Source: Candidatus Limihabitans stercoravium
GTDB taxonomy: Bacteria > Bacillota > Clostridia > Christensenellales > CAG-314
NCBI GenBank assembly: GCA_018715495.1
Contig: DVLO01000035.1
Location: forward strand, 1-64,000
Direction of reading: 5' to 3'
Length of the DNA: 64,000 nucleotides
Positions 1 through 64,000 of the stretch are shown here, piece by piece. Made by a program: the position numbers and the translations under genes. The notes below the pieces were generated by a model that was given only the letters and a program-made list of their open reading frames with translations, did no database searches and had not been told where the DNA came from. How positions within the stretch are numbered: position 1 is the stretch's first letter; every line of letters begins with the position of its first letter.

Positions 1-13
1 TTAGGAAGGTAAC

Positions 14-418
14 TTATTCTATAACAATCTTGTGAGTGTTGTTTTCCTTGTGTTTAGGAACATTAAGGGTCAACACGCCCTGATTGTAACTTGCCTTGAT
101 GTTAGCTGTATCAACATCGCCAAGGTAGAAACTACGTGAGTAGCTTTCAACACGTTCCTTGTGCAGATACTTAGCATTGTTTTCTTGCGGTTGTTCTTCC
201 GTTTGTTCCTTCTTGGCTTCAATTGTAAGATATCCGTTTTCGAAATCAACGGAAATTTCCTGCTTTTCAAAGCCGGGGACTTCCACTTCCATCATGTAGT
301 GTGTTTCATCTTCCTTGATGTCGGTGCGCATGATCTGAGCGTTGTTGCCCGAACGGAAAAAGTCATTCCACATATTGTCAAACAAATCGTTGTTTCTTCT
401 TACAATGTAATTTTTCAT
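14..418 (-). CDS. hsp20: Hsp20/alpha-crystallin small heat-shock protein
   Basis: An ATP-independent holdase chaperone of the cytoplasm that binds unfolding proteins. The 134-residue product has a short N-terminal arm (about 1-27), an alpha-crystallin domain (about 30-120) with the typical EVEVPGFEKQEISVDFENG core, and the VLTLNVPK strand near the C-terminus. A longer in-frame reading from 490 exists, but the ATG at 418 is preferred because AAGGAGG lies about 8 bases upstream and the longer version would translate through the CIRCE operator. A promoter and CIRCE element sit just upstream, so HrcA repression with heat induction is expected. The stop codon is near the window edge, so the downstream context is not visible. 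Family assignment is secure. Confidence 0.95.
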   Translation of the reverse strand: MKNYIVRRNNDLFDNMWNDFFRSGNNAQIMRTDIKEDETHYMMEVEVPGFEKQEISVDFENGYLTIEAKKEQTEEQPQENNAKYLHKERVESYSRSFYLGDVDTANIKASYNQGVLTLNVPKHKENNTHKIVIE

Positions 419-473
419 AATCCTAATCCTCCTTAGGTTAAATGCATTATTTAGCAATTGATTGTTTTGTGTG

Positions 474-500
474 TTAGCACTCTCAACCATTGACTGCTAA
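474..500 (-). promoter_or_regulatory. CIRCE operator (HrcA binding site)
   Basis: The inverted repeat TTAGCACTC, 9 bases, GACTGCTAA differs from the consensus TTAGCACTC-N9-GAGTGCTAA at one position. It lies directly downstream of the hsp20 -10 box, the classic place for HrcA repression. The recognition rests on the published CIRCE consensus. Confidence 0.92.
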
Positions 501-501
501 T

Positions 502-529
502 ATAATACCACATTTTACAGATTTGTCAA
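502..529 (-). promoter_or_regulatory. Sigma-A type promoter of hsp20
   Basis: On the minus strand a -35 TTGACA (524-529) is followed after 16 bases by a -10 TATTAT (502-507). The CIRCE operator begins two bases after the -10 box. The rest of the stretch between hsp20 and the next gene (530-654) is AT-rich and shows no gene that I can support. Confidence 0.8.
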
Positions 530-654
530 GAGGTTTTGACAGATTTTTTAAATTTTTTTTACTTTTTTTTAAATGTGAATCCAACAATCGGTCAACGATG
601 TTTATTAAAGGTGATATAGATTACTTACACACAACCACAACATTGCAAGCTACC

Positions 655-694
655 CCAAAAAAAAGACTGTCCTTGTCGATACAAGAACAGTCTT
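655..694 (-). terminator. Intrinsic terminator of the small membrane protein gene
   Basis: On the minus strand, AAGACTGTTCTTG and CAAGGACAGTCTT form a 13-base stem with a six-base loop and one G-U pair, followed by a run of eight T. It sits a few bases after the stop codon at 700. Confidence 0.9.
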
Positions 695-699
695 GATTG

Positions 700-1185
700 T
701 TACTCTATTGTAGGTTTACCATTGTAGAGATGTTTGAGACTCAGCACAAACTGAACCGCCCACATGACGCAACTTGCAACACAGATGACCGCAGTCACCG
801 CAAATCCAATGTCGTTTGATGTTATTATTGCCGTCAACACCGTGTGAACAATCAACAGCGCCGAAGCAATAATGTTTAAAACTATATACAAAGTCCTGCG
901 TGTGCTCTTTCTCATTGCCAGACAGACAACAAGCAAGTACAATCCCACAATTCCACCTGCTACCGCCCAAATAAGCAATATTGCAACTACCACTGCAACC
1001 GCCACGCCCGCAGCCATAGCTGCCCAAAACACGCCCGCAGCTTGTCCATTGCCGGGATTGGAATTTACTTGCTCCATCATTCGGGGCACAAACACTTCCG
1101 TTGCGTAAATACCAAAATACACCATCGCTGCAATTACAAGCACAGCACTGATTAATTGCAATAGAAAAATCTTTCTTCTGGTCAT
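700..1185 (-). CDS. Small polytopic membrane protein, family not recognised
   Basis: A 161-residue hydrophobic protein with about four membrane segments (roughly residues 7-28, 50-85, 98-118 and 124-147). A polar loop after segment 1 contains PRMMEQVNSNPGNG, and there is a short basic loop RKSTRR before segment 3. I do not recognise the family and see no catalytic motif. The start is the ATG at 1185, with GGGGGTG about six bases upstream; an in-frame TTG three bases earlier is less likely. The gene stands alone between its own promoter (1208-1236) and terminator (655-694), so it is probably monocistronic. Confidence 0.75.
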   Translation of the reverse strand: MTRRKIFLLQLISAVLVIAAMVYFGIYATEVFVPRMMEQVNSNPGNGQAAGVFWAAMAAGVAVAVVVAILLIWAVAGGIVGLYLLVVCLAMRKSTRRTLYIVLNIIASALLIVHTVLTAIITSNDIGFAVTAVICVASCVMWAVQFVLSLKHLYNGKPTIE

Positions 1186-1207
1186 CAATTACACCCCCTT
1201 TACAATA

Positions 1208-1236
1208 ATTGTAACATAAATATTAAACATAATCAA
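1208..1236 (-). promoter_or_regulatory. Promoter of the small membrane protein gene
   Basis: Minus-strand -35 TTGATT (1231-1236), a 17-base spacer and -10 TACAAT (1208-1213), about 22 bases before the start codon at 1185. Confidence 0.65.
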
Positions 1237-1247
1237 TACCGATTGCA

Positions 1248-1273
1248 AAAAGAGGCAACCGAAGTTGCCTCTT
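1248..1273 (-). terminator. Intrinsic terminator ending the large lipoprotein/opp operon
   Basis: On the minus strand AAAGAGGCAAC and GTTGCCTCTTT pair around a short TTCG loop and are followed by TTTGC. It starts about a dozen bases after the stop of the 1,804-residue lipoprotein. It is the first clear U-tailed hairpin found downstream of the whole 32-kb gene run. Confidence 0.85.
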
Positions 1274-1284
1274 TAAATCTGCCA

Positions 1285-4200
1285 TTACGCACCAAAATTC
1301 GGACAGGTTGCCACGGAGTCTTCCATGTCGTAGTAGGAAGATCCGAAGTCCTTGACAATTGTCAATGCGTTACCGCTCAATGTTGCTTCAATTGTATCTC
1401 CGATGTAACTGCCCGATGTAAGAGTAATTACAAGGGTTGTACCGTCGAATGTTGCGGTAAATGTGTAGGATGTTGAGCTGTATGTTTCGGACAATTCAAG
1501 TGTACCGGAAATCACTACAGTGTCATCGAAAGTGAGTGTATATTCGTACTCATCCGATGACCAACTTGTACTGTCAACATACGTTCCTGTAAATACGTAA
1601 CCCGCAAAGATACTCTTACCAAGCAATTGCTTGTTGGCAACATCAAGACCGTATTCTGTCATGCTGTCAGATGAGTAAATTGTGATTAACGCACCATTTA
1701 CAACGTAAGTCAAGTCACCTGCCTTGCCGTAGCCATCCAAAGTCAATGTGGATTGATCGGGCAATGTGTAAGTGCCTTGGTAACCATCTGCAACGGGAGC
1801 ATAGGTAAATCCGTCAAGTGTCAATGCAACGGTCATCATGCGGTTGTTTACAACAAATGTAATGTTGTTTTCCGCCAATGTGTAGACTGTTGCAACTCCG
1901 CCGACAGTAGCAGAACCTGTTCCGTCAAGCACGATTTCAGTAGCATTGGAATCGCCGTTCAATGTACCTGTATATGTACCTTGATATCCGTCAAGACCAA
2001 CAAACTGATCGCCCTTCTTGACAACAATCAATGAACCATCGCTTGCGTAGATTGCGTGATCTGACTTGCTACCAGTCAATGCAGTAACACCGTTGCTCCA
2101 AGTTACATCGGCATAAACCATGTCTTCGTAAATGAATACGTTTCTTGTCGAGCCGTCAGCATAGCTAATTGTCATCCAAGTAACGTAGATATCTTCACCT
2201 TCTGCATTTTCGAACTTGTTGCCCGAATAATCAACGGATGTGAAGCTACCGTCTCTCATGAAGATGTAGTAGTCGTAGCTGAATGTGTCAGGCTTGTCGT
2301 AGTAGGAGTAAACGAGCATTCCCAAATCATCGTTGTAGTAAGCATATCTTGTAGCGATGATGAACGAACCTTCCGTAATGTCTTTGTACTGTTCGTCAAT
2401 TACACCTGTATTGATGCGTTCACCTTCAAAGTTACCTACAACGTCAATTGCAAGTTCGCCACCGAAGGAGGATTCCGACTTGGTTTCGGACTTGTCTTGC
2501 CATACTTCCAAACCTACGTAGGTACCATTCATCACGTAACCTTCAATCCATTTAGCGTAAACAGTCGTGTCGGCAGTAAGCACGTGACCTGCAACAAATT
2601 GTTCACCCCATTCGCCTGTTGTCGATCCGTCCAATGTAAACCAGCCTGCGAATACCAATTCGCCAAACTTGAAGTCTACAACTTCAACAGATTCAACAGC
2701 ATCGTTAGCAAAGTAGTCGGTTACTACAACATCTGCGGTTGTTCCGTCAAGATACTTGTAGGTCAATGTGACTGCTTCGTCCCACTTAGCATACAGTGTA
2801 GCAGAAATTGCCGTTACAAATGGACCGTCAGCCAATGTTTCGAATTCGCTGTCAACGTACCAACCACGGAAGATAAATCCTTCGAATACTGGTACACGGT
2901 CTGCAAGGCTTACAGCAAAACCTGCATTGATTGTAATGGATTGATTTTCGCCATTTCCGCCGAGATCGAATGTCACTTCGATGTTGGGTTGATCAAGCAG
3001 ATTACCTTCAGCATCGAATACATACAATCCGTCCTGCAAGTAACACTCTTCACCAGCAACATTGTTGTCAGCCGATGCAAAGTCGTTAGTAGACTTGAAG
3101 GTTGCACCGAAGTAAACCTGTGCGTCCTTGATGAACACACCGTATCTTGTACCATCGTAAGTGTATTCAACAGCACGGCACATTCCGTCGCCCCAGTAAG
3201 AGGAAGAAATGTTGTCGGAAACAACCGAACCGTTTTCAAACGGTGTAAGCAGATAAGCTTCAGTGAAGGTATCATTGCCACGGTAATCCATGATGATTAT
3301 ACCGCTTTCCCAATCAATAATTGCGCTGTACACGGTAGAACCGATAGTAATTGTCAGTTCTCCTGTCAAGCTGTCCACTACTTCAATCTGAGTAGCCGAG
3401 TTGAACGGGTAACTTCCCTTGTCACTGTGACCGTAGGGGTCAAATGCGATTGTTCCGCTGGAATACTTGTTTGTCTTGTCCGCAATTGCATCATTGTTCT
3501 GAAGTCTTACAATACCGTAAGTTGCATTGTAAATAGGTGCTACATCCCATTTAGCGTAAATTGTAGTATCCGCTTCAATTACAGTTCCGCTTGTCCACTC
3601 TGTACCTTCGGTAAATTCCTCAGTTGTGTACCAGCCAAGGAACATGTGTTTAGCGTAAACAGGACGTTCAACATTTACAATGTCGCCTACAGAGTAGGTA
3701 ATAACACTGTTTTCCGTTGTTTCGTCATTGTAAACGATAGTCAACACAGCAGGATCGGAGTATTTAGCGTAAATTGTTACAGATTGTGTAGCAACAAACG
3801 GATCAGCAACAGCATTTGCACATTCGATATCAGTAAAGTATCCGTTAAATACGAATGAAGTGTTGAATGCTGAGCCGTCAGGCAACTGAACTGCAATGTT
3901 CTTGTTGACGGTCATCTCTTCCATAACTTCCGTTGCGCCCTGAGGTCCTACTACTTCGAAAGTAATCGTAACTTCAGGTTTAGTCGCTGTGTAAGTACCG
4001 TCTGCAAGTGTCACTTCCCAGTATTCGGAGTTTGCACCGTCTACAACTACATACATCGCAAAGTTGTTACCTTCCATGAGTTGGTAAGTACCTGCCTTGT
4101 CGCCCCATGTGAAGTTGCCTGTTCCATCAAGCGCAAGGTCAGCCATGTCAGCACATGTATAGGTGCCCTGGTAACCGTCAAGAACGAACAATACGCCGCC

Positions 4201-6699
4201 CCTGTTGGCAACAATACCGTTACCCAAGTTGTCGTAAATAATGTTGTCGGTGTTGTAAGCATTTTTCGCAGTAACACCTTCCGTCCAAGTTACATCTGCG
4301 TAAACCTTGTTGTTGTAAAGGAAAGCATTTCTGGACGTACCGTCAGTGTAGTTGATTGTCATCCAAGCTGTGAATACACCATCGAAGTTCTTTCTTGAAA
4401 AGTCAATTGACGATACACCATTGGACTTAATCATGAACATTGTGTCTGTGCCAACACCGCTTGCATTTGTGTTGTAAGCATACCACAAAATACCAAGTTC
4501 GTGGTTGTAGTAAATGTACGTGCCGTCTGCTGTAAATGCGCCATCAGTCAATGTCATGTACTTGACATCGATTGTGCCATCGTCCAATCTTGAACCACTG
4601 AACGCGCCGTCGAAACCGATTGTCAATTTATACGACATTGACGAAGCTTGCTTTGTATCTCCGCCACTGCTGTACAAGTTCCAACCGATGTAGTTACCGC
4701 TCATTGTGAATGCGTCAATCCACTTAGCGTAAATGGTAGCACCGTTGTCATTTTCAGTCAGTACTGCATCTTCGGGCAATGCCATAGTAAATCCCGCATC
4801 CAGATACCAGCCTGCGAAATACTTTGTTCCGTCGGCATTGGATGTTTCGTTCAATACGTATTGAGGAAGATATTCGCCGATAACGTCACCAACGCCCAAC
4901 AAGATTTGACTGTCATCCCCTTCAAGAACACCTTCAAGATTGATTACAACCTTGGGAGCCCACGATGCAAACAGTTCAATGTCAGCAGTTGGGATAAACG
5001 GACTTTCAACAGGTTCAGTACAGTACATGTCGTAGAACCAGCCCTTGAACTGCATTGTTTCGTTGGTGTAAACGGGCAAAGAATATTCAATGTTCTTGTT
5101 TACAGAAACAGATTCAACAAATTCTTCAGAAGGTGTAACGCCATTGATGTTCAATGTAATTGTAACTTCAGTAGCAACCGCCGTGTAGGTTTCACCGGCC
5201 AGCGTCACATCGTAGTACTTGCCGTCAACGTATACGCCAAGAGCGTTTTCATACAATTCGTAAGTACCGCTGGAAATTACACCGCCATTGTCGAATGTAA
5301 CGTTACCGCTACCCGACAAAGTCATTGTTCCAAGGTCGCCTTCATATACACCTTGAACGCCGTCAGCAACGACAAGATTGCCTTCGCTGTCCTCTACATA
5401 TGTAACGATTACATTTCCGGACTTATCCTTGACAGTTACTGTCTTACATTCGAACAGCTGACCAACAGTTGCTGCTTCGTCATCCGATTCAAATGTAGCG
5501 CCCATGTAAACGTTGTTGTTGCGTGTGAAGATGTTACTTACAACTTCGCCGTTACTGTATTGAACTGCTACAGCACCATCAATTACGCATGCGGTGAACA
5601 GAGAACCGGAAACTTCAACATCACTTGGTACTGCAATGTGGAAGTAATCGTAAGTTGTGTCGTACGGGAATACAAATACGCCCGTTTCCATATCAACATA
5701 TCCGACAGTTGTAATTCCTTCTTCCCATCTTATTTCGAATTTTCCTGTGGTAGGATCGATCATCACAAACTGACCTGTTCCCTGCCACGGATGGGCTGTG
5801 TTAGATGCCACGCCATTGTTATCTACGGTCAGCAATGCGGAATTCCATGATACTCCGATTGTCTGAGAACCGTAAAGTTTTCCGTCAGTGTCAATGTAAA
5901 CTGAAGAATAAGTCTTGCCGTCATAAGGTGCAACAAGTTTGTCATTGCCATTTACAACTACTGTACCGTAAACTGATGTGTAGGTTGATACAGAACCATT
6001 GTTGTAGTCAGCGGCAACTGTTTTCGCCGTCCAAACAGATGTATCGGAAAGTACAGCCAGTACAGCAGTATCTTCATCACCGCATTCACAGGTGCGTTTA
6101 GCAAGACCTGTTGCTTCCATTGTAGGTTCTGTTTCAATTGTCCATGCACCGTAAACGTGATCAAGCAATGGCAATTCAACAGTTACTTCACCGTAAGCCG
6201 ATGTGTAAACGGTGTTGCCTGCTACAGTACATGTAGAAGGTGTTGTACTCTTTACTGTCCAAACAGATGTATCGGAAAGTACAGCCAGTACAGCAGTATC
6301 TTCATCACCGCATTCACAGGTGCGTTTAGCAAGTCCTGTTGCTTCCATTGTAGGTTTAGTAGTTATTGTCCATGCTCCGTAGGTATGTTCGCCCTTTGGA
6401 ATGGAAATAGTTACCGTGCCGTATTCCGAAGTGTAGACCTTGGAGCCTTCACTTTCGTGAGTTGCAGGTGTTTCCGTCATTGTCCAAACAGATGTATCGG
6501 TCAACACGGGAACATCAGTCTTGCTTTCCGTTTCACCGCACTCACAGGTACGTGTTGCCGTACCTGTAGAAGTTTCGGTGGGTGGCGTAGTCAGTTCCCA
6601 ATCCGTCCACGTGTGTTCGTGTGGATTGCAGGCAACTGCCGACGTCATTACGAAAACAAGAACCAGAGCTAAAACTAATAACAGACTTTTTTGTTTCAT
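1285..6699 (-). CDS. Giant InlB-repeat surface lipoprotein
   Basis: An exported, lipid-anchored protein of 1,804 residues. A signal peptide with hydrophobic core (residues 5-19) ends at a lipobox with Cys24. Residues about 28-260 hold three copies of a roughly 75-residue repeat with an RTCECGDEDTA-like motif and a following TDTSVWT strand. Later come about six Listeria-Bacteroides (InlB B) repeats, recognisable by GWY/GWF and a closing YAKW or FASW. Between them are modules with a YQGTYT start and an LDGTG core, plus aromatic-rich beta segments. InlB B-repeats are adhesive beta-grasp modules; binding of host or polymer ligands is inference. The start is the ATG at 6699, with GGAGGGGG upstream; the longer reading to 6759 adds a non-signal extension. 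It is the last gene of the operon. Confidence 0.85.
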   Translation of the reverse strand: MKQKSLLLVLALVLVFVMTSAVACNPHEHTWTDWELTTPPTETSTGTATRTCECGETESKTDVPVLTDTSVWTMTETPATHESEGSKVYTSEYGTVTISIPKGEHTYGAWTITTKPTMEATGLAKRTCECGDEDTAVLAVLSDTSVWTVKSTTPSTCTVAGNTVYTSAYGEVTVELPLLDHVYGAWTIETEPTMEATGLAKRTCECGDEDTAVLAVLSDTSVWTAKTVAADYNNGSVSTYTSVYGTVVVNGNDKLVAPYDGKTYSSVYIDTDGKLYGSQTIGVSWNSALLTVDNNGVASNTAHPWQGTGQFVMIDPTTGKFEIRWEEGITTVGYVDMETGVFVFPYDTTYDYFHIAVPSDVEVSGSLFTACVIDGAVAVQYSNGEVVSNIFTRNNNVYMGATFESDDEAATVGQLFECKTVTVKDKSGNVIVTYVEDSEGNLVVADGVQGVYEGDLGTMTLSGSGNVTFDNGGVISSGTYELYENALGVYVDGKYYDVTLAGETYTAVATEVTITLNINGVTPSEEFVESVSVNKNIEYSLPVYTNETMQFKGWFYDMYCTEPVESPFIPTADIELFASWAPKVVINLEGVLEGDDSQILLGVGDVIGEYLPQYVLNETSNADGTKYFAGWYLDAGFTMALPEDAVLTENDNGATIYAKWIDAFTMSGNYIGWNLYSSGGDTKQASSMSYKLTIGFDGAFSGSRLDDGTIDVKYMTLTDGAFTADGTYIYYNHELGILWYAYNTNASGVGTDTMFMIKSNGVSSIDFSRKNFDGVFTAWMTINYTDGTSRNAFLYNNKVYADVTWTEGVTAKNAYNTDNIIYDNLGNGIVANRGGVLFVLDGYQGTYTCADMADLALDGTGNFTWGDKAGTYQLMEGNNFAMYVVVDGANSEYWEVTLADGTYTATKPEVTITFEVVGPQGATEVMEEMTVNKNIAVQLPDGSAFNTSFVFNGYFTDIECANAVADPFVATQSVTIYAKYSDPAVLTIVYNDETTENSVITYSVGDIVNVERPVYAKHMFLGWYTTEEFTEGTEWTSGTVIEADTTIYAKWDVAPIYNATYGIVRLQNNDAIADKTNKYSSGTIAFDPYGHSDKGSYPFNSATQIEVVDSLTGELTITIGSTVYSAIIDWESGIIIMDYRGNDTFTEAYLLTPFENGSVVSDNISSSYWGDGMCRAVEYTYDGTRYGVFIKDAQVYFGATFKSTNDFASADNNVAGEECYLQDGLYVFDAEGNLLDQPNIEVTFDLGGNGENQSITINAGFAVSLADRVPVFEGFIFRGWYVDSEFETLADGPFVTAISATLYAKWDEAVTLTYKYLDGTTADVVVTDYFANDAVESVEVVDFKFGELVFAGWFTLDGSTTGEWGEQFVAGHVLTADTTVYAKWIEGYVMNGTYVGLEVWQDKSETKSESSFGGELAIDVVGNFEGERINTGVIDEQYKDITEGSFIIATRYAYYNDDLGMLVYSYYDKPDTFSYDYYIFMRDGSFTSVDYSGNKFENAEGEDIYVTWMTISYADGSTRNVFIYEDMVYADVTWSNGVTALTGSKSDHAIYASDGSLIVVKKGDQFVGLDGYQGTYTGTLNGDSNATEIVLDGTGSATVGGVATVYTLAENNITFVVNNRMMTVALTLDGFTYAPVADGYQGTYTLPDQSTLTLDGYGKAGDLTYVVNGALITIYSSDSMTEYGLDVANKQLLGKSIFAGYVFTGTYVDSTSWSSDEYEYTLTFDDTVVISGTLELSETYSSTSYTFTATFDGTTLVITLTSGSYIGDTIEATLSGNALTIVKDFGSSYYDMEDSVATCPNFGA
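6029..6356 (-). repeat. Near-identical 100-bp tandem repeat inside the InlB lipoprotein gene
   Basis: Bases 6029-6128 recur at 6257-6356 with one visible mismatch, 228 bases (76 codons) apart. A diverged third copy begins at 6482. They encode the Cys-x-Cys-Gly repeats near the N-terminus. Such identity at DNA level points to recent duplication or recombination. Confidence 0.9.
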
Positions 6700-6761
6700 A
6701 CTAAGTCCCCCTCCGTAATTATTTGACCTTTTACCTAGGTCTAAGGTTAAAATACACAAAA

Positions 6762-9700
6762 TTACATTGATTCAAATTTAGTTCCAACAGAAAAGTGTCC
6801 GACATCTTCACTTGAAATTGTTGTACTTTTGCATATAATATTTCTACATTTTATCACATCTTGTATTTCAAATGCAATACTTTGGCCATTAATTTTTACT
6901 ATTATCTCATTTCCATTTACAGAGTAAGTACCTTTTACCCCCGTTTTACTTGCGTAAGTCGGAGTGTAACTTCCCCACTCACTTTCAAATTCGCTGCTAA
7001 CCGACGTAGCCACTACAGTGCCGTCGGCATTAAAAGCAAATGTCGTCGTTGCCGAATACAACATACTTTCGTAATAGAAAGTGTGTGTAGCGGTAAACTG
7101 TTTTCCGCTGATACTTTCCTTGATATTGAAGGCAACTTCCGTGTAGGTCATTGCCGTCGTGTCAAGTTCAAACGCCTTGACAGTCGTACCCGATACTACA
7201 GTGATACTGTTGGATGAGATAAGGTAACTACCTGTAAATGAACCAACTGTCGCATTACCGAAACCGTCGATTGTCAGGTTGTCCTTGCCGGAACATGTGT
7301 AGACGCCTCTGAGACTGTCAGCAACGGTAAGACCGCTTGACACATCATTTCCCCACACGACTTTAGCAACTACAACGCCGTTTCCGGTGTCAATTGTGAC
7401 AACGGAATTTTCTTCCGTAGCGGAAACAACCTTAGCCAAAGCCATTGGAGCCACTGCATACATATAGATTACATTGCCATCTTCTGTAAGACGGTAAACA
7501 ACGTGTTCGCTACTGCCTGCAACCTGTTTGATTGCAGTTGTAAAGTGTACGTTGATAGTCAATGCACCCGAGGAAGTAACCTTGACCAATCCGTCAGCAA
7601 CAACAGTTCCGTTCAACGTGATATTTCTTCCGTCGCTGTCAAACAATCGTGCCATAAATGACATATCATCATCGGCAATTACAACAAATCCCTCCCAAAG
7701 CACACTGCCAGCAGTTAAAAATGCTCTGCCGTACATGTCAAGAGTCAGGCTGTATTCACTGTTCTCCACCGACTGACCGTACACAGCAACTAATGGATTG
7801 CCGACGTAGATGTCATCACGAACCTGAATTGCGTAGTACGTTTCCTTCAACGCTCCGTCCACCATGATGTTAACCTTGATCTGGTAGAATCCCGACTTGT
7901 TGATATCCACACCGGTAGTGTCCACAATGTATTTTCCTTGGATTTTAGCGGTCTTCTGAGCATAAGTCAGTTCGCCGTCCTTGGTGATGATACGAATACT
8001 GTTTACAATGTCCTGTTTGCAACTTGGACCTGCAATAACCGTTGTTGTGGTAAATTCAACAATTGCGCCGTCTGTAACATGAGTATTTGTAAACACAGTG
8101 CCGTTGAGACTGTCGTCAACACAGTATTTTACAGTAAGCACATTCTTGAGATCTGCAAGACCAAAAGTCATAAATTTGCCGTAGGCAAACAGAGAATTGA
8201 TGTCGGTAAACGTTGTCTTTAATTCGCCGTTGAGCAAAGTGTAGCTGAATGCTGTCGTATTGTATGAGCTTGCATCGAAACAGATGATACCTGTTCCGTA
8301 GCCGTCAACAAATACGAACATGTTGCCATCTTCAGTTGAGTACTTGCCGTAAATTCCGTCTTTCTCCAGCAACTGGAATGTCATCGTTTCGAAGTCAAGA
8401 AGGAATTTGTAAGAATACAGCCCGTTGTTTTCGGTGTAGCTGTACATAAACAGAGTGTTTTCGTGGTAATTACATCCACCGTTTTTCATCGATTGCAATT
8501 CCGAAACGGTATTTGATGCCAAAACAACCCCGTCAACACTGAATGTTGCTGCCTCATACTGATTGAAAAGTATCTGGGCGCTTTTGCCGTCCACAGTACC
8601 CGTGAGTATGTTTCCTGCCCAAGGTCTTTCGGTGTTAGCCTTTAACAGTTTGCCTGTGCTGTCATCGATCATTTCGAATTCCACAGTCACTCCGTCAAAT
8701 GTCAGTGAAGCGTATTCTCCCGTCTGACCTACAAATCCCTCACTCAATACAACTTCGCCCCAGAATACATCGTAGGCTGTATCGGCAGATGTCTTTTCAA
8801 TGAGTTCGATTTTCATTGCAAACCATTTAGAAACGCCATCTGCGTCAGTGATTCTGAATGCATCAAATGAGTAGCAATTATAGGTAGCAGACAATACGTT
8901 TTCCGCTGCTGAGTTGATTACCACCATCTTTTCAATCGTCCATTTGTCAACATCGAAGTAAACAATGGGACGCTTGTCATCGTTGTAGGGAAGTTTAACG
9001 GAATTGTCGGGATTGAGTACAACAATGCCGTCATCATAATACAGCATGTATTCGTAAGAACCCCACTTGATGAGCAATGTGTTTTCATCGATTGCACTTA
9101 GTAACGTTGCCGTCTTGTTGCGCAATGTGATTCCGTCCGAACTGATGATGAGATTTCCCAGTCTTGAACCCGGTATAGTCTGTCCGACCTCATAACCCTC
9201 CTCATCTTCAATGGAAGTTTGCGGAATTGTGCGTTGTAAAGTCATGTACGTGCCGCACATTTCATTGTTCAGCACCACTACCTTGACTGTTGCAGTAACG
9301 CCCTTGTATTGTGCAGTAATGTAGTATGTTCCAGGAGTGAACACGTCTACCTTGCCGCTTACCATGTCGTAAGTGACAGTAACCTCTTCGCCGTTTTCGG
9401 TGATTACAAACAAGTCCTTAGTGAAAATTGCCTCATCTCCGAATGTCACAACATCAGTTGCTACAATACTTACATCACCTGCAATTCTGACATAGTAACT
9501 GATCTCTACAGGTTGTGACTCAGGTCCGTTTACGTAAACGTCAATGGTTACAAGCTGTCGTGCCTGACTGGTAAAGTCAATTTCACTTGTCAGTACGCCG
9601 TAGACGTAGATTGCGTTTACCCAGTCAATGTTGTTTCCCACCTGACATTTGTAACCGTTGCGTACTAACTGAATGTTACTGAAGAAATTGTATTCCGTTG

Positions 9701-11249
9701 TTCCTTCCGGAAGCTGTACCTCCTCTTCAATGACAGACATCGCATATTCGCTGTCCACAACGTTGTAAGTGATTGTCTTGGTAAAATATTGGAAGTTTGC
9801 ACCGCCAAGTCCCACGCCGCTGTCGTTATAAGGAATGGTTATTGTAACGGGATACTGTCCCTTCTGATTGAAATCCACTTCGCTGTAATCAATAAATTCA
9901 TCCAGTGCGCGGAAACGCAGACCGTTGACAATTACAATGAAGTCGTCAGAGAAACTGTAGGAATCTCTGTCAGTTCCGATCTTTACAGAAACAGTGTCGC
10001 TTGTAGCGTAATTTATAATTACACCACGACGAACCTCAACCGTTGACGTGTAGGTTTTTCCCTGATAGGTAAGAACAATCTCATTTACGCCTTCTATCGA
10101 ATAGTCAATTGTTCCGCTTATCATTTCATTGCGGACGGGAATTATCTCATCGCCCTTGGTGATGGTGAACAAAGAAGTCAACTCAATTGTTTCACCGTTG
10201 GGATAGGTTACAATGTTTTTAGTGGTAACAACCACTTCATCGTCTTCCACAACGTTCACAGTCATTTCGTCACTATATGCCACTCCCTTCAATGTGTATA
10301 AGAATGTGACGACGTAACTGTTTCCTGCTGTGGCTTGACTAAGCGCCGTGCTGTCCACCATTTCATCGGTTACCTGCACCGATTCACCGTCAACGTACAA
10401 CGAAAACAACATTGTGTAGTCGTAATCCTGCAGCTGCGACAAAGTAAGTGTAAGTTCCGCATACGACGGAACAACCAACACATCGTTTCCGTCAACGACG
10501 ATTACCTTAAGCGTAGCGGATTTGTTTCCACACGTAACCGTGTAACTGTACTCACCCACTTCCGCAACAATGTTGTGACTGATCATATCAGAGGTGATTT
10601 CCACTTCTTTTCCATCTACAGTTGCGGTGAAAAACTCGTTGTAATTGTATTCTGTGGCGTTGTACTTCTTGACGCTAACTTCCGTCTGCGACAAACTCAC
10701 ATCGTAACTTTTAACAATTACTTGAAGTGTTACGCTTGCATCACCAATTGCCACAGTGTAACTGTACTCACCCGATTTATCAGCTACGTTACTTGTAACC
10801 ATGTCGGAAGTGATTGCAATTTCTTCGCCGTCCATTGTAACGGTAAACAAGCTGTTGTAGTCGTAAGTCAGCGCTTCTTCAGCATATACCGTGACGGAAT
10901 TTTTCGTCAAAGTGACATTGTACTGCATCGCAACTACGGTTACCGTAACTTTTGCTTGACTGCCTCCGTAACTGCAAATGACTTCAAATGACCCTACGTC
11001 AGCTGACACCTTGGATAAATCCAACATGTCCTGCGTTACGGCTATTTGCTGACCGTCTTTCTTGACAGAAAACAGCGTTGTGTAGTCGTAACTCTCTATA
11101 TCTGTATCCCTGATTTCGACACTACTGTTGATTGCCGTAACCTCTAAAGCAAAATCAACCGGAGGATCTTCCGGTTGACATGCACAAAGAAAAGTAGTTA
11201 CGGCAATCAGCAGTGCTAATAAAGTCAGTACTGCTGATGCCTTTTTCAT
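6762..11249 (-). CDS. Giant surface lipoprotein with Ig-like repeats
   Basis: A 1,495-residue exported lipoprotein. The signal peptide ends in the lipobox L-C-A-C with Cys24. Residues about 35-250 contain three or more 70-75 residue beta-sandwich-like repeats, each with a YDY/YNY-FF-T-DGKEVEITSDM core followed by GEYSYTV and an LKVIV strand. More diverged copies continue to about residue 650. The middle (about 680-1150) is beta-rich and unassigned. Residues about 1320-1400 contain a GVYT...LDGxG-like module (here LTIDGFGNATVG) resembling those in the downstream neighbour. No catalytic motif was seen. The start ATG at 11249 has AGGAGAG upstream. The 37-base gap to the preceding gene holds no terminator. 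Role unknown; a display or binding protein is inference. Confidence 0.8.
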   Translation of the reverse strand: MKKASAVLTLLALLIAVTTFLCACQPEDPPVDFALEVTAINSSVEIRDTDIESYDYTTLFSVKKDGQQIAVTQDMLDLSKVSADVGSFEVICSYGGSQAKVTVTVVAMQYNVTLTKNSVTVYAEEALTYDYNSLFTVTMDGEEIAITSDMVTSNVADKSGEYSYTVAIGDASVTLQVIVKSYDVSLSQTEVSVKKYNATEYNYNEFFTATVDGKEVEITSDMISHNIVAEVGEYSYTVTCGNKSATLKVIVVDGNDVLVVPSYAELTLTLSQLQDYDYTMLFSLYVDGESVQVTDEMVDSTALSQATAGNSYVVTFLYTLKGVAYSDEMTVNVVEDDEVVVTTKNIVTYPNGETIELTSLFTITKGDEIIPVRNEMISGTIDYSIEGVNEIVLTYQGKTYTSTVEVRRGVIINYATSDTVSVKIGTDRDSYSFSDDFIVIVNGLRFRALDEFIDYSEVDFNQKGQYPVTITIPYNDSGVGLGGANFQYFTKTITYNVVDSEYAMSVIEEEVQLPEGTTEYNFFSNIQLVRNGYKCQVGNNIDWVNAIYVYGVLTSEIDFTSQARQLVTIDVYVNGPESQPVEISYYVRIAGDVSIVATDVVTFGDEAIFTKDLFVITENGEEVTVTYDMVSGKVDVFTPGTYYITAQYKGVTATVKVVVLNNEMCGTYMTLQRTIPQTSIEDEEGYEVGQTIPGSRLGNLIISSDGITLRNKTATLLSAIDENTLLIKWGSYEYMLYYDDGIVVLNPDNSVKLPYNDDKRPIVYFDVDKWTIEKMVVINSAAENVLSATYNCYSFDAFRITDADGVSKWFAMKIELIEKTSADTAYDVFWGEVVLSEGFVGQTGEYASLTFDGVTVEFEMIDDSTGKLLKANTERPWAGNILTGTVDGKSAQILFNQYEAATFSVDGVVLASNTVSELQSMKNGGCNYHENTLFMYSYTENNGLYSYKFLLDFETMTFQLLEKDGIYGKYSTEDGNMFVFVDGYGTGIICFDASSYNTTAFSYTLLNGELKTTFTDINSLFAYGKFMTFGLADLKNVLTVKYCVDDSLNGTVFTNTHVTDGAIVEFTTTTVIAGPSCKQDIVNSIRIITKDGELTYAQKTAKIQGKYIVDTTGVDINKSGFYQIKVNIMVDGALKETYYAIQVRDDIYVGNPLVAVYGQSVENSEYSLTLDMYGRAFLTAGSVLWEGFVVIADDDMSFMARLFDSDGRNITLNGTVVADGLVKVTSSGALTINVHFTTAIKQVAGSSEHVVYRLTEDGNVIYMYAVAPMALAKVVSATEENSVVTIDTGNGVVVAKVVWGNDVSSGLTVADSLRGVYTCSGKDNLTIDGFGNATVGSFTGSYLISSNSITVVSGTTVKAFELDTTAMTYTEVAFNIKESISGKQFTATHTFYYESMLYSATTTFAFNADGTVVATSVSSEFESEWGSYTPTYASKTGVKGTYSVNGNEIIVKINGQSIAFEIQDVIKCRNIICKSTTISSEDVGHFSVGTKFESM

Positions 11250-11286
11250 TTTTACTCTCCTATTAAATTACAGTCTAACCGGGGTG

Positions 11287-13782
11287 TTACTTGTTCAGCT
11301 GGAAATCTCCCATGTTGTAGATGTCAATCCAGAAATACCTGGTACGGTTGTTGTCAACCACTACCTGAATACCCAGGTCTGCATTGATAAATGTAACGAC
11401 CTTGTCACTGTAACCGTAAGCACCGCCGGACATATCGGAGTTAGCGTAGTCAATTACAAATCCGATTGCGCCCAGTTCTTCGGTCAGTTTGTCAATTACT
11501 TCATCGTAAAGTTCAGGTGTGAGATAAGTATTTCCTTCAGGAAGTTCCAATTGAACAGTAACAGAGATGTTCTTTTTCCACAATGTGTTACCGTCAGCGT
11601 CTGTACCGTTTTCACTGAAATTGAAGAAAGGTCCGTAAACACGGTCACCGAATACATTGAAGAACACAATGTATTGAGGGAATTGTGAGTTGGTGTATTT
11701 GTCACCGTAAACATCGTTGAATGCGATGCTTGAATTTACTGTCAGGCTTTCATTTGCTGAACAATCAGGTCTGTAGTGCTGAGTCATTGTTCCGTCCCAA
11801 GTCTGAGGAACAACACGTTCAACGTAACCGTCGAACACGCCTTCAACCGGCATTGTTGTTGTGCCCATGTTGGAGAATGTTGTTGTGATGTAACCTTCGT
11901 AACCGGAAGACAAAGAGTACGGATACTTGACAGAAAGAATACCGTCTTCTGTTGCAACGATTTCTAAGTTAGAATACAACGAACTTGCAGAAGTGTCAGA
12001 GTAGTGCAATCCAAGTTCCATTGCAATAGAACGGCTGATGCTTTCTTCCTGCAATACGAACTTCTTACCTACAACACCGTTGACCACTGCTTCACTTGTG
12101 TACTTGAACAGATTGGGTGAAAATTCGAAAGAAGGCATCTTGTCAAAGATGTTACCTACGTATTTTCTGATACCGTAGTAAACGCCGTTTGTCGAATCGT
12201 AGTCGAATTCATCGTAAGCGTTTTCGCCTGTTTGCTTATATCCGTAGTACTCAAGTCTGTACAGTCTGTCATCCATAGCGTAGGAGTACTTGGTTGTTCT
12301 GCACAACAGAATTTCGCCTTCTGTTACCCAACCTTGCAAACCTGCTGTACCTGTTGCTGTTTGCACGTCGCCAAGAGCCATCTTAGCAACGCTCATTGTT
12401 GCAGAAATTTCGTAATCGCCCGGATCTTCAACAGGACCTGCCATCTGTGTTTCTACAGAGTGGAAGCTGTAATTCTTTGCAGCCTTCATCTTTTCCAATG
12501 CTGCTGCAAGAACATCTGTGTTTTCGCCTGCTTCGTAAGCCTTGGGTTGTTCGATTTCGGTAGAACCAATATCACTGAATGTAAGTTCAATGATTGTGTA
12601 GCTCATTGCATCGGGCTCTTCCGCACCTTCAGGGTAGTAAATCGGTTCAGTCTGAGCAATAAGTTTTGTGATAACGCCGTTTTCAATTACGAAATAAACT
12701 TCGTACAGCGTTTCTGTAAGCATTGGAGTCAAACTGTATGTAAGATAAGTCAAGAAATACAGTTCGTCAACGTTTGTCTTGTCGTAAGTGTACTGATAAA
12801 CTTCATTTTCCGCATCGTAAACAAACTTGTTTACATTGAAACTACCAAGGTGGTTCCACAAGTGCTGACTTGCCCATATAGCAGGAATGTCGGCATAGTT
12901 TTTCTGTTGAGTATAAGCAACCTGATTGTTTTTGTCAAGGTGTACCTTTTCAATAGCTTCGCCTTGTTCGCCGTATTCGTTTGTAACAATGTCAGTGCCC
13001 TTTCTGTAATGGTCAGTAATGGAATCTGTACCATTGTGAGAACCCCATGTTCCTACCCATTGACCTTCGGACATCTTGACCTGCATGTCGTACATTGTGT
13101 CGTAGCTGTTGTACGGTGTTGTGTAATCAATGTACTTGTCGGTTGCAATACCGGATACCGTAATGCTGGCATTACCCAGTTCCTGGATCATTTCAGAAGT
13201 CAATTCACCTACCTGACCTTCAACAGTGGGAACCTTGATTGTAATGGCGATAGATCCGGACTTACTCTTGTCTTGGTTGGATGTAGCTGTAACTACAACA
13301 TATTGATCTACTACAAGGTTCTGTGCAACAACACTCAAAATGTTGTTTTCTACCTTTACAATGCCTTCCTTACTGAAAGACCATGTATAACTGCTGTCCT
13401 GAGCATTTTTAACAGTTACTGTAAGAGCAAGAGTTTCGTCGAAGTTGATTGTTGTCTTGCTTGCTGTAACTGAAACTTCAATACCCTTGGAGATTTCAGC
13501 ACCGCAGTTGTCACATTTACCGTCGTTATTGGTGTCAACGTGTGTTGTGCAAACATTTTCGGAAACATCAGCGCCACAATTGTCACACTTGCCGTCGTTG
13601 TTAAAATCGACGTGTTCGGTACAACTTGGTTTTTCGGGCATGTCATTTCCGCAGTTGTCACACTTGCCGTCTCCGTTGAAATCCACACAGATATTGCAAG
13701 TGGGTTTACATGCGACCAACAGACTGGTCATGACCAAACATACTACTAAAAGTAATGCTATCAATTTCCTGGATTTTTTCAT
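11287..13782 (-). CDS. Lipoprotein with N-terminal Cys/Asp metal-binding-like repeats
   Basis: An 831-residue lipoprotein; signal peptide and lipobox L-V-A-C with Cys25. Just after the anchor, residues 29-94 hold three 24-25 residue repeats of the form C-x2-(C/H)-V-D-x-N-x-D-G-K-C-D-N-C-G. These combine an EF-hand or dockerin-like DxNxDG loop with paired cysteines. Residues about 98-190 look like a bacterial Ig-like (Big_2-type) domain. The rest (about 195-831) is a mixed alpha/beta region clearly related to that of the upstream neighbour: both have an LT-x2-M start, an L-x-A-L/I-x-K-M helix and an FDGYV-x-R-VP-x-W motif. The start ATG at 13782 follows AAAGGGGGG. Function unknown; metal-dependent stiffening of the tether is inference. 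Confidence 0.8.
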   Translation of the reverse strand: MKKSRKLIALLLVVCLVMTSLLVACKPTCNICVDFNGDGKCDNCGNDMPEKPSCTEHVDFNNDGKCDNCGADVSENVCTTHVDTNNDGKCDNCGAEISKGIEVSVTASKTTINFDETLALTVTVKNAQDSSYTWSFSKEGIVKVENNILSVVAQNLVVDQYVVVTATSNQDKSKSGSIAITIKVPTVEGQVGELTSEMIQELGNASITVSGIATDKYIDYTTPYNSYDTMYDMQVKMSEGQWVGTWGSHNGTDSITDHYRKGTDIVTNEYGEQGEAIEKVHLDKNNQVAYTQQKNYADIPAIWASQHLWNHLGSFNVNKFVYDAENEVYQYTYDKTNVDELYFLTYLTYSLTPMLTETLYEVYFVIENGVITKLIAQTEPIYYPEGAEEPDAMSYTIIELTFSDIGSTEIEQPKAYEAGENTDVLAAALEKMKAAKNYSFHSVETQMAGPVEDPGDYEISATMSVAKMALGDVQTATGTAGLQGWVTEGEILLCRTTKYSYAMDDRLYRLEYYGYKQTGENAYDEFDYDSTNGVYYGIRKYVGNIFDKMPSFEFSPNLFKYTSEAVVNGVVGKKFVLQEESISRSIAMELGLHYSDTSASSLYSNLEIVATEDGILSVKYPYSLSSGYEGYITTTFSNMGTTTMPVEGVFDGYVERVVPQTWDGTMTQHYRPDCSANESLTVNSSIAFNDVYGDKYTNSQFPQYIVFFNVFGDRVYGPFFNFSENGTDADGNTLWKKNISVTVQLELPEGNTYLTPELYDEVIDKLTEELGAIGFVIDYANSDMSGGAYGYSDKVVTFINADLGIQVVVDNNRTRYFWIDIYNMGDFQLNK
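13498..13698 (-). repeat. Three 72-75 bp coding repeats (Cys/Asp repeats)
   Basis: Three in-frame units encode the DxNxDGKCDNCG motifs of the 831-residue lipoprotein. The DNA units are strongly similar, as shown by the recurring block TTGTCACACTTGCCGTC on the plus strand, which suggests tandem expansion. Confidence 0.85.
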
Positions 13783-13800
13783 ATACTATCCCCCCTTTAT

Positions 13801-16140
13801 TTAATTACTAGCTACTGATGGAATAATCCATACATAAATGTACAGATCCAATTGATTGTCGACGGGTGCCACATACAATGTACCGCCCGTAACATCCTTG
13901 TAAAATTCGCCATACTCATTTCTAACAAATCCCAGTGATTCAAGGTAACTGTTAACCTTGTCAAGAGAACTGTTGATAGAGTAGTCAACGTCAAGCGGCA
14001 CGTCATAGAAGAACTGAACCGTCGTCTTGATGTTACTTTGTGAAGCCGGCTTACGGTATGTCAGCATTGCAAATGCGTAGCTGTCGCCCAGTGCATTTCC
14101 GAAGAAAGGAACTTCTTCGCTGTTTACATTGAGATAATCTCTGTAAACGTCCACAGCGTTGACCATTTCGTCCGTCTCTGTTCCTGCAATGTCACCCGGA
14201 ACGATAAATTCAATTTCCGACCAACTGGTGGGAACCTGACGCACTACGTAACCGTCAAAGGAAATGTCTGACGGAGTTTCTGTTGCATTGAATTTGCTGT
14301 ATTCCAACTCAATTACGCCGTACATCATTCCCATGTTGAAGTAGAAACATGCCTCAGTAATATAACCGTCGGCACTGACCACTACGTAAGGTGTGAATGA
14401 CTTAGTTTCAGAAACGTAACCACGTGCTGCAAATATGCCGTAAAGTGATTTGTCATTGCCTACACAGTTGTAGAATGTAGAAGCAACTGCTGACATCGCT
14501 TCATCTACGTAATAGGTGGTTTCGCCTGTTTCGGAATCTTCGTAGTAGGATGTGAAGATTGCCGCTGCAAAGTCAAATGAGGGTCTGACTTCGTTTATTG
14601 AGCCGTTGTAAGCTCTGCTTGCTGTAAATCCGCCCTTTTCGGCGTCGTTGTAGTAAGAGTTGTACAGGTTTTCACCGAATGTACGGAATCCGTAACTTGC
14701 CGAAGGATCAGGTGTGTTGACTTCTACCGGATTACTTGCCGTGCCCGTATAGGATACACTGTAAGGAATAAAGTGCATTGTATCTGCGGTAACCGTTTCA
14801 ACAAAACCTGCCTCAACTACACCGCTTGCGTAGATAGATGCAACGATTTCCTTGTAGTCAAGCGTGTAACTTTCAAGCGTCTGCATTTTGTCGATGGCGG
14901 ATTGCAACTTGTCATGAATGGGCATGTGCAGATATTTTACCACCTTGGGAACTTCGACAGACTCTCCTACCGTTATTGCAACGGTAAGTTCCTGTATTGC
15001 TCTGTAGCCGTCCACTACGGAGTAATCGTCACCGCTCTTGGCATAAATTCCTGAAATGCCGTCGCCGCTGATAATCAGTGCAAATCCGTTTACCACAAAG
15101 TCATACGGGTTAGCAGATGCAATCACCTTTTCAGCAAAGGAATTGTCTCCGTTGTATTCAAAACGCCATGTCTCTTCATTGAAGGTAAAGTCAGCAACTG
15201 TCAGATCGGTAAAGTTGTTGTACAATCCCGAATCTGCCCACGCTACTTCTTCACCGTTTTCTTCCATTGGGAAGTATTCTTCCTCATTGTTGAAGTTCAA
15301 ACCAACATTAGATGCAATGCCATTGTCATTCTTGATATACAAGCCCGTTTCGGCGTTGGTGATTGAATTGATGTAAGCACCGTACCAGTAATTGCCGTCC
15401 ATACGTGTTCTGACTGTAGTTGTGTGGGTGCTTTCCAACTTAGAGAAGGGAGGAAGTGTGTACAACGAAATGTTGATAAATCCGTCAAATGCAATCTTGT
15501 CGCCCTTCAATGCGTCCAGCATGTCCTGAGTCAATGTAGGTTTAGCAAGTACCGTAAGTACCTTTGATGCAAATTTTTCACTATTTGCATTACTGCGTGC
15601 TTCCACCCTGACAATCACGTCACCTTCAACCTGTTGTGCGGTAACCAGTCCGTTTTCATCGACAGAAATTACATCTCCGCCCTGAGTTACCTTCCAAGTG
15701 ACAGACTTGTCTTCTGCACCTTCTACAATTGCTTTAAGTTGCAATGTCTTTCCGGAGAAAATTTCACTTCCTCCTTCAATTGCAACCGTCACACCGCTGA
15801 GATCGGGTGCAGGGACAATTGCTTGTCTTGCTTCAAATGTAAATGTTTCCGTAGGATCGGAAAATACGTATCCTTCTCCTACTGCATAAATGATATAAGT
15901 GAATTCTTCCGTTACTGAGGGCGCCTGGTAGGAATTTGTCTGCAACGAATGGCTCTTGCCATCAATATTGATGACGTAGCCGATTGCACCTTCCACTGCG
16001 TCCCATGTAATCAAACCCGTGTCTTCCTCCCTGACATTGGTTGGAGTGGCAGGCTTTTGCCCTGACGTGGTAGTAGGATTACATGCAGTAAGGGAAAAGA
16101 TCATTGCCACTACAAGCAGCAAACACAGTGCTCTTTTCAC
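13801..16140 (-). CDS. Lipoprotein with FnIII-like and Ig-like domains
   Basis: A 779-residue lipoprotein; signal peptide and lipobox L-T-A-C with Cys20. Residues about 30-105 resemble a fibronectin type III domain (P-x-N-V, then ITWDAVEGAIGYVINIDG). Residues about 112-200 resemble a Big_2 Ig-like domain ending in GLVTAQQVEGDVIVRVEA. Residues about 205-779 are paralogous to the 831-residue neighbour downstream, sharing the FDGYV-x-R-x-VP-x-W motif and the general order of segments. The start codon is GTG at 16140, preceded by GGAGGGAG at good spacing. No catalytic signature is visible. The gene lies 18 bases before the next one, so co-translation is likely. Function unknown. Confidence 0.8.
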   Translation of the reverse strand: MKRALCLLLVVAMIFSLTACNPTTTSGQKPATPTNVREEDTGLITWDAVEGAIGYVINIDGKSHSLQTNSYQAPSVTEEFTYIIYAVGEGYVFSDPTETFTFEARQAIVPAPDLSGVTVAIEGGSEIFSGKTLQLKAIVEGAEDKSVTWKVTQGGDVISVDENGLVTAQQVEGDVIVRVEARSNANSEKFASKVLTVLAKPTLTQDMLDALKGDKIAFDGFINISLYTLPPFSKLESTHTTTVRTRMDGNYWYGAYINSITNAETGLYIKNDNGIASNVGLNFNNEEEYFPMEENGEEVAWADSGLYNNFTDLTVADFTFNEETWRFEYNGDNSFAEKVIASANPYDFVVNGFALIISGDGISGIYAKSGDDYSVVDGYRAIQELTVAITVGESVEVPKVVKYLHMPIHDKLQSAIDKMQTLESYTLDYKEIVASIYASGVVEAGFVETVTADTMHFIPYSVSYTGTASNPVEVNTPDPSASYGFRTFGENLYNSYYNDAEKGGFTASRAYNGSINEVRPSFDFAAAIFTSYYEDSETGETTYYVDEAMSAVASTFYNCVGNDKSLYGIFAARGYVSETKSFTPYVVVSADGYITEACFYFNMGMMYGVIELEYSKFNATETPSDISFDGYVVRQVPTSWSEIEFIVPGDIAGTETDEMVNAVDVYRDYLNVNSEEVPFFGNALGDSYAFAMLTYRKPASQSNIKTTVQFFYDVPLDVDYSINSSLDKVNSYLESLGFVRNEYGEFYKDVTGGTLYVAPVDNQLDLYIYVWIIPSVASN

Positions 16141-16159
16141 AATACTCCCTCCTAATTAA

Positions 16160-16711
16160 TTAGTAGTTGTAGCTGTACTGCAACACAATATTCTTTGTAG
16201 CGGTAGCAAACGACATTGACAAACTCATTAGTTTTCCGTCTACAAGTTCTGCAGTTACAACGGCATCAGTTGTAGCTTCGATTGTGACACCCAATACCGA
16301 TGGAATGTTGGTCTTAGCTACACTAAGGGTGATGATTTGTTTACCTTCTTCGTCTGTTGTTTTTTCCTGTTCAGACGCATTGTTTTTGTTAAGGTTTAAT
16401 CCCTTGAATGCGTTTCTGTCCAGCGGAAGCGTCTCCGACTTGGTTGTTTCGTTGAGTTGGAAGGAGGAATTGAGTTCCGCCGTGCCTATGGTAACAGACA
16501 TTGAATCGGACATCACTACCACTTCCTTGCTGTAACGGTAAACTTCCGTTTCGCCATCATAAACGCTTGCTGTACTCTTTACCAATGTAGCCGCCTGAAA
16601 AGCCTGCTTCTGTGCGTCCGCTACGCTTGTAACCGTAGAGTTACAAGCGGTCAGCGTAAGCACTGCCAGGCACAACAGTGCCACTATAGATACAATCTTT
16701 TTCATTTTCAT
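16160..16711 (-). CDS. Small lipoprotein, family not recognised
   Basis: A 183-residue lipoprotein; signal peptide and lipobox L-T-A-C with Cys23. The mature part starts with a Ser/Thr/Ala-rich segment. It continues as alternating beta strands with repeated Val-Thr patterns, and a charged segment with KNNASEQEKTTDEE lies near the middle (about 107-123). I recognise no family. Two starts are possible: ATG at 16711, four bases after GGAGG, or ATG at 16705, ten bases after it. The gene begins 10 bases after the stop of the giant protease and ends 19 bases before the next lipoprotein, so it is a small member of the lipoprotein series and may be a partner of the protease (inference). Confidence 0.75.
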   Translation of the reverse strand: MKMKKIVSIVALLCLAVLTLTACNSTVTSVADAQKQAFQAATLVKSTASVYDGETEVYRYSKEVVVMSDSMSVTIGTAELNSSFQLNETTKSETLPLDRNAFKGLNLNKNNASEQEKTTDEEGKQIITLSVAKTNIPSVLGVTIEATTDAVVTAELVDGKLMSLSMSFATATKNIVLQYSYNY

Positions 16712-16721
16712 CGCACCTCCA

Positions 16722-19700
16722 TTACATGAAACGACGTCTTACAATAAACAGTCCCAGTGCACTGACAATTGCTGCGCCTACTGCAACTGCAATGTAAGTG
16801 TTGTCTACAACTGTCATGATAGGCTTGATTTCCTCTACGACAGACTGATTGTACTGTTTGAGTTCATTTTGCAACTTGGTGTATTTTGTAAGGTCAAGCA
16901 ACGTTCTTTCCGACGCCTTCAACTTGGAAAGTCTTGTAGCAATGTCCTGCAGCATTGCAAGATCACTGATACTGAATGTGTCGGGCAGATTGTTGATTTC
17001 TTCCTGCAACTGTTGAGCGGACAAACTTGCATTGGACAATTTCAACAGACGCAATGTTTCCCTTGCTTCAAGTACTGCCTTGACGTACGCATCATACTCT
17101 TCCTTACTGTAACCGTAGTCGGTAGGATCCTGAGTAATAGCATTGTAAGCCGAAACAGCATTTGTAATCAATGTATCGTCTGTCATTGCAATTGTCTTGA
17201 GTGCAACGATTTCCTTAGCATATTCGTAGAACAGAACAAGGTTCTTGTCTCTTGCTACGTATTCGCTGCGAACAGCATCTTCAACACTACCGAAGTATAC
17301 AAGGTAAGGAATTGAATCGTAACCTTCCAGACCTTCGTTGGCAGGAAGTATCATCTTGATAGGTTCATTCTTACCAAGCAGGTCAACGAACTGGTAGTAA
17401 GCCAAGGGCCATTGGTAAATGTTGAAGTACTTTTGCAAGATAGCGTAACCGGGATCGCCGGGTTGCAATGTTGCTTCAGAATTGTACCAGCTTTCCATTG
17501 CAGGTGCTGTAAATGATCTGAATTCAACACTTTCCAAAGATGTGTATCCGTAGAAAGCGTAGTTTGCAATCATCTTCATTGTGTCGGGAAGAACGATTGA
17601 ACGTACGGATGTGTTTTCGCCACCTGCAAATCTTTCCACACGGGTTGTGCCTTCCACTACTGTAAGCGTGTCAATCGACTTACCTGTGGGTACAGATGTC
17701 AGGCAGAGATCGCCGGACGCCATTGTTGTGTAAAGAATACCATAAATCAATTGTGCGTACTCATTGATCACTCCGTTGTTTGTCTTGCCTGATTCACCGT
17801 TGAAATAGTAATCCTCTATAGATGTGCAACCAAGCAATGCGCCTTCACCAACAAATTCGATGTTGTTTGAGAAAACAAATTCGGCAAGATTTTTATTGTA
17901 CTGGAATGCCGCAATTCCAATGTGCTTGAGGTTGGGAGCGTTGAACGCCAACAGGTTTGTAGCCTGGAATGAGTAGTCGCCCGCAAATTCAAGACCGGGA
18001 GCTTCAATCTGACCTGTTACTGCTGTATCTGCAAAACCTGCAAAACCTACCTGTGTTGCTGCGCTGAGGTCAATGTTCTGAAGAGCTGTTGCACTGATAA
18101 ATGCGTAATCTCCGAAGACTTCAACGTCGCCAAGGTTGATTGAACTGAGGCTTGAGCATCCTGCAAATGCGTACTGTCCGATGGATTGAACGGAATCAGG
18201 CAATTCAACAGATGCAAGACTTGTGCAGTAAGCAAATGTATAGTTGGGAACTTCAGTCATTCCTGACGGAATGGATATAGATGTAAGACCTGCACAACCA
18301 AGGAATGCACCTTCGCCAAGTTCGGTGAGCGTTGCAGGCAATTGGATTGATTCCATCACAGGTGCACCGCCGTTTTCAGCATTTCTGCCAAACGCACCTT
18401 CACCGATTGTTTCAACTACAGGAACAAGCACTGTGCGCAGGCTACTGCAATCTGCAAAAGCGTAATCGCCAATGTGCTTGACGTTTGCAAGATTTGCGGT
18501 AATCAATGACGTACAACCGTAGAATGTTTCACTTTCGATTGTGTCGTCCACCTTAGAAAGGTCAATTGTGCTGAGCTTGCTGTCACGTGCGAAACAACCC
18601 TGACCGAAGTGAACACCACCGGCTTCAGGCATGTTGACTGTTACCAGGTATGTGCAATCCTGGAATGCTCCAAGACCGTAAGTGCTGTTTGCACCAAGAG
18701 TTGCAGTCTGCAACTTTGATGTAAAGAATGCACCTTCACCGTAAACGGAATCTTCACCCGTTGTAATTGTTCTTACGTTTGTGCTTGCAAATGCGTAGTT
18801 GCCTACCTTTGAAACATTTACAAGATTGTTGAGGTTTGTAAGCGATGTTGCACCGTAAAATGCTCTGTCGCCCACTGTTGAGTTGCCCTGTTCTGCAAAG
18901 TTTACGGTAGCAAGGTTAGTACAGTTAGCAAATGCGTAGTTTCCGATATTTACAGGATTTGTAAACGTTACGGTTACTACATTGATACCACCAAATGCTC
19001 CTGATCCGATGTTAGCGTAGTCAAGTACAAGTTCTTCCTGAGAGTAATCCTTACCTGTTGCAGCAAAAATCACAGTGTCACCTTCCTTGTTGAGCAACAA
19101 CGAATTGGACGAATCGGTTGAATAGTAATTGCTTGATGCCACATCGAAAGTTGTAAGAGCTGTGTTCTGGAATACAGTACCGCTGATTTGTTCAATCTTG
19201 GTTTCTGCACCGAATCTTACTGTCTTGAGATTTGTACAATCAAGGAACGTGTAACCACCCAATGTCAAAGTATTGTTGGGAAGGGTGATTTCTTCAAGAG
19301 CGGAACATCCGTAGAATACCTGTTCTCCGATGTTACGAACGCTGATTCCTTCAGCGAAATTAACTGTAGTCAGTTTCGGACATTCACTGAATGCGCCCTT
19401 TTCAATTGATACCAGACTGTTGTGGATATTTACAGTTGTAAGTGCAGGACACTGAGCAAGCAAAAATTCAGGGATTGTGTTCTTTTCGTAGATGTCAATT
19501 GTTTCAATTGCCGTACGAACAAACATTCCGCTTGACAGCTTGGTGTGTTCCGAAAGTGTTACATCCTTCAGACTTGTACAATCCTTGAACACTTCCTTAT
19601 AGGTATTGCGCAAAGATGTCAGATCGGCACTTGTAAGACTTGTACATCCTGCAAATGCACATTCACCCATTGTCAGGATACCAGACATATCCAACTCTTT

Positions 19701-22700
19701 CAGGTTTTCGCAACCGTAGAATGCGTACGATCCGATTACCTGCCACTTGGAAGGTTCTGTTATATCTGTTCCGGGTTTTGTTGTGTCAATTGTTACTTTT
19801 TCAAGTTTGGTATCTTCGTAGAATGCGTATTCTCTCAGATACATCAATGTTGAGGGCAGTACCACTTCACGCAGGTTGCTGCAATTGTAAAATGCGTACT
19901 TCTGAATGTCTTCAACACCGTAAGGAACGACAATCTTGGTTACCGATGTATTAGCGGCAGGTATCTTATTTGCGTCGTAGTCGTCTTCATCAACTTCCAC
20001 TTCGTAGTCTGTGTCGTACAGACAGAATGCGTAAGAACCAATGTATCTGATACCTTCGTCATCGGGTATGATTACTTCACCGCCAAGTCCCTTGTAAGCA
20101 ACCAGAGTACCGTTTTCGATGATGAATTCACTCTTGACGTTGATGGAAACACTTGCCATGATGTTAGATGTAACACCCGTAGCCTTGTTTGTTGCACGCA
20201 ACGTAATGGTTGCGTTACCTTCCTTCAACGCCGTAACTTCGCCTTCCTGCGTTACAACGGCAACAGTGTCGTTGGTTGAACGGAATTCGAAGGTGTAATT
20301 TTCCTTAGCGTACCACGGATCCATGTCGAAGTTGAGCTTGATCTTTTCACCGGGGTAGAAACTGATTCCGTTCAGACTTGACAGGAATATTCTGCTGCCC
20401 GTTGAACCTATTTCACTTGTCTGTGCCGCACGGGAATAAGCAAACAACGTGTCGAAGTAGTCAAACCTCAATTTCGCAAGAGTTGTGTCTTCGTGGTTGT
20501 CCGACACGCTCATCTTGGCTGTTGAAGCTGCTTTAGCTTTTACGTTTATAATGATATTTGCAGATTTAAGATCCATCTGCTCAGTTACAGTTACTGTTGC
20601 AATACCCGGTTTCAAGCACTTGATAATGCCTTCCTTAACTTCTACAATTGAGTTGTTTGATGAAGTCCAGTTGAGGAATTTCAGGTAATCCTTATCGGCA
20701 TCAACAGTACCGTCTGCTGTAGCAAGGTAATCTGTCAGGTCAATTACTTCACCCTCTGTAACATTGAGAATGGACATGTTGGAACTTGTGAACTGACCGT
20801 CAGTTGTGAACTTGAAGTCACCTTGTGTTCCGGGAAGCTGACAGATGTAGATGTTACTGTTAAGTGCGTAGTCGTCGATTGAGAATGCCAACGCACTGGT
20901 AATCAATCCGTCGGAGTAAATTTCTTCCAGGTAATCGGTGATTTCGAAACGAACTGTTGTGTCGGAATTTCTTTCACCGTAGATGGGGATAGGATACTGC
21001 GACAGAGTTGTGTAATTTGAACTTGAAGTAAACAGAATAGGAGTGATTGACTGTGCGTAATGGTTGTCGAAGATGGTCATTGTGATGTAGTAACGATCCT
21101 TCTTCATTCCCTTGTCGTACACCTTTTCGTAGGAAACGTCTTTCAGAATTGGAGCTTCGTTGTCCATGTAGAAGTCGAAACTGAAACTGTTTCTTACGTT
21201 AGTCAACAAACCGCCACGGTTGGGATCTTGTTCACCATTTTCATCCAATTCCATGTTGTAGTCAAGCAGACCCACCATCTTGAATTCGTACTGGTGATTG
21301 TTGATAAATCCTACCTGCAGCGAATCTGCGTCTACCTGTCCGTAGTGAGGCATTGGGCTAAGTCCGTAACCGTAAGCCTTGATTGCGTTGTAGTCTGTTG
21401 TTTCAAATACAACTTCGCCTGTCACCTTGTCGGTGATTGTGTAATGCATTTCCTTAGCGTTACGAAGAAGTCCTGCAAGTACAGATGAGATACCGTCAAT
21501 TGTTCCCAACACATCGGAAATTGCAATGTGTTCTTCGGATGCTGCTATAGGATCGTACTTACTGGTGTCCATTTCGTACAAATACGTTCCCAAAGGAATG
21601 ATGTAGTTGTACAGATAGGAACCGTAAGGAATTGTTGCGTAATAGTCGGGCTTCAGCTTGTCTTCTTCGCTGATAGCGTCGTTCTTCTCGTCGGGATCTA
21701 CTTCGTAGTAGGTCTTGTCGAACATCGGAGCTTCTGTCCAGTCACCGTAGAATGCAAGGAATGGAACATTGAGGTCGATACCGTCAGCATTGTTTGAATC
21801 AAGTGTTACGAAACCTTCAACGTACATACCGTACGGGAACAGATTGTCCATCATTATCATGTCTTCTGTAGAAAGTGTGTAAACAAGTTCCACAGCAACA
21901 CTACTTCCCGGTGCAACTGTAACAGAGGACATTGTTTCGCCATCTACTGTTGCTGTCCATGTGCCGTTGAGCAACTGAGATCTTTCAGCAACGAACTTGT
22001 CGTCTGAGGTCGAAACACTTTCAGTCATTGCAATGATGCCAAGGTCGTATGTCAATTCAGTGCTACCGAAGTTGACAACGTTGAAATTCATTGTATAAAC
22101 ACCTGTTCTGTCGGGATCATCCAACAGTTCAAGTTTTGTCTTGGAACAACCGTCAACAGTAATCATTGCCCCTGTTGTAAGAGCATTTCTCAAACTTGCA
22201 AGTCCTGCGCCCTGTTTACGTGGCGAATACGGATTGCCTTCTTCGTTCAATACAATGCTTGCCGTAGACATCAACAACTGGTTGGTCATTTCAGCTACTT
22301 CAGGCATTGACTTTTCAGGGAATTTATCCTTTACGTACTGACGAATGAGCACTACAATACCGCACATGTTGGGAGAAGCCATACTTGTACCACTTTGCGT
22401 GTCGTAACCGCCACCGGGTACTGCAGACAAAATTTCTCCGCCGTGTGCTGTAATTTCAGGCTTGAGACCAAGTGAAGGTGTGGGACCCCAGCTTGAGAAG
22501 TCCGACATGAAAGGACCTGCCTGTTGACTCAAACTAAATGTAAGAGTACCGCTCTTTTGTGCAGCAAGCACCTGGCCGTCTTCCTTAGTGATTGAAATGG
22601 TAGGAATTGTGTTACTCTTACCCATTGACATTGAGATTGTACCTTCTACGTTGTTGTAGATGATACATCCGATTGCACCGTATTTCATTGCAATCTGTGC

Positions 22701-24263
22701 CTTTTCTTCGAATGTGTTGGTACCACGTTTTACCAGTGCAATCTTACCCTTGACATTTAAGGTTGCGTAGTTGACGTCCATGCCGACGCCCGGCACAGTG
22801 ACGTATTCTATTGTTTTTGTTTCACCTTGCGAAATACCAAGATCAGCAAAGAAGTCGTTCTGATCGCCTGTGATGTCGCTTGATTCACTGAAATAGAATG
22901 AGTAGGTGGAATTTCCTACATCTGCAAGAATGTACTTGCTCTTTACACCACTGATGGATGCAACCGACAATGCTGCTTCATATGTAGAAGGAGAACCGAC
23001 TGTTGCGGAGTCGGGATTGGTAACCATGTTTGTGTTACCTTGTTCACCACCCATTGCTGAGCTGTAGTCGTTACTTGCAGCTGTTACAAGACTGATACCT
23101 GCAGCATTGATCTTGTCGTAAACTTCGTTTGTCTTAACTTCGTCCACTTCACGGGCAAATCCGCAAGCAGTACCAAGTGACATGTTGATTGCGTCAACGC
23201 CAAGCAAAACAGCGTCTTCCAAAGCTGTCAGAATGTCATCGCTGTTGGCACCTTCGTCAAGGTCGGGGAAAACCTTCATCAATACAAGCTGAGTGTTTAC
23301 TGCAACACCTGTAATGACATCGTCCTTACCACCGATAATACCTGCAACGTGAGTACCGTGACCTGAGTCATAGGGGAATACGTCTGTATCCTTGTCTGCG
23401 TAGTCGTAAGCGAAAGGAATCTTGTCGCTGTAGTAAACGTCACTTACCTTGATACCTGCTGTGAATTTAGCAGCGTTACTGATCGCGTTACCGCTACCGT
23501 CTGTTGCGGTAAGCATTGAATTTACGTCACTTCTTTCAAGCAACAAGGGACCGGCCGGTTGATTCTGGAAAACGGAGTGACTCATGTCGAAACCGGAGTC
23601 CAGTATAGCAACAGCTGTATTGCGTCCGTCGATTTGGAACTCATTTGCTGCAAACTCAGAGTTAAAAATACCCGTAGGATAAACGTCAACTTCGTTTGTA
23701 ACAACAAGTTCGTTTGAAGAGGACGAATCAACCGATTGTGGCTTGTTGTAGGTTTCCGACATGATTACGTCTTCTACCAAAGAGTAGTTTTCCAATCTTT
23801 CAAGATCGCCGTACCTTACTGTAACGGAAATAGCATTCAGTATTGTTGTGTAGGAATACTCAACTTCTTCAATGAGACCGTCTGCTTTAAGTGCAGTAGC
23901 AAGTCTGTTCTGATCTTCCAGAATACCCTGTGCCTGCTTTACGCCTTCGGCAGAAGATGCGTAGTCGGCAACGGAACCCATGTCGCTGTAACGTCTGTTA
24001 TATGTATCAATAAGAGATTCATCTTTCAATGTCAACATTACGACTACCTTGTCATCTGCCCTGTAGCCGTTGTTTTCCAAAAGATATTCCGCCTTGATCT
24101 GCGACATCACCTGATCCTGTGTCAGCTTGGCATCTGTTCTCAATATACCCAACTGACCGCTTTCGTAACTGTGATCGGGAGTCACAGTTGTACCAAGTGC
24201 ATCACATGCTACTGTGCTTAAAAGCACTGCTACCATCAATAAGCATATAAGTACCTTGCGCAT
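16722..24263 (-). CDS. Giant surface subtilisin-like (S8) serine protease with leucine-rich repeats
   Basis: An extracellular endopeptidase of 2,513 residues. The signal peptide ends in S-T-V-A-C (Cys20), a lipobox-like site. A propeptide-like region (about 60-175) precedes the S8 domain with catalytic Asp222 (AILDSGFD), His302 (GHGTH), oxyanion Asn398 (AASND) and Ser627 (SGTSMASP). A PA-type insert with KGKIALVKRG lies at about 490-575, as in lactocepin and C5a peptidase. Beta-sandwich domains follow, then a Big_2-like domain (about 1150-1360). A long BspA-type leucine-rich array (about 1370-2230) repeats YAFxxCxxLxxVxLPxxVxxIGxxAF. A helical stalk and a C-terminal membrane segment followed by RRRFM complete it. 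The start ATG has TAAAGGAG upstream. It would supply peptides to the Opp transporter encoded just upstream in the same operon. Confidence 0.93.
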   Translation of the reverse strand: MRKVLICLLMVAVLLSTVACDALGTTVTPDHSYESGQLGILRTDAKLTQDQVMSQIKAEYLLENNGYRADDKVVVMLTLKDESLIDTYNRRYSDMGSVADYASSAEGVKQAQGILEDQNRLATALKADGLIEEVEYSYTTILNAISVTVRYGDLERLENYSLVEDVIMSETYNKPQSVDSSSSNELVVTNEVDVYPTGIFNSEFAANEFQIDGRNTAVAILDSGFDMSHSVFQNQPAGPLLLERSDVNSMLTATDGSGNAISNAAKFTAGIKVSDVYYSDKIPFAYDYADKDTDVFPYDSGHGTHVAGIIGGKDDVITGVAVNTQLVLMKVFPDLDEGANSDDILTALEDAVLLGVDAINMSLGTACGFAREVDEVKTNEVYDKINAAGISLVTAASNDYSSAMGGEQGNTNMVTNPDSATVGSPSTYEAALSVASISGVKSKYILADVGNSTYSFYFSESSDITGDQNDFFADLGISQGETKTIEYVTVPGVGMDVNYATLNVKGKIALVKRGTNTFEEKAQIAMKYGAIGCIIYNNVEGTISMSMGKSNTIPTISITKEDGQVLAAQKSGTLTFSLSQQAGPFMSDFSSWGPTPSLGLKPEITAHGGEILSAVPGGGYDTQSGTSMASPNMCGIVVLIRQYVKDKFPEKSMPEVAEMTNQLLMSTASIVLNEEGNPYSPRKQGAGLASLRNALTTGAMITVDGCSKTKLELLDDPDRTGVYTMNFNVVNFGSTELTYDLGIIAMTESVSTSDDKFVAERSQLLNGTWTATVDGETMSSVTVAPGSSVAVELVYTLSTEDMIMMDNLFPYGMYVEGFVTLDSNNADGIDLNVPFLAFYGDWTEAPMFDKTYYEVDPDEKNDAISEEDKLKPDYYATIPYGSYLYNYIIPLGTYLYEMDTSKYDPIAASEEHIAISDVLGTIDGISSVLAGLLRNAKEMHYTITDKVTGEVVFETTDYNAIKAYGYGLSPMPHYGQVDADSLQVGFINNHQYEFKMVGLLDYNMELDENGEQDPNRGGLLTNVRNSFSFDFYMDNEAPILKDVSYEKVYDKGMKKDRYYITMTIFDNHYAQSITPILFTSSSNYTTLSQYPIPIYGERNSDTTVRFEITDYLEEIYSDGLITSALAFSIDDYALNSNIYICQLPGTQGDFKFTTDGQFTSSNMSILNVTEGEVIDLTDYLATADGTVDADKDYLKFLNWTSSNNSIVEVKEGIIKCLKPGIATVTVTEQMDLKSANIIINVKAKAASTAKMSVSDNHEDTTLAKLRFDYFDTLFAYSRAAQTSEIGSTGSRIFLSSLNGISFYPGEKIKLNFDMDPWYAKENYTFEFRSTNDTVAVVTQEGEVTALKEGNATITLRATNKATGVTSNIMASVSINVKSEFIIENGTLVAYKGLGGEVIIPDDEGIRYIGSYAFCLYDTDYEVEVDEDDYDANKIPAANTSVTKIVVPYGVEDIQKYAFYNCSNLREVVLPSTLMYLREYAFYEDTKLEKVTIDTTKPGTDITEPSKWQVIGSYAFYGCENLKELDMSGILTMGECAFAGCTSLTSADLTSLRNTYKEVFKDCTSLKDVTLSEHTKLSSGMFVRTAIETIDIYEKNTIPEFLLAQCPALTTVNIHNSLVSIEKGAFSECPKLTTVNFAEGISVRNIGEQVFYGCSALEEITLPNNTLTLGGYTFLDCTNLKTVRFGAETKIEQISGTVFQNTALTTFDVASSNYYSTDSSNSLLLNKEGDTVIFAATGKDYSQEELVLDYANIGSGAFGGINVVTVTFTNPVNIGNYAFANCTNLATVNFAEQGNSTVGDRAFYGATSLTNLNNLVNVSKVGNYAFASTNVRTITTGEDSVYGEGAFFTSKLQTATLGANSTYGLGAFQDCTYLVTVNMPEAGGVHFGQGCFARDSKLSTIDLSKVDDTIESETFYGCTSLITANLANVKHIGDYAFADCSSLRTVLVPVVETIGEGAFGRNAENGGAPVMESIQLPATLTELGEGAFLGCAGLTSISIPSGMTEVPNYTFAYCTSLASVELPDSVQSIGQYAFAGCSSLSSINLGDVEVFGDYAFISATALQNIDLSAATQVGFAGFADTAVTGQIEAPGLEFAGDYSFQATNLLAFNAPNLKHIGIAAFQYNKNLAEFVFSNNIEFVGEGALLGCTSIEDYYFNGESGKTNNGVINEYAQLIYGILYTTMASGDLCLTSVPTGKSIDTLTVVEGTTRVERFAGGENTSVRSIVLPDTMKMIANYAFYGYTSLESVEFRSFTAPAMESWYNSEATLQPGDPGYAILQKYFNIYQWPLAYYQFVDLLGKNEPIKMILPANEGLEGYDSIPYLVYFGSVEDAVRSEYVARDKNLVLFYEYAKEIVALKTIAMTDDTLITNAVSAYNAITQDPTDYGYSKEEYDAYVKAVLEARETLRLLKLSNASLSAQQLQEEINNLPDTFSISDLAMLQDIATRLSKLKASERTLLDLTKYTKLQNELKQYNQSVVEEIKPIMTVVDNTYIAVAVGAAIVSALGLFIVRRRFM

Positions 24264-24281
24264 TTTTTTTACTCCTTTAAT

Positions 24282-24521
24282 TTAGCTAAGCCATAAATAC
24301 ATAAGCAATCCTACAATGGCGAAACAAAATATCGTACACAAAAACATTGGAAGATATGTTGCCAGTGCCGCCCTGATTGCCGCACGACGTTCTTTTCTGT
24401 TCAACCCCACATTCTTGTCTGTTGACTTTCTTCTGTAAAAAGCCTGTGGAACGTTGTCCATGTTGTATATTGTATGACCGTCGTCTACATATTTCTTTTT
24501 GTCAGCCTTGTTTTTTTTCAT
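24282..24521 (-). CDS. Small single-pass membrane protein between oppF and the protease
   Basis: A 79-residue protein: a very basic start (MKKNKADKKK), a polar middle with a YNMDNVPQAFYRRKSTDKN stretch, then a basic RKERR patch and one membrane segment (about 54-77) ending at the C-terminus. Family not recognised. The start at 24521 lies inside the last codons of oppF (20-base overlap), so translation is probably coupled; a weak AAAGGCTC lies upstream. The longer reading from 24584 would overlap oppF much further and is less likely. Its place between the peptide transporter and the protease suggests a role in anchoring, secretion or assembly of either one, but nothing in the sequence shows which. 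Confidence 0.65.
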   Translation of the reverse strand: MKKNKADKKKYVDDGHTIYNMDNVPQAFYRRKSTDKNVGLNRKERRAAIRAALATYLPMFLCTIFCFAIVGLLMYLWLS

Positions 24522-25836
24522 TTCGTAGAGCCTTTTGTTCTTCTTCAAGCAGCATCTCTTTGTATTCCTTATTGTACTTGTCAAGGTTTGACATTACTTC
24601 ATTGTCGTACAAGTGACAAGCTACAAAGTGATTCTTGCTGTGTTCGATGTACTGAGGTGTCTTAAATTTACACACATCCATGCACTGACTGCAACGTGTG
24701 TGGAACTTACAACCCTTAGGCGGATTAGCCGGAGAAGGAATGTCTCCTCCCAAAATGATACGCTCCATCTTTACATCGGGATCGGGTACAGGTACCGCTG
24801 AAAACAGTGCCTTTGTGTAAGGATGCAACGGATTGTCGAAAATTTCGTCCGTTTCGCCCGTTTCCATTACGTTACCCAGATACATTACCATGATCTTATC
24901 GGTGATGTACTTTACGACTGACAGGTCGTGGGAAATAAATACGTAGGAAAAGCCCTTTGTTTTTTGCAATTTTTTGAGAAGGTTGATGATCTGTGCCTGA
25001 ATGGATACGTCAAGCGCCGATACAGGTTCGTCGCAAATTACCAGACGGGGTTTAACCGCCAATGCTCTTGCAATACAGATACGTTGGCGTTGACCGCCGC
25101 TGAATTCGTGCGGAAATCTGTCGTAAAAGTGACGGGGAAGTCCGCACTGTTTCATGATATCGTGCACGTAATCCTTGACCTGATCTTTAGGAACAATGTG
25201 GTGAACACGAACTGCTTCCGCAATGATGTTACCTACAGTCATACGTGGCGGCAAACTTGAATAGGGATCCTGGAAAATCAACTGGATATCGGTACGATAC
25301 TTCAGCATCTGTTTTCTTTTAAGATGGGTAATATCGTCACCCATGAAATAGATGCTGCCGCCGTCCGATTCGTACAGCTTCAGGATTGTACGACCAAGAG
25401 TTGTCTTACCGCAACCTGATTCGCCTACGACACCGATTGTTGTTCCTTCTTCTAATTTGAAGCTGACGTCATCTACTGCCTTCAGACTGGTCAGCGTCTT
25501 GCCCAACAATGTCTTTGACAATGGGAAGTATTTCTTGAGGTTTCTGACTTCAAGGATATCTTCCTTTACAATTACATTTTCCACTTCGTTTCCATTGCTG
25601 TCCACAACGGAAACCTTACTGTTTTTCTTGCCCACGTCAGCAGGAAATTTAACCTTGACTGATCCGTCATTAAAAAGTGTTACTTCAACTTTTTCCGGGC
25701 TTTTACACTCAACCTTGACCGTGTAATTGTACTTGCCCAGCTGCACATTTGCACTACCTTGTGCGTCGGTAAAAGTCACCACTTGTTCGGGCTGTTGAGT
25801 AGCAACAGGTTGTATTTTTTCAGTTTTCTTAGCCAT
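24502..25836 (-). CDS. oppF: Oligopeptide ABC transporter ATP-binding protein OppF, with an N-terminal extra domain
   Basis: One of the two ATPases driving peptide import. The NBD begins near residue 93 (ILEVRNLKKYFPL) and carries Walker A GESGCGKTT, the signature FSGGQRQR, Walker B RLVICDEP, the D-loop SALD and the switch His in ISHDLS. The oligopeptide/dipeptide C-terminal region follows, with Cys residues in GCKFHTRCSQCMDVCK, typical of the Fe-S-like Cys cluster of OppD/OppF. Residues 1-92 are not part of a normal OppF: a polar start, then a beta-rich segment (about 30-85) with VTLFNDGSVKVKFP. The length, 444 residues, is about 100 above usual. The start ATG lies one base after the oppD stop, with GGAGAAG upstream. 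Confidence 0.93.
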   Translation of the reverse strand: MAKKTEKIQPVATQQPEQVVTFTDAQGSANVQLGKYNYTVKVECKSPEKVEVTLFNDGSVKVKFPADVGKKNSKVSVVDSNGNEVENVIVKEDILEVRNLKKYFPLSKTLLGKTLTSLKAVDDVSFKLEEGTTIGVVGESGCGKTTLGRTILKLYESDGGSIYFMGDDITHLKRKQMLKYRTDIQLIFQDPYSSLPPRMTVGNIIAEAVRVHHIVPKDQVKDYVHDIMKQCGLPRHFYDRFPHEFSGGQRQRICIARALAVKPRLVICDEPVSALDVSIQAQIINLLKKLQKTKGFSYVFISHDLSVVKYITDKIMVMYLGNVMETGETDEIFDNPLHPYTKALFSAVPVPDPDVKMERIILGGDIPSPANPPKGCKFHTRCSQCMDVCKFKTPQYIEHSKNHFVACHLYDNEVMSNLDKYNKEYKEMLLEEEQKALRNEKKQG

Positions 25837-25837
25837 G

Positions 25838-26998
25838 TTACTTCTCCTCTTTTTCGTACAGGTAGCAAGATACGTAGTGCGTATCGCTTACCTTGATCAT
25901 TTCGGGATACTTGCCGTCGCACTTGCCGATACACCTGTTGCATCTGTTCTTGAAGTAGCATGTGTCGGGAAGATTGATGGGGTTGGGAACTTGTCCCGGT
26001 ATGGAAAACAGCGGCTGATCTGAAGGTGAGGTAATCAAAGGTTTGCTCTTTTGCAATCCGATTGTATAAGGATGCAAAGGATTGTGGAAAATTTCACTTG
26101 CTGTACCTTTTTCAATTACTTTACCTGCGTACATTACCACTACTTCATCCGCCATTTCAGCAATTACACCAAGGTCGTGTGTAATCAACATGATTGAGCA
26201 GCCTTGTGATCTTTGCAATTCTTTCAGCAATTCAAGTATCTGTGCCTGTATGGTAACGTCCAACGCCGTTGTAGGTTCGTCAGCAATGATGAGCTTGGGA
26301 TTGCCTGACAATGCCATTGCAATCATTACACGCTGACGCATACCGCCCGACAGTTCGTGTGGGTATGACTTGTACACTCTTTCAGGCATTGCAATACCGA
26401 CCTTCTTCAGCATTTCGATACTGTGAGCTTTAGCTTCTTCAGGAGTAATTTCCGGTGTGTGTACAAACAAAACCTCATCCAGCTGATTACCGATTGTAAA
26501 TACAGGATTGAGACTTGTCATTGGTTCCTGGAAAATCATTGTAATGTCCTTACCACGAATCTTGTACAATTCGCTTGTGGGCATCTGCACAATGTCATAA
26601 GCCAGTTTCTTGTCGCCGTCCATTCCAAGGTCATCTGTATTGAAACGAATCTTACCTTCAATTACCTGTCCTTGCGGTGCTTGTACCAGCTGCATGATGG
26701 ACAGTGAAGTAACGCTCTTTCCGCAACCCGATTCGCCTACAACACCTACAACCTTGTTCTTAGGAATGTCAAATGACACGCCGTTTACTGACATTACCGT
26801 GCCGTTGTCGGTAAAAAATACTGTCTTAAGCCCTTCAATTTCCACAACGTTGTTGCTGTCACGCATCGTTGTTGTGTAATCTTCAACACTGCGCTTACGT
26901 CTCTTCAACGATTCGTAATACTTCATCTGCTTGATGTTGTGTTTTAAAATTGCACGGCTTTCTTTAATAGAAATATAATTAGTGTTTTTCTTGCTCAT
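25838..26998 (-). CDS. oppD: Oligopeptide ABC transporter ATP-binding protein OppD
   Basis: The partner ATPase of OppF, on the cytoplasmic side. Walker A is GESGCGKSVTS, the signature LSGGMRQRV, Walker B KLIIADEPTTALD, and the switch His is in LITHDLGVIAEMADEV. The C-terminal oligopeptide-binding region has the Cys set CYFKNRCNRCIGKC. Residues 1-50 are an unusual, strongly basic, probably helical extension (IKESRAILKHNIKQMKYY, LKRRKR). The start at ATG 26998 has AAAGGA upstream; an in-frame TTG six codons earlier is weaker. It is one base before oppF and 54 bases after oppC. Confidence 0.95.
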   Translation of the reverse strand: MSKKNTNYISIKESRAILKHNIKQMKYYESLKRRKRSVEDYTTTMRDSNNVVEIEGLKTVFFTDNGTVMSVNGVSFDIPKNKVVGVVGESGCGKSVTSLSIMQLVQAPQGQVIEGKIRFNTDDLGMDGDKKLAYDIVQMPTSELYKIRGKDITMIFQEPMTSLNPVFTIGNQLDEVLFVHTPEITPEEAKAHSIEMLKKVGIAMPERVYKSYPHELSGGMRQRVMIAMALSGNPKLIIADEPTTALDVTIQAQILELLKELQRSQGCSIMLITHDLGVIAEMADEVVVMYAGKVIEKGTASEIFHNPLHPYTIGLQKSKPLITSPSDQPLFSIPGQVPNPINLPDTCYFKNRCNRCIGKCDGKYPEMIKVSDTHYVSCYLYEKEEK

Positions 26999-27052
26999 TG
27001 TATAGTCCTTTTTCAAACAACCGTACTGAAAAGTCCAACGACTGCCTGTGGT

Positions 27053-28153
27053 TTATTTTTTAGCCTTGGGGTCCATTGCGTCACGCAGACCGTCGCCAAC
27101 GAAGTTGAAACCAAGTACTGCGATTACAATCAATATACCTGCGGGCAACCACATGTTCATGTGGTAACTGAGTACCGATCTGTCATTTGCTCCAGCAATC
27201 ATTGTACCCCATGCAGCTTTAGGTAACTGAACGCCCAGTCCCAGGTAGCTCAATGTAGATTCGTACAGAATTACACTACCAAGACCAAGTGTCATGGATA
27301 CAATCAACTGAGGCATTACGTTGGTAATCAGGTGGACGAATATCTTACGCCAAGTGGGAAGTCCCATTACTTCTGTTGCCGTGATGTATTCCTGTTCACG
27401 CAGTGTCAGGATCTGACCACGAACCATACGGGCTGTACCGCTCCAGCTGAATACAGTGATGACTACCATCAATACGTAAATCTGCTCATCGGCTTCAAGT
27501 TGCCATGAATCAATTACTGCAGACGCAATAAGCAAAATAGGCAACGTCGGGATACAGTTGAATATATCTACTATACGCATGATGAGCTGATCCACCCATC
27601 CGCCGAAGTATCCTGCAAGTCCTCCCAGCACGATACCGATCAATGTTTGCAAAATTACTACAATAAAACCAATTGTCAGTGAAATTCGTCCGCCGTACAT
27701 CAGACGTACAAATACGTCAAATGCCTGGTCGTCCGTACCCAACAGGTGATCCCAGCTGGGATCAGCGTACTTGTTGAGGTTTTCAACAATGGTGATTACT
27801 TCTGTTACGGTTACTTCATTACCGTTTGCATCAGTATATGTATAATATATTATAGAGTCGTAACTTGTTTCGCTTTTATCTGCTTCTGTTTCACCCCAAC
27901 GGTTGTACAGTACGGGACCGAAGAAAGAAAACAACAGCAAAAATACAATCATTACAAGTCCTACAATGGACAACTTAGATCGGAAGAATCTTCTTGCAGT
28001 CAATTGCAAGGGACTCATTTCACGGTAATTTTCCACCAATACTACTTCTTCTTCGGCTTCCAGATCGGTTTCCGTAGCCAAAGTATCTTCTTCAACTTGA
28101 ATTGCTTCTTCAACCGCTTCCAAATTGTCTTGGGCTCTCTTATCTTTGTTCAT
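27053..28153 (-). CDS. oppC: Oligopeptide ABC transporter permease OppC
   Basis: Second membrane subunit of the peptide importer. Residues about 1-45 form an acidic cytoplasmic tail, very rich in Glu and Asp (EAVEEAIQVEEDTLATE). Membrane segment 1 (about 63-85) is followed by an extracytoplasmic loop of about 60 residues with SETSYDSIIYYTYTDANG. The OppC core has the DDQAFDVFVRLMYGGRISL entry and five more membrane segments. The EAA loop is at EVMGLPTWRKIFVHLITNVMP, where the ATPases dock. The start ATG at 28153 follows AGGTGG; an upstream GTG at 28162 is less likely. The 9-base gap after oppB supports co-translation. Confidence 0.94.
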   Translation of the reverse strand: MNKDKRAQDNLEAVEEAIQVEEDTLATETDLEAEEEVVLVENYREMSPLQLTARRFFRSKLSIVGLVMIVFLLLFSFFGPVLYNRWGETEADKSETSYDSIIYYTYTDANGNEVTVTEVITIVENLNKYADPSWDHLLGTDDQAFDVFVRLMYGGRISLTIGFIVVILQTLIGIVLGGLAGYFGGWVDQLIMRIVDIFNCIPTLPILLIASAVIDSWQLEADEQIYVLMVVITVFSWSGTARMVRGQILTLREQEYITATEVMGLPTWRKIFVHLITNVMPQLIVSMTLGLGSVILYESTLSYLGLGVQLPKAAWGTMIAGANDRSVLSYHMNMWLPAGILIVIAVLGFNFVGDGLRDAMDPKAKK

Positions 28154-28162
28154 CTCTACCAC

Positions 28163-29179
28163 CTATTTAGTAAGTTTGACACGAGGGTCTACAATGGAAT
28201 ACATGATGTCGGAAAGCAATGTGCCGATTACGGCAAGTATTGCAAGGAACATGTTGTAACCCATTACAAATGGAATGTCACTGTCAACCAATGCATTGTA
28301 GGACAGACGTCCTATACCGTCTATACCAAATACCTGTTCGGTAATCATCATACCGCCGAACAACGACGGAAGAATACCGGCAAGCAATGTTGCAATAGGA
28401 ATCAATGTGTTACGGAATGCATGTTTGTAAATTACTGTACGTTCAGATAAACCCTTGGCACGTGCTGTACGGATGTAGTCCGCACCAAGCACTTCCAATG
28501 TGTTTGTACGTGTGTAACGCATCAGTCCGCCCAGTGACAAAATTACGCTTACGAATATAGGCAAAATCAAGTGATAAGCCATGTCGCCCAACTTCTGCAA
28601 TGCCCCAAGGAAAGTTTCGGGGTAACTTGCTGTTGCGGAAATCAATCCGCCGAAGGGAAGAATTCCAAGGTCAACGGCAAAGAACTTGATGGCAATTGCC
28701 GCGAAAAAGTACGTCGGTAGCGACAGACCGATCATTGTAAATATCGTTACAATGTAGTCGACTGCCGAATACTGCTTTGTAGCACTGACAATACCCAACG
28801 GAATAGCAATCAGGAACTGCAATATCGTTGCAATGATTGCAATTGAGAAAGATATCCACATGTTTTCACTGATGACCTGTCCAACGGGCTTTTCGTACTT
28901 GAAAGAGTAACCAAGATCCCCCTTCATGAGGTTTCCAAGCCAACCGAAGTAGCCCTTGATGATACCGCCAAATGAATTGTCGGCAAGACCGAACATTTCC
29001 TTGAACTCATCAATCTGTTCCTGTGTGATTGTGCCGTTTTGCAACTGTTCGGCGTATTTATTATCGATGAAGTCAGTGGGCATCATACGCATCAAAGAAT
29101 ACACAATGATAGAAACACCAAACAAAATGATGATGGATATCAGAATTCTTTTGAGAATATATTTAAACATTTTGTCCAC
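28163..29179 (-). CDS. oppB: Oligopeptide ABC transporter permease OppB
   Basis: First membrane subunit of the importer, 338 residues, with the standard topology of six membrane segments. The N-terminal MFKYILKRILISIIILFGVS segment and a PTDFID loop are typical. The ATPase-docking EAA loop is GLSERTVIYKHAFRNTLIP, and the C-terminus is DIMYSIVDPRVKLTK, a family hallmark (D-P-R). The start is GTG at 29179 or the in-frame ATG at 29170; AAGAAG lies better spaced for the GTG. A stem-loop (29236-29264) separates it from oppA and may set a lower expression level than oppA. Confidence 0.94.
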   Translation of the reverse strand: MDKMFKYILKRILISIIILFGVSIIVYSLMRMMPTDFIDNKYAEQLQNGTITQEQIDEFKEMFGLADNSFGGIIKGYFGWLGNLMKGDLGYSFKYEKPVGQVISENMWISFSIAIIATILQFLIAIPLGIVSATKQYSAVDYIVTIFTMIGLSLPTYFFAAIAIKFFAVDLGILPFGGLISATASYPETFLGALQKLGDMAYHLILPIFVSVILSLGGLMRYTRTNTLEVLGADYIRTARAKGLSERTVIYKHAFRNTLIPIATLLAGILPSLFGGMMITEQVFGIDGIGRLSYNALVDSDIPFVMGYNMFLAILAVIGTLLSDIMYSIVDPRVKLTK

Positions 29180-29235
29180 GCAGTGTCTTCTTGATTTAAC
29201 CAGTAGTTACAGACACTACCTCCCATAAGTTTGCC

Positions 29236-29264
29236 CAAACCGACCTTGTAAAAAGGTCGGTTTG
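29236..29264 (-). promoter_or_regulatory. Intercistronic hairpin between oppA and oppB
   Basis: CAAACCGACCTT pairs perfectly with AAGGTCGGTTTG around a five-base loop. On the minus strand there is no U-run after it, so it does not look like a full terminator. Such stem-loops after solute-binding-protein genes commonly stabilise the upstream mRNA or cause partial attenuation. Confidence 0.75.
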
Positions 29265-29279
29265 CACAATTGTTTTTCC

Positions 29280-31916
29280 TTATTGAACTTTCAAAGAAAT
29301 CTTGTGAATTTCGCTTGTCAATCCCTTGAATGCTGTCGCATTAGCAAAGAATGTTGAAGTGTCAATCTTGTTTGTGTTGTACGCAAACATATCGTTTCTT
29401 TGGTAAGTAGGTAATTCAATTGCAAGCTCCATTACAATGTCCAGCGCATCGGAATACGTTTGTTTTCTAGTGTCCTGATCGTTTGTAGAACGTGCTTCTT
29501 CGATCAATTCAGACAGTTCGGAAATTTTCTCATATTCGAAAACGTACTTGTCGGGGTTAGCAAGAATTTGCTTATATCCCCAGTTCAGTACGGATGACGC
29601 TGTTGAATCCATGTGGTAAACCTGATACATGTCAGGGTCAATTGTCGAACCCCAAGCAGCAGCCCAGACTGTCAAAGCACCTGTGGAAAGTTTCTTCAAT
29701 GCATCCTTGTCAGTTCTTACAGTAACGTTGAATCCAGCCTTGTTGAGCAATTCAGCAGCTCCAAACATAGCACTGTAAGCGGGGTGCTTGGTTTCTTCAC
29801 CGGCAATTGTAAATTCGAACTGACAAGCGTTCTTGCCGTTGTCAGCGTATACACCGTTACCGTCAAGTGTATAGCCTGCCTTTTCTTCAAGCAACCACTT
29901 GATGAATTCGATTTGTTGGTCTTCAGTCAACACTTCCCCACCTTTCATTTCAAGTTCTTGCATGTAGAGGTAGTAATCTTCATCAAGTTTTCCATCCATG
30001 TAAAGGTCAACGTAGTTTTCGGGAATTGCTGCACCGATATATGGATAGTAAGGTACACATCCATCTGGGTAAGCCCAACTGTTCTTAGACATCGAACGGT
30101 AGATGGGTTCAGCAAGTGTCTTATAGAAAGATACCGTCAGAGATACGTCGATTGAATACATAATTGCACGTCTTACATAAACGCTTGGAATCTTACCTGC
30201 GTTTACGCCGATGTAACCGTAACCAAGTGTTGTGATACGCTTGTAGTCGTAACCTTCGGACTTGTGATTGTTCATTTCTGTTTCAGTTTCGGGATCTGCA
30301 TTGGGTTGAGCGAAGTCTACCTGATTGGTGTACAAAGCGTCCAACATAGATTTAGCCGGAACTACCTGATAACGAATGGACTTGATCAAAGCGGGACCGC
30401 CGATGTGGTAAGGGTTTCTTTCGAAGTAAATTACACCCTTGTCGTAGAAGTCACCGGACTTGATGTTTTCAATACCACCGCTTGACTTACTTGCTGCATA
30501 TGGACCTGCACCAACGGGAACACCGATCTTGTCGGGATTCTTGATGACTTGTTCCATGAATGTCTGAGACTTGTATTCAACACCGAACTTGTTGTTAGCG
30601 TAGTCAAATGCTGCGATGTGTTCAGCGTCGGAGTAGTAGTACATTGGAGCAACTGTAAAAGCAAAGTTCCAAATAGCCTTAGGGTCAACGTTCTTGATTG
30701 TGATGGACAATACTTCGTTGTAACCGTCCTTAACAGAACCGTCTTCATTGTATTCCGGTTGAACGTATTGATGACCGTTTACTGTAACGGATGTATCGAA
30801 GTTAGCAAACTTGATACCGCTGATGTTGGGGAATGCCAACACGCCGTCAGCGGGTTTGTCAGCTTCCATTTCAGCCTTAGTAATGTAGTCAAACAAACTT
30901 GTAGATGTCTTCCAGTAAAGAAGGATTTCTTCAATTGCAATGGGCATCTTAGAGTTGTACACTGTTTGAATAGCTTGTTCTTCCGACCAAGTCTTGATAG
31001 CTTCAAGATCGCCGAAAGCGGATTCCAACTTCTTTTCCTTTCTGTTCCATGTAATGAAACCTTCGTTGTAGAGGAACATTTCAACGTCTGTTGTGAACTT
31101 AGCGTCAGTTACTTCGTTACCGTCTTCATCGTAGAACTTCTGATCTCCGTAGGCGTCACGTGAATTGCTGAAGTCATCCTTCAATTCCTGCATGAAAAGC
31201 TCAGCTGTCTTGTTGAAGTCCACTACTACGTTCTTATATGCGTCGTCAACGTCCTTCCATTCATTTTCAAGATATTGAGCCATCAACTCAACTGTGAATT
31301 GTTCGCCTGAATGGTTGTCCAAAACGTCCGTTGCAGCTTCAATCAAAGACTGAATTCTGCTTCTTGCAGCAATCTGGTACTTCTGTTCAAATGCTTCTTG
31401 TTCGTTTTCGTCAGCAGATTGTGTACGGTATTCCTTAAGACCTACGATTTCTGTAGAGTAAATTGTACTGCTACCTGTATAAGCAGGGTCAAGGTAAACG
31501 TAAAGATTGAACAAAACGTCCTTGATTGTCAAGGGAGAACCGTTTGAGAACTGAACATCGTTCCTCAATACAAAGTAGTAAGTTGTTGTCTGATCAACGT
31601 CGTAGTCCCCCTGTGTGACGATTTGAAGATCTTTAACTACAACCGGTTCTTCATCACCGTATGCAGGTTGACCATTTTCGTCATTAGCAAGCATACCGAT
31701 CTGTGTCATACCGACAACGCTACTGTCCGTTGCACTTGTTGCGTAGAACGGATTGAATACCTTGTCTACTTCCTGAGTTGTAAACACCAACTTATCTGTT
31801 TCATTGTCGTAATAAGTTTGATTAGCAGGATTACATCCCGTAACTGCAAACAAAGTTGTTGCAATCATTACAACGGCAAGAATCATGCTGAATACTCTTG
31901 GCATTTTATTCTTCAT
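29280..31916 (-). CDS. oppA: Peptide-binding lipoprotein OppA-like (SBP family 5), enlarged
   Basis: The extracellular receptor that captures peptides for OppBCDF. The signal peptide ends in lipobox V-T-G-C with Cys28. Family-5 features include an N-terminal region around KLVFTTQEVDKVFNPF, VQFSNGSPLTIKDVLFNL (about 122-140), GAGPYAASKSSGG (about 480) and VYVRRAIMYSIDVS (about 585). Typical members have about 520-600 residues; this one has 878. The excess lies mainly between about 160 and 420, a mostly helical, charged region with RSRIQSLIEAATDVLDNHSG. The start ATG follows GGAGGATAG. It is the second gene of the operon, 18 bases after the InlB-repeat lipoprotein. Confidence 0.92.
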   Translation of the reverse strand: MKNKMPRVFSMILAVVMIATTLFAVTGCNPANQTYYDNETDKLVFTTQEVDKVFNPFYATSATDSSVVGMTQIGMLANDENGQPAYGDEEPVVVKDLQIVTQGDYDVDQTTTYYFVLRNDVQFSNGSPLTIKDVLFNLYVYLDPAYTGSSTIYSTEIVGLKEYRTQSADENEQEAFEQKYQIAARSRIQSLIEAATDVLDNHSGEQFTVELMAQYLENEWKDVDDAYKNVVVDFNKTAELFMQELKDDFSNSRDAYGDQKFYDEDGNEVTDAKFTTDVEMFLYNEGFITWNRKEKKLESAFGDLEAIKTWSEEQAIQTVYNSKMPIAIEEILLYWKTSTSLFDYITKAEMEADKPADGVLAFPNISGIKFANFDTSVTVNGHQYVQPEYNEDGSVKDGYNEVLSITIKNVDPKAIWNFAFTVAPMYYYSDAEHIAAFDYANNKFGVEYKSQTFMEQVIKNPDKIGVPVGAGPYAASKSSGGIENIKSGDFYDKGVIYFERNPYHIGGPALIKSIRYQVVPAKSMLDALYTNQVDFAQPNADPETETEMNNHKSEGYDYKRITTLGYGYIGVNAGKIPSVYVRRAIMYSIDVSLTVSFYKTLAEPIYRSMSKNSWAYPDGCVPYYPYIGAAIPENYVDLYMDGKLDEDYYLYMQELEMKGGEVLTEDQQIEFIKWLLEEKAGYTLDGNGVYADNGKNACQFEFTIAGEETKHPAYSAMFGAAELLNKAGFNVTVRTDKDALKKLSTGALTVWAAAWGSTIDPDMYQVYHMDSTASSVLNWGYKQILANPDKYVFEYEKISELSELIEEARSTNDQDTRKQTYSDALDIVMELAIELPTYQRNDMFAYNTNKIDTSTFFANATAFKGLTSEIHKISLKVQ

Positions 31917-31934
31917 TTCTATCCTCCATTAGTT

Positions 31935-33077
31935 TTATATCAATGTAATTTCCGAAGAAAATCCGTCAATCTTTGTTGAATCGTCTTTAAAGCAAACTGC
32001 ATTTGTTTCTTCAATAATGAGTCTGCTTCTGTCCGCATCTATTTCCGATGGCAAATTGACGATTGTTACAGTACCCTTGAATGTTACGTTGGAAATTTCA
32101 GTATCGGTAGCACTTACAGCGATTGGTGCAACGTAGATCTTATAGGTATCTTTATAAATGGTATCAACGTTGATGCTGACGTCTTCGAAGTTGACGTCTA
32201 TTACCTTGGCACCGTCGGTGTTACCGAACAGGCTGATTGTAAGACTCTTCTTAGATGGATCATCAAAGTCTTCAATAAGATCGTCCCTACCCGCAGAATA
32301 AGAAACACTGAAATTGCTTATCGTATGGCCGTTTCCAAGAAGTTCCTTCTTGAAGTTCCCGAATGACAAAGCCTTTCCGTCCATATCTATGTCGGCAGCA
32401 AGGTAAATGTTAGCATTTCTTGTAGAAGCTAACGTCAATTCGCTTGCAGTACGAACTACCGTGTAAGTACCTTCAATGTACCGAGCATAAACCTTGATCG
32501 CACAGTCAGTTTCCCCACCGGGGTGTTTAAAGGACGGATCCCAAGGTTGTTTGTTTTCGTCATACAACGCAATCAATGTGAAACCCGATCTGGTTGCGTA
32601 TCTTTCACTAAAAGTACTTCCTACGCCTACCGTTTTAGTTATAACGGGAAGAGCTTCTGAATTGTCGAAGTCATCGAAATCATAAACTTCGTAGGTGTAC
32701 TCAGCCTTGATTTGCCAACAAGCGTACAATGTAATACCGTCTTCACCAACTTCGTCCTTAGCAAAATCCCATTGATCTTCGTAGGTGACATTACCGCTAC
32801 TGTCCGTTTTCTTTGTGGTAAACCATCCTACAAGATCGTAACCTGCTCTATCCAAATCCTGTTCAGAGAGCTCACTTAATTCCTTGATGAGTCTTGGTGC
32901 GCCTTCCTCAAATTGATAGTAGAAGACAACCGGCCTGGTAGCGTTTTGGTAATTTCCGCCTTCTAATTCGAAAACCACCTTTGTACCGCTGAAATCGGTT
33001 GTTGGATTACAACCGACAATCAAGAACAGACAACTGAACATTACAATTGTCAAAAGCAAAATAAATATTTTTTTCAT
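31935..33077 (-). CDS. InlB-repeat/GLUG-like surface lipoprotein, first gene of the operon
   Basis: A 380-residue lipoprotein with lipobox I-V-G-C (Cys23). Residues about 30-120 form a Listeria-Bacteroides (InlB B) repeat: FELEGGNYQNA, then GYDLVGWFTTKK and ITLYACW. A second, partial copy runs at about 120-205 (GFTLIALYDENK, IKVYARY). Residues about 210-340 resemble the GLUG or right-handed beta-helix type, with NIYLAADIDMDGKA, LLGNGHTISNF and SLFGNTDGAKVIDVNFEDV. The start at 33077 has GGAAGG upstream; the longer reading to 33101 lacks a proper signal start. A consensus promoter lies about 60 bases upstream. It probably binds a surface ligand; the link to peptide uptake is by position only. 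Confidence 0.85.
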   Translation of the reverse strand: MKKIFILLLTIVMFSCLFLIVGCNPTTDFSGTKVVFELEGGNYQNATRPVVFYYQFEEGAPRLIKELSELSEQDLDRAGYDLVGWFTTKKTDSSGNVTYEDQWDFAKDEVGEDGITLYACWQIKAEYTYEVYDFDDFDNSEALPVITKTVGVGSTFSERYATRSGFTLIALYDENKQPWDPSFKHPGGETDCAIKVYARYIEGTYTVVRTASELTLASTRNANIYLAADIDMDGKALSFGNFKKELLGNGHTISNFSVSYSAGRDDLIEDFDDPSKKSLTISLFGNTDGAKVIDVNFEDVSINVDTIYKDTYKIYVAPIAVSATDTEISNVTFKGTVTIVNLPSEIDADRSRLIIEETNAVCFKDDSTKIDGFSSEITLI

Positions 33078-33136
33078 TGTTACCTTCCAATTTTTGCGCA
33101 AAAAAAAATTACGCTTATAATTTCAGTAATAGGTAA

Positions 33137-33165
33137 ATTTTAAGACTTTTTCAATTATTTGTCAA
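33137..33165 (-). promoter_or_regulatory. Promoter of the 32-kb lipoprotein/opp/protease operon
   Basis: Minus-strand -35 TTGACA (33160-33165), a 17-base spacer, -10 TAAAAT (33137-33142). It is the only strong promoter I found for the thirteen-gene run. The rest of 33,166-33,317 is very AT-rich and holds no supported gene. Confidence 0.85.
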
Positions 33166-33317
33166 ATAAATACCCTAAAAACGCAAAAAAAGTCACCATT
33201 TTTTAATAGGTAATTACTAATCATATATATATTCTATAATGAAATAATGTTCAATGTAACATAGATATAATTTTAAAGACAAAACAACCCCTTTGGTAGT
33301 TGAAAATTACCCCCTAA

Positions 33318-33355
33318 AAGCAAACGGGTCTTGCGTTTAGATACACAAGACCCGT
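33318..33355 (-). terminator. Intrinsic terminator of the P-type ATPase gene
   Basis: AACGGGTCTTG and CAAGACCCGTT form an 11-base stem with an 11-base loop. On the minus strand it is followed by TGCTTTTAG, a modest U-rich tail. It starts six bases after the stop codon at 33361. Confidence 0.75.
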
Positions 33356-33360
33356 TGTAT

Positions 33361-35982
33361 TTACTTGTTACGTCTGATATCTCTGAAGACCTTGACCAGC
33401 TGGATTACTACTGTCGGTGCAATTGCAAGCAACACTACATATCCGAAGTGAGTGAGCGTAAACGCACCAGACACTTCGAACAACGTGTTGAGTCCCGGCA
33501 CAAACAGAACAAGGCACAGCAGAGCAAAGCCTGCGAAGAATGCGTAAAGCGAATATTTGTTTGTAGTCAATTTAAGTCGGAAAATAGACTCCTCACCACG
33601 ACAGTTGAATCCGTGGAACAGTCTTGCAAGAGCCAACGTTGCAAATGCCATAGTTGAAGCAAGCACTGCGTCTGTCTGGTAGCCGATATAGAACGCACCC
33701 ATTGTAGCCACGGAAATGAGCAAGCCTTGAAGAACAATCTTGGTCAGCAAAGATTTGTCAAGTATCGAACGGTTGGGATCACGTGGTTTTTGGTTTAGCA
33801 AATCCTTACTTGAAGATTCCATACCTATTGCAATTGCAGGCAGAGAGTCTGTCAAGAGGTTGATGAACAACAAGTGAACTGCACTGAAGGGTGCAGGCAA
33901 AGCCATGATGGACGCAAACAATACTGCGATTATTCCCGCTGTGTTACCTGACAGCAAGAATCCGATGGCGTTCTTTATATTTGCATACACTCCCCTGCCG
34001 TTGACTACCGCCTTGACGATAGTTGCGAAGTTGTCGTCGGAGAGAATCATTGAAGAAGCGTCTTTAGATACTTCCGTGCCCGTGATACCCATTGCAACAC
34101 CGATGTCAGCCTTTTTCAACGCAGGAGCGTCGTTGACACCGTCACCGGTCATGGAAACCACCTTGCCCTTGCGTTGCCATGCCGAAACAATCCTTATCTT
34201 GTGTTCGGGAGAAACACGTGCATATACTGATACTTTTTCAAGACATTCATCCAATTGGTCGTCCGTCATTGAGTCCAGTTCGACTCCTGACAAGGCAATA
34301 TCACCGTCCGCAAAGATTCCCAACTGTCTTGCGATTGCCGTTGCCGTGACTTTGTGGTCACCTGTAATCATTACCGTCTTGATTCCACCACGCTTAGCGT
34401 CAGCAACAGCCTGTATTGCTTCGGGACGGGGCGGGTCAATCATTGAAACAAGACCGATGAAAGTGTAATTCTGTTCGTCATTTAGCGTCAAAGGACGAAC
34501 CGTATCAAGTTTTCTGTAAGCGAAAGCAAGCACACGCAGACCGTTTTCCGACAAATTACTGTTGACCGCCGCTATTTCCTGTTTAATTTCGTCGGTCAAT
34601 TCAACACTGCCCTGTTCCGTCAGAATATATCTTGACTTGTCAAGTAGGACATCGATTGCACCCTTGGTAAACATTGTAGGAACGCCTTCAATTTCGTGCA
34701 ACGTGCTCATCAATTTTCTGTCGGAGTCAAATGCAATTTCACTGAGTCTGGGATGACTGTTGCGGTAAGCCTCTTCTTCAATTCCGAACAATTCGCCAAA
34801 CATTACCAATGCAACTTCGGTAGGATCGCCTATAGACTTGCCATTTACTTCGTCATTGGTTGCGTCACTTGCAAGCAATGACGCCATAAGCAAAGTTTCC
34901 TGCACCTTGTTGTTGCGGTCGATGTCCTTGCAGTCAACCAGCTTGCCGTAGGTGTATGCCTGTTGTGGAGTCATCTTATTTTGCGTCAACGTACCTGTTT
35001 TATCGGAACAAATTACTGAAACGCAACCAAGACTTTCAACTGCCTTGAACTCTTTCATTATGGCATTTTGTTTAGCCATCTTCTGAGTGCCCATTGCAAG
35101 AACGATTGTGACAATGGACGACAACGCTTCCGGAATTGCTGCAACGGCAAGTGCAACTGCAAACATCAGTGCGTCTATTACTTCCATGCCCGAACGGAAT
35201 ATTGACAAACAGAACACCACCACCGAAATAGCAATGACGATTACTGCAAGTTTGGCACTGAACTTGTCAAGGCTTTGCTGTAACGGAGTCTTTCTTTGCT
35301 GTGTCTGATTCATCAGCGTTGCAATCTTACCGATTTCCGTATTCATTCCGGTAGACGTGACAAGAACCGTTGCTCTTCCGTAGGTTACAAGAGAACCGGA
35401 AAACACCATGTTCTTTTGGTCACCCAGGGCAACCTTTTCCGAACGGATGACTTCCGTTGTCTTTTCAACGCCTTCGCTTTCACCTGTCAAGGAACTTTCA
35501 TTTACCTTCAATGAAAAGTTTTCCAGTATTCTTCCGTCGGCAACAACCATGTCGCCCGCTTCTAAAAACACAATGTCACCCGGAACAATGTCAAGCGACG
35601 ACACTTCCATACGCTTTCCGTCACGCAGAACCTTGGCGGTGGGAGAGGACATTGCCTTCAGGCTTTCCAATGATTTTTCAGCCTTAAAGTACTGTACTGT
35701 TCCCAACACGGCATTGAGTATAAGCACGGCAACAATTACAACGGTACTTTCAAGATTGCCCGAAAATGCCGAAATCACCCCTGCAACCAACAGAATCAAG
35801 ACAAGCAAATCCTTGAACTGACTGAAAAATACTGCAAGAACACCCTTTTTCTTACCTTCGGCAAGTTGATTTTTGCCGTACTGCTGCAGACGTTCTTCAG
35901 ACTGTTGAGATGTCAAGCCATCCATAGAAGATTGCTGACTTTCAAGCGCATCGTGACATGTCATGTCAAAATAAGTCTTCAT
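33361..35982 (-). CDS. P-type Ca2+/Mn2+ ATPase (PMCA/LMCA1-like)
   Basis: An ATP-driven cation exporter of 873 residues, type IIB-like. The actuator motif TGES is at 166-169, phosphorylated Asp327 is in SDKTGTLTQNK, and the P-domain hinge is TGDGVNDAP (612-620). The TM4 motif is IPEAL (283-287), and the TM6 motif is NLLTD with Asn708, Thr711 and Asp712. Compared with SERCA, site II residues (Glu285, Asn708, Asp712) are kept. The TM5 position equivalent to SERCA Glu771 is Gly683 (SGNTAGI), so a single transported ion is predicted, as in Listeria LMCA1. A yybP-ykoY riboswitch upstream makes Mn2+ a likely substrate. The start ATG has GAGGAA upstream. It is transcribed alone. Confidence 0.92.
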   Translation of the reverse strand: MKTYFDMTCHDALESQQSSMDGLTSQQSEERLQQYGKNQLAEGKKKGVLAVFFSQFKDLLVLILLVAGVISAFSGNLESTVVIVAVLILNAVLGTVQYFKAEKSLESLKAMSSPTAKVLRDGKRMEVSSLDIVPGDIVFLEAGDMVVADGRILENFSLKVNESSLTGESEGVEKTTEVIRSEKVALGDQKNMVFSGSLVTYGRATVLVTSTGMNTEIGKIATLMNQTQQRKTPLQQSLDKFSAKLAVIVIAISVVVFCLSIFRSGMEVIDALMFAVALAVAAIPEALSSIVTIVLAMGTQKMAKQNAIMKEFKAVESLGCVSVICSDKTGTLTQNKMTPQQAYTYGKLVDCKDIDRNNKVQETLLMASLLASDATNDEVNGKSIGDPTEVALVMFGELFGIEEEAYRNSHPRLSEIAFDSDRKLMSTLHEIEGVPTMFTKGAIDVLLDKSRYILTEQGSVELTDEIKQEIAAVNSNLSENGLRVLAFAYRKLDTVRPLTLNDEQNYTFIGLVSMIDPPRPEAIQAVADAKRGGIKTVMITGDHKVTATAIARQLGIFADGDIALSGVELDSMTDDQLDECLEKVSVYARVSPEHKIRIVSAWQRKGKVVSMTGDGVNDAPALKKADIGVAMGITGTEVSKDASSMILSDDNFATIVKAVVNGRGVYANIKNAIGFLLSGNTAGIIAVLFASIMALPAPFSAVHLLFINLLTDSLPAIAIGMESSSKDLLNQKPRDPNRSILDKSLLTKIVLQGLLISVATMGAFYIGYQTDAVLASTMAFATLALARLFHGFNCRGEESIFRLKLTTNKYSLYAFFAGFALLCLVLFVPGLNTLFEVSGAFTLTHFGYVVLLAIAPTVVIQLVKVFRDIRRNK

Positions 35983-36010
35983 ACATTCCTCACTGTTAAT
36001 TTATTGCAAT

Positions 36011-36043
36011 AAAAAAACCACATACGGTGATGCCATACGTGGT
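36011..36043 (-). terminator. Riboswitch expression platform: intrinsic terminator
   Basis: On the minus strand ACCACGTATGG and CCGTATGTGGT form an 11-base stem around a short CATCA loop, followed by TTTTTTT. It lies about 30 bases before the ATPase start codon, after the aptamer, so transcription would stop here unless the aptamer prevents hairpin formation. Confidence 0.88.
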
Positions 36044-36173
36044 ACGCGGAACACAAGTATGGCTACACCATACCTGAGTCTTGTTATTTAAGGCAAAGCC
36101 AGACTGTAACAGCCATGCTTGTTGACTTTACCGCACTTGCGTGCTAACTACTCCCCCAAGTGGGATTTATTGT
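36044..36173 (-). promoter_or_regulatory. yybP-ykoY family (Mn2+) riboswitch aptamer
   Basis: The minus-strand RNA contains GGGGGAGUAG soon after the predicted start, then a GCAC-GCAA-GUGC hairpin, a GUCAACA segment pairing through AGUC with GACU, and a nine-pair hairpin CAGGUAUGG/CCAUACUUG. The GGGGAGUAG and GUCAACA signatures are those of the yybP-ykoY class, which senses Mn2+ and often precedes P-type ATPases, TerC and MntP genes. With the downstream terminator it should switch transcription on with high Mn2+. The stretch 36,210-36,290 shows nothing else supported. Confidence 0.85.
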
Positions 36174-36179
36174 ATTGTC

Positions 36180-36208
36180 ATTGTACACCATAGAAAGCAC
36201 AATGTCAA
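36180..36208 (-). promoter_or_regulatory. Promoter of the riboswitch-ATPase unit
   Basis: Minus-strand -35 TTGACA (36203-36208), a 17-base spacer and -10 TACAAT (36180-36185). Transcription should begin near 36173, just before the aptamer. Confidence 0.85.
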
Positions 36209-36290
36209 GCGTAATGCGTCACAGCATATTTTCAGTTTACAATTTTTAGTATGCCTGATTGCGTGACATTTAGACATAGTTTCAACAGTG

Positions 36291-36959
36291 TTACGGTTTA
36301 GTATATGCTTTTACTTCGCCAAGAAGTCTGACTTTTCCGTTGTCGGATATAATTGCGCCCTTGCACAATGAAGTGACGTACACTGTCTTGTTACGTTCGG
36401 AGAGTACACGCCTTATTGATTCGTCCTGCACGGGTGTTCCGCTGTAATGTACTTCGTGATAGAAACTGTCAATATACCCAATGCCCTTGTAGTAACCAAA
36501 GTCACTGTAGTCTTCGTCGGGGTAAATGTGGTATTCGGAAAGTTGTATCAACGCACCCGCACTAAATCCCATTGCAATTCCTTTGTAGTCTTTAAATACA
36601 TTGAGCAACCCCATCTCTACAATGCGGTCGTACATTTTGTCGGGCAATCCGCCAAGGAAATAGGCAATGTCGGAATTTACTATCTTTTCCTTTGCACTTT
36701 CTGTACTGTCAGTAAAGTAATCAATGATATAAATGTTGTCTTCCTTGATACCATATGCCGACAGACCACCTAAAAGAGCCTTGTAGTAACCGCCGTCATG
36801 ACGGTTGAACTCACGTTGCCAGTCACTTTCATTCTTTATTTCGTCGCCAAAAGACAGCGCAACAATTACCACCTTGTGGTGCGGTTTGATGTAGTCTTTC
36901 AGGGTGTCCTTTAACCAATCGGCGTCCAAATCCAATCCTTCAAGTAAAATGTTTACCAT
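36291..36959 (-). CDS. Peptidase S51 family protein (dipeptidase E-like)
   Basis: A 222-residue cytoplasmic protein of the class I glutamine amidotransferase-like fold. The nucleophile elbow GFSAGA carries Ser133, as in PepE and cyanophycinase-like S51 enzymes. FLGG at about 101-104 is the strand loop that forms the oxyanion region, and FYHEVHYSG (about 167-175) may hold the catalytic His. Expected activity is hydrolysis of Asp-dipeptides or a related peptide bond; the exact substrate is unknown. The start ATG follows AGAGGT. The gene is last of a likely three-gene unit (lysR-type, DUF1810, S51), 42 bases after DUF1810. Confidence 0.82.
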   Translation of the reverse strand: MVNILLEGLDLDADWLKDTLKDYIKPHHKVVIVALSFGDEIKNESDWQREFNRHDGGYYKALLGGLSAYGIKEDNIYIIDYFTDSTESAKEKIVNSDIAYFLGGLPDKMYDRIVEMGLLNVFKDYKGIAMGFSAGALIQLSEYHIYPDEDYSDFGYYKGIGYIDSFYHEVHYSGTPVQDESIRRVLSERNKTVYVTSLCKGAIISDNGKVRLLGEVKAYTKP

Positions 36960-37001
36960 ATTAACCTCTTTTAAAAATGATACACGTACCGCAAAAAAAC
37001 T

Positions 37002-37418
37002 TTACTTATTCAACATTTCAATTGTGCGGGCATCCGGCTGTCCTTTGAAAAATTTATCCAGTACCTTTTTAAAAATGTCGCTACCGCTTGCAATGTAAAA
37101 CAAAGTCATTGACGAATGCAGTTTTACTGCGTCACTGCCCAAAATATTGTCAGCGTCACTGTCGGGTAATAACAACAGTTGACTGGTAATTTCAATGAGA
37201 TTTTTACCAAGGTAACTGTCGGCAAGAAAAAGTCTTGCTTCCTCCAAATCAACAATGCCGTAGTACTGCGATGTTCTGCTTTGTCCCAGTCCGGCAAGTT
37301 GCGGAAAAATGTACCACATCCAGTGTGTTGTCTTCTTACCTTGTTGAATTTCCTTCAATGCACGATCAAAATTCCATTTGTGTGCTTCTGTAAACCTTTT
37401 AATATTGTAATTGTTCAT
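37002..37418 (-). CDS. DUF1810 family protein
   Basis: A 138-residue soluble protein. It matches the DUF1810 pattern throughout: an N-terminal RFTEAHKWNFDRALKEIQQGKK, the hallmark HWMWYIFPQLAGLG (about 32-45), a YYGIVDLEEARLFL segment, and a terminal KVLDKFFKGQPDARTIEML. The biochemical role of the family is not known to me. The start ATG at 37418 has GGTGAAG upstream. It begins 11 bases after the stop of the LysR gene, so the two are likely co-transcribed. Confidence 0.9.
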   Translation of the reverse strand: MNNYNIKRFTEAHKWNFDRALKEIQQGKKTTHWMWYIFPQLAGLGQSRTSQYYGIVDLEEARLFLADSYLGKNLIEITSQLLLLPDSDADNILGSDAVKLHSSMTLFYIASGSDIFKKVLDKFFKGQPDARTIEMLNK

Positions 37419-37429
37419 ACTTCACCACG

Positions 37430-38353
37430 TTAGTCAACATCGTCAACAGAGGTTACATCACACTTTCCGCATTTATCATCTGAAATACAACTACGCAGCA
37501 CTTCCAGAAACTTACTGGCAGGTTTAGAAAAAATGCGGTAACGTTTCCAGGCAAATACAAGCGATGTCTGTAACGGTGGATACAGTGGTCGGAATGTAAG
37601 ATCGCTGTTTCCCGATGTGTTGATCAGTCTGTCCAGCCCAACGGCATACCCAACTCCTTCCTTGACAAGCAATGAGGCATTGTAAATGAGATTGTAGGTT
37701 GCCACAATGTTGTAGGAATTGTTGTTTTTAGAAAACCAATCGGCAACTTCGTTTTCGGAAAGCGTGTGACGTGACCTGATTAACGGAAGTTGTTTTAAAT
37801 CTTCGGCAGTCACAAACTGCTTGTCAGCAAGCGCACTGTCTTTACGCATGAGAACACCCCATGTGTCCTTGTCGGGCAAAGTGATGTAGTCGTATCCCGA
37901 CAAATCGGCAGGAAGAACCAGCACTCCGAAATCAATCAATCCCTTGTTGAGCATTTCCATGACGTGTACAGTATCGGCACTGTGAAAATTGAAACGGACG
38001 TCGGGGTAATTTTCAATCATTTTCTTGGTTGCGTTGGCAACAATCCCCAATGCGTAGCTTTCGCCACCGCCAATGTAGATTTCACCACTGACCGTTTCAA
38101 AGGACGCAACTTCACGCTGTGCCTTGTCGCACAATTCAACAATTTCTTCCGCACGTTTTTTCAACAACATGCCTGCTTCCGTCAGGGTTATCTTACGACT
38201 TCCCCTTACAAACAACACCTTACCTGTTTCTTTTTCAAGATTTTGCATCTGTCGTGACAGGCTTGGTTGCGTTATAAACAATGCTTCTGCTGCCTTAGAA
38301 ATACTTTCTTCACGTGCGACAGCTAAAAAATACTTCAATTCTCTCAATTCCAT
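37430..38353 (-). CDS. LysR family transcriptional regulator
   Basis: A 307-residue DNA-binding regulator. The N-terminal winged helix (1-60) starts MELRELKYFLAVAREESISK and includes the recognition part ITQPSLSRQMQNLE. A linker helix and a two-lobed effector-binding domain follow (about 90-295), with IYIGGGESYALGIV opening lobe 1. The upstream reading to 38431 is rejected because MELRELKYFL is the usual family start and the promoter lies immediately upstream. No Shine-Dalgarno sequence precedes the ATG (see findings). It is divergent from the acetyltransferase-flavodoxin operon, the classical arrangement for a LysR activator of that operon and repressor of itself. Confidence 0.93.
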   Translation of the reverse strand: MELRELKYFLAVAREESISKAAEALFITQPSLSRQMQNLEKETGKVLFVRGSRKITLTEAGMLLKKRAEEIVELCDKAQREVASFETVSGEIYIGGGESYALGIVANATKKMIENYPDVRFNFHSADTVHVMEMLNKGLIDFGVLVLPADLSGYDYITLPDKDTWGVLMRKDSALADKQFVTAEDLKQLPLIRSRHTLSENEVADWFSKNNNSYNIVATYNLIYNASLLVKEGVGYAVGLDRLINTSGNSDLTFRPLYPPLQTSLVFAWKRYRIFSKPASKFLEVLRSCISDDKCGKCDVTSVDDVD

Positions 38354-38359
38354 AAATAC

Positions 38360-38388
38360 ATTATGGCACAATAATATATGCCTGTCAA
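38360..38388 (-). promoter_or_regulatory. Promoter of the lysR-type gene
   Basis: Minus-strand -35 TTGACA (38383-38388), a 17-base spacer and -10 CATAAT (38360-38365). Only six bases separate the -10 box from the ATG, which places the expected transcription start at or next to the start codon. Confidence 0.8.
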
Positions 38389-38393
38389 GCATA
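38377..38393. promoter_or_regulatory. Candidate LysR binding box (T-N11-A type)
   Basis: The inverted repeat TATGC-N7-GCATA has the T-N11-A geometry known for LysR-type sites. It overlaps the -35 of the regulator's own promoter and lies about 23 bases upstream of the -35 of the divergent operon, which fits autorepression combined with activation. Confidence 0.6.
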
Positions 38394-38415
38394 GAATTCA
38401 ATTCAATATAGGTAT

Positions 38416-38444
38416 TTGACATATTACACAATGCGCTTTATCAT
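38416..38444 (+). promoter_or_regulatory. Promoter of the acetyltransferase-flavodoxin operon
   Basis: Plus-strand -35 TTGACA (38416-38421), a 17-base spacer and -10 TATCAT (38439-38444), about 20 bases before the start codon at 38465. Confidence 0.75.
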
Positions 38445-38464
38445 TGAGTTACAAGGAGAAATTT

Positions 38465-39037
38465 ATGACCGAACAACAACTTACCCAATACATGAATGAA
38501 GGAAACACCGTAAAAGGACAATCGCAGCACCACTTGTGCATGCACGAAGTGTCGGAAAAGGCAAGGCGAATTACAGCGAAACTAAATAACCAATTTCACT
38601 CAAATGATGAAATTCAACAAATTTTTGCCGAACTTACAGGAAAACCAGTAAACAATACATTCGGAATGTTTCCGCCCTTTTACACCGATTACGGTAAAAA
38701 CATCACAGTGGGAAACAACGTGTTCATCAATTCGGGATGCTGTTTCCAGGATCAGGGAGGAATTGAAATAGGCGACAACACCCTTGTAGGACAACAAGTG
38801 GTAATCGCCACATTAAATCATGGATTGACACCCCAAAACAGGCAAGATCTCATACCGCAAAAGGTGGTAATCGGCAAGAACGTATGGATAGGAGCACATG
38901 CAACCATCCTGCCAGGCGTCACCATAGGCGACAACTGTGTAATAGGCGCAGGCGCTGTAGTAAGCAAGGACATTCCCTCTGATTGTGTAGCTGTGGGAGT
39001 TCCTCCAAGAGTTGTAAAGAAAATAGAGGAGGAATGA
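38465..39037 (+). CDS. Sugar O-acetyltransferase, maltose/galactoside acetyltransferase type
   Basis: A 190-residue acetyl-CoA-dependent enzyme of the left-handed beta-helix family (Maa/LacA/NodL). An N-terminal helical cap (about 1-65) is followed by hexapeptide repeats such as IEIGDNTLVG, VVIGKNVWIGAHATILPG and VTIGDNCVIGAGAVVSKDIP. The catalytic His is in ATLNHGL (about residue 120). Real substrates of such enzymes are often unknown; sugars or other hydroxyl compounds are likely. The start ATG follows AAGGAG at good spacing; an in-frame TTG seven codons earlier is rejected. First gene of a five-gene operon divergent from lysR. Confidence 0.93.
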   Translation: MTEQQLTQYMNEGNTVKGQSQHHLCMHEVSEKARRITAKLNNQFHSNDEIQQIFAELTGKPVNNTFGMFPPFYTDYGKNITVGNNVFINSGCCFQDQGGIEIGDNTLVGQQVVIATLNHGLTPQNRQDLIPQKVVIGKNVWIGAHATILPGVTIGDNCVIGAGAVVSKDIPSDCVAVGVPPRVVKKIEEE

Positions 39038-39039
39038 CG

Positions 39040-39567
39040 ATGAAAAAATTTATTGCAATTGCACTGATTCTCACACTACTGTTGTGTCTTGTGGCATGTG
39101 AACCGGACAAAAAGGATAATGCAAGCAACACGGATACACCGTCGCAATCCCAACAGACCCCGACACAACCAACCGATCCAGAACAAACACCTACAGATGA
39201 GGTAACGACAGTGACAATTACATGTAATGGCAACACACTTGAAATGCAACTTGCGGATACCGTATCCGCAACGGAATTCTACAACACCTTGAAAGAAGGT
39301 GACATTACAATATCCATGCGTGAGTACGGCGGATTTGAAATGGTAGGCGGTCTGGGATTTTCACTTCAACGTGATGACAAACAGACAACAACAAGCGTAG
39401 GTGACGTGGTACTGTACAGCGGTAATCAGATTGTAATCTTCTACGGAAGCAACAGCTGGGCATACACACGACTGGGCAAAATCAGCAATGTTACAGTCCA
39501 ACAACTGTTGGATTTCTTCGGTTCGTCCAATGCAGACGTCACGTTTTCAACAAGCACACAACAATAA
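39040..39567 (+). CDS. Cyclophilin-like-fold lipoprotein
   Basis: A 175-residue lipoprotein with lipobox L-V-A-C (Cys20) and a flexible Thr/Gln/Pro-rich linker (about 21-60). The compact beta domain (about 62-165) fits the cyclophilin-like family (PF18050 type), with ITCNGNTLEMQLADTVSATE, a MREYGGFEMVGGLGFSL loop, and GDVVLYSGNQIVIFYG. This family is not known to have prolyl isomerase activity. The start at 39040 is chosen because AGGAGG lies seven bases upstream, overlapping the end of the preceding gene. It shares the operon with a hydrolase, a CMD-cupin protein and a flavodoxin, a grouping seen in other Firmicutes as far as I recall. Confidence 0.82.
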   Translation: MKKFIAIALILTLLLCLVACEPDKKDNASNTDTPSQSQQTPTQPTDPEQTPTDEVTTVTITCNGNTLEMQLADTVSATEFYNTLKEGDITISMREYGGFEMVGGLGFSLQRDDKQTTTSVGDVVLYSGNQIVIFYGSNSWAYTRLGKISNVTVQQLLDFFGSSNADVTFSTSTQQ

Positions 39568-39582
39568 GGAGGTTTTGACACA

Positions 39583-40557
39583 ATGCAATTGACACAAACA
39601 TGGGACAAGGTTTTTGAAAAGTCCCAGAAAGTCGACCACACTAAAGTCACATTCACCAACCGATTCGGTATAACGCTGGCTGCGGATATGTACATTCCCA
39701 AAGGCAAAGAGGGTAAACTTCCAGCCATTGCTGTCAGCGGTCCTTACGGCGCAGTAAAAGAACAGTCATCAGGTCTGTACGCACAAACACTTGCGGAACT
39801 GGGATATCTTACAATTGCATTCGACCCGTCTTTTACAGGCGAAAGCGGAGGACAACCAAGATACGTTTCTTCCCCCGACATCAACACCGAAGACTTCCAG
39901 GCAGCTGTGGATTTTCTTTACACTCACCCCCTTGTTGACAGTGAAAAAATCGGAATCCTTGGAATTTGCGGTTGGGGCGGAATTGCACTCAACACCGCCG
40001 CCATCGATACACGAATCAAGGCAACAGTCGCTTCCACAATGTACGACATGACAAGAGTCAGCGCCTACGGATACTTCGACAGCACAACGGAAGATCAACG
40101 TTTCCAACTTAAACAACAACTCAACGCCCAACGTATCGCCGACAATTTAAAAGGTGAAGCACAGCGTGCAGGAGGAGTTGTCGATCCGTTGCCAAGTGAT
40201 GCGCCCTTCTTTGTCAAGGACTACTACGACTACTACAAGACAAAGCGTGGATATCACCCACGTTCACTCAATTCTAACGACGGTTGGAACATCACCAACT
40301 CTCTGTCATGGATGAATGCAAAGTTCCTGCAATTTACCAACGAAATACGAAGTGCCGTAATGATAATGCACGGCGAAAAGGCACACTCCTGCTATTTCAG
40401 TAAGGATGCCTACAACAACATGATTGCAAACAGCAAGTATAAGGACAACAAACAGTTGCTATTGATACCCGATGCTGTACACACCGACTTGTACGACAAA
40501 CCAGACATTATTCCTTTTGAAAAGATAGACCAATTTTTCAAAACATATTTGAAGTAA
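39583..40557 (+). CDS. Alpha/beta hydrolase of the dienelactone-hydrolase/YcjY type
   Basis: A 324-residue cytoplasmic hydrolase. The strand motif ILGICGWGG places Cys129 at the nucleophile elbow (Sm-x-Nu-x-Sm), where most esterases have Ser; dienelactone hydrolases also use Cys. The catalytic His is probably in PDAVHTDLYD (about residue 297), and MIMHGEKAHS marks the acid-bearing strand region. The DPSFTGESGGQP stretch after strand 4 is typical of this group. Substrate unknown. The start ATG is ten bases after AAGGAGG, and the gene is 15 bases after the lipoprotein. It probably modifies a small ester or lactone together with the CMD-cupin and flavodoxin proteins. Confidence 0.85.
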   Translation: MQLTQTWDKVFEKSQKVDHTKVTFTNRFGITLAADMYIPKGKEGKLPAIAVSGPYGAVKEQSSGLYAQTLAELGYLTIAFDPSFTGESGGQPRYVSSPDINTEDFQAAVDFLYTHPLVDSEKIGILGICGWGGIALNTAAIDTRIKATVASTMYDMTRVSAYGYFDSTTEDQRFQLKQQLNAQRIADNLKGEAQRAGGVVDPLPSDAPFFVKDYYDYYKTKRGYHPRSLNSNDGWNITNSLSWMNAKFLQFTNEIRSAVMIMHGEKAHSCYFSKDAYNNMIANSKYKDNKQLLLIPDAVHTDLYDKPDIIPFEKIDQFFKTYLK

Positions 40558-40569
40558 AGGTGAAATAAA

Positions 40570-41322
40570 ATGGAAAAAATCACACAAACCGCAGGAAGAA
40601 AACAGCTTGGACAATTTGCACCCGACTTCGCCCACTACAACGACGACATACTCTTTGGCGAAAACTGGAACAACACCGACATTGACTTGAAGACACGTTG
40701 TATCATCACCGTAACGGCGTTGATGTCATCGGAAATCACCGATTCCTCACTCAAGTACCACCTTGAAAACGCAAAGCAACAGGGCGTTACAAGAAAGGAA
40801 ATTTCCGCAATCATCACCCACGTTGCATTTTACGTAGGCTGGCCGAAAGCATGGGCGGTGTTCAACCTTGCAAAGGAAGTCTGGAAGGAAGACATTGAAG
40901 GAGATGACGAAAAGGCAGCGCATGAACGCAGTATGGTGTTCCCAATCGGACAACCAAACAATGCTTATTCACAGTACTTCATCGGACAAAGTTACCTTGC
41001 ACCCGTTTCAACTGAACAGGTAGCAATTTACAACGTTACATTTGAACCCAAGTGCCGAAACAATTGGCACATACACCATGCCGAAGAAGGTGGCGGACAA
41101 ATACTGATGTGCATAGCAGGACAAGGTTGGTACCAGGAATGGGGAAAAGAACCCGTACTTCTCACCCCCGGCGACTGCGTAAACATCAAGGCAGGAGTAA
41201 AGCATTGGCACGGAGCAACGGCAAACAGTTGGTTTTCACACCTTGCAATAGAGGTTTCGGGGACAAATTGTTCTACCGAATGGTGCGAACCCGTTGACGA
41301 TCAACAGTACAACAAGCTGTAA
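40570..41322 (+). CDS. Carboxymuconolactone decarboxylase-like/cupin fusion protein
   Basis: A 250-residue two-domain protein. Residues about 5-108 are an all-helical CMD/AhpD-fold domain with DIDLKTRCIITVTAL and ISAIITHVAFYVGWPKAW; it lacks the CxxC of AhpD peroxidases. Residues about 135-240 form a cupin with NNWHIHHAEEGGGQ (His metal ligands), GQGWYQEWG and the second motif GDCVNIKAGVKHWHGA. Separate CMD and cupin genes are common in such operons, and fusion is known. The reaction is not established; a redox or decarboxylation role on a small aromatic or lactone compound is inference. The start ATG follows AAAGGTG, 12 bases after the hydrolase gene. Confidence 0.87.
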   Translation: MEKITQTAGRKQLGQFAPDFAHYNDDILFGENWNNTDIDLKTRCIITVTALMSSEITDSSLKYHLENAKQQGVTRKEISAIITHVAFYVGWPKAWAVFNLAKEVWKEDIEGDDEKAAHERSMVFPIGQPNNAYSQYFIGQSYLAPVSTEQVAIYNVTFEPKCRNNWHIHHAEEGGGQILMCIAGQGWYQEWGKEPVLLTPGDCVNIKAGVKHWHGATANSWFSHLAIEVSGTNCSTEWCEPVDDQQYNKL

Positions 41323-41479
41323 TCGGCAGTTAGAGTACGCACTACCGCAACTCTAAACACAATCAAAAACAAAAAAAGGTATTTACAGCCACACGCACAA
41401 GATGTACAATTGTTGTGTAACGTGGGTTAATTTTAACAACAAATCAAATCAATAAAATCAATTCTAAAAGGTGAAAAAC

Positions 41480-42016
41480 ATGAGTAAGAAAATACTGGTA
41501 ATTTCAACAAGTTTAAGAAAGACAAGCGATTCCGATACACTTGCCGAACAATTTGTAAAGGGAGCAATTGAAGCAGGACACGAAGTAGAAAAAATCAGAC
41601 TGTTGGGCAAAGATATAAAGTTCTGTCAAGGTTGTCTTGGTTGTCTTAAGACAAACCGTTGCGTAATACACGACGATGCAGACGTAATTGTTCAGAAGAT
41701 GAAAGATGCCGACGTGTTGGTATTTGCAACCCCAATCTACTACTACGAAATGTCGGGACAAATGAAGACATTACTGGATCGTGCAAACCCTTTGTATTCG
41801 TCCAACTACAAATTTCGTAGCGTTTACCTCATTGCAACTGCGGCTGAAGACAGCGACGAAGCTTGTCAACGTGCAGTAAGCGGTCTTGAAGGTTGGGTAG
41901 AATGTTTCCCCAAGGCAAACCTTGACGGCGTTGTGTTCGGCGGCGGCACTGACCAACTCAACATCACACAGAACCACGCAATGGAAAAAGCCTTCAACAC
42001 AGGCAAAAACATTTAA
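41480..42016 (+). CDS. Flavodoxin-fold NAD(P)H:FMN oxidoreductase, iron-sulfur flavoprotein-like
   Basis: A 178-residue FMN-binding oxidoreductase. The phosphate loop is STSLRKTSDSDTLA (about 9-22), and FATPIYYYEMSGQMKTLLDR is the standard second FMN contact. Cys49, Cys52, Cys55 and Cys61 form a C-x2-C-x2-C-x5-C cluster, which meets the compact motif of iron-sulfur flavoproteins (C-x2-C-x2-C-x4-7-C), although many proteins annotated as FMN reductases share it. The start is the ATG at 41480 after AAAGGTG; the upstream GTG overlaps that site. The 157-base gap from the CMD-cupin gene contains a TTAGAGT/ACTCTAA inverted repeat without U-run, so it may be read through or have its own promoter. Confidence 0.87.
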   Translation: MSKKILVISTSLRKTSDSDTLAEQFVKGAIEAGHEVEKIRLLGKDIKFCQGCLGCLKTNRCVIHDDADVIVQKMKDADVLVFATPIYYYEMSGQMKTLLDRANPLYSSNYKFRSVYLIATAAEDSDEACQRAVSGLEGWVECFPKANLDGVVFGGGTDQLNITQNHAMEKAFNTGKNI

Positions 42017-42061
42017 AGAAGTTTAGCGTAAACATCCCCCTGTTTACAGTTTAGCGACAAA

Positions 42062-42094
42062 AACACCTTTGTATTGCACAAAGGTGTTTTTTTT
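42062..42094 (+). terminator. Intrinsic terminator of the flavodoxin operon
   Basis: AACACCTTTGT pairs with ACAAAGGTGTT around a five-base loop, followed by six T. Confidence 0.9.
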
Positions 42095-42161
42095 GTTTTA
42101 CTAGTCACAAACACCACAAAACGAATTGCACACGACATTGAAGCAAAGCAAGTTGAATACA

Positions 42162-42192
42162 CAAAAAAAGGTCAGGAACATTGTCCTGACCT
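42162..42192 (-). terminator. Intrinsic terminator of rlmD
   Basis: On the minus strand AGGTCAGGA and TCCTGACCT form a nine-base stem with a short loop, followed by a run of T. Confidence 0.9.
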
Positions 42193-42209
42193 GAAATTCA
42201 GTTGTTGTG

Positions 42210-43559
42210 TCATCTCTTAACCAATTGCACCAGCGTTTCGATGTGGCGTGTGTGGGGGAAAAGGTCGTACAATTCGATGTATTTCAATTCGTAGTACGGC
42301 AGAAGATAGGTCAAGTCCCTTGCAAGTGTTGCGTTGTCGCATGAAATGTACACCACCTTGTCGGGCATGTTGTCGGTGATTGTCTTACAAATCTTCTCCC
42401 CCAATCCCTTGCGTGGGGGATCTACCAACAGCACCGTCTTCTTGCCCTTGCACTGTTCCATTACCTTGGGCAATTCCTGCGTCACGTCACCGCAAATATT
42501 GGTCAAGGTGTCAATGTTGTTGAGTTTTCTCATCACTTCGGCGTCTTCCGACGCTTCCTTGACAATTTCTATTGCGTAGGTGTGGTAACTTGGCGAACAC
42601 ATTGCGCAAGTCAGCAATCCTACACCCGAAAAACAATCGACAAGTGCTTCCGTACCCTGACTTGCAATTAGTTGTCTTGCCTTGCTGTACAGCAGATCCT
42701 TCACCTTATCGTTGACTTGGAAGAAACTGTCGGGTTGAAGACGGAACACCACTCCGTTGACGTCAGTTGACACGATGCTGTCGATACCGTCAATGTGGTA
42801 AGTTGTCTTACCCATTATGACGTTGTTTTTCAGCGTATTGATGTTGACAAATAGTCCCCATTTACTGAACTTCTCATCAAGCAATCGGCACAATTTGGAA
42901 AAATCTCTCTTGGTTTCGCCGTTGAACACCAATGTCAACAACAGTTGATTGTCGATGTATCTTGCGACGATGTGGCGAATTTCCCCCTTGAATGTACGTT
43001 GGTTGTAGGGTTGAATGAAATTGCTGTCCAAAAACTTCTTCATCAATGCAACAAGTTCCGTTGCCCAACTTCCGGTTATGTCGCAACCGTCACAGGGAAC
43101 GATGTCGTGACTGTCCGAACGGTACATTCCGATTACTACATTTCCACGTCTGCCACCTACGGGCAGGCTTATCTTGTTTCTGTAGCCGTACTGCAACGGA
43201 CTGCCCACCACGTTGATGTCGGAAAGTTCCAGTCCGGCAATTTTCTTCATGTTGGAAATTACAATGCCTTTCTTGACTTGAAGTTGCTCTTGGTAATCCA
43301 TGTGTTGCAACAGACAGCCACCGCACTTGCCGAAATAACGACACTTGGGTACAACTCTGTGCTGTGAAGGTTCAATCACCTTGACAAGCTGTGCGTAGCA
43401 GATGTTTTTCTTGACATAGGTCACACGCACACTGACTGTTTCGCCCGCAATCGTCAATGGAACAAACACAATGTATTCGTCCTTCAAAGCAACGCCTTCG
43501 CCGTTACTGCCGTAGGAATTTATAGTAACTTCAATCAAATCTCCCTGTTTCAACAACAT
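42210..43559 (-). CDS. rlmD: 23S rRNA (uracil-C5)-methyltransferase, RumA/RlmD family
   Basis: A SAM-dependent RNA uridine-C5 methyltransferase of 449 residues. An N-terminal TRAM domain (about 1-60) binds RNA. A [4Fe-4S] cluster motif follows with Cys73, Cys79 and Cys82 (CRYFGKCGGC) and a later Cys at about 156. The methyltransferase domain has ALVDCFSGVGLLT, the motif LLVDPPRKGLG and catalytic Cys in VYISCDNATLARDL. In Firmicutes this family includes RlmCD and TrmFO-unrelated enzymes, so the target (U747, U1939 or both) cannot be fixed from sequence. The start ATG follows GCGGTG. It is monocistronic, with its own promoter and terminator. Confidence 0.93.
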   Translation of the reverse strand: MLLKQGDLIEVTINSYGSNGEGVALKDEYIVFVPLTIAGETVSVRVTYVKKNICYAQLVKVIEPSQHRVVPKCRYFGKCGGCLLQHMDYQEQLQVKKGIVISNMKKIAGLELSDINVVGSPLQYGYRNKISLPVGGRRGNVVIGMYRSDSHDIVPCDGCDITGSWATELVALMKKFLDSNFIQPYNQRTFKGEIRHIVARYIDNQLLLTLVFNGETKRDFSKLCRLLDEKFSKWGLFVNINTLKNNVIMGKTTYHIDGIDSIVSTDVNGVVFRLQPDSFFQVNDKVKDLLYSKARQLIASQGTEALVDCFSGVGLLTCAMCSPSYHTYAIEIVKEASEDAEVMRKLNNIDTLTNICGDVTQELPKVMEQCKGKKTVLLVDPPRKGLGEKICKTITDNMPDKVVYISCDNATLARDLTYLLPYYELKYIELYDLFPHTRHIETLVQLVKR

Positions 43560-43588
43560 TTTTCACCGCTTTTAAATAGTATAAAGAC

Positions 43589-43617
43589 ATTATACATCAA
43601 CTGAAACACCACGTCAA
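43589..43617 (-). promoter_or_regulatory. Promoter of rlmD
   Basis: Minus-strand -35 TTGACG (43612-43617), a 17-base spacer and a perfect -10 TATAAT (43589-43594). Confidence 0.85.
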
Positions 43618-43633
43618 TTGACAGTGCAACGGC

Positions 43634-43713
43634 AACAAAAAAAGGACGGAACAAATGATGTGTACCCTAAAAGTTAGACACTTTTGGAGGTACACATCAC
43701 AAAATCCGTCCTT
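43634..43713 (-). terminator. Nested palindrome acting as terminator of the ABC exporter operon
   Basis: On the minus strand AAGGACGGA pairs with TCCGTCCTT, which is followed by seven T. Inside lies a second perfect ten-base stem, GATGTGTACC with GGTACACATC. Its 22-base loop again pairs roughly (CCAAAAG with CTTTTAGG). The outer stem with the U-run is a good terminator; the inner palindrome looks like a small inserted element. Confidence 0.8.
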
Positions 43714-43723
43714 CGTTTTTCAA

Positions 43724-45640
43724 TCAACTCAACTCGAACATACCTGTGTACAGCTGGTAGTACTTACCTTTCTGTGCAATCAATTGATCATGGTTACCTC
43801 TTTCGATGATTTTGCCGTGTTCAAGAACCATGATTGCGTCACTGTTTCTTACCGTACTCAAGCGGTGAGCAATTACAAATACTGTACGACCTTCCATCAA
43901 GGCGTCCATACCTTTTTCGATGAGCCACTCAGTACGTGTATCGATACTGCTTGTAGCTTCGTCCAGAATCAATACAGGCGGATCGGCAACAGCTGCACGT
44001 GCAATGGCAATCAACTGACGTTGTCCTTGCGACAAGTTTTCACCGTCACGGGTGATGATTGTGTTGTATCCCTGCGGCAAGTGACTGATGAATTGGTGCG
44101 CATTGGCGGTCTTAGCAGCCTTGATACAATCTTCGTCCGTTGCGTCCAGTTTGCCGTAACGGATGTTGTCCATTACAGTACCCGTAAACAAGTGTGTGTC
44201 CTGCAAAACCATACCAAGCGACCTTCTGAGGTCAGCCTTCTTGATCTTGTTGATGTTGATGCCGTCGTATCTGATCTTACCGTCGGGAACATCGTAGAAT
44301 CTGTTGATGAGGTTGGTAATTGTTGTCTTACCTGCACCTGTCGAACCTACGAAAGCAATCTTCTGTCCCGGTTTGGCGTACAGAGAAATTCCGTTCAAAA
44401 CAGTCTTGTTTTCTTCGTAACCGAACACTACGTCTTCAAATCTTACGTCACCACGCAATGGAACGTAGGTTATAGTTCCGTCACCGTGAGGATGTTTCCA
44501 AGCCCACTTGCCTGTACGTGTTTCGCTTTCGGTAATGTTACCCTTTTCGTCAACAAGGGCATTTACAAGAGTAACATAACCTTCGTCCACTTCGGACGGT
44601 TTGTCGAGCACTTCGAACACACGTTGTGCACCTGCCATAGCCATGAAGATGACGTTCATCTGTTGAGAAAGTTGACTGATGGGGTTTACAAAGCTACGAA
44701 CATACAGCAAGAATGCTGCGATTACGCCAACGGAAATTACTTCCGGCCACTTCAACGCAATCAATGCGCCGAAAATTGCAATCAATGCGTAGAACAAGTG
44801 TCCAAGGTTACCCATGATGGGTGGAATCATGCTTGCGTAAGTGTTAGCCTGTTTAGCAACCTTTTGCAGATTTGTGTTGATTACGCTGTAACCTTCGATT
44901 GCCTTGTCTTCGTGGTTGAACACCTTGACGACCTTCTGACCTTCGATGTACTCTTCAACGTAACCGTTGAGCTTACCTACCGCAACCTGTTGAGCGACAA
45001 AGCACTTCTGCGAACGGCTACCGATAATCTTCAATGTAAAGAAGATACACAGCAACAGTACAATGATTACCAACGTCAACGGAAGGTTCAACACGCTCAT
45101 CATTGTGAAAATTCCCACAACAGTCAATGTGCTTGACGTCATTTGCGGAATAAATCTTGCGACAAATTCGTTGATCATGTCGATGTCCGTTGTATAACGA
45201 CTCATCAATTCGCCGTGAGTTGTGGTATCGAAATCCCTGATGGGCAACGTCTGCATGTGTTTGAACAGTTGGTTACGAAGGTTGTACATTACGCTTGTAG
45301 AAATGGATACCAGCAATCTGTTGGCAAGGTAGTTGCACACGATTGTCATGACGTACATTCCTGCGATTACCGATACCATTGCGTTCAGATACTGCGTTGC
45401 GGTGTCGAATGTCACACCTGCAAATTGGTAAACACCTGTATCCAATCCGTCAAGCAAAGGTGCTACGAAGTAGGTTGCTCCTACCGATCCTACAACCTGC
45501 AACAGCAATGCGATTACAACAATTGTAACACGTCCGCTGAACGGTTTTAAGTAGCTCAATACACGGCGCAAGGTCTTGCCCATATTGCGGGGTTTTACCG
45601 CACCCATGGTGCGTTTGGAATTGTTTGGCAATCCTCTCAT
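43724..45640 (-). CDS. Heterodimeric ABC exporter, catalytically canonical subunit
   Basis: A 638-residue membrane-ATPase fusion. Residues about 35-345 hold six membrane helices of the ABC type IV exporter fold, and about 395-638 the NBD. Walker A is GSTGAGKTT, the signature is LSQGQRQL, and Walker B is VLILDEATSSID with the catalytic Glu present. The switch His is in VIAHRLST. The LSQGQ signature is typical of the TM288/BmrD-like partner. A linker of about 50 residues between membrane part and NBD carries NITESETRTGKWAWKHPHGDG, an insertion seen in this group. Its start overlaps the stop of the first subunit by four bases (ATGA), so they are translationally coupled. Likely exports drugs or peptides. 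Confidence 0.93.
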   Translation of the reverse strand: MRGLPNNSKRTMGAVKPRNMGKTLRRVLSYLKPFSGRVTIVVIALLLQVVGSVGATYFVAPLLDGLDTGVYQFAGVTFDTATQYLNAMVSVIAGMYVMTIVCNYLANRLLVSISTSVMYNLRNQLFKHMQTLPIRDFDTTTHGELMSRYTTDIDMINEFVARFIPQMTSSTLTVVGIFTMMSVLNLPLTLVIIVLLLCIFFTLKIIGSRSQKCFVAQQVAVGKLNGYVEEYIEGQKVVKVFNHEDKAIEGYSVINTNLQKVAKQANTYASMIPPIMGNLGHLFYALIAIFGALIALKWPEVISVGVIAAFLLYVRSFVNPISQLSQQMNVIFMAMAGAQRVFEVLDKPSEVDEGYVTLVNALVDEKGNITESETRTGKWAWKHPHGDGTITYVPLRGDVRFEDVVFGYEENKTVLNGISLYAKPGQKIAFVGSTGAGKTTITNLINRFYDVPDGKIRYDGININKIKKADLRRSLGMVLQDTHLFTGTVMDNIRYGKLDATDEDCIKAAKTANAHQFISHLPQGYNTIITRDGENLSQGQRQLIAIARAAVADPPVLILDEATSSIDTRTEWLIEKGMDALMEGRTVFVIAHRLSTVRNSDAIMVLEHGKIIERGNHDQLIAQKGKYYQLYTGMFELS

Positions 45641-47376
45641 TGTTCAGCCACCCCCTTTTGCTGTGAATTGAATATTTCCTGATAAATTGTATTGCGTTCA
45701 AGCAATTGTTCGTGAGTTCCGATATCGTTGATTTTACCGTCATTCATTACTACAATCATGTCGCAATCCTGCACAGAGGAAATACGCTGCGCAATGATGA
45801 TTGTTGTCATGTGACCTACTTCACTACGCAATGCACTGCGGATTGCAGCGTCCGTTGCAGTGTCGACCGCACTTGTAGAGTCGTCCATGATCATGATCTT
45901 GGGTTTTTTGAGTAATGCACGGGCAATACACAGACGTTGTTTCTGTCCGCCCGATACGTTTACACCGCCTTGTCCAAGGTCAGTTTCGTAACCGTCGGGG
46001 AAGGAAGATACGAAGTCATGCGCCTGAGCAACCTTGCATGCTGCGATGATTTCTTCATCGGTAGCATTTTCATTACCCCACAGCATGTTTTCCTTTATCG
46101 TACCGGAAAACAGGACGTTCTTTTGCAAAACCATGGAAACGCCTTCACGCAGGTTGTGCAAGTTGTAATCTCTTACATCACGACCGCCTACCTTAACAGA
46201 GCCTTCCAACACGTCGTATAAACGTGGAATCAATTGTACCAAGCTGGACTTACCGTCACCCGTACCGCCGATTACACCCACCATCTGACCGGGCTTGATG
46301 TGAAGGTTGATGTTTTCCAATGTGAGATTTTCAGCATTGTTGGAATAGCTGAAATTCACGTTGTCGAAATCAATGCTACCGTCTTCCACTTCGAAGTCGC
46401 CTGCACCGTCTTTGATGTCGGGTTCTTCAAGCAAAACTTCGTTGATTCTTTGCAAAGATGCTCTGCTCAATACCAACGACACAGAAATAAAGCAAATCAT
46501 CATTACGGACATCAATATCTGCGCACTGTAAGTCATCAATGCGGTAAGATCGCCCGCTTTCATGTGACCATCGATGATTTCTCCACCACCTACAAACAAC
46601 AATGCAATGGTTGTACCGTACATTACAATGTTTGCAATGGGGTTGATGAGCACCATTGTCTTTTCTGCTGCCAACTGAGAAACTCTGACTCCTTCAGTTG
46701 CGTCACGATACTTTTCAATTTCGTGTTCTTCACGCACAAACGCCTTGACTACACGGATTGCCACAAGGTCTTCCTGAACTGTTGCGTTCATGTGGTCGTA
46801 ACATTTCAACATCTTTCTGAACATCGGGTGAACCTTGACCACCAACACTGCCATTGCAATTCCAAGCAATGGTATAGCAACAAAGAAAATTACCGACAAA
46901 TCGGGATTGAGTCTGAATGCCATGATTGTTGCCATGATCAGCATTGTAGGTGCACGGAAAACCACACGTGTCAACTGCATAAATGCTGTCTGTGCGTTGT
47001 TGACGTCCGTTGTACAACGTGTTACAAGACTTGCTGTGCTGAACTTATCAACGTTTGCAAATGAGAACTGTTGGATTTTCTCAAACAGTTCGGCACGCAG
47101 ATTTTTAGCAAATCCTGTACTTGCGATTGATGAAGTTCTACCTGCAAGCGCACCGAACACCAACGATGCAACGGCAGACGCAACCATCAGCAAACCGTTG
47201 GTGACAACAATGTTTACGATGTCGTCAGGCAACGGAGTTTCCTGCAAAGAGTTGACGATATTAGCCATCAACGTAGGGATGAATATTTCCAGAAACACTT
47301 CCACCATTACGAACAAAGGTGTAAGTATTGTGGGCAATTTGTATCCCCTTGCATGTTTGGTCATTAACTTTAACAT
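45637..47376 (-). CDS. Heterodimeric ABC exporter, subunit with degenerate ATP site
   Basis: A 579-residue membrane-ATPase fusion, the partner of the gene that follows. Six membrane helices lie at about 10-310 and the NBD at about 335-579. Walker A is GGTGDGKSS and the signature is VSGGQKQRL. Walker B is IMIMDDSTSAVD, in which Asp replaces the catalytic Glu. The switch position is IIAQRIS, with Gln in place of His. These two changes mark the degenerate-site subunit of TM287/288, BmrCD and LmrCD-type exporters. The start ATG at 47376 follows GGGGGTAAT; the longer reading from 47400 lacks a better site. Candidate operator repeats lie upstream. Confidence 0.93.
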   Translation of the reverse strand: MLKLMTKHARGYKLPTILTPLFVMVEVFLEIFIPTLMANIVNSLQETPLPDDIVNIVVTNGLLMVASAVASLVFGALAGRTSSIASTGFAKNLRAELFEKIQQFSFANVDKFSTASLVTRCTTDVNNAQTAFMQLTRVVFRAPTMLIMATIMAFRLNPDLSVIFFVAIPLLGIAMAVLVVKVHPMFRKMLKCYDHMNATVQEDLVAIRVVKAFVREEHEIEKYRDATEGVRVSQLAAEKTMVLINPIANIVMYGTTIALLFVGGGEIIDGHMKAGDLTALMTYSAQILMSVMMICFISVSLVLSRASLQRINEVLLEEPDIKDGAGDFEVEDGSIDFDNVNFSYSNNAENLTLENINLHIKPGQMVGVIGGTGDGKSSLVQLIPRLYDVLEGSVKVGGRDVRDYNLHNLREGVSMVLQKNVLFSGTIKENMLWGNENATDEEIIAACKVAQAHDFVSSFPDGYETDLGQGGVNVSGGQKQRLCIARALLKKPKIMIMDDSTSAVDTATDAAIRSALRSEVGHMTTIIIAQRISSVQDCDMIVVMNDGKINDIGTHEQLLERNTIYQEIFNSQQKGVAEQ

Positions 47377-47411
47377 ATTACCCCCTGTGCAACACAACAA
47401 ACAAAAGTTAC

Positions 47412-47456
47412 ATTGTAAAACTTGACATTTACTGTCCTAATTAAACAACTTGACAT
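47412..47456 (-). promoter_or_regulatory. Candidate promoter with direct repeats for the ABC exporter operon
   Basis: A -10 TACAAT (47412-47417, minus strand) has only a weak -35 (TTAGGA) 17 bases upstream. Two direct copies of ATGTCAAGT (47420-47428 and 47448-47456, 28 bases apart) lie within the spacer and just upstream of the -35. They are a possible operator. No matching regulator is identified. Confidence 0.45.
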
Positions 47457-47523
47457 AAAATGCGTTGCGATATTTACACTTCTAGCGTTTTACTAGCTTA
47501 TTCCCGAAGGATTAAATGAAACT

Positions 47524-47559
47524 TAAAATACTGACACCTGATGAAAAAATCAGGTGTCA
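47524..47559 (-). terminator. Intrinsic terminator of the dnaE operon
   Basis: On the minus strand TGACACCTGAT and ATCAGGTGTCA form an 11-base stem with a T-rich loop, followed by GTATTTTAAG. It begins six bases after the dnaE stop. Confidence 0.85.
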
Positions 47560-47564
47560 CAAAA

Positions 47565-50500
47565 TCAATTCTTTTTAGTAGTTGTGCGGGTAAAGAACAC
47601 TACGTTTACCTCACCCAACAAACGGTCAAGTTCGTATTTGACGCCGTTACATTGTCGCACCTTGCCGTTGAGCATGAATCGCTTGCCTTCCATCTTGAGA
47701 TAAACGTCCAATTCGCCGGGATAATCGGCAATTACCTGATATATCTTATCCAGTTTTTCGTCGTTTTTTTCAGGCATGTTGAGGCACAACATCGTGGTTG
47801 ATTCTTCCTTGTGCTGCACGACAGCTTTCTTGGTGGCAGCCTTAGCGTCAAGCACCTCACGAATGTTTATCTTGTAAGCGTCACGGCTTTCGGCAAGCGT
47901 TCCCTTGACAACTACAAGAGCGTCTTCCACAAACAGATTCTTGTACTTGTCGTAACCGTACAATGCCACTTCGATTGTGTTGAACTTGTCTTCCAACACA
48001 CCGAAAGCCATCATGTGGTTGTCCTTGCTCTTGACAATTCGGATGTCGTGAACGATACCTGCCGCAGTTACGGAACGCAGTTCCACTTTCGGAACGGTCA
48101 TGACTATTTCGCCGTTGATTTCCTCTTCAACAGGAGCCGTTTCCGCAGTTGAGAAGTCAAGTTTGAACGCTTCCACCAGGTTGTCGTAGTCATCCAATGG
48201 AGATCCGCTCATGTACAATCCAAGAGCTTCCTTTTCGAAACTGTACAGCAAATCCTTGTTGAATTCCTTGACTTGTTCGTGCTGAGGCGAACTTGACACT
48301 TTCAGTTCGGGCAACATGTCGAAGATGGACATCTGTCCCGTTGCCTGTTTCTTGTTGCGTTCGATTACGTCGTTCAACTCTTCCTGATACCACTGCATCA
48401 TGTCGGCACGTGTACGGTTGAAGCAATCGAATGCGCCTGCCTTGATGAGGTTTTCCACCATACGTTTGTTCAATACATCGGAACATCTTTCGAACAAGTC
48501 CTGCATGGAAGTAAATTCGCCCCTTTCACGCTGTTCTACAAGTTTAGCAACTGCATTGACTCCGACGTTCTTGATTGCGCCCAGACCAAAACGCAGTGAA
48601 CCCTTTTCAACGGTAAAGTTTTCATGCGATTTGTTTACGTCGGGCGGAAGTACTGCAATACCCTGTGTCTTGGCGTAGTTGATGTACTTCTTGATATCGG
48701 TGATGTTGGTGATGCGGTTGTTGAGCATTGCGCACAACAATTCAACAGGATAGTATCTCTTGAGATACGCCGTCTGATAGGTTACATAGGCGTAGCACGC
48801 TGCGTGCGATTTATTGAATGCGTACTGCGAAAAGTCGTTCAGTTCGTTGTAAATCTTGCGTGCTGTTTCTTCGCTGATACCGTTAGCGATACATCCTGCG
48901 ATTACTTCACCGCTGCTTGTCGTTCCGCCGTGCACGAAGTATTCGCCCAGTTCCTTCATCATGTCTACCTTTTTCTTACTCATGGCGTAACGCACGTTGT
49001 CAGCCATTGCAGCGGAAAATCCTGCAAGCGATCTTACAATCTGCATTACCTGTTCCTGGTAGACGATACAGCCGTTCGTTACGGCAAGAATTGGTTCCAT
49101 CTTGGGGTGCGTGTAGGTGATCTTGCTCTTGTCACGCTTACCTTCGATGTAGTTGGGAATGTACTGCATCGGTCCCGGACGATACAAGCTGATACCTGCT
49201 ATTACGTCTTCAAGACCGTCGGGTTGCATGCGCTTCATCAGGTCGCACATACCGCCGCTTTCCAACTGGAAGATACACATTGTGTCACCCGAACTGATGA
49301 GCTTGAACACTTCGGGGTCGTCGTAGTTGGATTGCGAAAAGTCAATGGTCACACCCTGTGATTCCTTGGCGTAGTCAATGGCTTTCTTGATGTCGGTCAA
49401 CGTACGCAGTCCCAAGAAGTCCATCTTGAGCAATCCCGCTTGCTCCACTTCCGTCATGTTGTACTGTGTGGTAACGATACCACCCTTGTCCAGTGCACCG
49501 CCGTTGGTCTGCAACGGAACGTGGTCGGCAATCTTTTCGCTACAAATAACGACGCCTGCAGCGTGCATACCCGTCTGACGGGGTGAACCTTCCAGTCGCA
49601 TTGCAAGGTCAATTACACGGTGCGTTGCGGGATCGTTGTAGGCTTGTTTGAGTTCTTCGGAAATGTAGGTGTCTTCGGGTTTCTTGTATTTTGCAAGTCC
49701 CAACAAATGGCGTAACGTGTACTTGAATCCGTCCGGAACCATCTTGGCAAGTCTGTTGGCTTCCGCAACGGAAACACGCAGTACACGGGCAACGTCCTTG
49801 ATAGAGTTCTTGGCGGCCATTGTACCGAATGTTACAATCTGCGCTACGTTGTCGTCCCCGTACTTACGATGAACGTAATCGATTACTTCCCCACGTCTGT
49901 CCATGCAGAAGTCAACGTCGAAGTCGGGCATGGTCTTACGCTTGGGGTTTAGAAATCTTTCAAACATCAGGCTGTAACGGAAAGGTTCAACTTCGGTAAT
50001 ACCGATGAGATAGGCAACTACACTGCCTGCGCCGCTTCCTCTGCCCGGTCCTACGGGAATACCGTTACTCTTGGCGTAGTTGATGAAGTCCCACACGATT
50101 AAGTAGTAATCAACAAAACCCATTGAAATGATTACGCTCAGTTCGTAGTTGACTCTTTCCATGATTTCGTCTGTCGGATTGGGGTACTTCTTCTTCAATC
50201 CTTCCGAAACAAGGTGTTTTAGGTAACTTTCCGAATCAAATCCGTCGGGAGGTGTGTAGTTGGGCAACAACTTTTCCTTTCCCAACGTGACATTACACTT
50301 TTCGGCAATTTCCAGAGTGTTGGTAATGGCTTCGGGAATGTCGGGGAACAACGCCTGCATTTCATCGTGCGTTTTAAGATAAAAGCTGTCGCCATGAAAA
50401 CGCATTCTGTCCGGTTCGTCTTCGTATCTTCCCGTCTGAATGCACAGCATGATGTCCTGTGCTTCGGCGTCTTCCTGATTGAGGTAATGGACGTCGTTGG

Positions 50501-51107
50501 TAACAACCAGCTTGATGTTGAGCTTACGTGCCAGTGCAATAAGCTGTGGCATTACCAGTCGTTCTTCGGGAATTTCGTGGTCCTGCAATTCGATGTAGTA
50601 GTCGTCACCGAACAGTTCCTTGTACTTCAATGCAAGTTGTTCCGCTTCTTCAAGGCGGTATTCCATAAGAAGTCTGGGAAGTTGTCCCGCAATACAAGCC
50701 GAAAGACAAATAAGTCCTTCGCTGTATTTCTTCAACAATTCGAAGTCAATACGTGGCTTGTAGTAAAATCCTTCAACAAACGCAATAGAATTGAGCCTTG
50801 AGAGATTACGGTAGCCTTCGTTGTTTTTGGCAAGCAATATCAGGTGGTGATACTCTCTGTTTTCGTACACCGCCTTGCTGTGATCTTCACACATGTAAAA
50901 CTCACAGCCGATGATGGGCTTTACCCCACTTCCCGCAAACATGTTGTAAAACTTCCATGCGCAATACATGTTGCCGTGGTCGGTAACCGCTACTGCAGGC
51001 ATGTTGAGTTCCTTGCACTTTTCAAGCAGTTCGGGTAGCTTGGTAGCTCCGTCCAGCAAGCTGTATTGCGTGTGTAAATGTAAATGTACAAATGGTTTGT
51101 CCGCCAT
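47565..51107 (-). CDS. dnaE: DNA polymerase III subunit alpha
   Basis: Replicative or translesion-type C-family polymerase of 1,180 residues. It opens with a PHP domain ([15 protein letters not shown], with AVTDHGNMY). The polymerase core includes [17 protein letters not shown], the catalytic PDFDVDF acidic cluster, the helix-hairpin-helix and finger regions with [20 protein letters not shown], and an OB-fold ([24 protein letters not shown]). No proofreading exonuclease domain is embedded, so it is DnaE rather than PolC. Many Firmicutes also have PolC elsewhere; that cannot be seen here. The start ATG overlaps the whiA stop by one base (TGATG), and AAGGAG lies upstream. Last gene of the murB-PHP-whiA-dnaE operon. 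Confidence 0.97.
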
Positions 51108-52066
51108 CAGTTTTCTCCTTCTTCAAGTTGTCTTGCAAGACTGACAAGTTTGTCCAGTCTGTGCGCAACTCCGCTTTTTGTAACGCCAGACATTGTAGCA
51201 AGTTCCGCCATGGTTGCGTCAGGATTGGCAAGACGCAAAGAGGCAATTTCCTGCAACTGCTTGCTCAGTTGCGAAAGTTTACCGCTGTTTTGCAACAATC
51301 TGATACTTTCCACCTGTTTGGCACTTGCCGCAATGGATTTGTCAATGTTAGCCGAAATACAGTTGCTCTGCCTGTTGGCAACGTTTCTGAGATTACGCTG
51401 TATTATCACATTTTCCAGTTGCAGTTTTGCTGACATGGCGTTCATGAACACAAGCATATCGGCAATCTGTTCGCTTTCCTTGATGTACAAAACGTGGTTG
51501 TTCTTGCGTGTTGTAATACGGAAATTGAAACCACGTTCCTGCAACATGTTTAAAGCAAACTGCGCAAATTCCTGACTTTGCAGAACAAATTCCATGTGAT
51601 ATCTGCCTGCCGGAAGATCATCCGTAAGTTCGCCGCCATCAGGCACTACCAGAGAACCGCAGGAAACAAACAATGCCTGAACAAAGGCACGATTACAACA
51701 ATCGGACATGTTTTCAAGAAGTATGCGGTTGTTGATACGTACAAATCCCTCTTCGTCACGGTAGGCAAGAGGGAACTTCTTGAGCAATCGCTTGTCAAAC
51801 ATGGCACGATAAATTACAGCACCCCTTGCGCTGGTGTTTTCGCTCTGAATATTTGCCCTGACGCCTGCAGAGTGGTAGGCGGCATCGGAAAGAACGCGCA
51901 AAAAGTCGAGGTTTTCGCTACTTACCGACAGGGCAATGCCCCTGATTGTAAGTTCCAAAGACCCCGTGGCTTTGAGTACTGTGTAGACGAATGTGTCGCA
52001 ACAGCAATTGCGGTTAATCTTGAAAGACTTCAATATTTCAGCCTTGGTTTGTTGTGAAAATGTCAT
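51107..52066 (-). CDS. whiA: DNA-binding protein WhiA
   Basis: A 319-residue regulator found across Gram-positive bacteria, named for sporulation in Streptomyces and tied to cell division and chromosome segregation in Bacillus. The N-terminal LAGLIDADG-homing-endonuclease-like fold (about 10-200) has CCNRAFVQALFVSCGSLVVP and GRYHMEFVL. The C-terminal helix-turn-helix part (about 215-315) has LRNVANRQSNCISANIDKS and LRLANPDATMAELATMSG. The start ATG at 52066 has only a weak GAAGAAA upstream and lies four bases after the PHP gene, so coupling is likely. The usual companions rapZ and yvcK are absent. Confidence 0.95.
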   Translation of the reverse strand: MTFSQQTKAEILKSFKINRNCCCDTFVYTVLKATGSLELTIRGIALSVSSENLDFLRVLSDAAYHSAGVRANIQSENTSARGAVIYRAMFDKRLLKKFPLAYRDEEGFVRINNRILLENMSDCCNRAFVQALFVSCGSLVVPDGGELTDDLPAGRYHMEFVLQSQEFAQFALNMLQERGFNFRITTRKNNHVLYIKESEQIADMLVFMNAMSAKLQLENVIIQRNLRNVANRQSNCISANIDKSIAASAKQVESIRLLQNSGKLSQLSKQLQEIASLRLANPDATMAELATMSGVTKSGVAHRLDKLVSLARQLEEGEN

Positions 52067-52069
52067 TTG

Positions 52070-52819
52070 TCAGATTTTCTTCAATTCAAGCGGCGGTACT
52101 TTTTCCCAGTTGACAATGCGGCTCTTGTCAAGATTGAGCCTTTCCACCACTGCCAGAGGTACTGAGATTTCGCCGATACGTTGCGGGGAATGGGCGTCAC
52201 TGTTGATTATAAACTTGACCCCCATGTCGTACAGTTCCATGATTTCGTCATCCGTCATGTTGACACGCTTGCCGTTCAACTCAATGTAAACGTCGTAATC
52301 CAGCGCAGCCTTGCCCACTTCCTTGACAAAGGAGGGGATTCCGTAGTTTAAGTGCGAAAGAATGTTTATCTTGCCGGAGCGTACGGCATTTACCATTGTC
52401 TTGGTGTACTTGCGACGTTGTGCGTCGGTATACTGTATCTTGTTGGCGAACAACGCTGGCAGATTGTACCTGAAACCGTCAATCAGGTTCTTCGGCCACA
52501 CAGCCTTGTGATAGCCTGCAACGATGTAGTCGAACAAATCTCTTTCCTGTTCGGTAAGGTCAATGTCGCCGTCGCTGGAATAGATGTTGGCTTCAATGGA
52601 CAACAGACATCTGACATTGAACTGATCTTTCAGCCTTGCCATTTCGGTGCGCATGCGTTCAATGTCTTTAAAGTGCATTCCACGGCAGATGTGACGCAAG
52701 CCGTGGTCGGAAATTCCCACTTCCTTCAGCCCCACCTTCTCTGCCGCACGCAATGTATCAATGAGATAGCCCTTGCCATCGCTGTTTTTAGTGTGTGTAT
52801 GGTAATCGCCCCAAATCAT
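52070..52819 (-). CDS. PHP-domain phosphoesterase
   Basis: A 249-residue metal-dependent hydrolase of the PHP family (histidinol-phosphatase/YcdX-like). Metal-binding motifs in order: DYHTHTKNSDG (about 5-15), GISDHG (about 34-39), a Glu in LLSIEANIYS (about 74), HYHK-like AGYHKAV (about 99), ILSHLNYG (about 154) and INSDAHSP (about 210-217), which together supply the usual trinuclear site. Substrate unknown; phosphorylated metabolites or nucleic-acid ends are the family possibilities. It lies 9 bases after murB and 3 before whiA, an association common in Clostridia as far as I recall, so a cell-wall or division role is plausible but unproven. Confidence 0.9.
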   Translation of the reverse strand: MIWGDYHTHTKNSDGKGYLIDTLRAAEKVGLKEVGISDHGLRHICRGMHFKDIERMRTEMARLKDQFNVRCLLSIEANIYSSDGDIDLTEQERDLFDYIVAGYHKAVWPKNLIDGFRYNLPALFANKIQYTDAQRRKYTKTMVNAVRSGKINILSHLNYGIPSFVKEVGKAALDYDVYIELNGKRVNMTDDEIMELYDMGVKFIINSDAHSPQRIGEISVPLAVVERLNLDKSRIVNWEKVPPLELKKI

Positions 52820-52828
52820 AAGCTACTC

Positions 52829-53716
52829 CTACGGCATTCCTACGAATCTTACCTCCGTACGAATGTCACATCCTGTTTTTTCTCTTAATGTATTTAACAT
52901 TAGACTTACTAGATAGTATATATCTTCTCCCCTTGCTTTGTCAACATTTAAGACAAAGCCTGCGTGTTTATTTGAGACTTCAGCTCCACCACAGCGCATG
53001 CCCTTGAATCCCAGTCTGTCCGCTTCCATCGAAGCAATGCAACCGCCGTCGGCACAGTACAGTACACATCCTGCGGAAGGCATGTCCAGCGGCTGGCGAT
53101 CTTTTTTCAACTGACGCATGGTTTCGGCACGTTCCTTGACGCCTTCGCAAACGGTGAATTTCAACTTCACTGCAACGACAATGCAATCACTTAGAGCACT
53201 GCTTCGCCGTAAAAAACAGCAGTCGGAATTACTGAAAGTCATTATTTTGCCGTCTTTTACAACAAGCACGCTTTCAACAATGTCTGCCATTGTCTGCCCG
53301 AAACAACCTGCGTTCATCACCGCAGCGCCGCCTATTGTCGCAGGAAGACAGGACAGAAATTCCGACCCGGCAAGATTGTATTGTAGGGCAACGTTGTAGA
53401 CGGCTACGGTTGACGTCCCTGCAAGTGCAACAATCGTATTTCCGTGCCGTTTTAATCCCTTTAGTTTTCTAAGATTCACCACCACTCCGTCAAATGGTTT
53501 TTCCGACGCAACAACGTTACTTCCCATGCCCAAAATCATGTAACGTACCCCTGTTTTACGCAACAAATTGATGAGCAACAGTAAATCGGAAACACGTGTC
53601 GGCGTTACCGTTAAAGCAATGTTTCCGCCACACTTCATTGTGGTCAAGTTGCTGAATTTTTCTTCCACGCTGTGCGGCACCCCTTGTTTTACAAGCCACC
53701 TAATGATGTCTGTCAT
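52829..53716 (-). CDS. murB: UDP-N-acetylenolpyruvoylglucosamine reductase
   Basis: FAD enzyme that makes UDP-MurNAc from the enolpyruvyl intermediate with NADPH in peptidoglycan synthesis. Length 295. The FAD-binding domain has LTTMKCGGNIAL (about 24-35), LGMGSNVVAS (about 62-71) and LPATIGGAAVMNAGCFG (about 124-140). The C-terminal domain has PSAGCVLY (about 213-220), GMRCGGAEVSNKHAGFVLN, and an EVRFVG ending that holds the conserved Glu. The residue at the catalytic Ser position (usually A-G-S-x-F) is Cys. Its start overlaps the stop of the previous gene by four bases (ATGA). Confidence 0.93.
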   Translation of the reverse strand: MTDIIRWLVKQGVPHSVEEKFSNLTTMKCGGNIALTVTPTRVSDLLLLINLLRKTGVRYMILGMGSNVVASEKPFDGVVVNLRKLKGLKRHGNTIVALAGTSTVAVYNVALQYNLAGSEFLSCLPATIGGAAVMNAGCFGQTMADIVESVLVVKDGKIMTFSNSDCCFLRRSSALSDCIVVAVKLKFTVCEGVKERAETMRQLKKDRQPLDMPSAGCVLYCADGGCIASMEADRLGFKGMRCGGAEVSNKHAGFVLNVDKARGEDIYYLVSLMLNTLREKTGCDIRTEVRFVGMP

Positions 53717-54768
53717 GATTGCACCCCGCTACTTGCAGTTTGTCTGCGTGACAGGATACTTTCATGACTTTCAAACACACAAGGCACTTCACACATGGAC
53801 AACTTGCGTTGCATTTCAGATAAAGTGACGTCGGAATAGTCACACTGTCCGGACACCGACAGCATGCCTACCGAAACAAGTTTTTTCTGACTGTCACTGC
53901 TAACAATGTGTTCTACAAACTGCCTGCAGTACTGTAGTTTGTCGTTGTCTGTAGTAGAAATTCCAACATATTGTACAAGGTCAGTGTAGCCGTCAAGAAC
54001 TACCGTTTCGAAAGAGTCCGTTCGCCCTTGTTCAAGTCTGTTTCCCAATCGAAATACATCTCTTTGTGTACCTAGCAACGTCACAAAACTCTTGGACGTC
54101 AGGTATTTTTCGTATGCCGTGTACTGTGTGTTGTCCATGTCGACAGCCACACCCGAAACGCCCGACAATGCCGACAGCGGGCTGTTGAATCCTGCAAAAC
54201 CAACACCAAGCGCAACTAAATTGAAGGTGTTTTTACCTTGCTTTACAGTCAATTTCATGTCGGCAAGGCTTGAAATAACACTGCCTACTTCAACGTGCAG
54301 CTGATCCAGATGTTTCTGCCTTGCAAACAGTGAGTACATACCTGCACAGTACGGAACGGCATAAACGGTATTGTCCGCCTCACCCGACATCAACAGATTG
54401 TCGTAGCAATCCACACTGCCGTTAAAAGGTTGAAGAAATGGCAACACAGTGTTTCCCACTCCAATTGAAAAGCTGATCAAATCGGGCAATTGTCCTTCTT
54501 CCAATTTATTAGTCAACTGACTGTACGTAAGTGTTGCAATGTCGAAATACAATCCGCTGTACCTTTTTTCCAGTTCGGTGGCACGACTACGCAACCAACT
54601 TGCCCTGCTGCCCTGTCCACCTTCAAAACTTTCAACGTGCCACACTTCGATTATTCCCTTGTACTCAACGGACGGTTTGTCCTGCCGATAAGGAAGATGC
54701 GGAAGTATCCAAGCGGAAACAAACACCACCAACAACACCGCGATTACGATTTTTACCCATGTTTTCAT
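53713..54768 (-). CDS. Membrane-anchored extracellular solute-binding-like protein (family 1-like)
   Basis: A 351-residue protein with one N-terminal membrane segment (about 5-22; VKIVIAVLLVVFVSAWIL) and no lipobox. It continues IIEVWHVESFEGGQGSRASW, the opening of ABC sugar-binding proteins of family 1, and contains AVPYCAGMYSLFARQKHLDQL (about 178-200), the hinge region of that fold. No permease or ATPase genes accompany it. The start ATG at 54768 follows GGCGGTG; a longer reading to 54879 adds a hydrophobic stretch that is not a normal signal. It is first in the murB-PHP-whiA-dnaE operon and overlaps murB by four bases. Binding of a cell-wall or sugar ligand is inference. Confidence 0.75.
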   Translation of the reverse strand: MKTWVKIVIAVLLVVFVSAWILPHLPYRQDKPSVEYKGIIEVWHVESFEGGQGSRASWLRSRATELEKRYSGLYFDIATLTYSQLTNKLEEGQLPDLISFSIGVGNTVLPFLQPFNGSVDCYDNLLMSGEADNTVYAVPYCAGMYSLFARQKHLDQLHVEVGSVISSLADMKLTVKQGKNTFNLVALGVGFAGFNSPLSALSGVSGVAVDMDNTQYTAYEKYLTSKSFVTLLGTQRDVFRLGNRLEQGRTDSFETVVLDGYTDLVQYVGISTTDNDKLQYCRQFVEHIVSSDSQKKLVSVGMLSVSGQCDYSDVTLSEMQRKLSMCEVPCVFESHESILSRRQTASSGVQS

Positions 54769-54886
54769 ATTTTCACCGCCGAAATTTACTACTTTACTAT
54801 ATTTTGAAACACCATGTTTGTAGTACATTCCGCCCACAATGTGCTGTAAAAGTCGCAAAAAAAATGTAAAAAAAAACAAATGGGTA

Positions 54887-54915
54887 TTTACTTTGAATGT
54901 AATTTACTGTACAAT
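54887..54915 (+). promoter_or_regulatory. Promoter of the MFS transporter gene
   Basis: Plus-strand -35 TTTACT (54887-54892), a 17-base spacer and -10 TACAAT (54910-54915). The start codon at 54951 follows about 35 bases later. Confidence 0.7.
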
Positions 54916-54950
54916 ATACTCACTAAAATATCCAAAAAGGGGATAAATAC

Positions 54951-56651
54951 ATGAAACTAAATTACAAACGCACGTTGTTTGTCGGATTTGCATTTTTCCT
55001 TATTTGTGCATTCTGGCAAGCATATGACGGAATCGTACCTCTGATGCTGGTAAACAAGTTCGGCCTAAACCAAACTTGGTCGGGATTTGTAATGGCACTT
55101 GACAACATCCTGGCACTGTTTATGTTGCCGTTGTTCGGCGCATTGTCCGACAAGAAAGACACCAAGTACGGCAAGCGCACTCCCTTCATTGTAATGGGAA
55201 CTATACTTGCTGTTGTGTGTTTCGTTGCACTGACATTTGTTGACAACGTACAACTCAACAAGATTACAGCACAAGGTCAGGACTACTTCTGGCAACAAAA
55301 CTACACTGTTACCAATTCCGAATACGACAGTTTCGGCAACAACGATGTAGAAAAACAATACACATTGCACGACTACACTTCACTGATGTTGTTCAACAAG
55401 CCTTACGATCAACTGACTGACGCTGAAAAGCAACAAGCACAGAACTGGTACGAAAACATCAATGAAGATACCCTTTACTCCTACGACAGACAGACGGATA
55501 CCTACACTGTGTACGAAAGTGCACCCGAAGGCGTCAAGACAACATCCGCCTACACAACGTTGGTAAACACCGCACGAAGCGGATTTGCACATGAAACCAC
55601 ACAAAACAGCGTGTGGGTACTGGTGATATTTGTAGTACTACTGCTTGCAACACTCATTTCGATGGCAACGTTCCGTTCGCCTGCAGTAGCATTGATGCCT
55701 GACGTAACAGTCAAACCGCTCAGAAGTAAGGCAAATGCAATCATCAACCTGATGGGTACTGCAGGCGGAATGATTGTACTGGTAATCGGTATGGTGTTCG
55801 GTACAGGTAAAATCGCAAACCAGATAATGAGTTACACAGGATACGTTGCAACGGTGTGTGCATTGATGGTTGTAGCGCTTGTCATCTTCATGTTTACCGT
55901 CAAGGAAAAGAAATGGAACGGCGAAATGCTTGCCCAACAGGCATTGCTTGACGATGACGAAACGGAAACAGTCATTTCAAATGATGAAGAAAACATTTCG
56001 GAAGTGGCAACGGTCAAGGTGGACACAAACGAGAAACTCCCCAAAGAGAAGTTGAAATCGTTGCTCCTGATATTGGCTTCAGTTGCATTGTGGTTTATCG
56101 GATACAACGCAATCACAAGCAAATACAGTCTGTACGCAGTAAACGTACTTGAAAAAGACTACAACACAACACTGCTCATTGCACAAGCGGCAGCCATTAT
56201 TGCCTACATTCCCGTTGGTATAGTTGCAAGTAAACTGGGAAGAAAACGCACAATTCTTATTGGTGTTGCACTGCTGACATTGTCTTTCGTGTGCGCAATC
56301 TTCGTTACAAGTCACACACCTACATTTGTAATCTGGGTGTTGTTCGCTTTGGCAGGAATTGCCTGGGCAACAATCAACGTAAACAGTTTCCCGATGGTAG
56401 TAGAATTGAGTTCGGGCGGAACAATCGGTAAATACACAGGTTACTACTACACAGCAAGCATGGCGGCACAAATTGTAACACCCATTTTGTCGGGTGCATT
56501 CATGGACTTGATGGGAACAATGCGTGTGCTGTTCCCCTACGCCGCACTGTTCGTTGCTCTGTCGTTCGTAACAATGCTCTTTGTAAAATACGGCGACAGC
56601 AAGCCAGAAACACCTCAAAGCAAGTTAGAAATGCTTGGCAATGACGATTGA
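54951..56651 (+). CDS. MFS transporter of the GPH/SLC45-like sugar carrier group
   Basis: A 566-residue secondary transporter with 12 predicted membrane helices. The first helix pair and loop (LICAFWQAYDGIVPLML, ALSDKKDTKYGKRTPFIVMG) carry the conserved D-K-x3-G-R-R/K-x-P-type motif between helices 2 and 3. A loop of about 110 residues (about 105-215) lies between helices 3 and 4 and is polar, with many Tyr, Gln and Asp; such a domain is not usual. A charged cytoplasmic segment (about 325-370) links the two halves. Likely imports a sugar or oligosaccharide with a cation; the substrate is unknown. The start ATG follows AAGGGG. It is monocistronic, with a terminator at 56694. Confidence 0.85.
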   Translation: MKLNYKRTLFVGFAFFLICAFWQAYDGIVPLMLVNKFGLNQTWSGFVMALDNILALFMLPLFGALSDKKDTKYGKRTPFIVMGTILAVVCFVALTFVDNVQLNKITAQGQDYFWQQNYTVTNSEYDSFGNNDVEKQYTLHDYTSLMLFNKPYDQLTDAEKQQAQNWYENINEDTLYSYDRQTDTYTVYESAPEGVKTTSAYTTLVNTARSGFAHETTQNSVWVLVIFVVLLLATLISMATFRSPAVALMPDVTVKPLRSKANAIINLMGTAGGMIVLVIGMVFGTGKIANQIMSYTGYVATVCALMVVALVIFMFTVKEKKWNGEMLAQQALLDDDETETVISNDEENISEVATVKVDTNEKLPKEKLKSLLLILASVALWFIGYNAITSKYSLYAVNVLEKDYNTTLLIAQAAAIIAYIPVGIVASKLGRKRTILIGVALLTLSFVCAIFVTSHTPTFVIWVLFALAGIAWATINVNSFPMVVELSSGGTIGKYTGYYYTASMAAQIVTPILSGAFMDLMGTMRVLFPYAALFVALSFVTMLFVKYGDSKPETPQSKLEMLGNDD

Positions 56652-56693
56652 TTGAATTTTGACCAACGTACCACAAAAAAATAAACATTTCAG

Positions 56694-56727
56694 CAGGCGG
56701 ATTGAATACTCAATCCGCCTGTTTTTT
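56694..56727 (+). terminator. Intrinsic terminator of the MFS gene
   Basis: CAGGCGGATTGA pairs with TCAATCCGCCTG around a four-base loop, followed by six T. Confidence 0.93.
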
Positions 56728-56789
56728 ATGTTTAAATACTTACATTCTAAATTTAACTACCCGTCACTGAGACTTCAGACCGCCTTAAA

Positions 56790-56823
56790 ATAAAAAGACT
56801 GAGTTCACTTCGAACTCAGTCTT
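56790..56823 (-). terminator. Intrinsic terminator of the apbE-Gx-pdxK operon
   Basis: On the minus strand AAGACTGAGTTC and GAACTCAGTCTT form a 12-base stem with a five-base loop, followed by TTTATT. Confidence 0.9.
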
Positions 56824-56847
56824 AAATCTTACAAAACCAAACACTAC

Positions 56848-57669
56848 TTACTTCACAAGGCTGTGCAAATTGCGTTGAAATTCAATGCCAAATCTACTGT
56901 CCTTACATTCCGTTCTTGCGATAGAACCTACAATAAAGGCAGATGCCCTGCGACATGCGTCAACAAGAGTTTCCCCGTTAGCAATTGCACCCGTTACTAC
57001 CGAACTGAACACATCCCCTGTGCCTGAGTAGTTGATGTCGGTGCGTTGATTTGTTACGTACCTGACTCCATTCTGCAACACAATGTTGCCGATAAGTTCA
57101 GGCATTACAACACCTGTTATTATTGCGCTTTTAGCGCCCGTTTCAGCACAGAAATTGCTGAATGTTTCACCTACTCTTGCCAGAAATCCCGATTGATTGC
57201 TTTGCGAAGTAATTCCGACAAAATCTCTGTCCGTCAGAAGACACGCTTCCGTAAGGTTGGGAGTGATGAAATCTGCCAAAGAAACAAGCTGTTTCATCTT
57301 GACCACGTACTGTTCATTGTAAATGGGATACAGTTTACCATTGTCACCCATGATAGGATCAACTACAGTCATCTTGCCACGTGACTTCATCTTTTTTACA
57401 ATTTCAATTACGCTGTCCAACTGTTGTGTACTGGTACAAAATCCGACGTAAACAATGTCCGGATTACCGTAACCGATGACATCATCTGCAAAAACTTCCA
57501 GTTGATCGTTACTGATGTAATGAAAGCCATGAAATCCCGTCTGACAGGAAAATGCCGACGTCACAACGGGATAGACGCAATGTCCCATTACTGACAATAT
57601 GGGCAAATTTACTGCCGTGGAACAGTTGCCCACGGCGGAAATGTCATTAATTGTGAGAATTTTTTTCAT
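56848..57669 (-). CDS. pdxK: Pyridoxamine/pyridoxal kinase (PfkB-like superfamily)
   Basis: ATP-dependent kinase that phosphorylates B6 vitamers for PLP salvage; 273 residues. It opens MKKILTINDISAVGNCSTAVNLPIL, the PdxY/PdxK start. It has VVDPIMGDNGKLY (about 99-111), ITPNLTEACLLT (about 134-145) and the anion-hole motif YSGTGDVFSSVV (about 213-224) with the catalytic Asp. The GDNG loop is typical for pyridoxamine kinases of Clostridia. The start ATG is preceded by AAAGG at a rather long spacing of about 12, and the gene lies three bases after the Gx-type gene. The functional link to the ApbE and Gx proteins is not obvious; PLP is not a flavin cofactor. Confidence 0.9.
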   Translation of the reverse strand: MKKILTINDISAVGNCSTAVNLPILSVMGHCVYPVVTSAFSCQTGFHGFHYISNDQLEVFADDVIGYGNPDIVYVGFCTSTQQLDSVIEIVKKMKSRGKMTVVDPIMGDNGKLYPIYNEQYVVKMKQLVSLADFITPNLTEACLLTDRDFVGITSQSNQSGFLARVGETFSNFCAETGAKSAIITGVVMPELIGNIVLQNGVRYVTNQRTDINYSGTGDVFSSVVTGAIANGETLVDACRRASAFIVGSIARTECKDSRFGIEFQRNLHSLVK

Positions 57670-57672
57670 ATA

Positions 57673-58221
57673 CTACTCAACCTTTACTTCGGGTTTATCT
57701 TCGTCCAAAAAGAAATACACCTTCTTGGGAACAAGTTTTACAATAAAGTACACTGCGTAACCGACAATTATGCCTGCTACAACGCCGATTACTGCAAGCC
57801 ACGGCATGTAACTGAACATCTGCGGTGTGTTAGAAACGTAACAGAACACTACATTCTGAGTGAGGTTGTGCACTACCGCCGACACAACGGAAATTGCAAT
57901 CAGTGAAATCTTGGGATAAACCAGTTTCATCAGAATTGAAGAAACAATGATACTGACTATACCTGCCGTCATGCTGTACATCAATGTTGACAGGTTGCCG
58001 ACAAACAGACTTCCCAGCAATGTGCGGACAACCACCACGACAAATGCCTCAACAGGTCCAAGCACAATCAATGTGTACAGCGAGAAGATGTTGGACAAAC
58101 CCATCTTCGCCCCCGGTATGAACAGCGGCGGAAAAAGGCTCTCAATCATGAACATGATCATGCTGAGTGCAGTAAAAGATGCCAGCAGTGCAAGTTTTCT
58201 TGCAGAAAATACGTTTTTCAT
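57673..58221 (-). CDS. Gx transporter family membrane protein (heptaprenyl diphosphate synthase component I-like)
   Basis: A 182-residue integral membrane protein with about five to six membrane segments. The pattern near the start (ARKLALLASFTALSMIMFMIES), then FIPGAKMGLSNIFSLYTLIVLG (about 35-57) and LLGSLFVGNLSTLMYSMTAG, is that of PF07456, an ECF-S-like family (EetB-type). Members are often paired with a NusG-domain-II protein and ApbE in Rnf or extracellular electron-transfer loci; here that partner is fused to ApbE immediately upstream. The start ATG at 58221 follows AGGAGG at eight bases. Proposed roles in the literature concern flavin or quinone supply, and are unsettled. Confidence 0.88.
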   Translation of the reverse strand: MKNVFSARKLALLASFTALSMIMFMIESLFPPLFIPGAKMGLSNIFSLYTLIVLGPVEAFVVVVVRTLLGSLFVGNLSTLMYSMTAGIVSIIVSSILMKLVYPKISLIAISVVSAVVHNLTQNVVFCYVSNTPQMFSYMPWLAVIGVVAGIIVGYAVYFIVKLVPKKVYFFLDEDKPEVKVE

Positions 58222-58233
58222 TGCAGACACCTC

Positions 58234-60135
58234 CTAAATGATAACTACAGAATCGCTGCCGTTGGAATTGTATCCCACCACTGTAATGCGGTGCGGCAGA
58301 CATACTATCGTGCGATTACTTGTAGTAATGGGGAAAAAGCTGTGTACGCAATCGGCGTAATTGCTGCAATTAGCTTCAGCTACGGTTACTTCGAAATACT
58401 TTTCGCCATTTTCTTTCTCAAGCTGTTTAGCCACAACCAGGTTGTAATGATCGCCTTCCATATCATTGCGCCGTACAGTGATGTACACATCGCCGTTCAT
58501 CCTGTTTACCGAAATTGTACCGTTGTCCCACGATTCGTTTACGACGCCGTCGTACTCATCGTCTGAAAACTTGGAAAAATCAAATGTATAAATTACCTTT
58601 CCTGTGGTATCGTCTGTGATGTAAAACTGTTCCAGAGCATCGGTTGTACTGTCGGTAAACACAAAGACAACAAACAACACGACAATTACAGCGGCAAGAA
58701 CTCCGTACACCGCAATGTCCGTTACCTTGAACGTCTTGCTGTTAGAAACGGCATTTACACGTTGCAATGCGGTTGTCTTGTTGTTGCTTCTTACCGTAAG
58801 AGTGATTGCAACAATGAGGAAAATTACGGCAACCGACACCACAATTCCGATGACTGCCTGTTTGTCTCCCTGCGGCTTGATGTTGTTGAAACTTACATGC
58901 AGTTTGCCGTCAATCATCTTGGAGCTCAGCACAATCTGATCCGTTCCGTAGGAAGTAAACCTGTCGGTAGACATGTTGGTGATCATGTGCTTTGTTTCAC
59001 CGCCACCGTCGTAAATGAAACTGACTTCAAGTTTGTTTTCGGCAAAGTAATCGCCATTGATAAACTCTACTGCCTTGTCAAGTCCCATTACAGTCAATGC
59101 CGTGGTAAGACAGTCGTCTTCCGCAGCACTTCCGCCAATGGTTGTGATCGTGACAATACCCGTCTGTGCAGGACGTCCGGTTGTTCCGTCAATGATGTGG
59201 GAATATTCAACGCCGTCTGTCGTATACTTGCGGTTGTACTGTCCGCTGGTAGAAATCATAACGTTTTCCACAAGCACCTCAGCGTAAGATGACCAACCGT
59301 TAAATGGATCCTGTAACCCCAGCTCCCATGACTTGCTGTCGGTGTACTTCAAAAAGGTGAAACTTGATGTTCCTACGTTTACATATCCCTTGTCGTAACC
59401 GTATTTTGTAATGATTTCTTTAGAAAGATCTGCTCCGTATCCCTTAGCGATACCGCCCAAGTCAATCCATTGCGTGTATTCAACGCCGTCAACGGTTACC
59501 GCAGGACAATTCTTTTCAACGTAATACTTGCCGTCTTTCTCGTAAACATTGACCTTGGAAAAATCCGTCAGTTTCAAAAATGCGTCAATGTACTTCTGTT
59601 CAGGCAACGGATAGCTGTATCCTTCCCACTTGCGGTCGTAAGGAAGATCACCGTTCAGGTGATAGGTACGTGAAGAAAATCCCCACAAGTCAACCAGACG
59701 GTAAACAGCGGGATTGAATGCGCCTTGCGTAATTTCATACATCTTGTGTGCTATGTTCAGCATTTCGTAGGTGTACCTGTGTATCTCAATGACTGCGCCT
59801 GTGTTGCTGTAATTGAAGTTATTGATGTCGCTGCCCACAGTCTGAGTGTCACTTACGGCATCAAGAGTTGACATCAGATTGTCTATTTCGGCAAACAGAT
59901 TTTCGACATTCGCATTAACTGTGTTCAGACTAAACGAGTCGTCATTGATTACAGTTTTAACGGCTATTCCAGACGTGCCGAAGTAATTTCCGTATGCCAT
60001 TGCACTACCGTTCGTATACTGGACATTATACCCGTCTCTGTTGAATACAATGACTTCATCCTGCTGTGCAAACGCTATCGGCGAAACACTTGACGCCACT
60101 ATTAAAATCAGTAGTAAAACAAGTAGTTTTTTCAA
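58234..60135 (-). CDS. apbE: ApbE FAD:protein FMN transferase fused to a NusG-domain-II module
   Basis: An extracytoplasmic flavin transferase of 633 residues. The signal peptide ends near AFAQQ (type I). Residues about 30-395 are ApbE with DLGGIAKGYGAD (about 225-236), HIIDGTTGRP (about 314-323) and the metal-binding EDDCLTTALTVMG (about 339-351); the enzyme attaches FMN through a phosphodiester to Thr/Ser of target proteins. Then two membrane segments (about 430-450 and 476-496) and a NusG-domain-II-like module (about 505-620) ending NRTIVCLPHRITVV. The start is taken as TTG at 60135, because GAGGTATAAA precedes it; the TTG at 60147 has no ribosome-binding site. No FMN-binding-domain target is seen in this window. 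Confidence 0.9.
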   Translation of the reverse strand: MKKLLVLLLILIVASSVSPIAFAQQDEVIVFNRDGYNVQYTNGSAMAYGNYFGTSGIAVKTVINDDSFSLNTVNANVENLFAEIDNLMSTLDAVSDTQTVGSDINNFNYSNTGAVIEIHRYTYEMLNIAHKMYEITQGAFNPAVYRLVDLWGFSSRTYHLNGDLPYDRKWEGYSYPLPEQKYIDAFLKLTDFSKVNVYEKDGKYYVEKNCPAVTVDGVEYTQWIDLGGIAKGYGADLSKEIITKYGYDKGYVNVGTSSFTFLKYTDSKSWELGLQDPFNGWSSYAEVLVENVMISTSGQYNRKYTTDGVEYSHIIDGTTGRPAQTGIVTITTIGGSAAEDDCLTTALTVMGLDKAVEFINGDYFAENKLEVSFIYDGGGETKHMITNMSTDRFTSYGTDQIVLSSKMIDGKLHVSFNNIKPQGDKQAVIGIVVSVAVIFLIVAITLTVRSNNKTTALQRVNAVSNSKTFKVTDIAVYGVLAAVIVVLFVVFVFTDSTTDALEQFYITDDTTGKVIYTFDFSKFSDDEYDGVVNESWDNGTISVNRMNGDVYITVRRNDMEGDHYNLVVAKQLEKENGEKYFEVTVAEANCSNYADCVHSFFPITTSNRTIVCLPHRITVVGYNSNGSDSVVII

Positions 60136-60168
60136 TTTATACCTCAAGTTCGAAATTCGCTAAATTAC

Positions 60169-60197
60169 ATTATAATTTACCCTGACACTTTTGTCAA
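60169..60197 (-). promoter_or_regulatory. Perfect-consensus promoter of the apbE operon
   Basis: Minus-strand -35 TTGACA (60192-60197), a 17-base spacer and -10 TATAAT (60169-60174): both boxes match the sigma-A consensus exactly. Expected transcription start near 60162. Confidence 0.92.
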
Positions 60198-60312
60198 AGA
60201 ATGTAACGCATTTGACAAACACATCTCAATTTTACCCGACAATTTTACCACACAAACCTTGATTGTCTGTTGAAATTGTCCGCATGTCAGCAAGATGAGC
60301 AAAAAAATCATT

Positions 60313-60339
60313 AAAAAAGGCGGTGAGTTGTCACCGCCT
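60313..60339 (-). terminator. Intrinsic terminator of the GH20-pfkA unit
   Basis: On the minus strand AGGCGGTGA and TCACCGCCT form a nine-base stem with a four-base loop, followed by a run of T. Confidence 0.93.
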
Positions 60340-60354
60340 CTTTTAAACAATTCA

Positions 60355-61320
60355 TCAGTAGGATGTAACCAATTTGTTTGCAATGTCGTACAGTGATCTG
60401 TCGAAGGACTTGCGCTTAGCCAATGCTTCAACAATGTCTTCGTCGATAATCTGATCGTGCACGATACCTACAACACGGCTGGACTTGCCTTCCATGATAC
60501 ATTTAACGGCATGTTCGCCCATACGGATACCCAGCAATCTGTCAGCGTAACTTGCGTCGCCACCTCTCTGAAGGTGTCCTACAACCATTGAACGAAGGTT
60601 GATTTCCATTTTAGCACGCAACTTTGCTTCCATGTCTACAGCTTTACCTGCACCTTCGGCAAGTACAATGATGTTGTCGAATTTGCCGTGGTCAAGGTTG
60701 TACTGCAGTCTTTCTACAACTTCTTCAAATGTTGTGCGAACTTCGGGAACGATGATCATTTCGGCACCGGATGTGATACCTGCGTGCAATGCAATGTCAC
60801 CGCAGTTGCGACCCATTACTTCAACAACACAGCTACGCTTGTTGCATGTCATTGTGTCACGAAGCATCTTGATTGTCTGCATTACAGCGTTTACAGCACT
60901 GTCGAATCCCAATGTGAAATCGGTGTAAGCAAGGTCGTTGTCAATTGTACCGGGAATACCCATTGTCTTGACTCCGTACTTAGTAGCAAGAATCTTGGCG
61001 CCCTGGAAACTTCCGTCACCGCCAATTACTACAAGACCTTCAATGTCATTTTCCTTCAATGTCTTGTAAGCCTTGTCCTGACCTTCAGGTGTCTTCATTT
61101 CGGGGCAACGTGATGTACCAAGAACTGTTCCGCCAAGGTGGATGATACCATCCACGCTTTTAGCTGTCATTTGATGAAGTCTGCCTTCAATCAATCCCTG
61201 GTAACCGTCTTCAACGCCAAAAACTTCGGCGCCGTTGTCCAATGCCGTACGCACAACTGCGTACACTGCTGCATTCATACCTTGCGAATCTCCGCCGCTT
61301 GTCAATACTGCAATTCTCAT
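60355..61320 (-). CDS. pfkA: ATP-dependent 6-phosphofructokinase
   Basis: Converts fructose-6-phosphate to the 1,6-bisphosphate, the committed step of glycolysis; 321 residues. It begins MRIAVLTSGGDSQGMNAAV with the nucleotide loop. The motif GGDGSFQGA (about 102-110) has Gly where PPi-dependent enzymes have Asp, so ATP is expected to be the phosphoryl donor. PGTIDNDL holds the catalytic Asp, EVMGRNCGDIAL the substrate-binding region, and GHLQRGGDASYADRLLG the C-terminal signature. The start at 61320 has AGAGGT upstream; the extension to 61365 is rejected. It lies 41 bases after the GH20 hexosaminidase, so released amino sugars may feed glycolysis. Confidence 0.96.
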   Translation of the reverse strand: MRIAVLTSGGDSQGMNAAVYAVVRTALDNGAEVFGVEDGYQGLIEGRLHQMTAKSVDGIIHLGGTVLGTSRCPEMKTPEGQDKAYKTLKENDIEGLVVIGGDGSFQGAKILATKYGVKTMGIPGTIDNDLAYTDFTLGFDSAVNAVMQTIKMLRDTMTCNKRSCVVEVMGRNCGDIALHAGITSGAEMIIVPEVRTTFEEVVERLQYNLDHGKFDNIIVLAEGAGKAVDMEAKLRAKMEINLRSMVVGHLQRGGDASYADRLLGIRMGEHAVKCIMEGKSSRVVGIVHDQIIDEDIVEALAKRKSFDRSLYDIANKLVTSY

Positions 61321-61361
61321 AATAATACCTCTGAAATAAAATACTTTAAAATGGCTTTTTA

Positions 61362-62924
61362 TCACTTTTTAGTCAATTCCGTATTTGCATCTTTCTTGAA
61401 GAATACGGAAGTTGTTTTTAATCTCTTGAACAGACACATTCTTGCCGTCGCATTGTGGTTGTACACAAGACCCTGTTTGTCCCAGATTTTTTCCAATCCT
61501 TCAAGACGTTTCTTGAAATCGACGTAGTGTCTGTTAGTTCCCCATGCACATTCGGAGAGTGCCGCAAGTCTTGGCAACAGATTGAAAAACAACTTGTCGG
61601 TGTTTCTGATGTGTTCTGTCCACACAGTACCTTCAACACCTAGTATGTTGCTTACCGCATGTTTTCTTACGCCCCTTTCAGGATTGTAATGATAAGTCTT
61701 TTTTAACGGAGTCATAGCGTAAGGGTAATCGAAATACATGGAAAAGAATGGCGACATGATGGCCTTTCTGCCCTTGTTTATCATGCGTCTGGTCTTTCCG
61801 TCCGTCTTTGGCGCCCAGTGATGACACACTGTGTCAGGATGTGTTGAAGCGGTAAATCCGTCATTCCAGCCTATAACTATTTTACCCTTACTTGTAAGGT
61901 AGTCAGTAAAGTAGTTAAACATATAGGTCTGCAACTCATCGAAAGAGTCAAGATGCAGCTGTTGAAGTTTAGCACTACACTTCTTGCAATTGCACCATCT
62001 GTCCTTAGGTGCTTCGTCGCCTCCCAGGTGGAAATACTGTCCCGGGAATATTTCGACAAGTTCGTCCAGAATATCGCATATAAAAGTGTAAGTTCCGTCG
62101 TTTCCTGCACACAGAAGATCCTTGGAAATGCCCCACTTTTTACGAACTTCGATACCTTCGCCCACACAGGAATACTGTGGATAAGCCGCAAGCAATGAAA
62201 CCATGTGTCCGGGCAGATCCAGTTCGGGAACAATCTCAATGTGCAAGGAGCGTGCATATTCAACAAGGTCTTTCACTTCCTGCTTTGTAAGATAGCCTCC
62301 GTAAACTTCGTCATCGATATGTACACTTCCGTCACGTATTTCAGTGCCGTTTCGCCAACTTGAAATCTTGTTTACAAGTGGATACTTGTCAATCTCAACA
62401 CGGAATCCCTGGTCATCGCTCAAATGTAAATGAAGATAGTTGAGCTTAAGCGACGATATCAATTCTACAATCTTTTTGATTGTTTCAACTCCGTAGAAAT
62501 GCCTTGCAATGTCCAGATGCAGCGCACGATAGCTGTACCCGGGTCTGTCAGTTACAAAACAATGACGGCAGGAAAGCTGATCGCCCTCTTGATATGTATA
62601 AACGTCAAACATCATGAGTAATGATTGCACTGCGTAAAAACAACTTGTTTCCGTCAGTGCATTTACTCCAAGTTTACCGTCAGCACAGGCAATGACGTAT
62701 TCGTCCTCTCTCATGTTGTACAGCTGTGGAGCAGTAAAATATACCACGGCGTCATCGAGCTTGTCAACAAAAGTTAGCTCAATGCCCGTGTACTGTCTGA
62801 CTGTATCTGTAAAATACCGTGCGGAATTGCTGAGATTGTCCGAACAAAACACCGTACATTGTTCGTCCAGCACAAACTGACCCGTCAGCAATTCTGTTTT
62901 AAGCGGTCTTGGTGTAATAAACAT
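61362..62924 (-). CDS. Beta-N-acetylhexosaminidase (GH20), cytoplasmic
   Basis: Hydrolyses terminal N-acetylglucosamine or N-acetylgalactosamine; 521 residues. An N-terminal GH20b-like domain (about 1-125) precedes the (beta/alpha)8 barrel. The catalytic pair Asp303-Glu304 is in FHLGGDEAPKD. YLHLHLSDDQGFR (about 163-175) and EIVPELDLPGH (about 230-240) are further family motifs. There is no signal peptide, so it acts on imported sugars. The start at 62924 follows AGGAGA; the upstream reading to 62957 is rejected. First gene of a unit with pfkA, behind its own promoter. Confidence 0.94.
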   Translation of the reverse strand: MFITPRPLKTELLTGQFVLDEQCTVFCSDNLSNSARYFTDTVRQYTGIELTFVDKLDDAVVYFTAPQLYNMREDEYVIACADGKLGVNALTETSCFYAVQSLLMMFDVYTYQEGDQLSCRHCFVTDRPGYSYRALHLDIARHFYGVETIKKIVELISSLKLNYLHLHLSDDQGFRVEIDKYPLVNKISSWRNGTEIRDGSVHIDDEVYGGYLTKQEVKDLVEYARSLHIEIVPELDLPGHMVSLLAAYPQYSCVGEGIEVRKKWGISKDLLCAGNDGTYTFICDILDELVEIFPGQYFHLGGDEAPKDRWCNCKKCSAKLQQLHLDSFDELQTYMFNYFTDYLTSKGKIVIGWNDGFTASTHPDTVCHHWAPKTDGKTRRMINKGRKAIMSPFFSMYFDYPYAMTPLKKTYHYNPERGVRKHAVSNILGVEGTVWTEHIRNTDKLFFNLLPRLAALSECAWGTNRHYVDFKKRLEGLEKIWDKQGLVYNHNATARMCLFKRLKTTSVFFKKDANTELTKK

Positions 62925-62947
62925 AGAAATTTCTCCTGATCTGTTTA

Positions 62948-62976
62948 ATTTTACCATAAAAATAATTTATCTACAA
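62948..62976 (-). promoter_or_regulatory. Promoter of the GH20-pfkA unit
   Basis: Minus-strand -35 TTGTAG (62971-62976), a 17-base spacer and -10 TAAAAT (62948-62953), about 24 bases before the GH20 start. The remaining bases 62,977-63,066 are AT-rich and show no clear promoter for the divergent ABC gene. Confidence 0.7.
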
Positions 62977-63080
62977 CAATTTTTGTGATAAAATATATAA
63001 ACGTATTTAAATTGTTGCGTTTAAGACAAAATTAAGTGTACTAAACTACAATTTTTACATTGATAAAAGGGGAAATACTG

Positions 63081-64000
63081 ATGCTTAAATTAGAAAACAT
63101 TACAAAGCAATACAATGCAGATAAGAACAACATTGTAAATGCTTTAAAAGGCGTGTCTATCAACTTCCGTTCTAACGAATTTGTAGCAATACTGGGTCCG
63201 TCGGGATGCGGAAAAACAACATTGCTCAACATCATTGGCGGGCTGGATCATTACACTTCGGGCGACTTGCAGATTGAGGGCGTTTCCACTGCACGTTACA
63301 CCGAAAAAGACTGGAACAACTACCGCAATCACAGAATAGGTTTCGTGTTCCAGAGTTACAACCTCATTCCTCACCAGACGGTGGAAAGCAACGTTGAACT
63401 GGCATTGACATTGTCGGGAATATCACGCAACGAACGCAAACAACGTGCAAGGCGTGCACTGGGCGAAGTAGGACTGTCCAGTCAATACACCAAGAAGCCC
63501 AACCAATTGTCGGGCGGACAGATGCAGCGTGTGGCGCTGGCAAGAGCGTTGGTGAACAATCCGCAGGTTGTGCTTGCCGACGAACCGACAGGCGCACTGG
63601 ACAGCGTAACAAGCGTACAGGTAATGGATTTGCTGAAAAAGGTTGCCGACAGTCACCTTGTAATCATGGTAACTCACAACGCCGAACTTGCGGAAAAATA
63701 CGCTACACGCATTATAAGACTGCACGACGGCGAAGTTATTTCCGACAGCAATCCGCTGACAGAAGAGGAACTTGAGCGTGAAAAACAACTGGAAAAGGCA
63801 CAACAACAAGCCCAACTACTTCAAGACAAGAAGAAGACTATCGGCAAAAAGAAGGTAAAGATGTCCTTCGGTACTGCACTGACATTGTCATTTAAAAACA
63901 TGCTGACAAAGATTGGCAGAACACTGATGACAAGCATTGCAGGTTCAATCGGTATAATAGGTGTTGCACTTGTACTGGCACTCAGTAACGGATTCAACAT
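63081..64000 (+). CDS. MacB-like ABC transporter, ATPase-permease fusion (cut by window edge)
   Basis: The first 306 residues of a larger protein. Residues about 1-220 are an ABC ATPase of the LolD/MacB type: Walker A GPSGCGKTT, FVFQSYNLIPHQTVESNVEL after it, signature LSGGQMQRV, Walker B VVLADEPTGALD, and switch His in MVTHNAELAEKYA. A charged coiled segment (about 228-255; EEELEREKQLEKAQQQAQ) leads to the first membrane segment (about 278-300) of an FtsX-like permease. Full relatives in Firmicutes are over 700 residues. They export lipopeptides or handle envelope stress and antimicrobial peptides; the substrate here is unknown. The start ATG follows AGGGGA. Confidence 0.9.
   Translation, partial: MLKLENITKQYNADKNNIVNALKGVSINFRSNEFVAILGPSGCGKTTLLNIIGGLDHYTSGDLQIEGVSTARYTEKDWNNYRNHRIGFVFQSYNLIPHQTVESNVELALTLSGISRNERKQRARRALGEVGLSSQYTKKPNQLSGGQMQRVALARALVNNPQVVLADEPTGALDSVTSVQVMDLLKKVADSHLVIMVTHNAELAEKYATRIIRLHDGEVISDSNPLTEEELEREKQLEKAQQQAQLLQDKKKTIGKKKVKMSFGTALTLSFKNMLTKIGRTLMTSIAGSIGIIGVALVLALSNGFN

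Follow-up and report, generated by a model that had tools for sequence, protein, structure and literature searches.

We report a protein in which the flavin transferase ApbE is fused to a NusG-II domain, most likely EetA, in Candidatus Limihabitans stercoravium and in nearly all surveyed genomes of the clostridial family CAG-314, where it is typically encoded beside a predicted FAD exporter of the EetB type. The operon probably constitutes a flavin-export and flavin-attachment module. EetA neighbours EetB in thousands of genomes, yet it has no known function; the main value of this fusion lies in gene-fusion evidence that would place EetA at the step where FAD reaches ApbE, allowing that role to be tested on a single protein.

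Operon organization

The window analyzed here, the whole stretch of 64,000 nucleotides taken from contig DVLO01000035.1, contains a minus-strand operon of three genes separated by 3-base gaps, which encode the ApbE-EetA fusion, the Gx-type membrane protein (EetB) and a pyridoxamine-kinase-like protein. The operon and its flanking elements are as follows.

60311-60346, minus strand: terminator-like hairpin that separates the upstream phosphofructokinase gene from the operon
60169-60197, minus strand: exact consensus promoter TTGACA-N17-TATAAT, read from the sequence
60142-60145, minus strand: putative ribosome-binding site GAGG, 6 bases upstream of the TTG at 60135
58234-60135, minus strand: ApbE-EetA (NusG-II) fusion gene, 633 aa
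57673-58230, minus strand: Gx-type membrane protein, predicted EetB (PF07456), with ATG at 58221 as a possible alternative start
56848-57669, minus strand: pyridoxamine-kinase-like gene, third in the operon, assigned by profile match and conserved as a neighbor
56795-56823, minus strand: terminator-like hairpin 3′ of the operon

The promoter matches the consensus exactly (TTGACA-17-TATAAT, from 60197 to 60169), as an earlier note on this DNA had stated, and such a match is seen once in the window versus 0.05 expected. The high expression that the note anticipated from it is unsupported, because the genome contains 46 such exact promoters, this one included (versus 3 with the reversed pattern). 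An Rfam search of the window returned no riboswitch and no other Rfam element. A gene for an MFS sugar-type transporter (54951-56651, plus strand) is convergent with the operon and occupies the same place in most relatives.

Architecture of the fusion protein

Both domains lie in one unbroken minus-strand frame (58234-60135), bearing out the single 633-residue protein of the earlier note. The mechanically predicted ORF spans 637 aa, with a TTG start that sits inside the likely ribosome-binding sequence TTGAGG, and a start at TTG 60135, which follows GAGG, yields 633 aa. The frame encodes the following regions.

60067-60135, minus strand: signal peptide of about 23 residues, MKKLLVLLLILIVASSVSPIAFA, from the sequence and model helix 2-16, with a predicted cleavage site
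59056-59919, minus strand: ApbE domain, from Pfam and the catalytic triad match
58660-58863, minus strand: two-helix membrane hairpin with a basic loop, from model helices 425-452 and 471-492
58270-58629, minus strand: NusG-II / EetA domain with three invariant cysteines, from Pfam, profile and alignment

Pfam recognizes ApbE at residues 77-364 of the protein (P0001; E 1e-52). Vibrio cholerae ApbE and Listeria FmnB have a Ser-His-Asp catalytic triad (PMC12052999), and Ser301, His317 and Asp345 (P0001 numbering), which align with the V. cholerae triad, are invariant across 12 aligned fusions; the predicted function of this half is the transfer of FMN to Thr or Ser residues of proteins. The Pfam NusG_II match (residues 552-623, E 7e-5) falls under Pfam's own cut-off, and a profile of the C-terminal domain with 16 EetA relatives matches the solved NusG-II-like protein Lin0431 (1.5e-18) and NusG (3.6e-5). 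Cysteines 594, 600 and 616 (P0001), near the C-terminal end, are invariant in 17 EetA sequences, both fused and unfused. Across the 17 EetA/NusG-II domains the cysteine spacing is C-x4/5-C-x13/15-C.

An AlphaFold2 model (mean pLDDT 82.5) comprises the signal helix, the ApbE fold, helices 425-452 and 471-492, which correspond to the two membrane segments that had been noted between the domains, and a beta domain at 503-622; a membrane helix followed by a beta NusG-II domain is the arrangement expected of EetA. Foldseek comparison of the model with the PDB returned ApbE structures as the best matches (E about 1e-20) and NusG as a weak one. Since the loop between the two helices is basic, both the ApbE and the EetA domain should face outward.

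Probable identity of EetB and EetA

The Gx gene product matches PF07456 (E 1e-34, above cut-off). Proteins of this family have been described as EetB, an FAD-binding ECF S-subunit needed for flavin export in Listeria protein flavinylation (PMC9973259). According to the available text of that study, EetA is the usual neighbor of EetB (3,328 genomes), eetB lies near apbE in 2,169 genomes, EetA-EetB fusions occur in 14 genomes and EetB-ECF fusions are also found, and deletion of eetA in Listeria had no extracellular-electron-transfer phenotype; the name NusG_II does not appear in that text. The Gx protein of the operon is predicted to be an FAD-exporting EetB that binds FAD. Gene position and topology are among the grounds on which we take the NusG-II protein to be EetA, an identity that the profile match and the three invariant cysteines also make the most likely one. 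The earlier note had correctly placed a Gx-type protein beside the fusion (its gene begins 3 bases downstream) and named both families, and it missed their identities as a predicted FAD-exporting ECF subunit and, most likely, EetA.

The genome contains a single ECF module, ecfA-ecfA'-ecfT-truA, and EetB would share it because only one EcfT is present. A dedicated second ECF-T gene (FmnA) was not found in the genome, which is 94% complete.

Distribution and origin of the fusion

A survey of ApbE-NusG-II fusions, which the earlier note had recommended, covered 297 genomes of the order. All 22 CAG-314 genomes gave a match, 21 of them with a full-length fusion and one (G135) with separate genes, and in the other families of the order a stand-alone EetA of about 156 residues comes after ApbE. 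A scan of named genomes, covering at least 80 loci, found four fused loci of the family, an apparently broken one (L064) and no fusion among 75 others; the named relatives with matches in the fusion scan are Clostridia of the goat, yak and rabbit gut. EetA matches were obtained in 237 of the 398 genomes of a phylum sample and, among the matches listed, only the source genome had a frame longer than 390 residues. The fusion was thus not detected outside CAG-314 in the genomes sampled. It was also not found in the searchable literature (for PMC9973259, the article text), where EetA-EetB fusions are reported. With the window included, 15 of 16 loci have EetB next to the fusion. Assembly error was rejected as an explanation, given that the fusion occurs in 20 other genomes of the family.

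The ApbE tree requires three changes of fusion state, one each for the distantly placed fused pair g5, for the principal clade of fusions and for L064, which falls within that clade. The tree therefore does not establish that the fusion arose only once. The L064 locus has the following form.

L064, 958-2804, plus strand: ApbE-EetA fusion, apparently split by a frameshift immediately ahead of the first membrane helix

Because the EetA frame of L064 opens partway through the first helix, the locus resembles a fusion disrupted by a frameshift, and for the same reason we rejected it as an ancestral unfused state; the split may be a real fission or a sequence error of the metagenome-assembled genome. 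L060, an unfused locus of the order, has an ApbE that already carries a membrane helix at its C-terminus and whose gene runs into the start of eetA, which suggests a plausible path to the two-helix hairpin.

These loci lend some weight to the reading that the stop between two neighboring membrane-anchored genes was simply lost, NusG-II being a mere tether with no special mechanism. Unfused relatives have both genes adjacent or overlapping, the ApbE of L060 already carries the C-terminal helix, one relative appears to have a broken fusion and the Listeria eetA deletion is without phenotype. Such a reading is possible but on the unlikely side, given that nearly all genomes of the family retain the fusion and its three EetA cysteines across widely diverged sequences (about 35-40% identity).

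As a separate observation, the record JAMPEJ010000002.1 (L065), titled 'Corallococcus sp.' (Myxococcota), encodes an ApbE identical to that of a genome in our set (G088:C9); it belongs to the CAG-314 Clostridia, and its title looks wrong.

Proposed mechanism

The domains, the intact catalytic residues, the gene order, the family-wide conservation and the candidate acceptors form the observed basis of a mechanism that we consider probable as a whole, with the role of EetA included. EetB, together with the shared EcfA, EcfA' and EcfT, would move FAD out of the cell, and the ApbE domain, on the outer face of the membrane, would split FAD and bond FMN to Thr or Ser of [S/T]GA[T/S]-type sites. The acceptors, RnfD, RnfG and surface lipoproteins encoded elsewhere, would then carry electrons outside the membrane. 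The membrane hairpin would join the EetA domain to ApbE with both facing outward, and EetA would either keep ApbE at the EetB exporter or help with the hand-over of FAD. We infer the topology, the export of FAD and the use of the named acceptors, and the role of EetA most of all. The flavinylation function put forward in the earlier note draws support from the domains, the neighboring gene and the candidate acceptors, and remains a prediction from sequence.

More tentatively, EetA may be a coupling subunit that docks ApbE on the EetB-ECF complex, with FAD passing directly from exporter to enzyme and the fusion representing this contact made covalent. From the fusion of EetA to ApbE it would follow that EetA acts at the ApbE step, the simplest way being to retain the transferase at the exporter; from the missing phenotype of the Listeria deletion it would follow that EetA may be dispensable. 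The cysteines admit another role, in which the EetA domain is a redox part whose three outward residues bind metal or cycle between thiol and disulfide, exchanging electrons with the flavin acceptors. Their invariance in fused and unfused sequences alike fits this proposal, but these residues might instead have a structural role, the domain shows no recognized redox cofactor motif and the Listeria deletion has no electron-transfer phenotype, which together make it unlikely.

Candidate flavin acceptors

No FMN-binding target lies in the window, as had been observed earlier, and all matches of the genome-wide search are on other contigs. The search for FMN-binding domains proposed in the earlier note yielded, with Pfam FMN_bind, one gene, a lipoprotein on contig C26 with the site TGATIS. 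A search with the lipoprotein of a relative added a lipoprotein frame of 690 residues on C39 that has TGAT sites at three positions, and a complete rnfCDGEAB operon lies on C29, its RnfD carrying SGATPLS and its oversized RnfG (616 residues) carrying AGATQSA, SGATNTS and the looser TGTTFSS.

L147:3233-5305 (C39), minus strand: lipoprotein
L144:12602-14452 (C29), minus strand: RnfG, 616 aa, with three candidate flavin sites

The published target motif of flavinylation is [S/T]GA[S/T] (PMC8238504), and all candidate sites other than TGTTFSS fit it or nearly fit it. RnfG is so diverged that Pfam barely sees it (E 0.98), and Pfam FMN_bind recognizes neither RnfG nor the C39 lipoprotein; we therefore rejected the single FMN_bind gene as a sole count of acceptors. 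The acceptor counts given here are minima. The Pfam search found one ApbE in the genome, with no second copy of the kind that the earlier note held capable of overturning its reading, and no separate NusG_II gene was found there.

The apbE/eetB genes (C30) and rnf (C29) are not clustered in the source genome. Of 15 relatives, 12 encode an acceptor-like lipoprotein no more than a few kilobases from the fusion, and at L217 eetB-rnf and eetA-apbE-lipoprotein lie together. These lipoproteins and the candidates at three other loci (C26, C39 and C29) lead us to regard the module as complete, with acceptors elsewhere, and to set aside the earlier description of the locus as incomplete in the sense of a defect. 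The RnfG of L217 is also multi-domain (469 aa).

The C39 lipoprotein and several neighbors of the fusion share a domain of about 215 residues that has no Pfam or NCBIfam family. Its members include the C39 frame (L147) and proteins of L045, L047, L049, L206, L207, L211, L214 and L217, and a TGA[T/S]-type site ends the domain in all 16 aligned members (CGAT in one). The domain is encoded directly 3′ of rnfB in four genomes of family f32, and at L217 it is part of the same polypeptide as an FMN_bind-like domain, encoded next to apbE-eetA and close to rnf and eetB. We consider it a candidate acceptor of ApbE, perhaps an extended version of FMN-bind2, a published domain of about 160 residues (PMC10979944). 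Homology to FMN_bind is unproven, because profile comparison with FMN_bind-like lipoproteins aligned only the N-terminal signal and first strand; an AlphaFold2 prediction of the lipoprotein domain from single sequence reached a pLDDT of 35.

The acceptors also bear on a rival reading, in which the module works for a chain of extracellular electron transfer like that of Listeria (Ndh2, demethylmenaquinone and PplA) and not for Rnf. The C26 lipoprotein resembles PplA in having an FMN_bind domain, but the genome has a complete rnf operon that carries candidate sites, and the single EcfT leaves no FmnA, making this very unlikely. A Pyr_redox_2 profile search of the genome gave 17 generic matches, among which Ndh2 and quinone genes were not told apart.

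Link to the pyridoxamine kinase

Among solved structures, the kinase most resembles putative phosphomethylpyrimidine and pyridoxal kinases. Its gene begins 3 bases after the Gx stop and follows or adjoins Gx in 10 of 16 fused loci, the window included; in five fused loci Gx has no adjacent kinase. ECF S-subunits in general serve many vitamins, and a Gx protein that transports vitamin B6 in place of FAD would explain the linked kinase, but the strong PF07456 identity, the near-constant pairing with ApbE-EetA and the loci with Gx alone make this scarcely probable.

Comparison with known systems

Together with the reported EetA-EetB fusions, the ApbE-EetA fusion would position EetA between the exporter and the transferase. 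The genomes of this gut lineage measure only 1.1-1.7 Mb, and they appear to have retained a flavinylation system whose candidate acceptors are Rnf proteins and surface lipoproteins. As in the EetA/EetB/FmnA/FmnB system of Listeria monocytogenes, so far as the available text of PMC9973259 describes it, an ApbE-type transferase, EetB and EetA are encoded together and lipoproteins are acceptors; unlike in that system, ApbE and EetA are here one protein, no FmnA was found, Rnf is among the candidate acceptors and a kinase gene follows. The EetA-EetB (14 genomes) and EetB-ECF fusions reported there are likewise fusions inside the same module and evidence of joint function, whereas here EetA is joined to the transferase and not to the exporter subunit. 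The Rnf-associated eetB/apbE clusters of Clostridia (572 genomes in the same text) comprise the same three families serving RnfD and RnfG, a layout that L217 has, while rnf is on another contig in the source genome. ApbE also shares a chain with a second domain in ApbE-DUF2271 (PMC8238504) and in the kinetoplastid ApbE-fumarate reductase (PMC12052999); in those proteins ApbE is fused to its acceptor, whereas in CAG-314 it is fused to the accessory protein that is most likely EetA.
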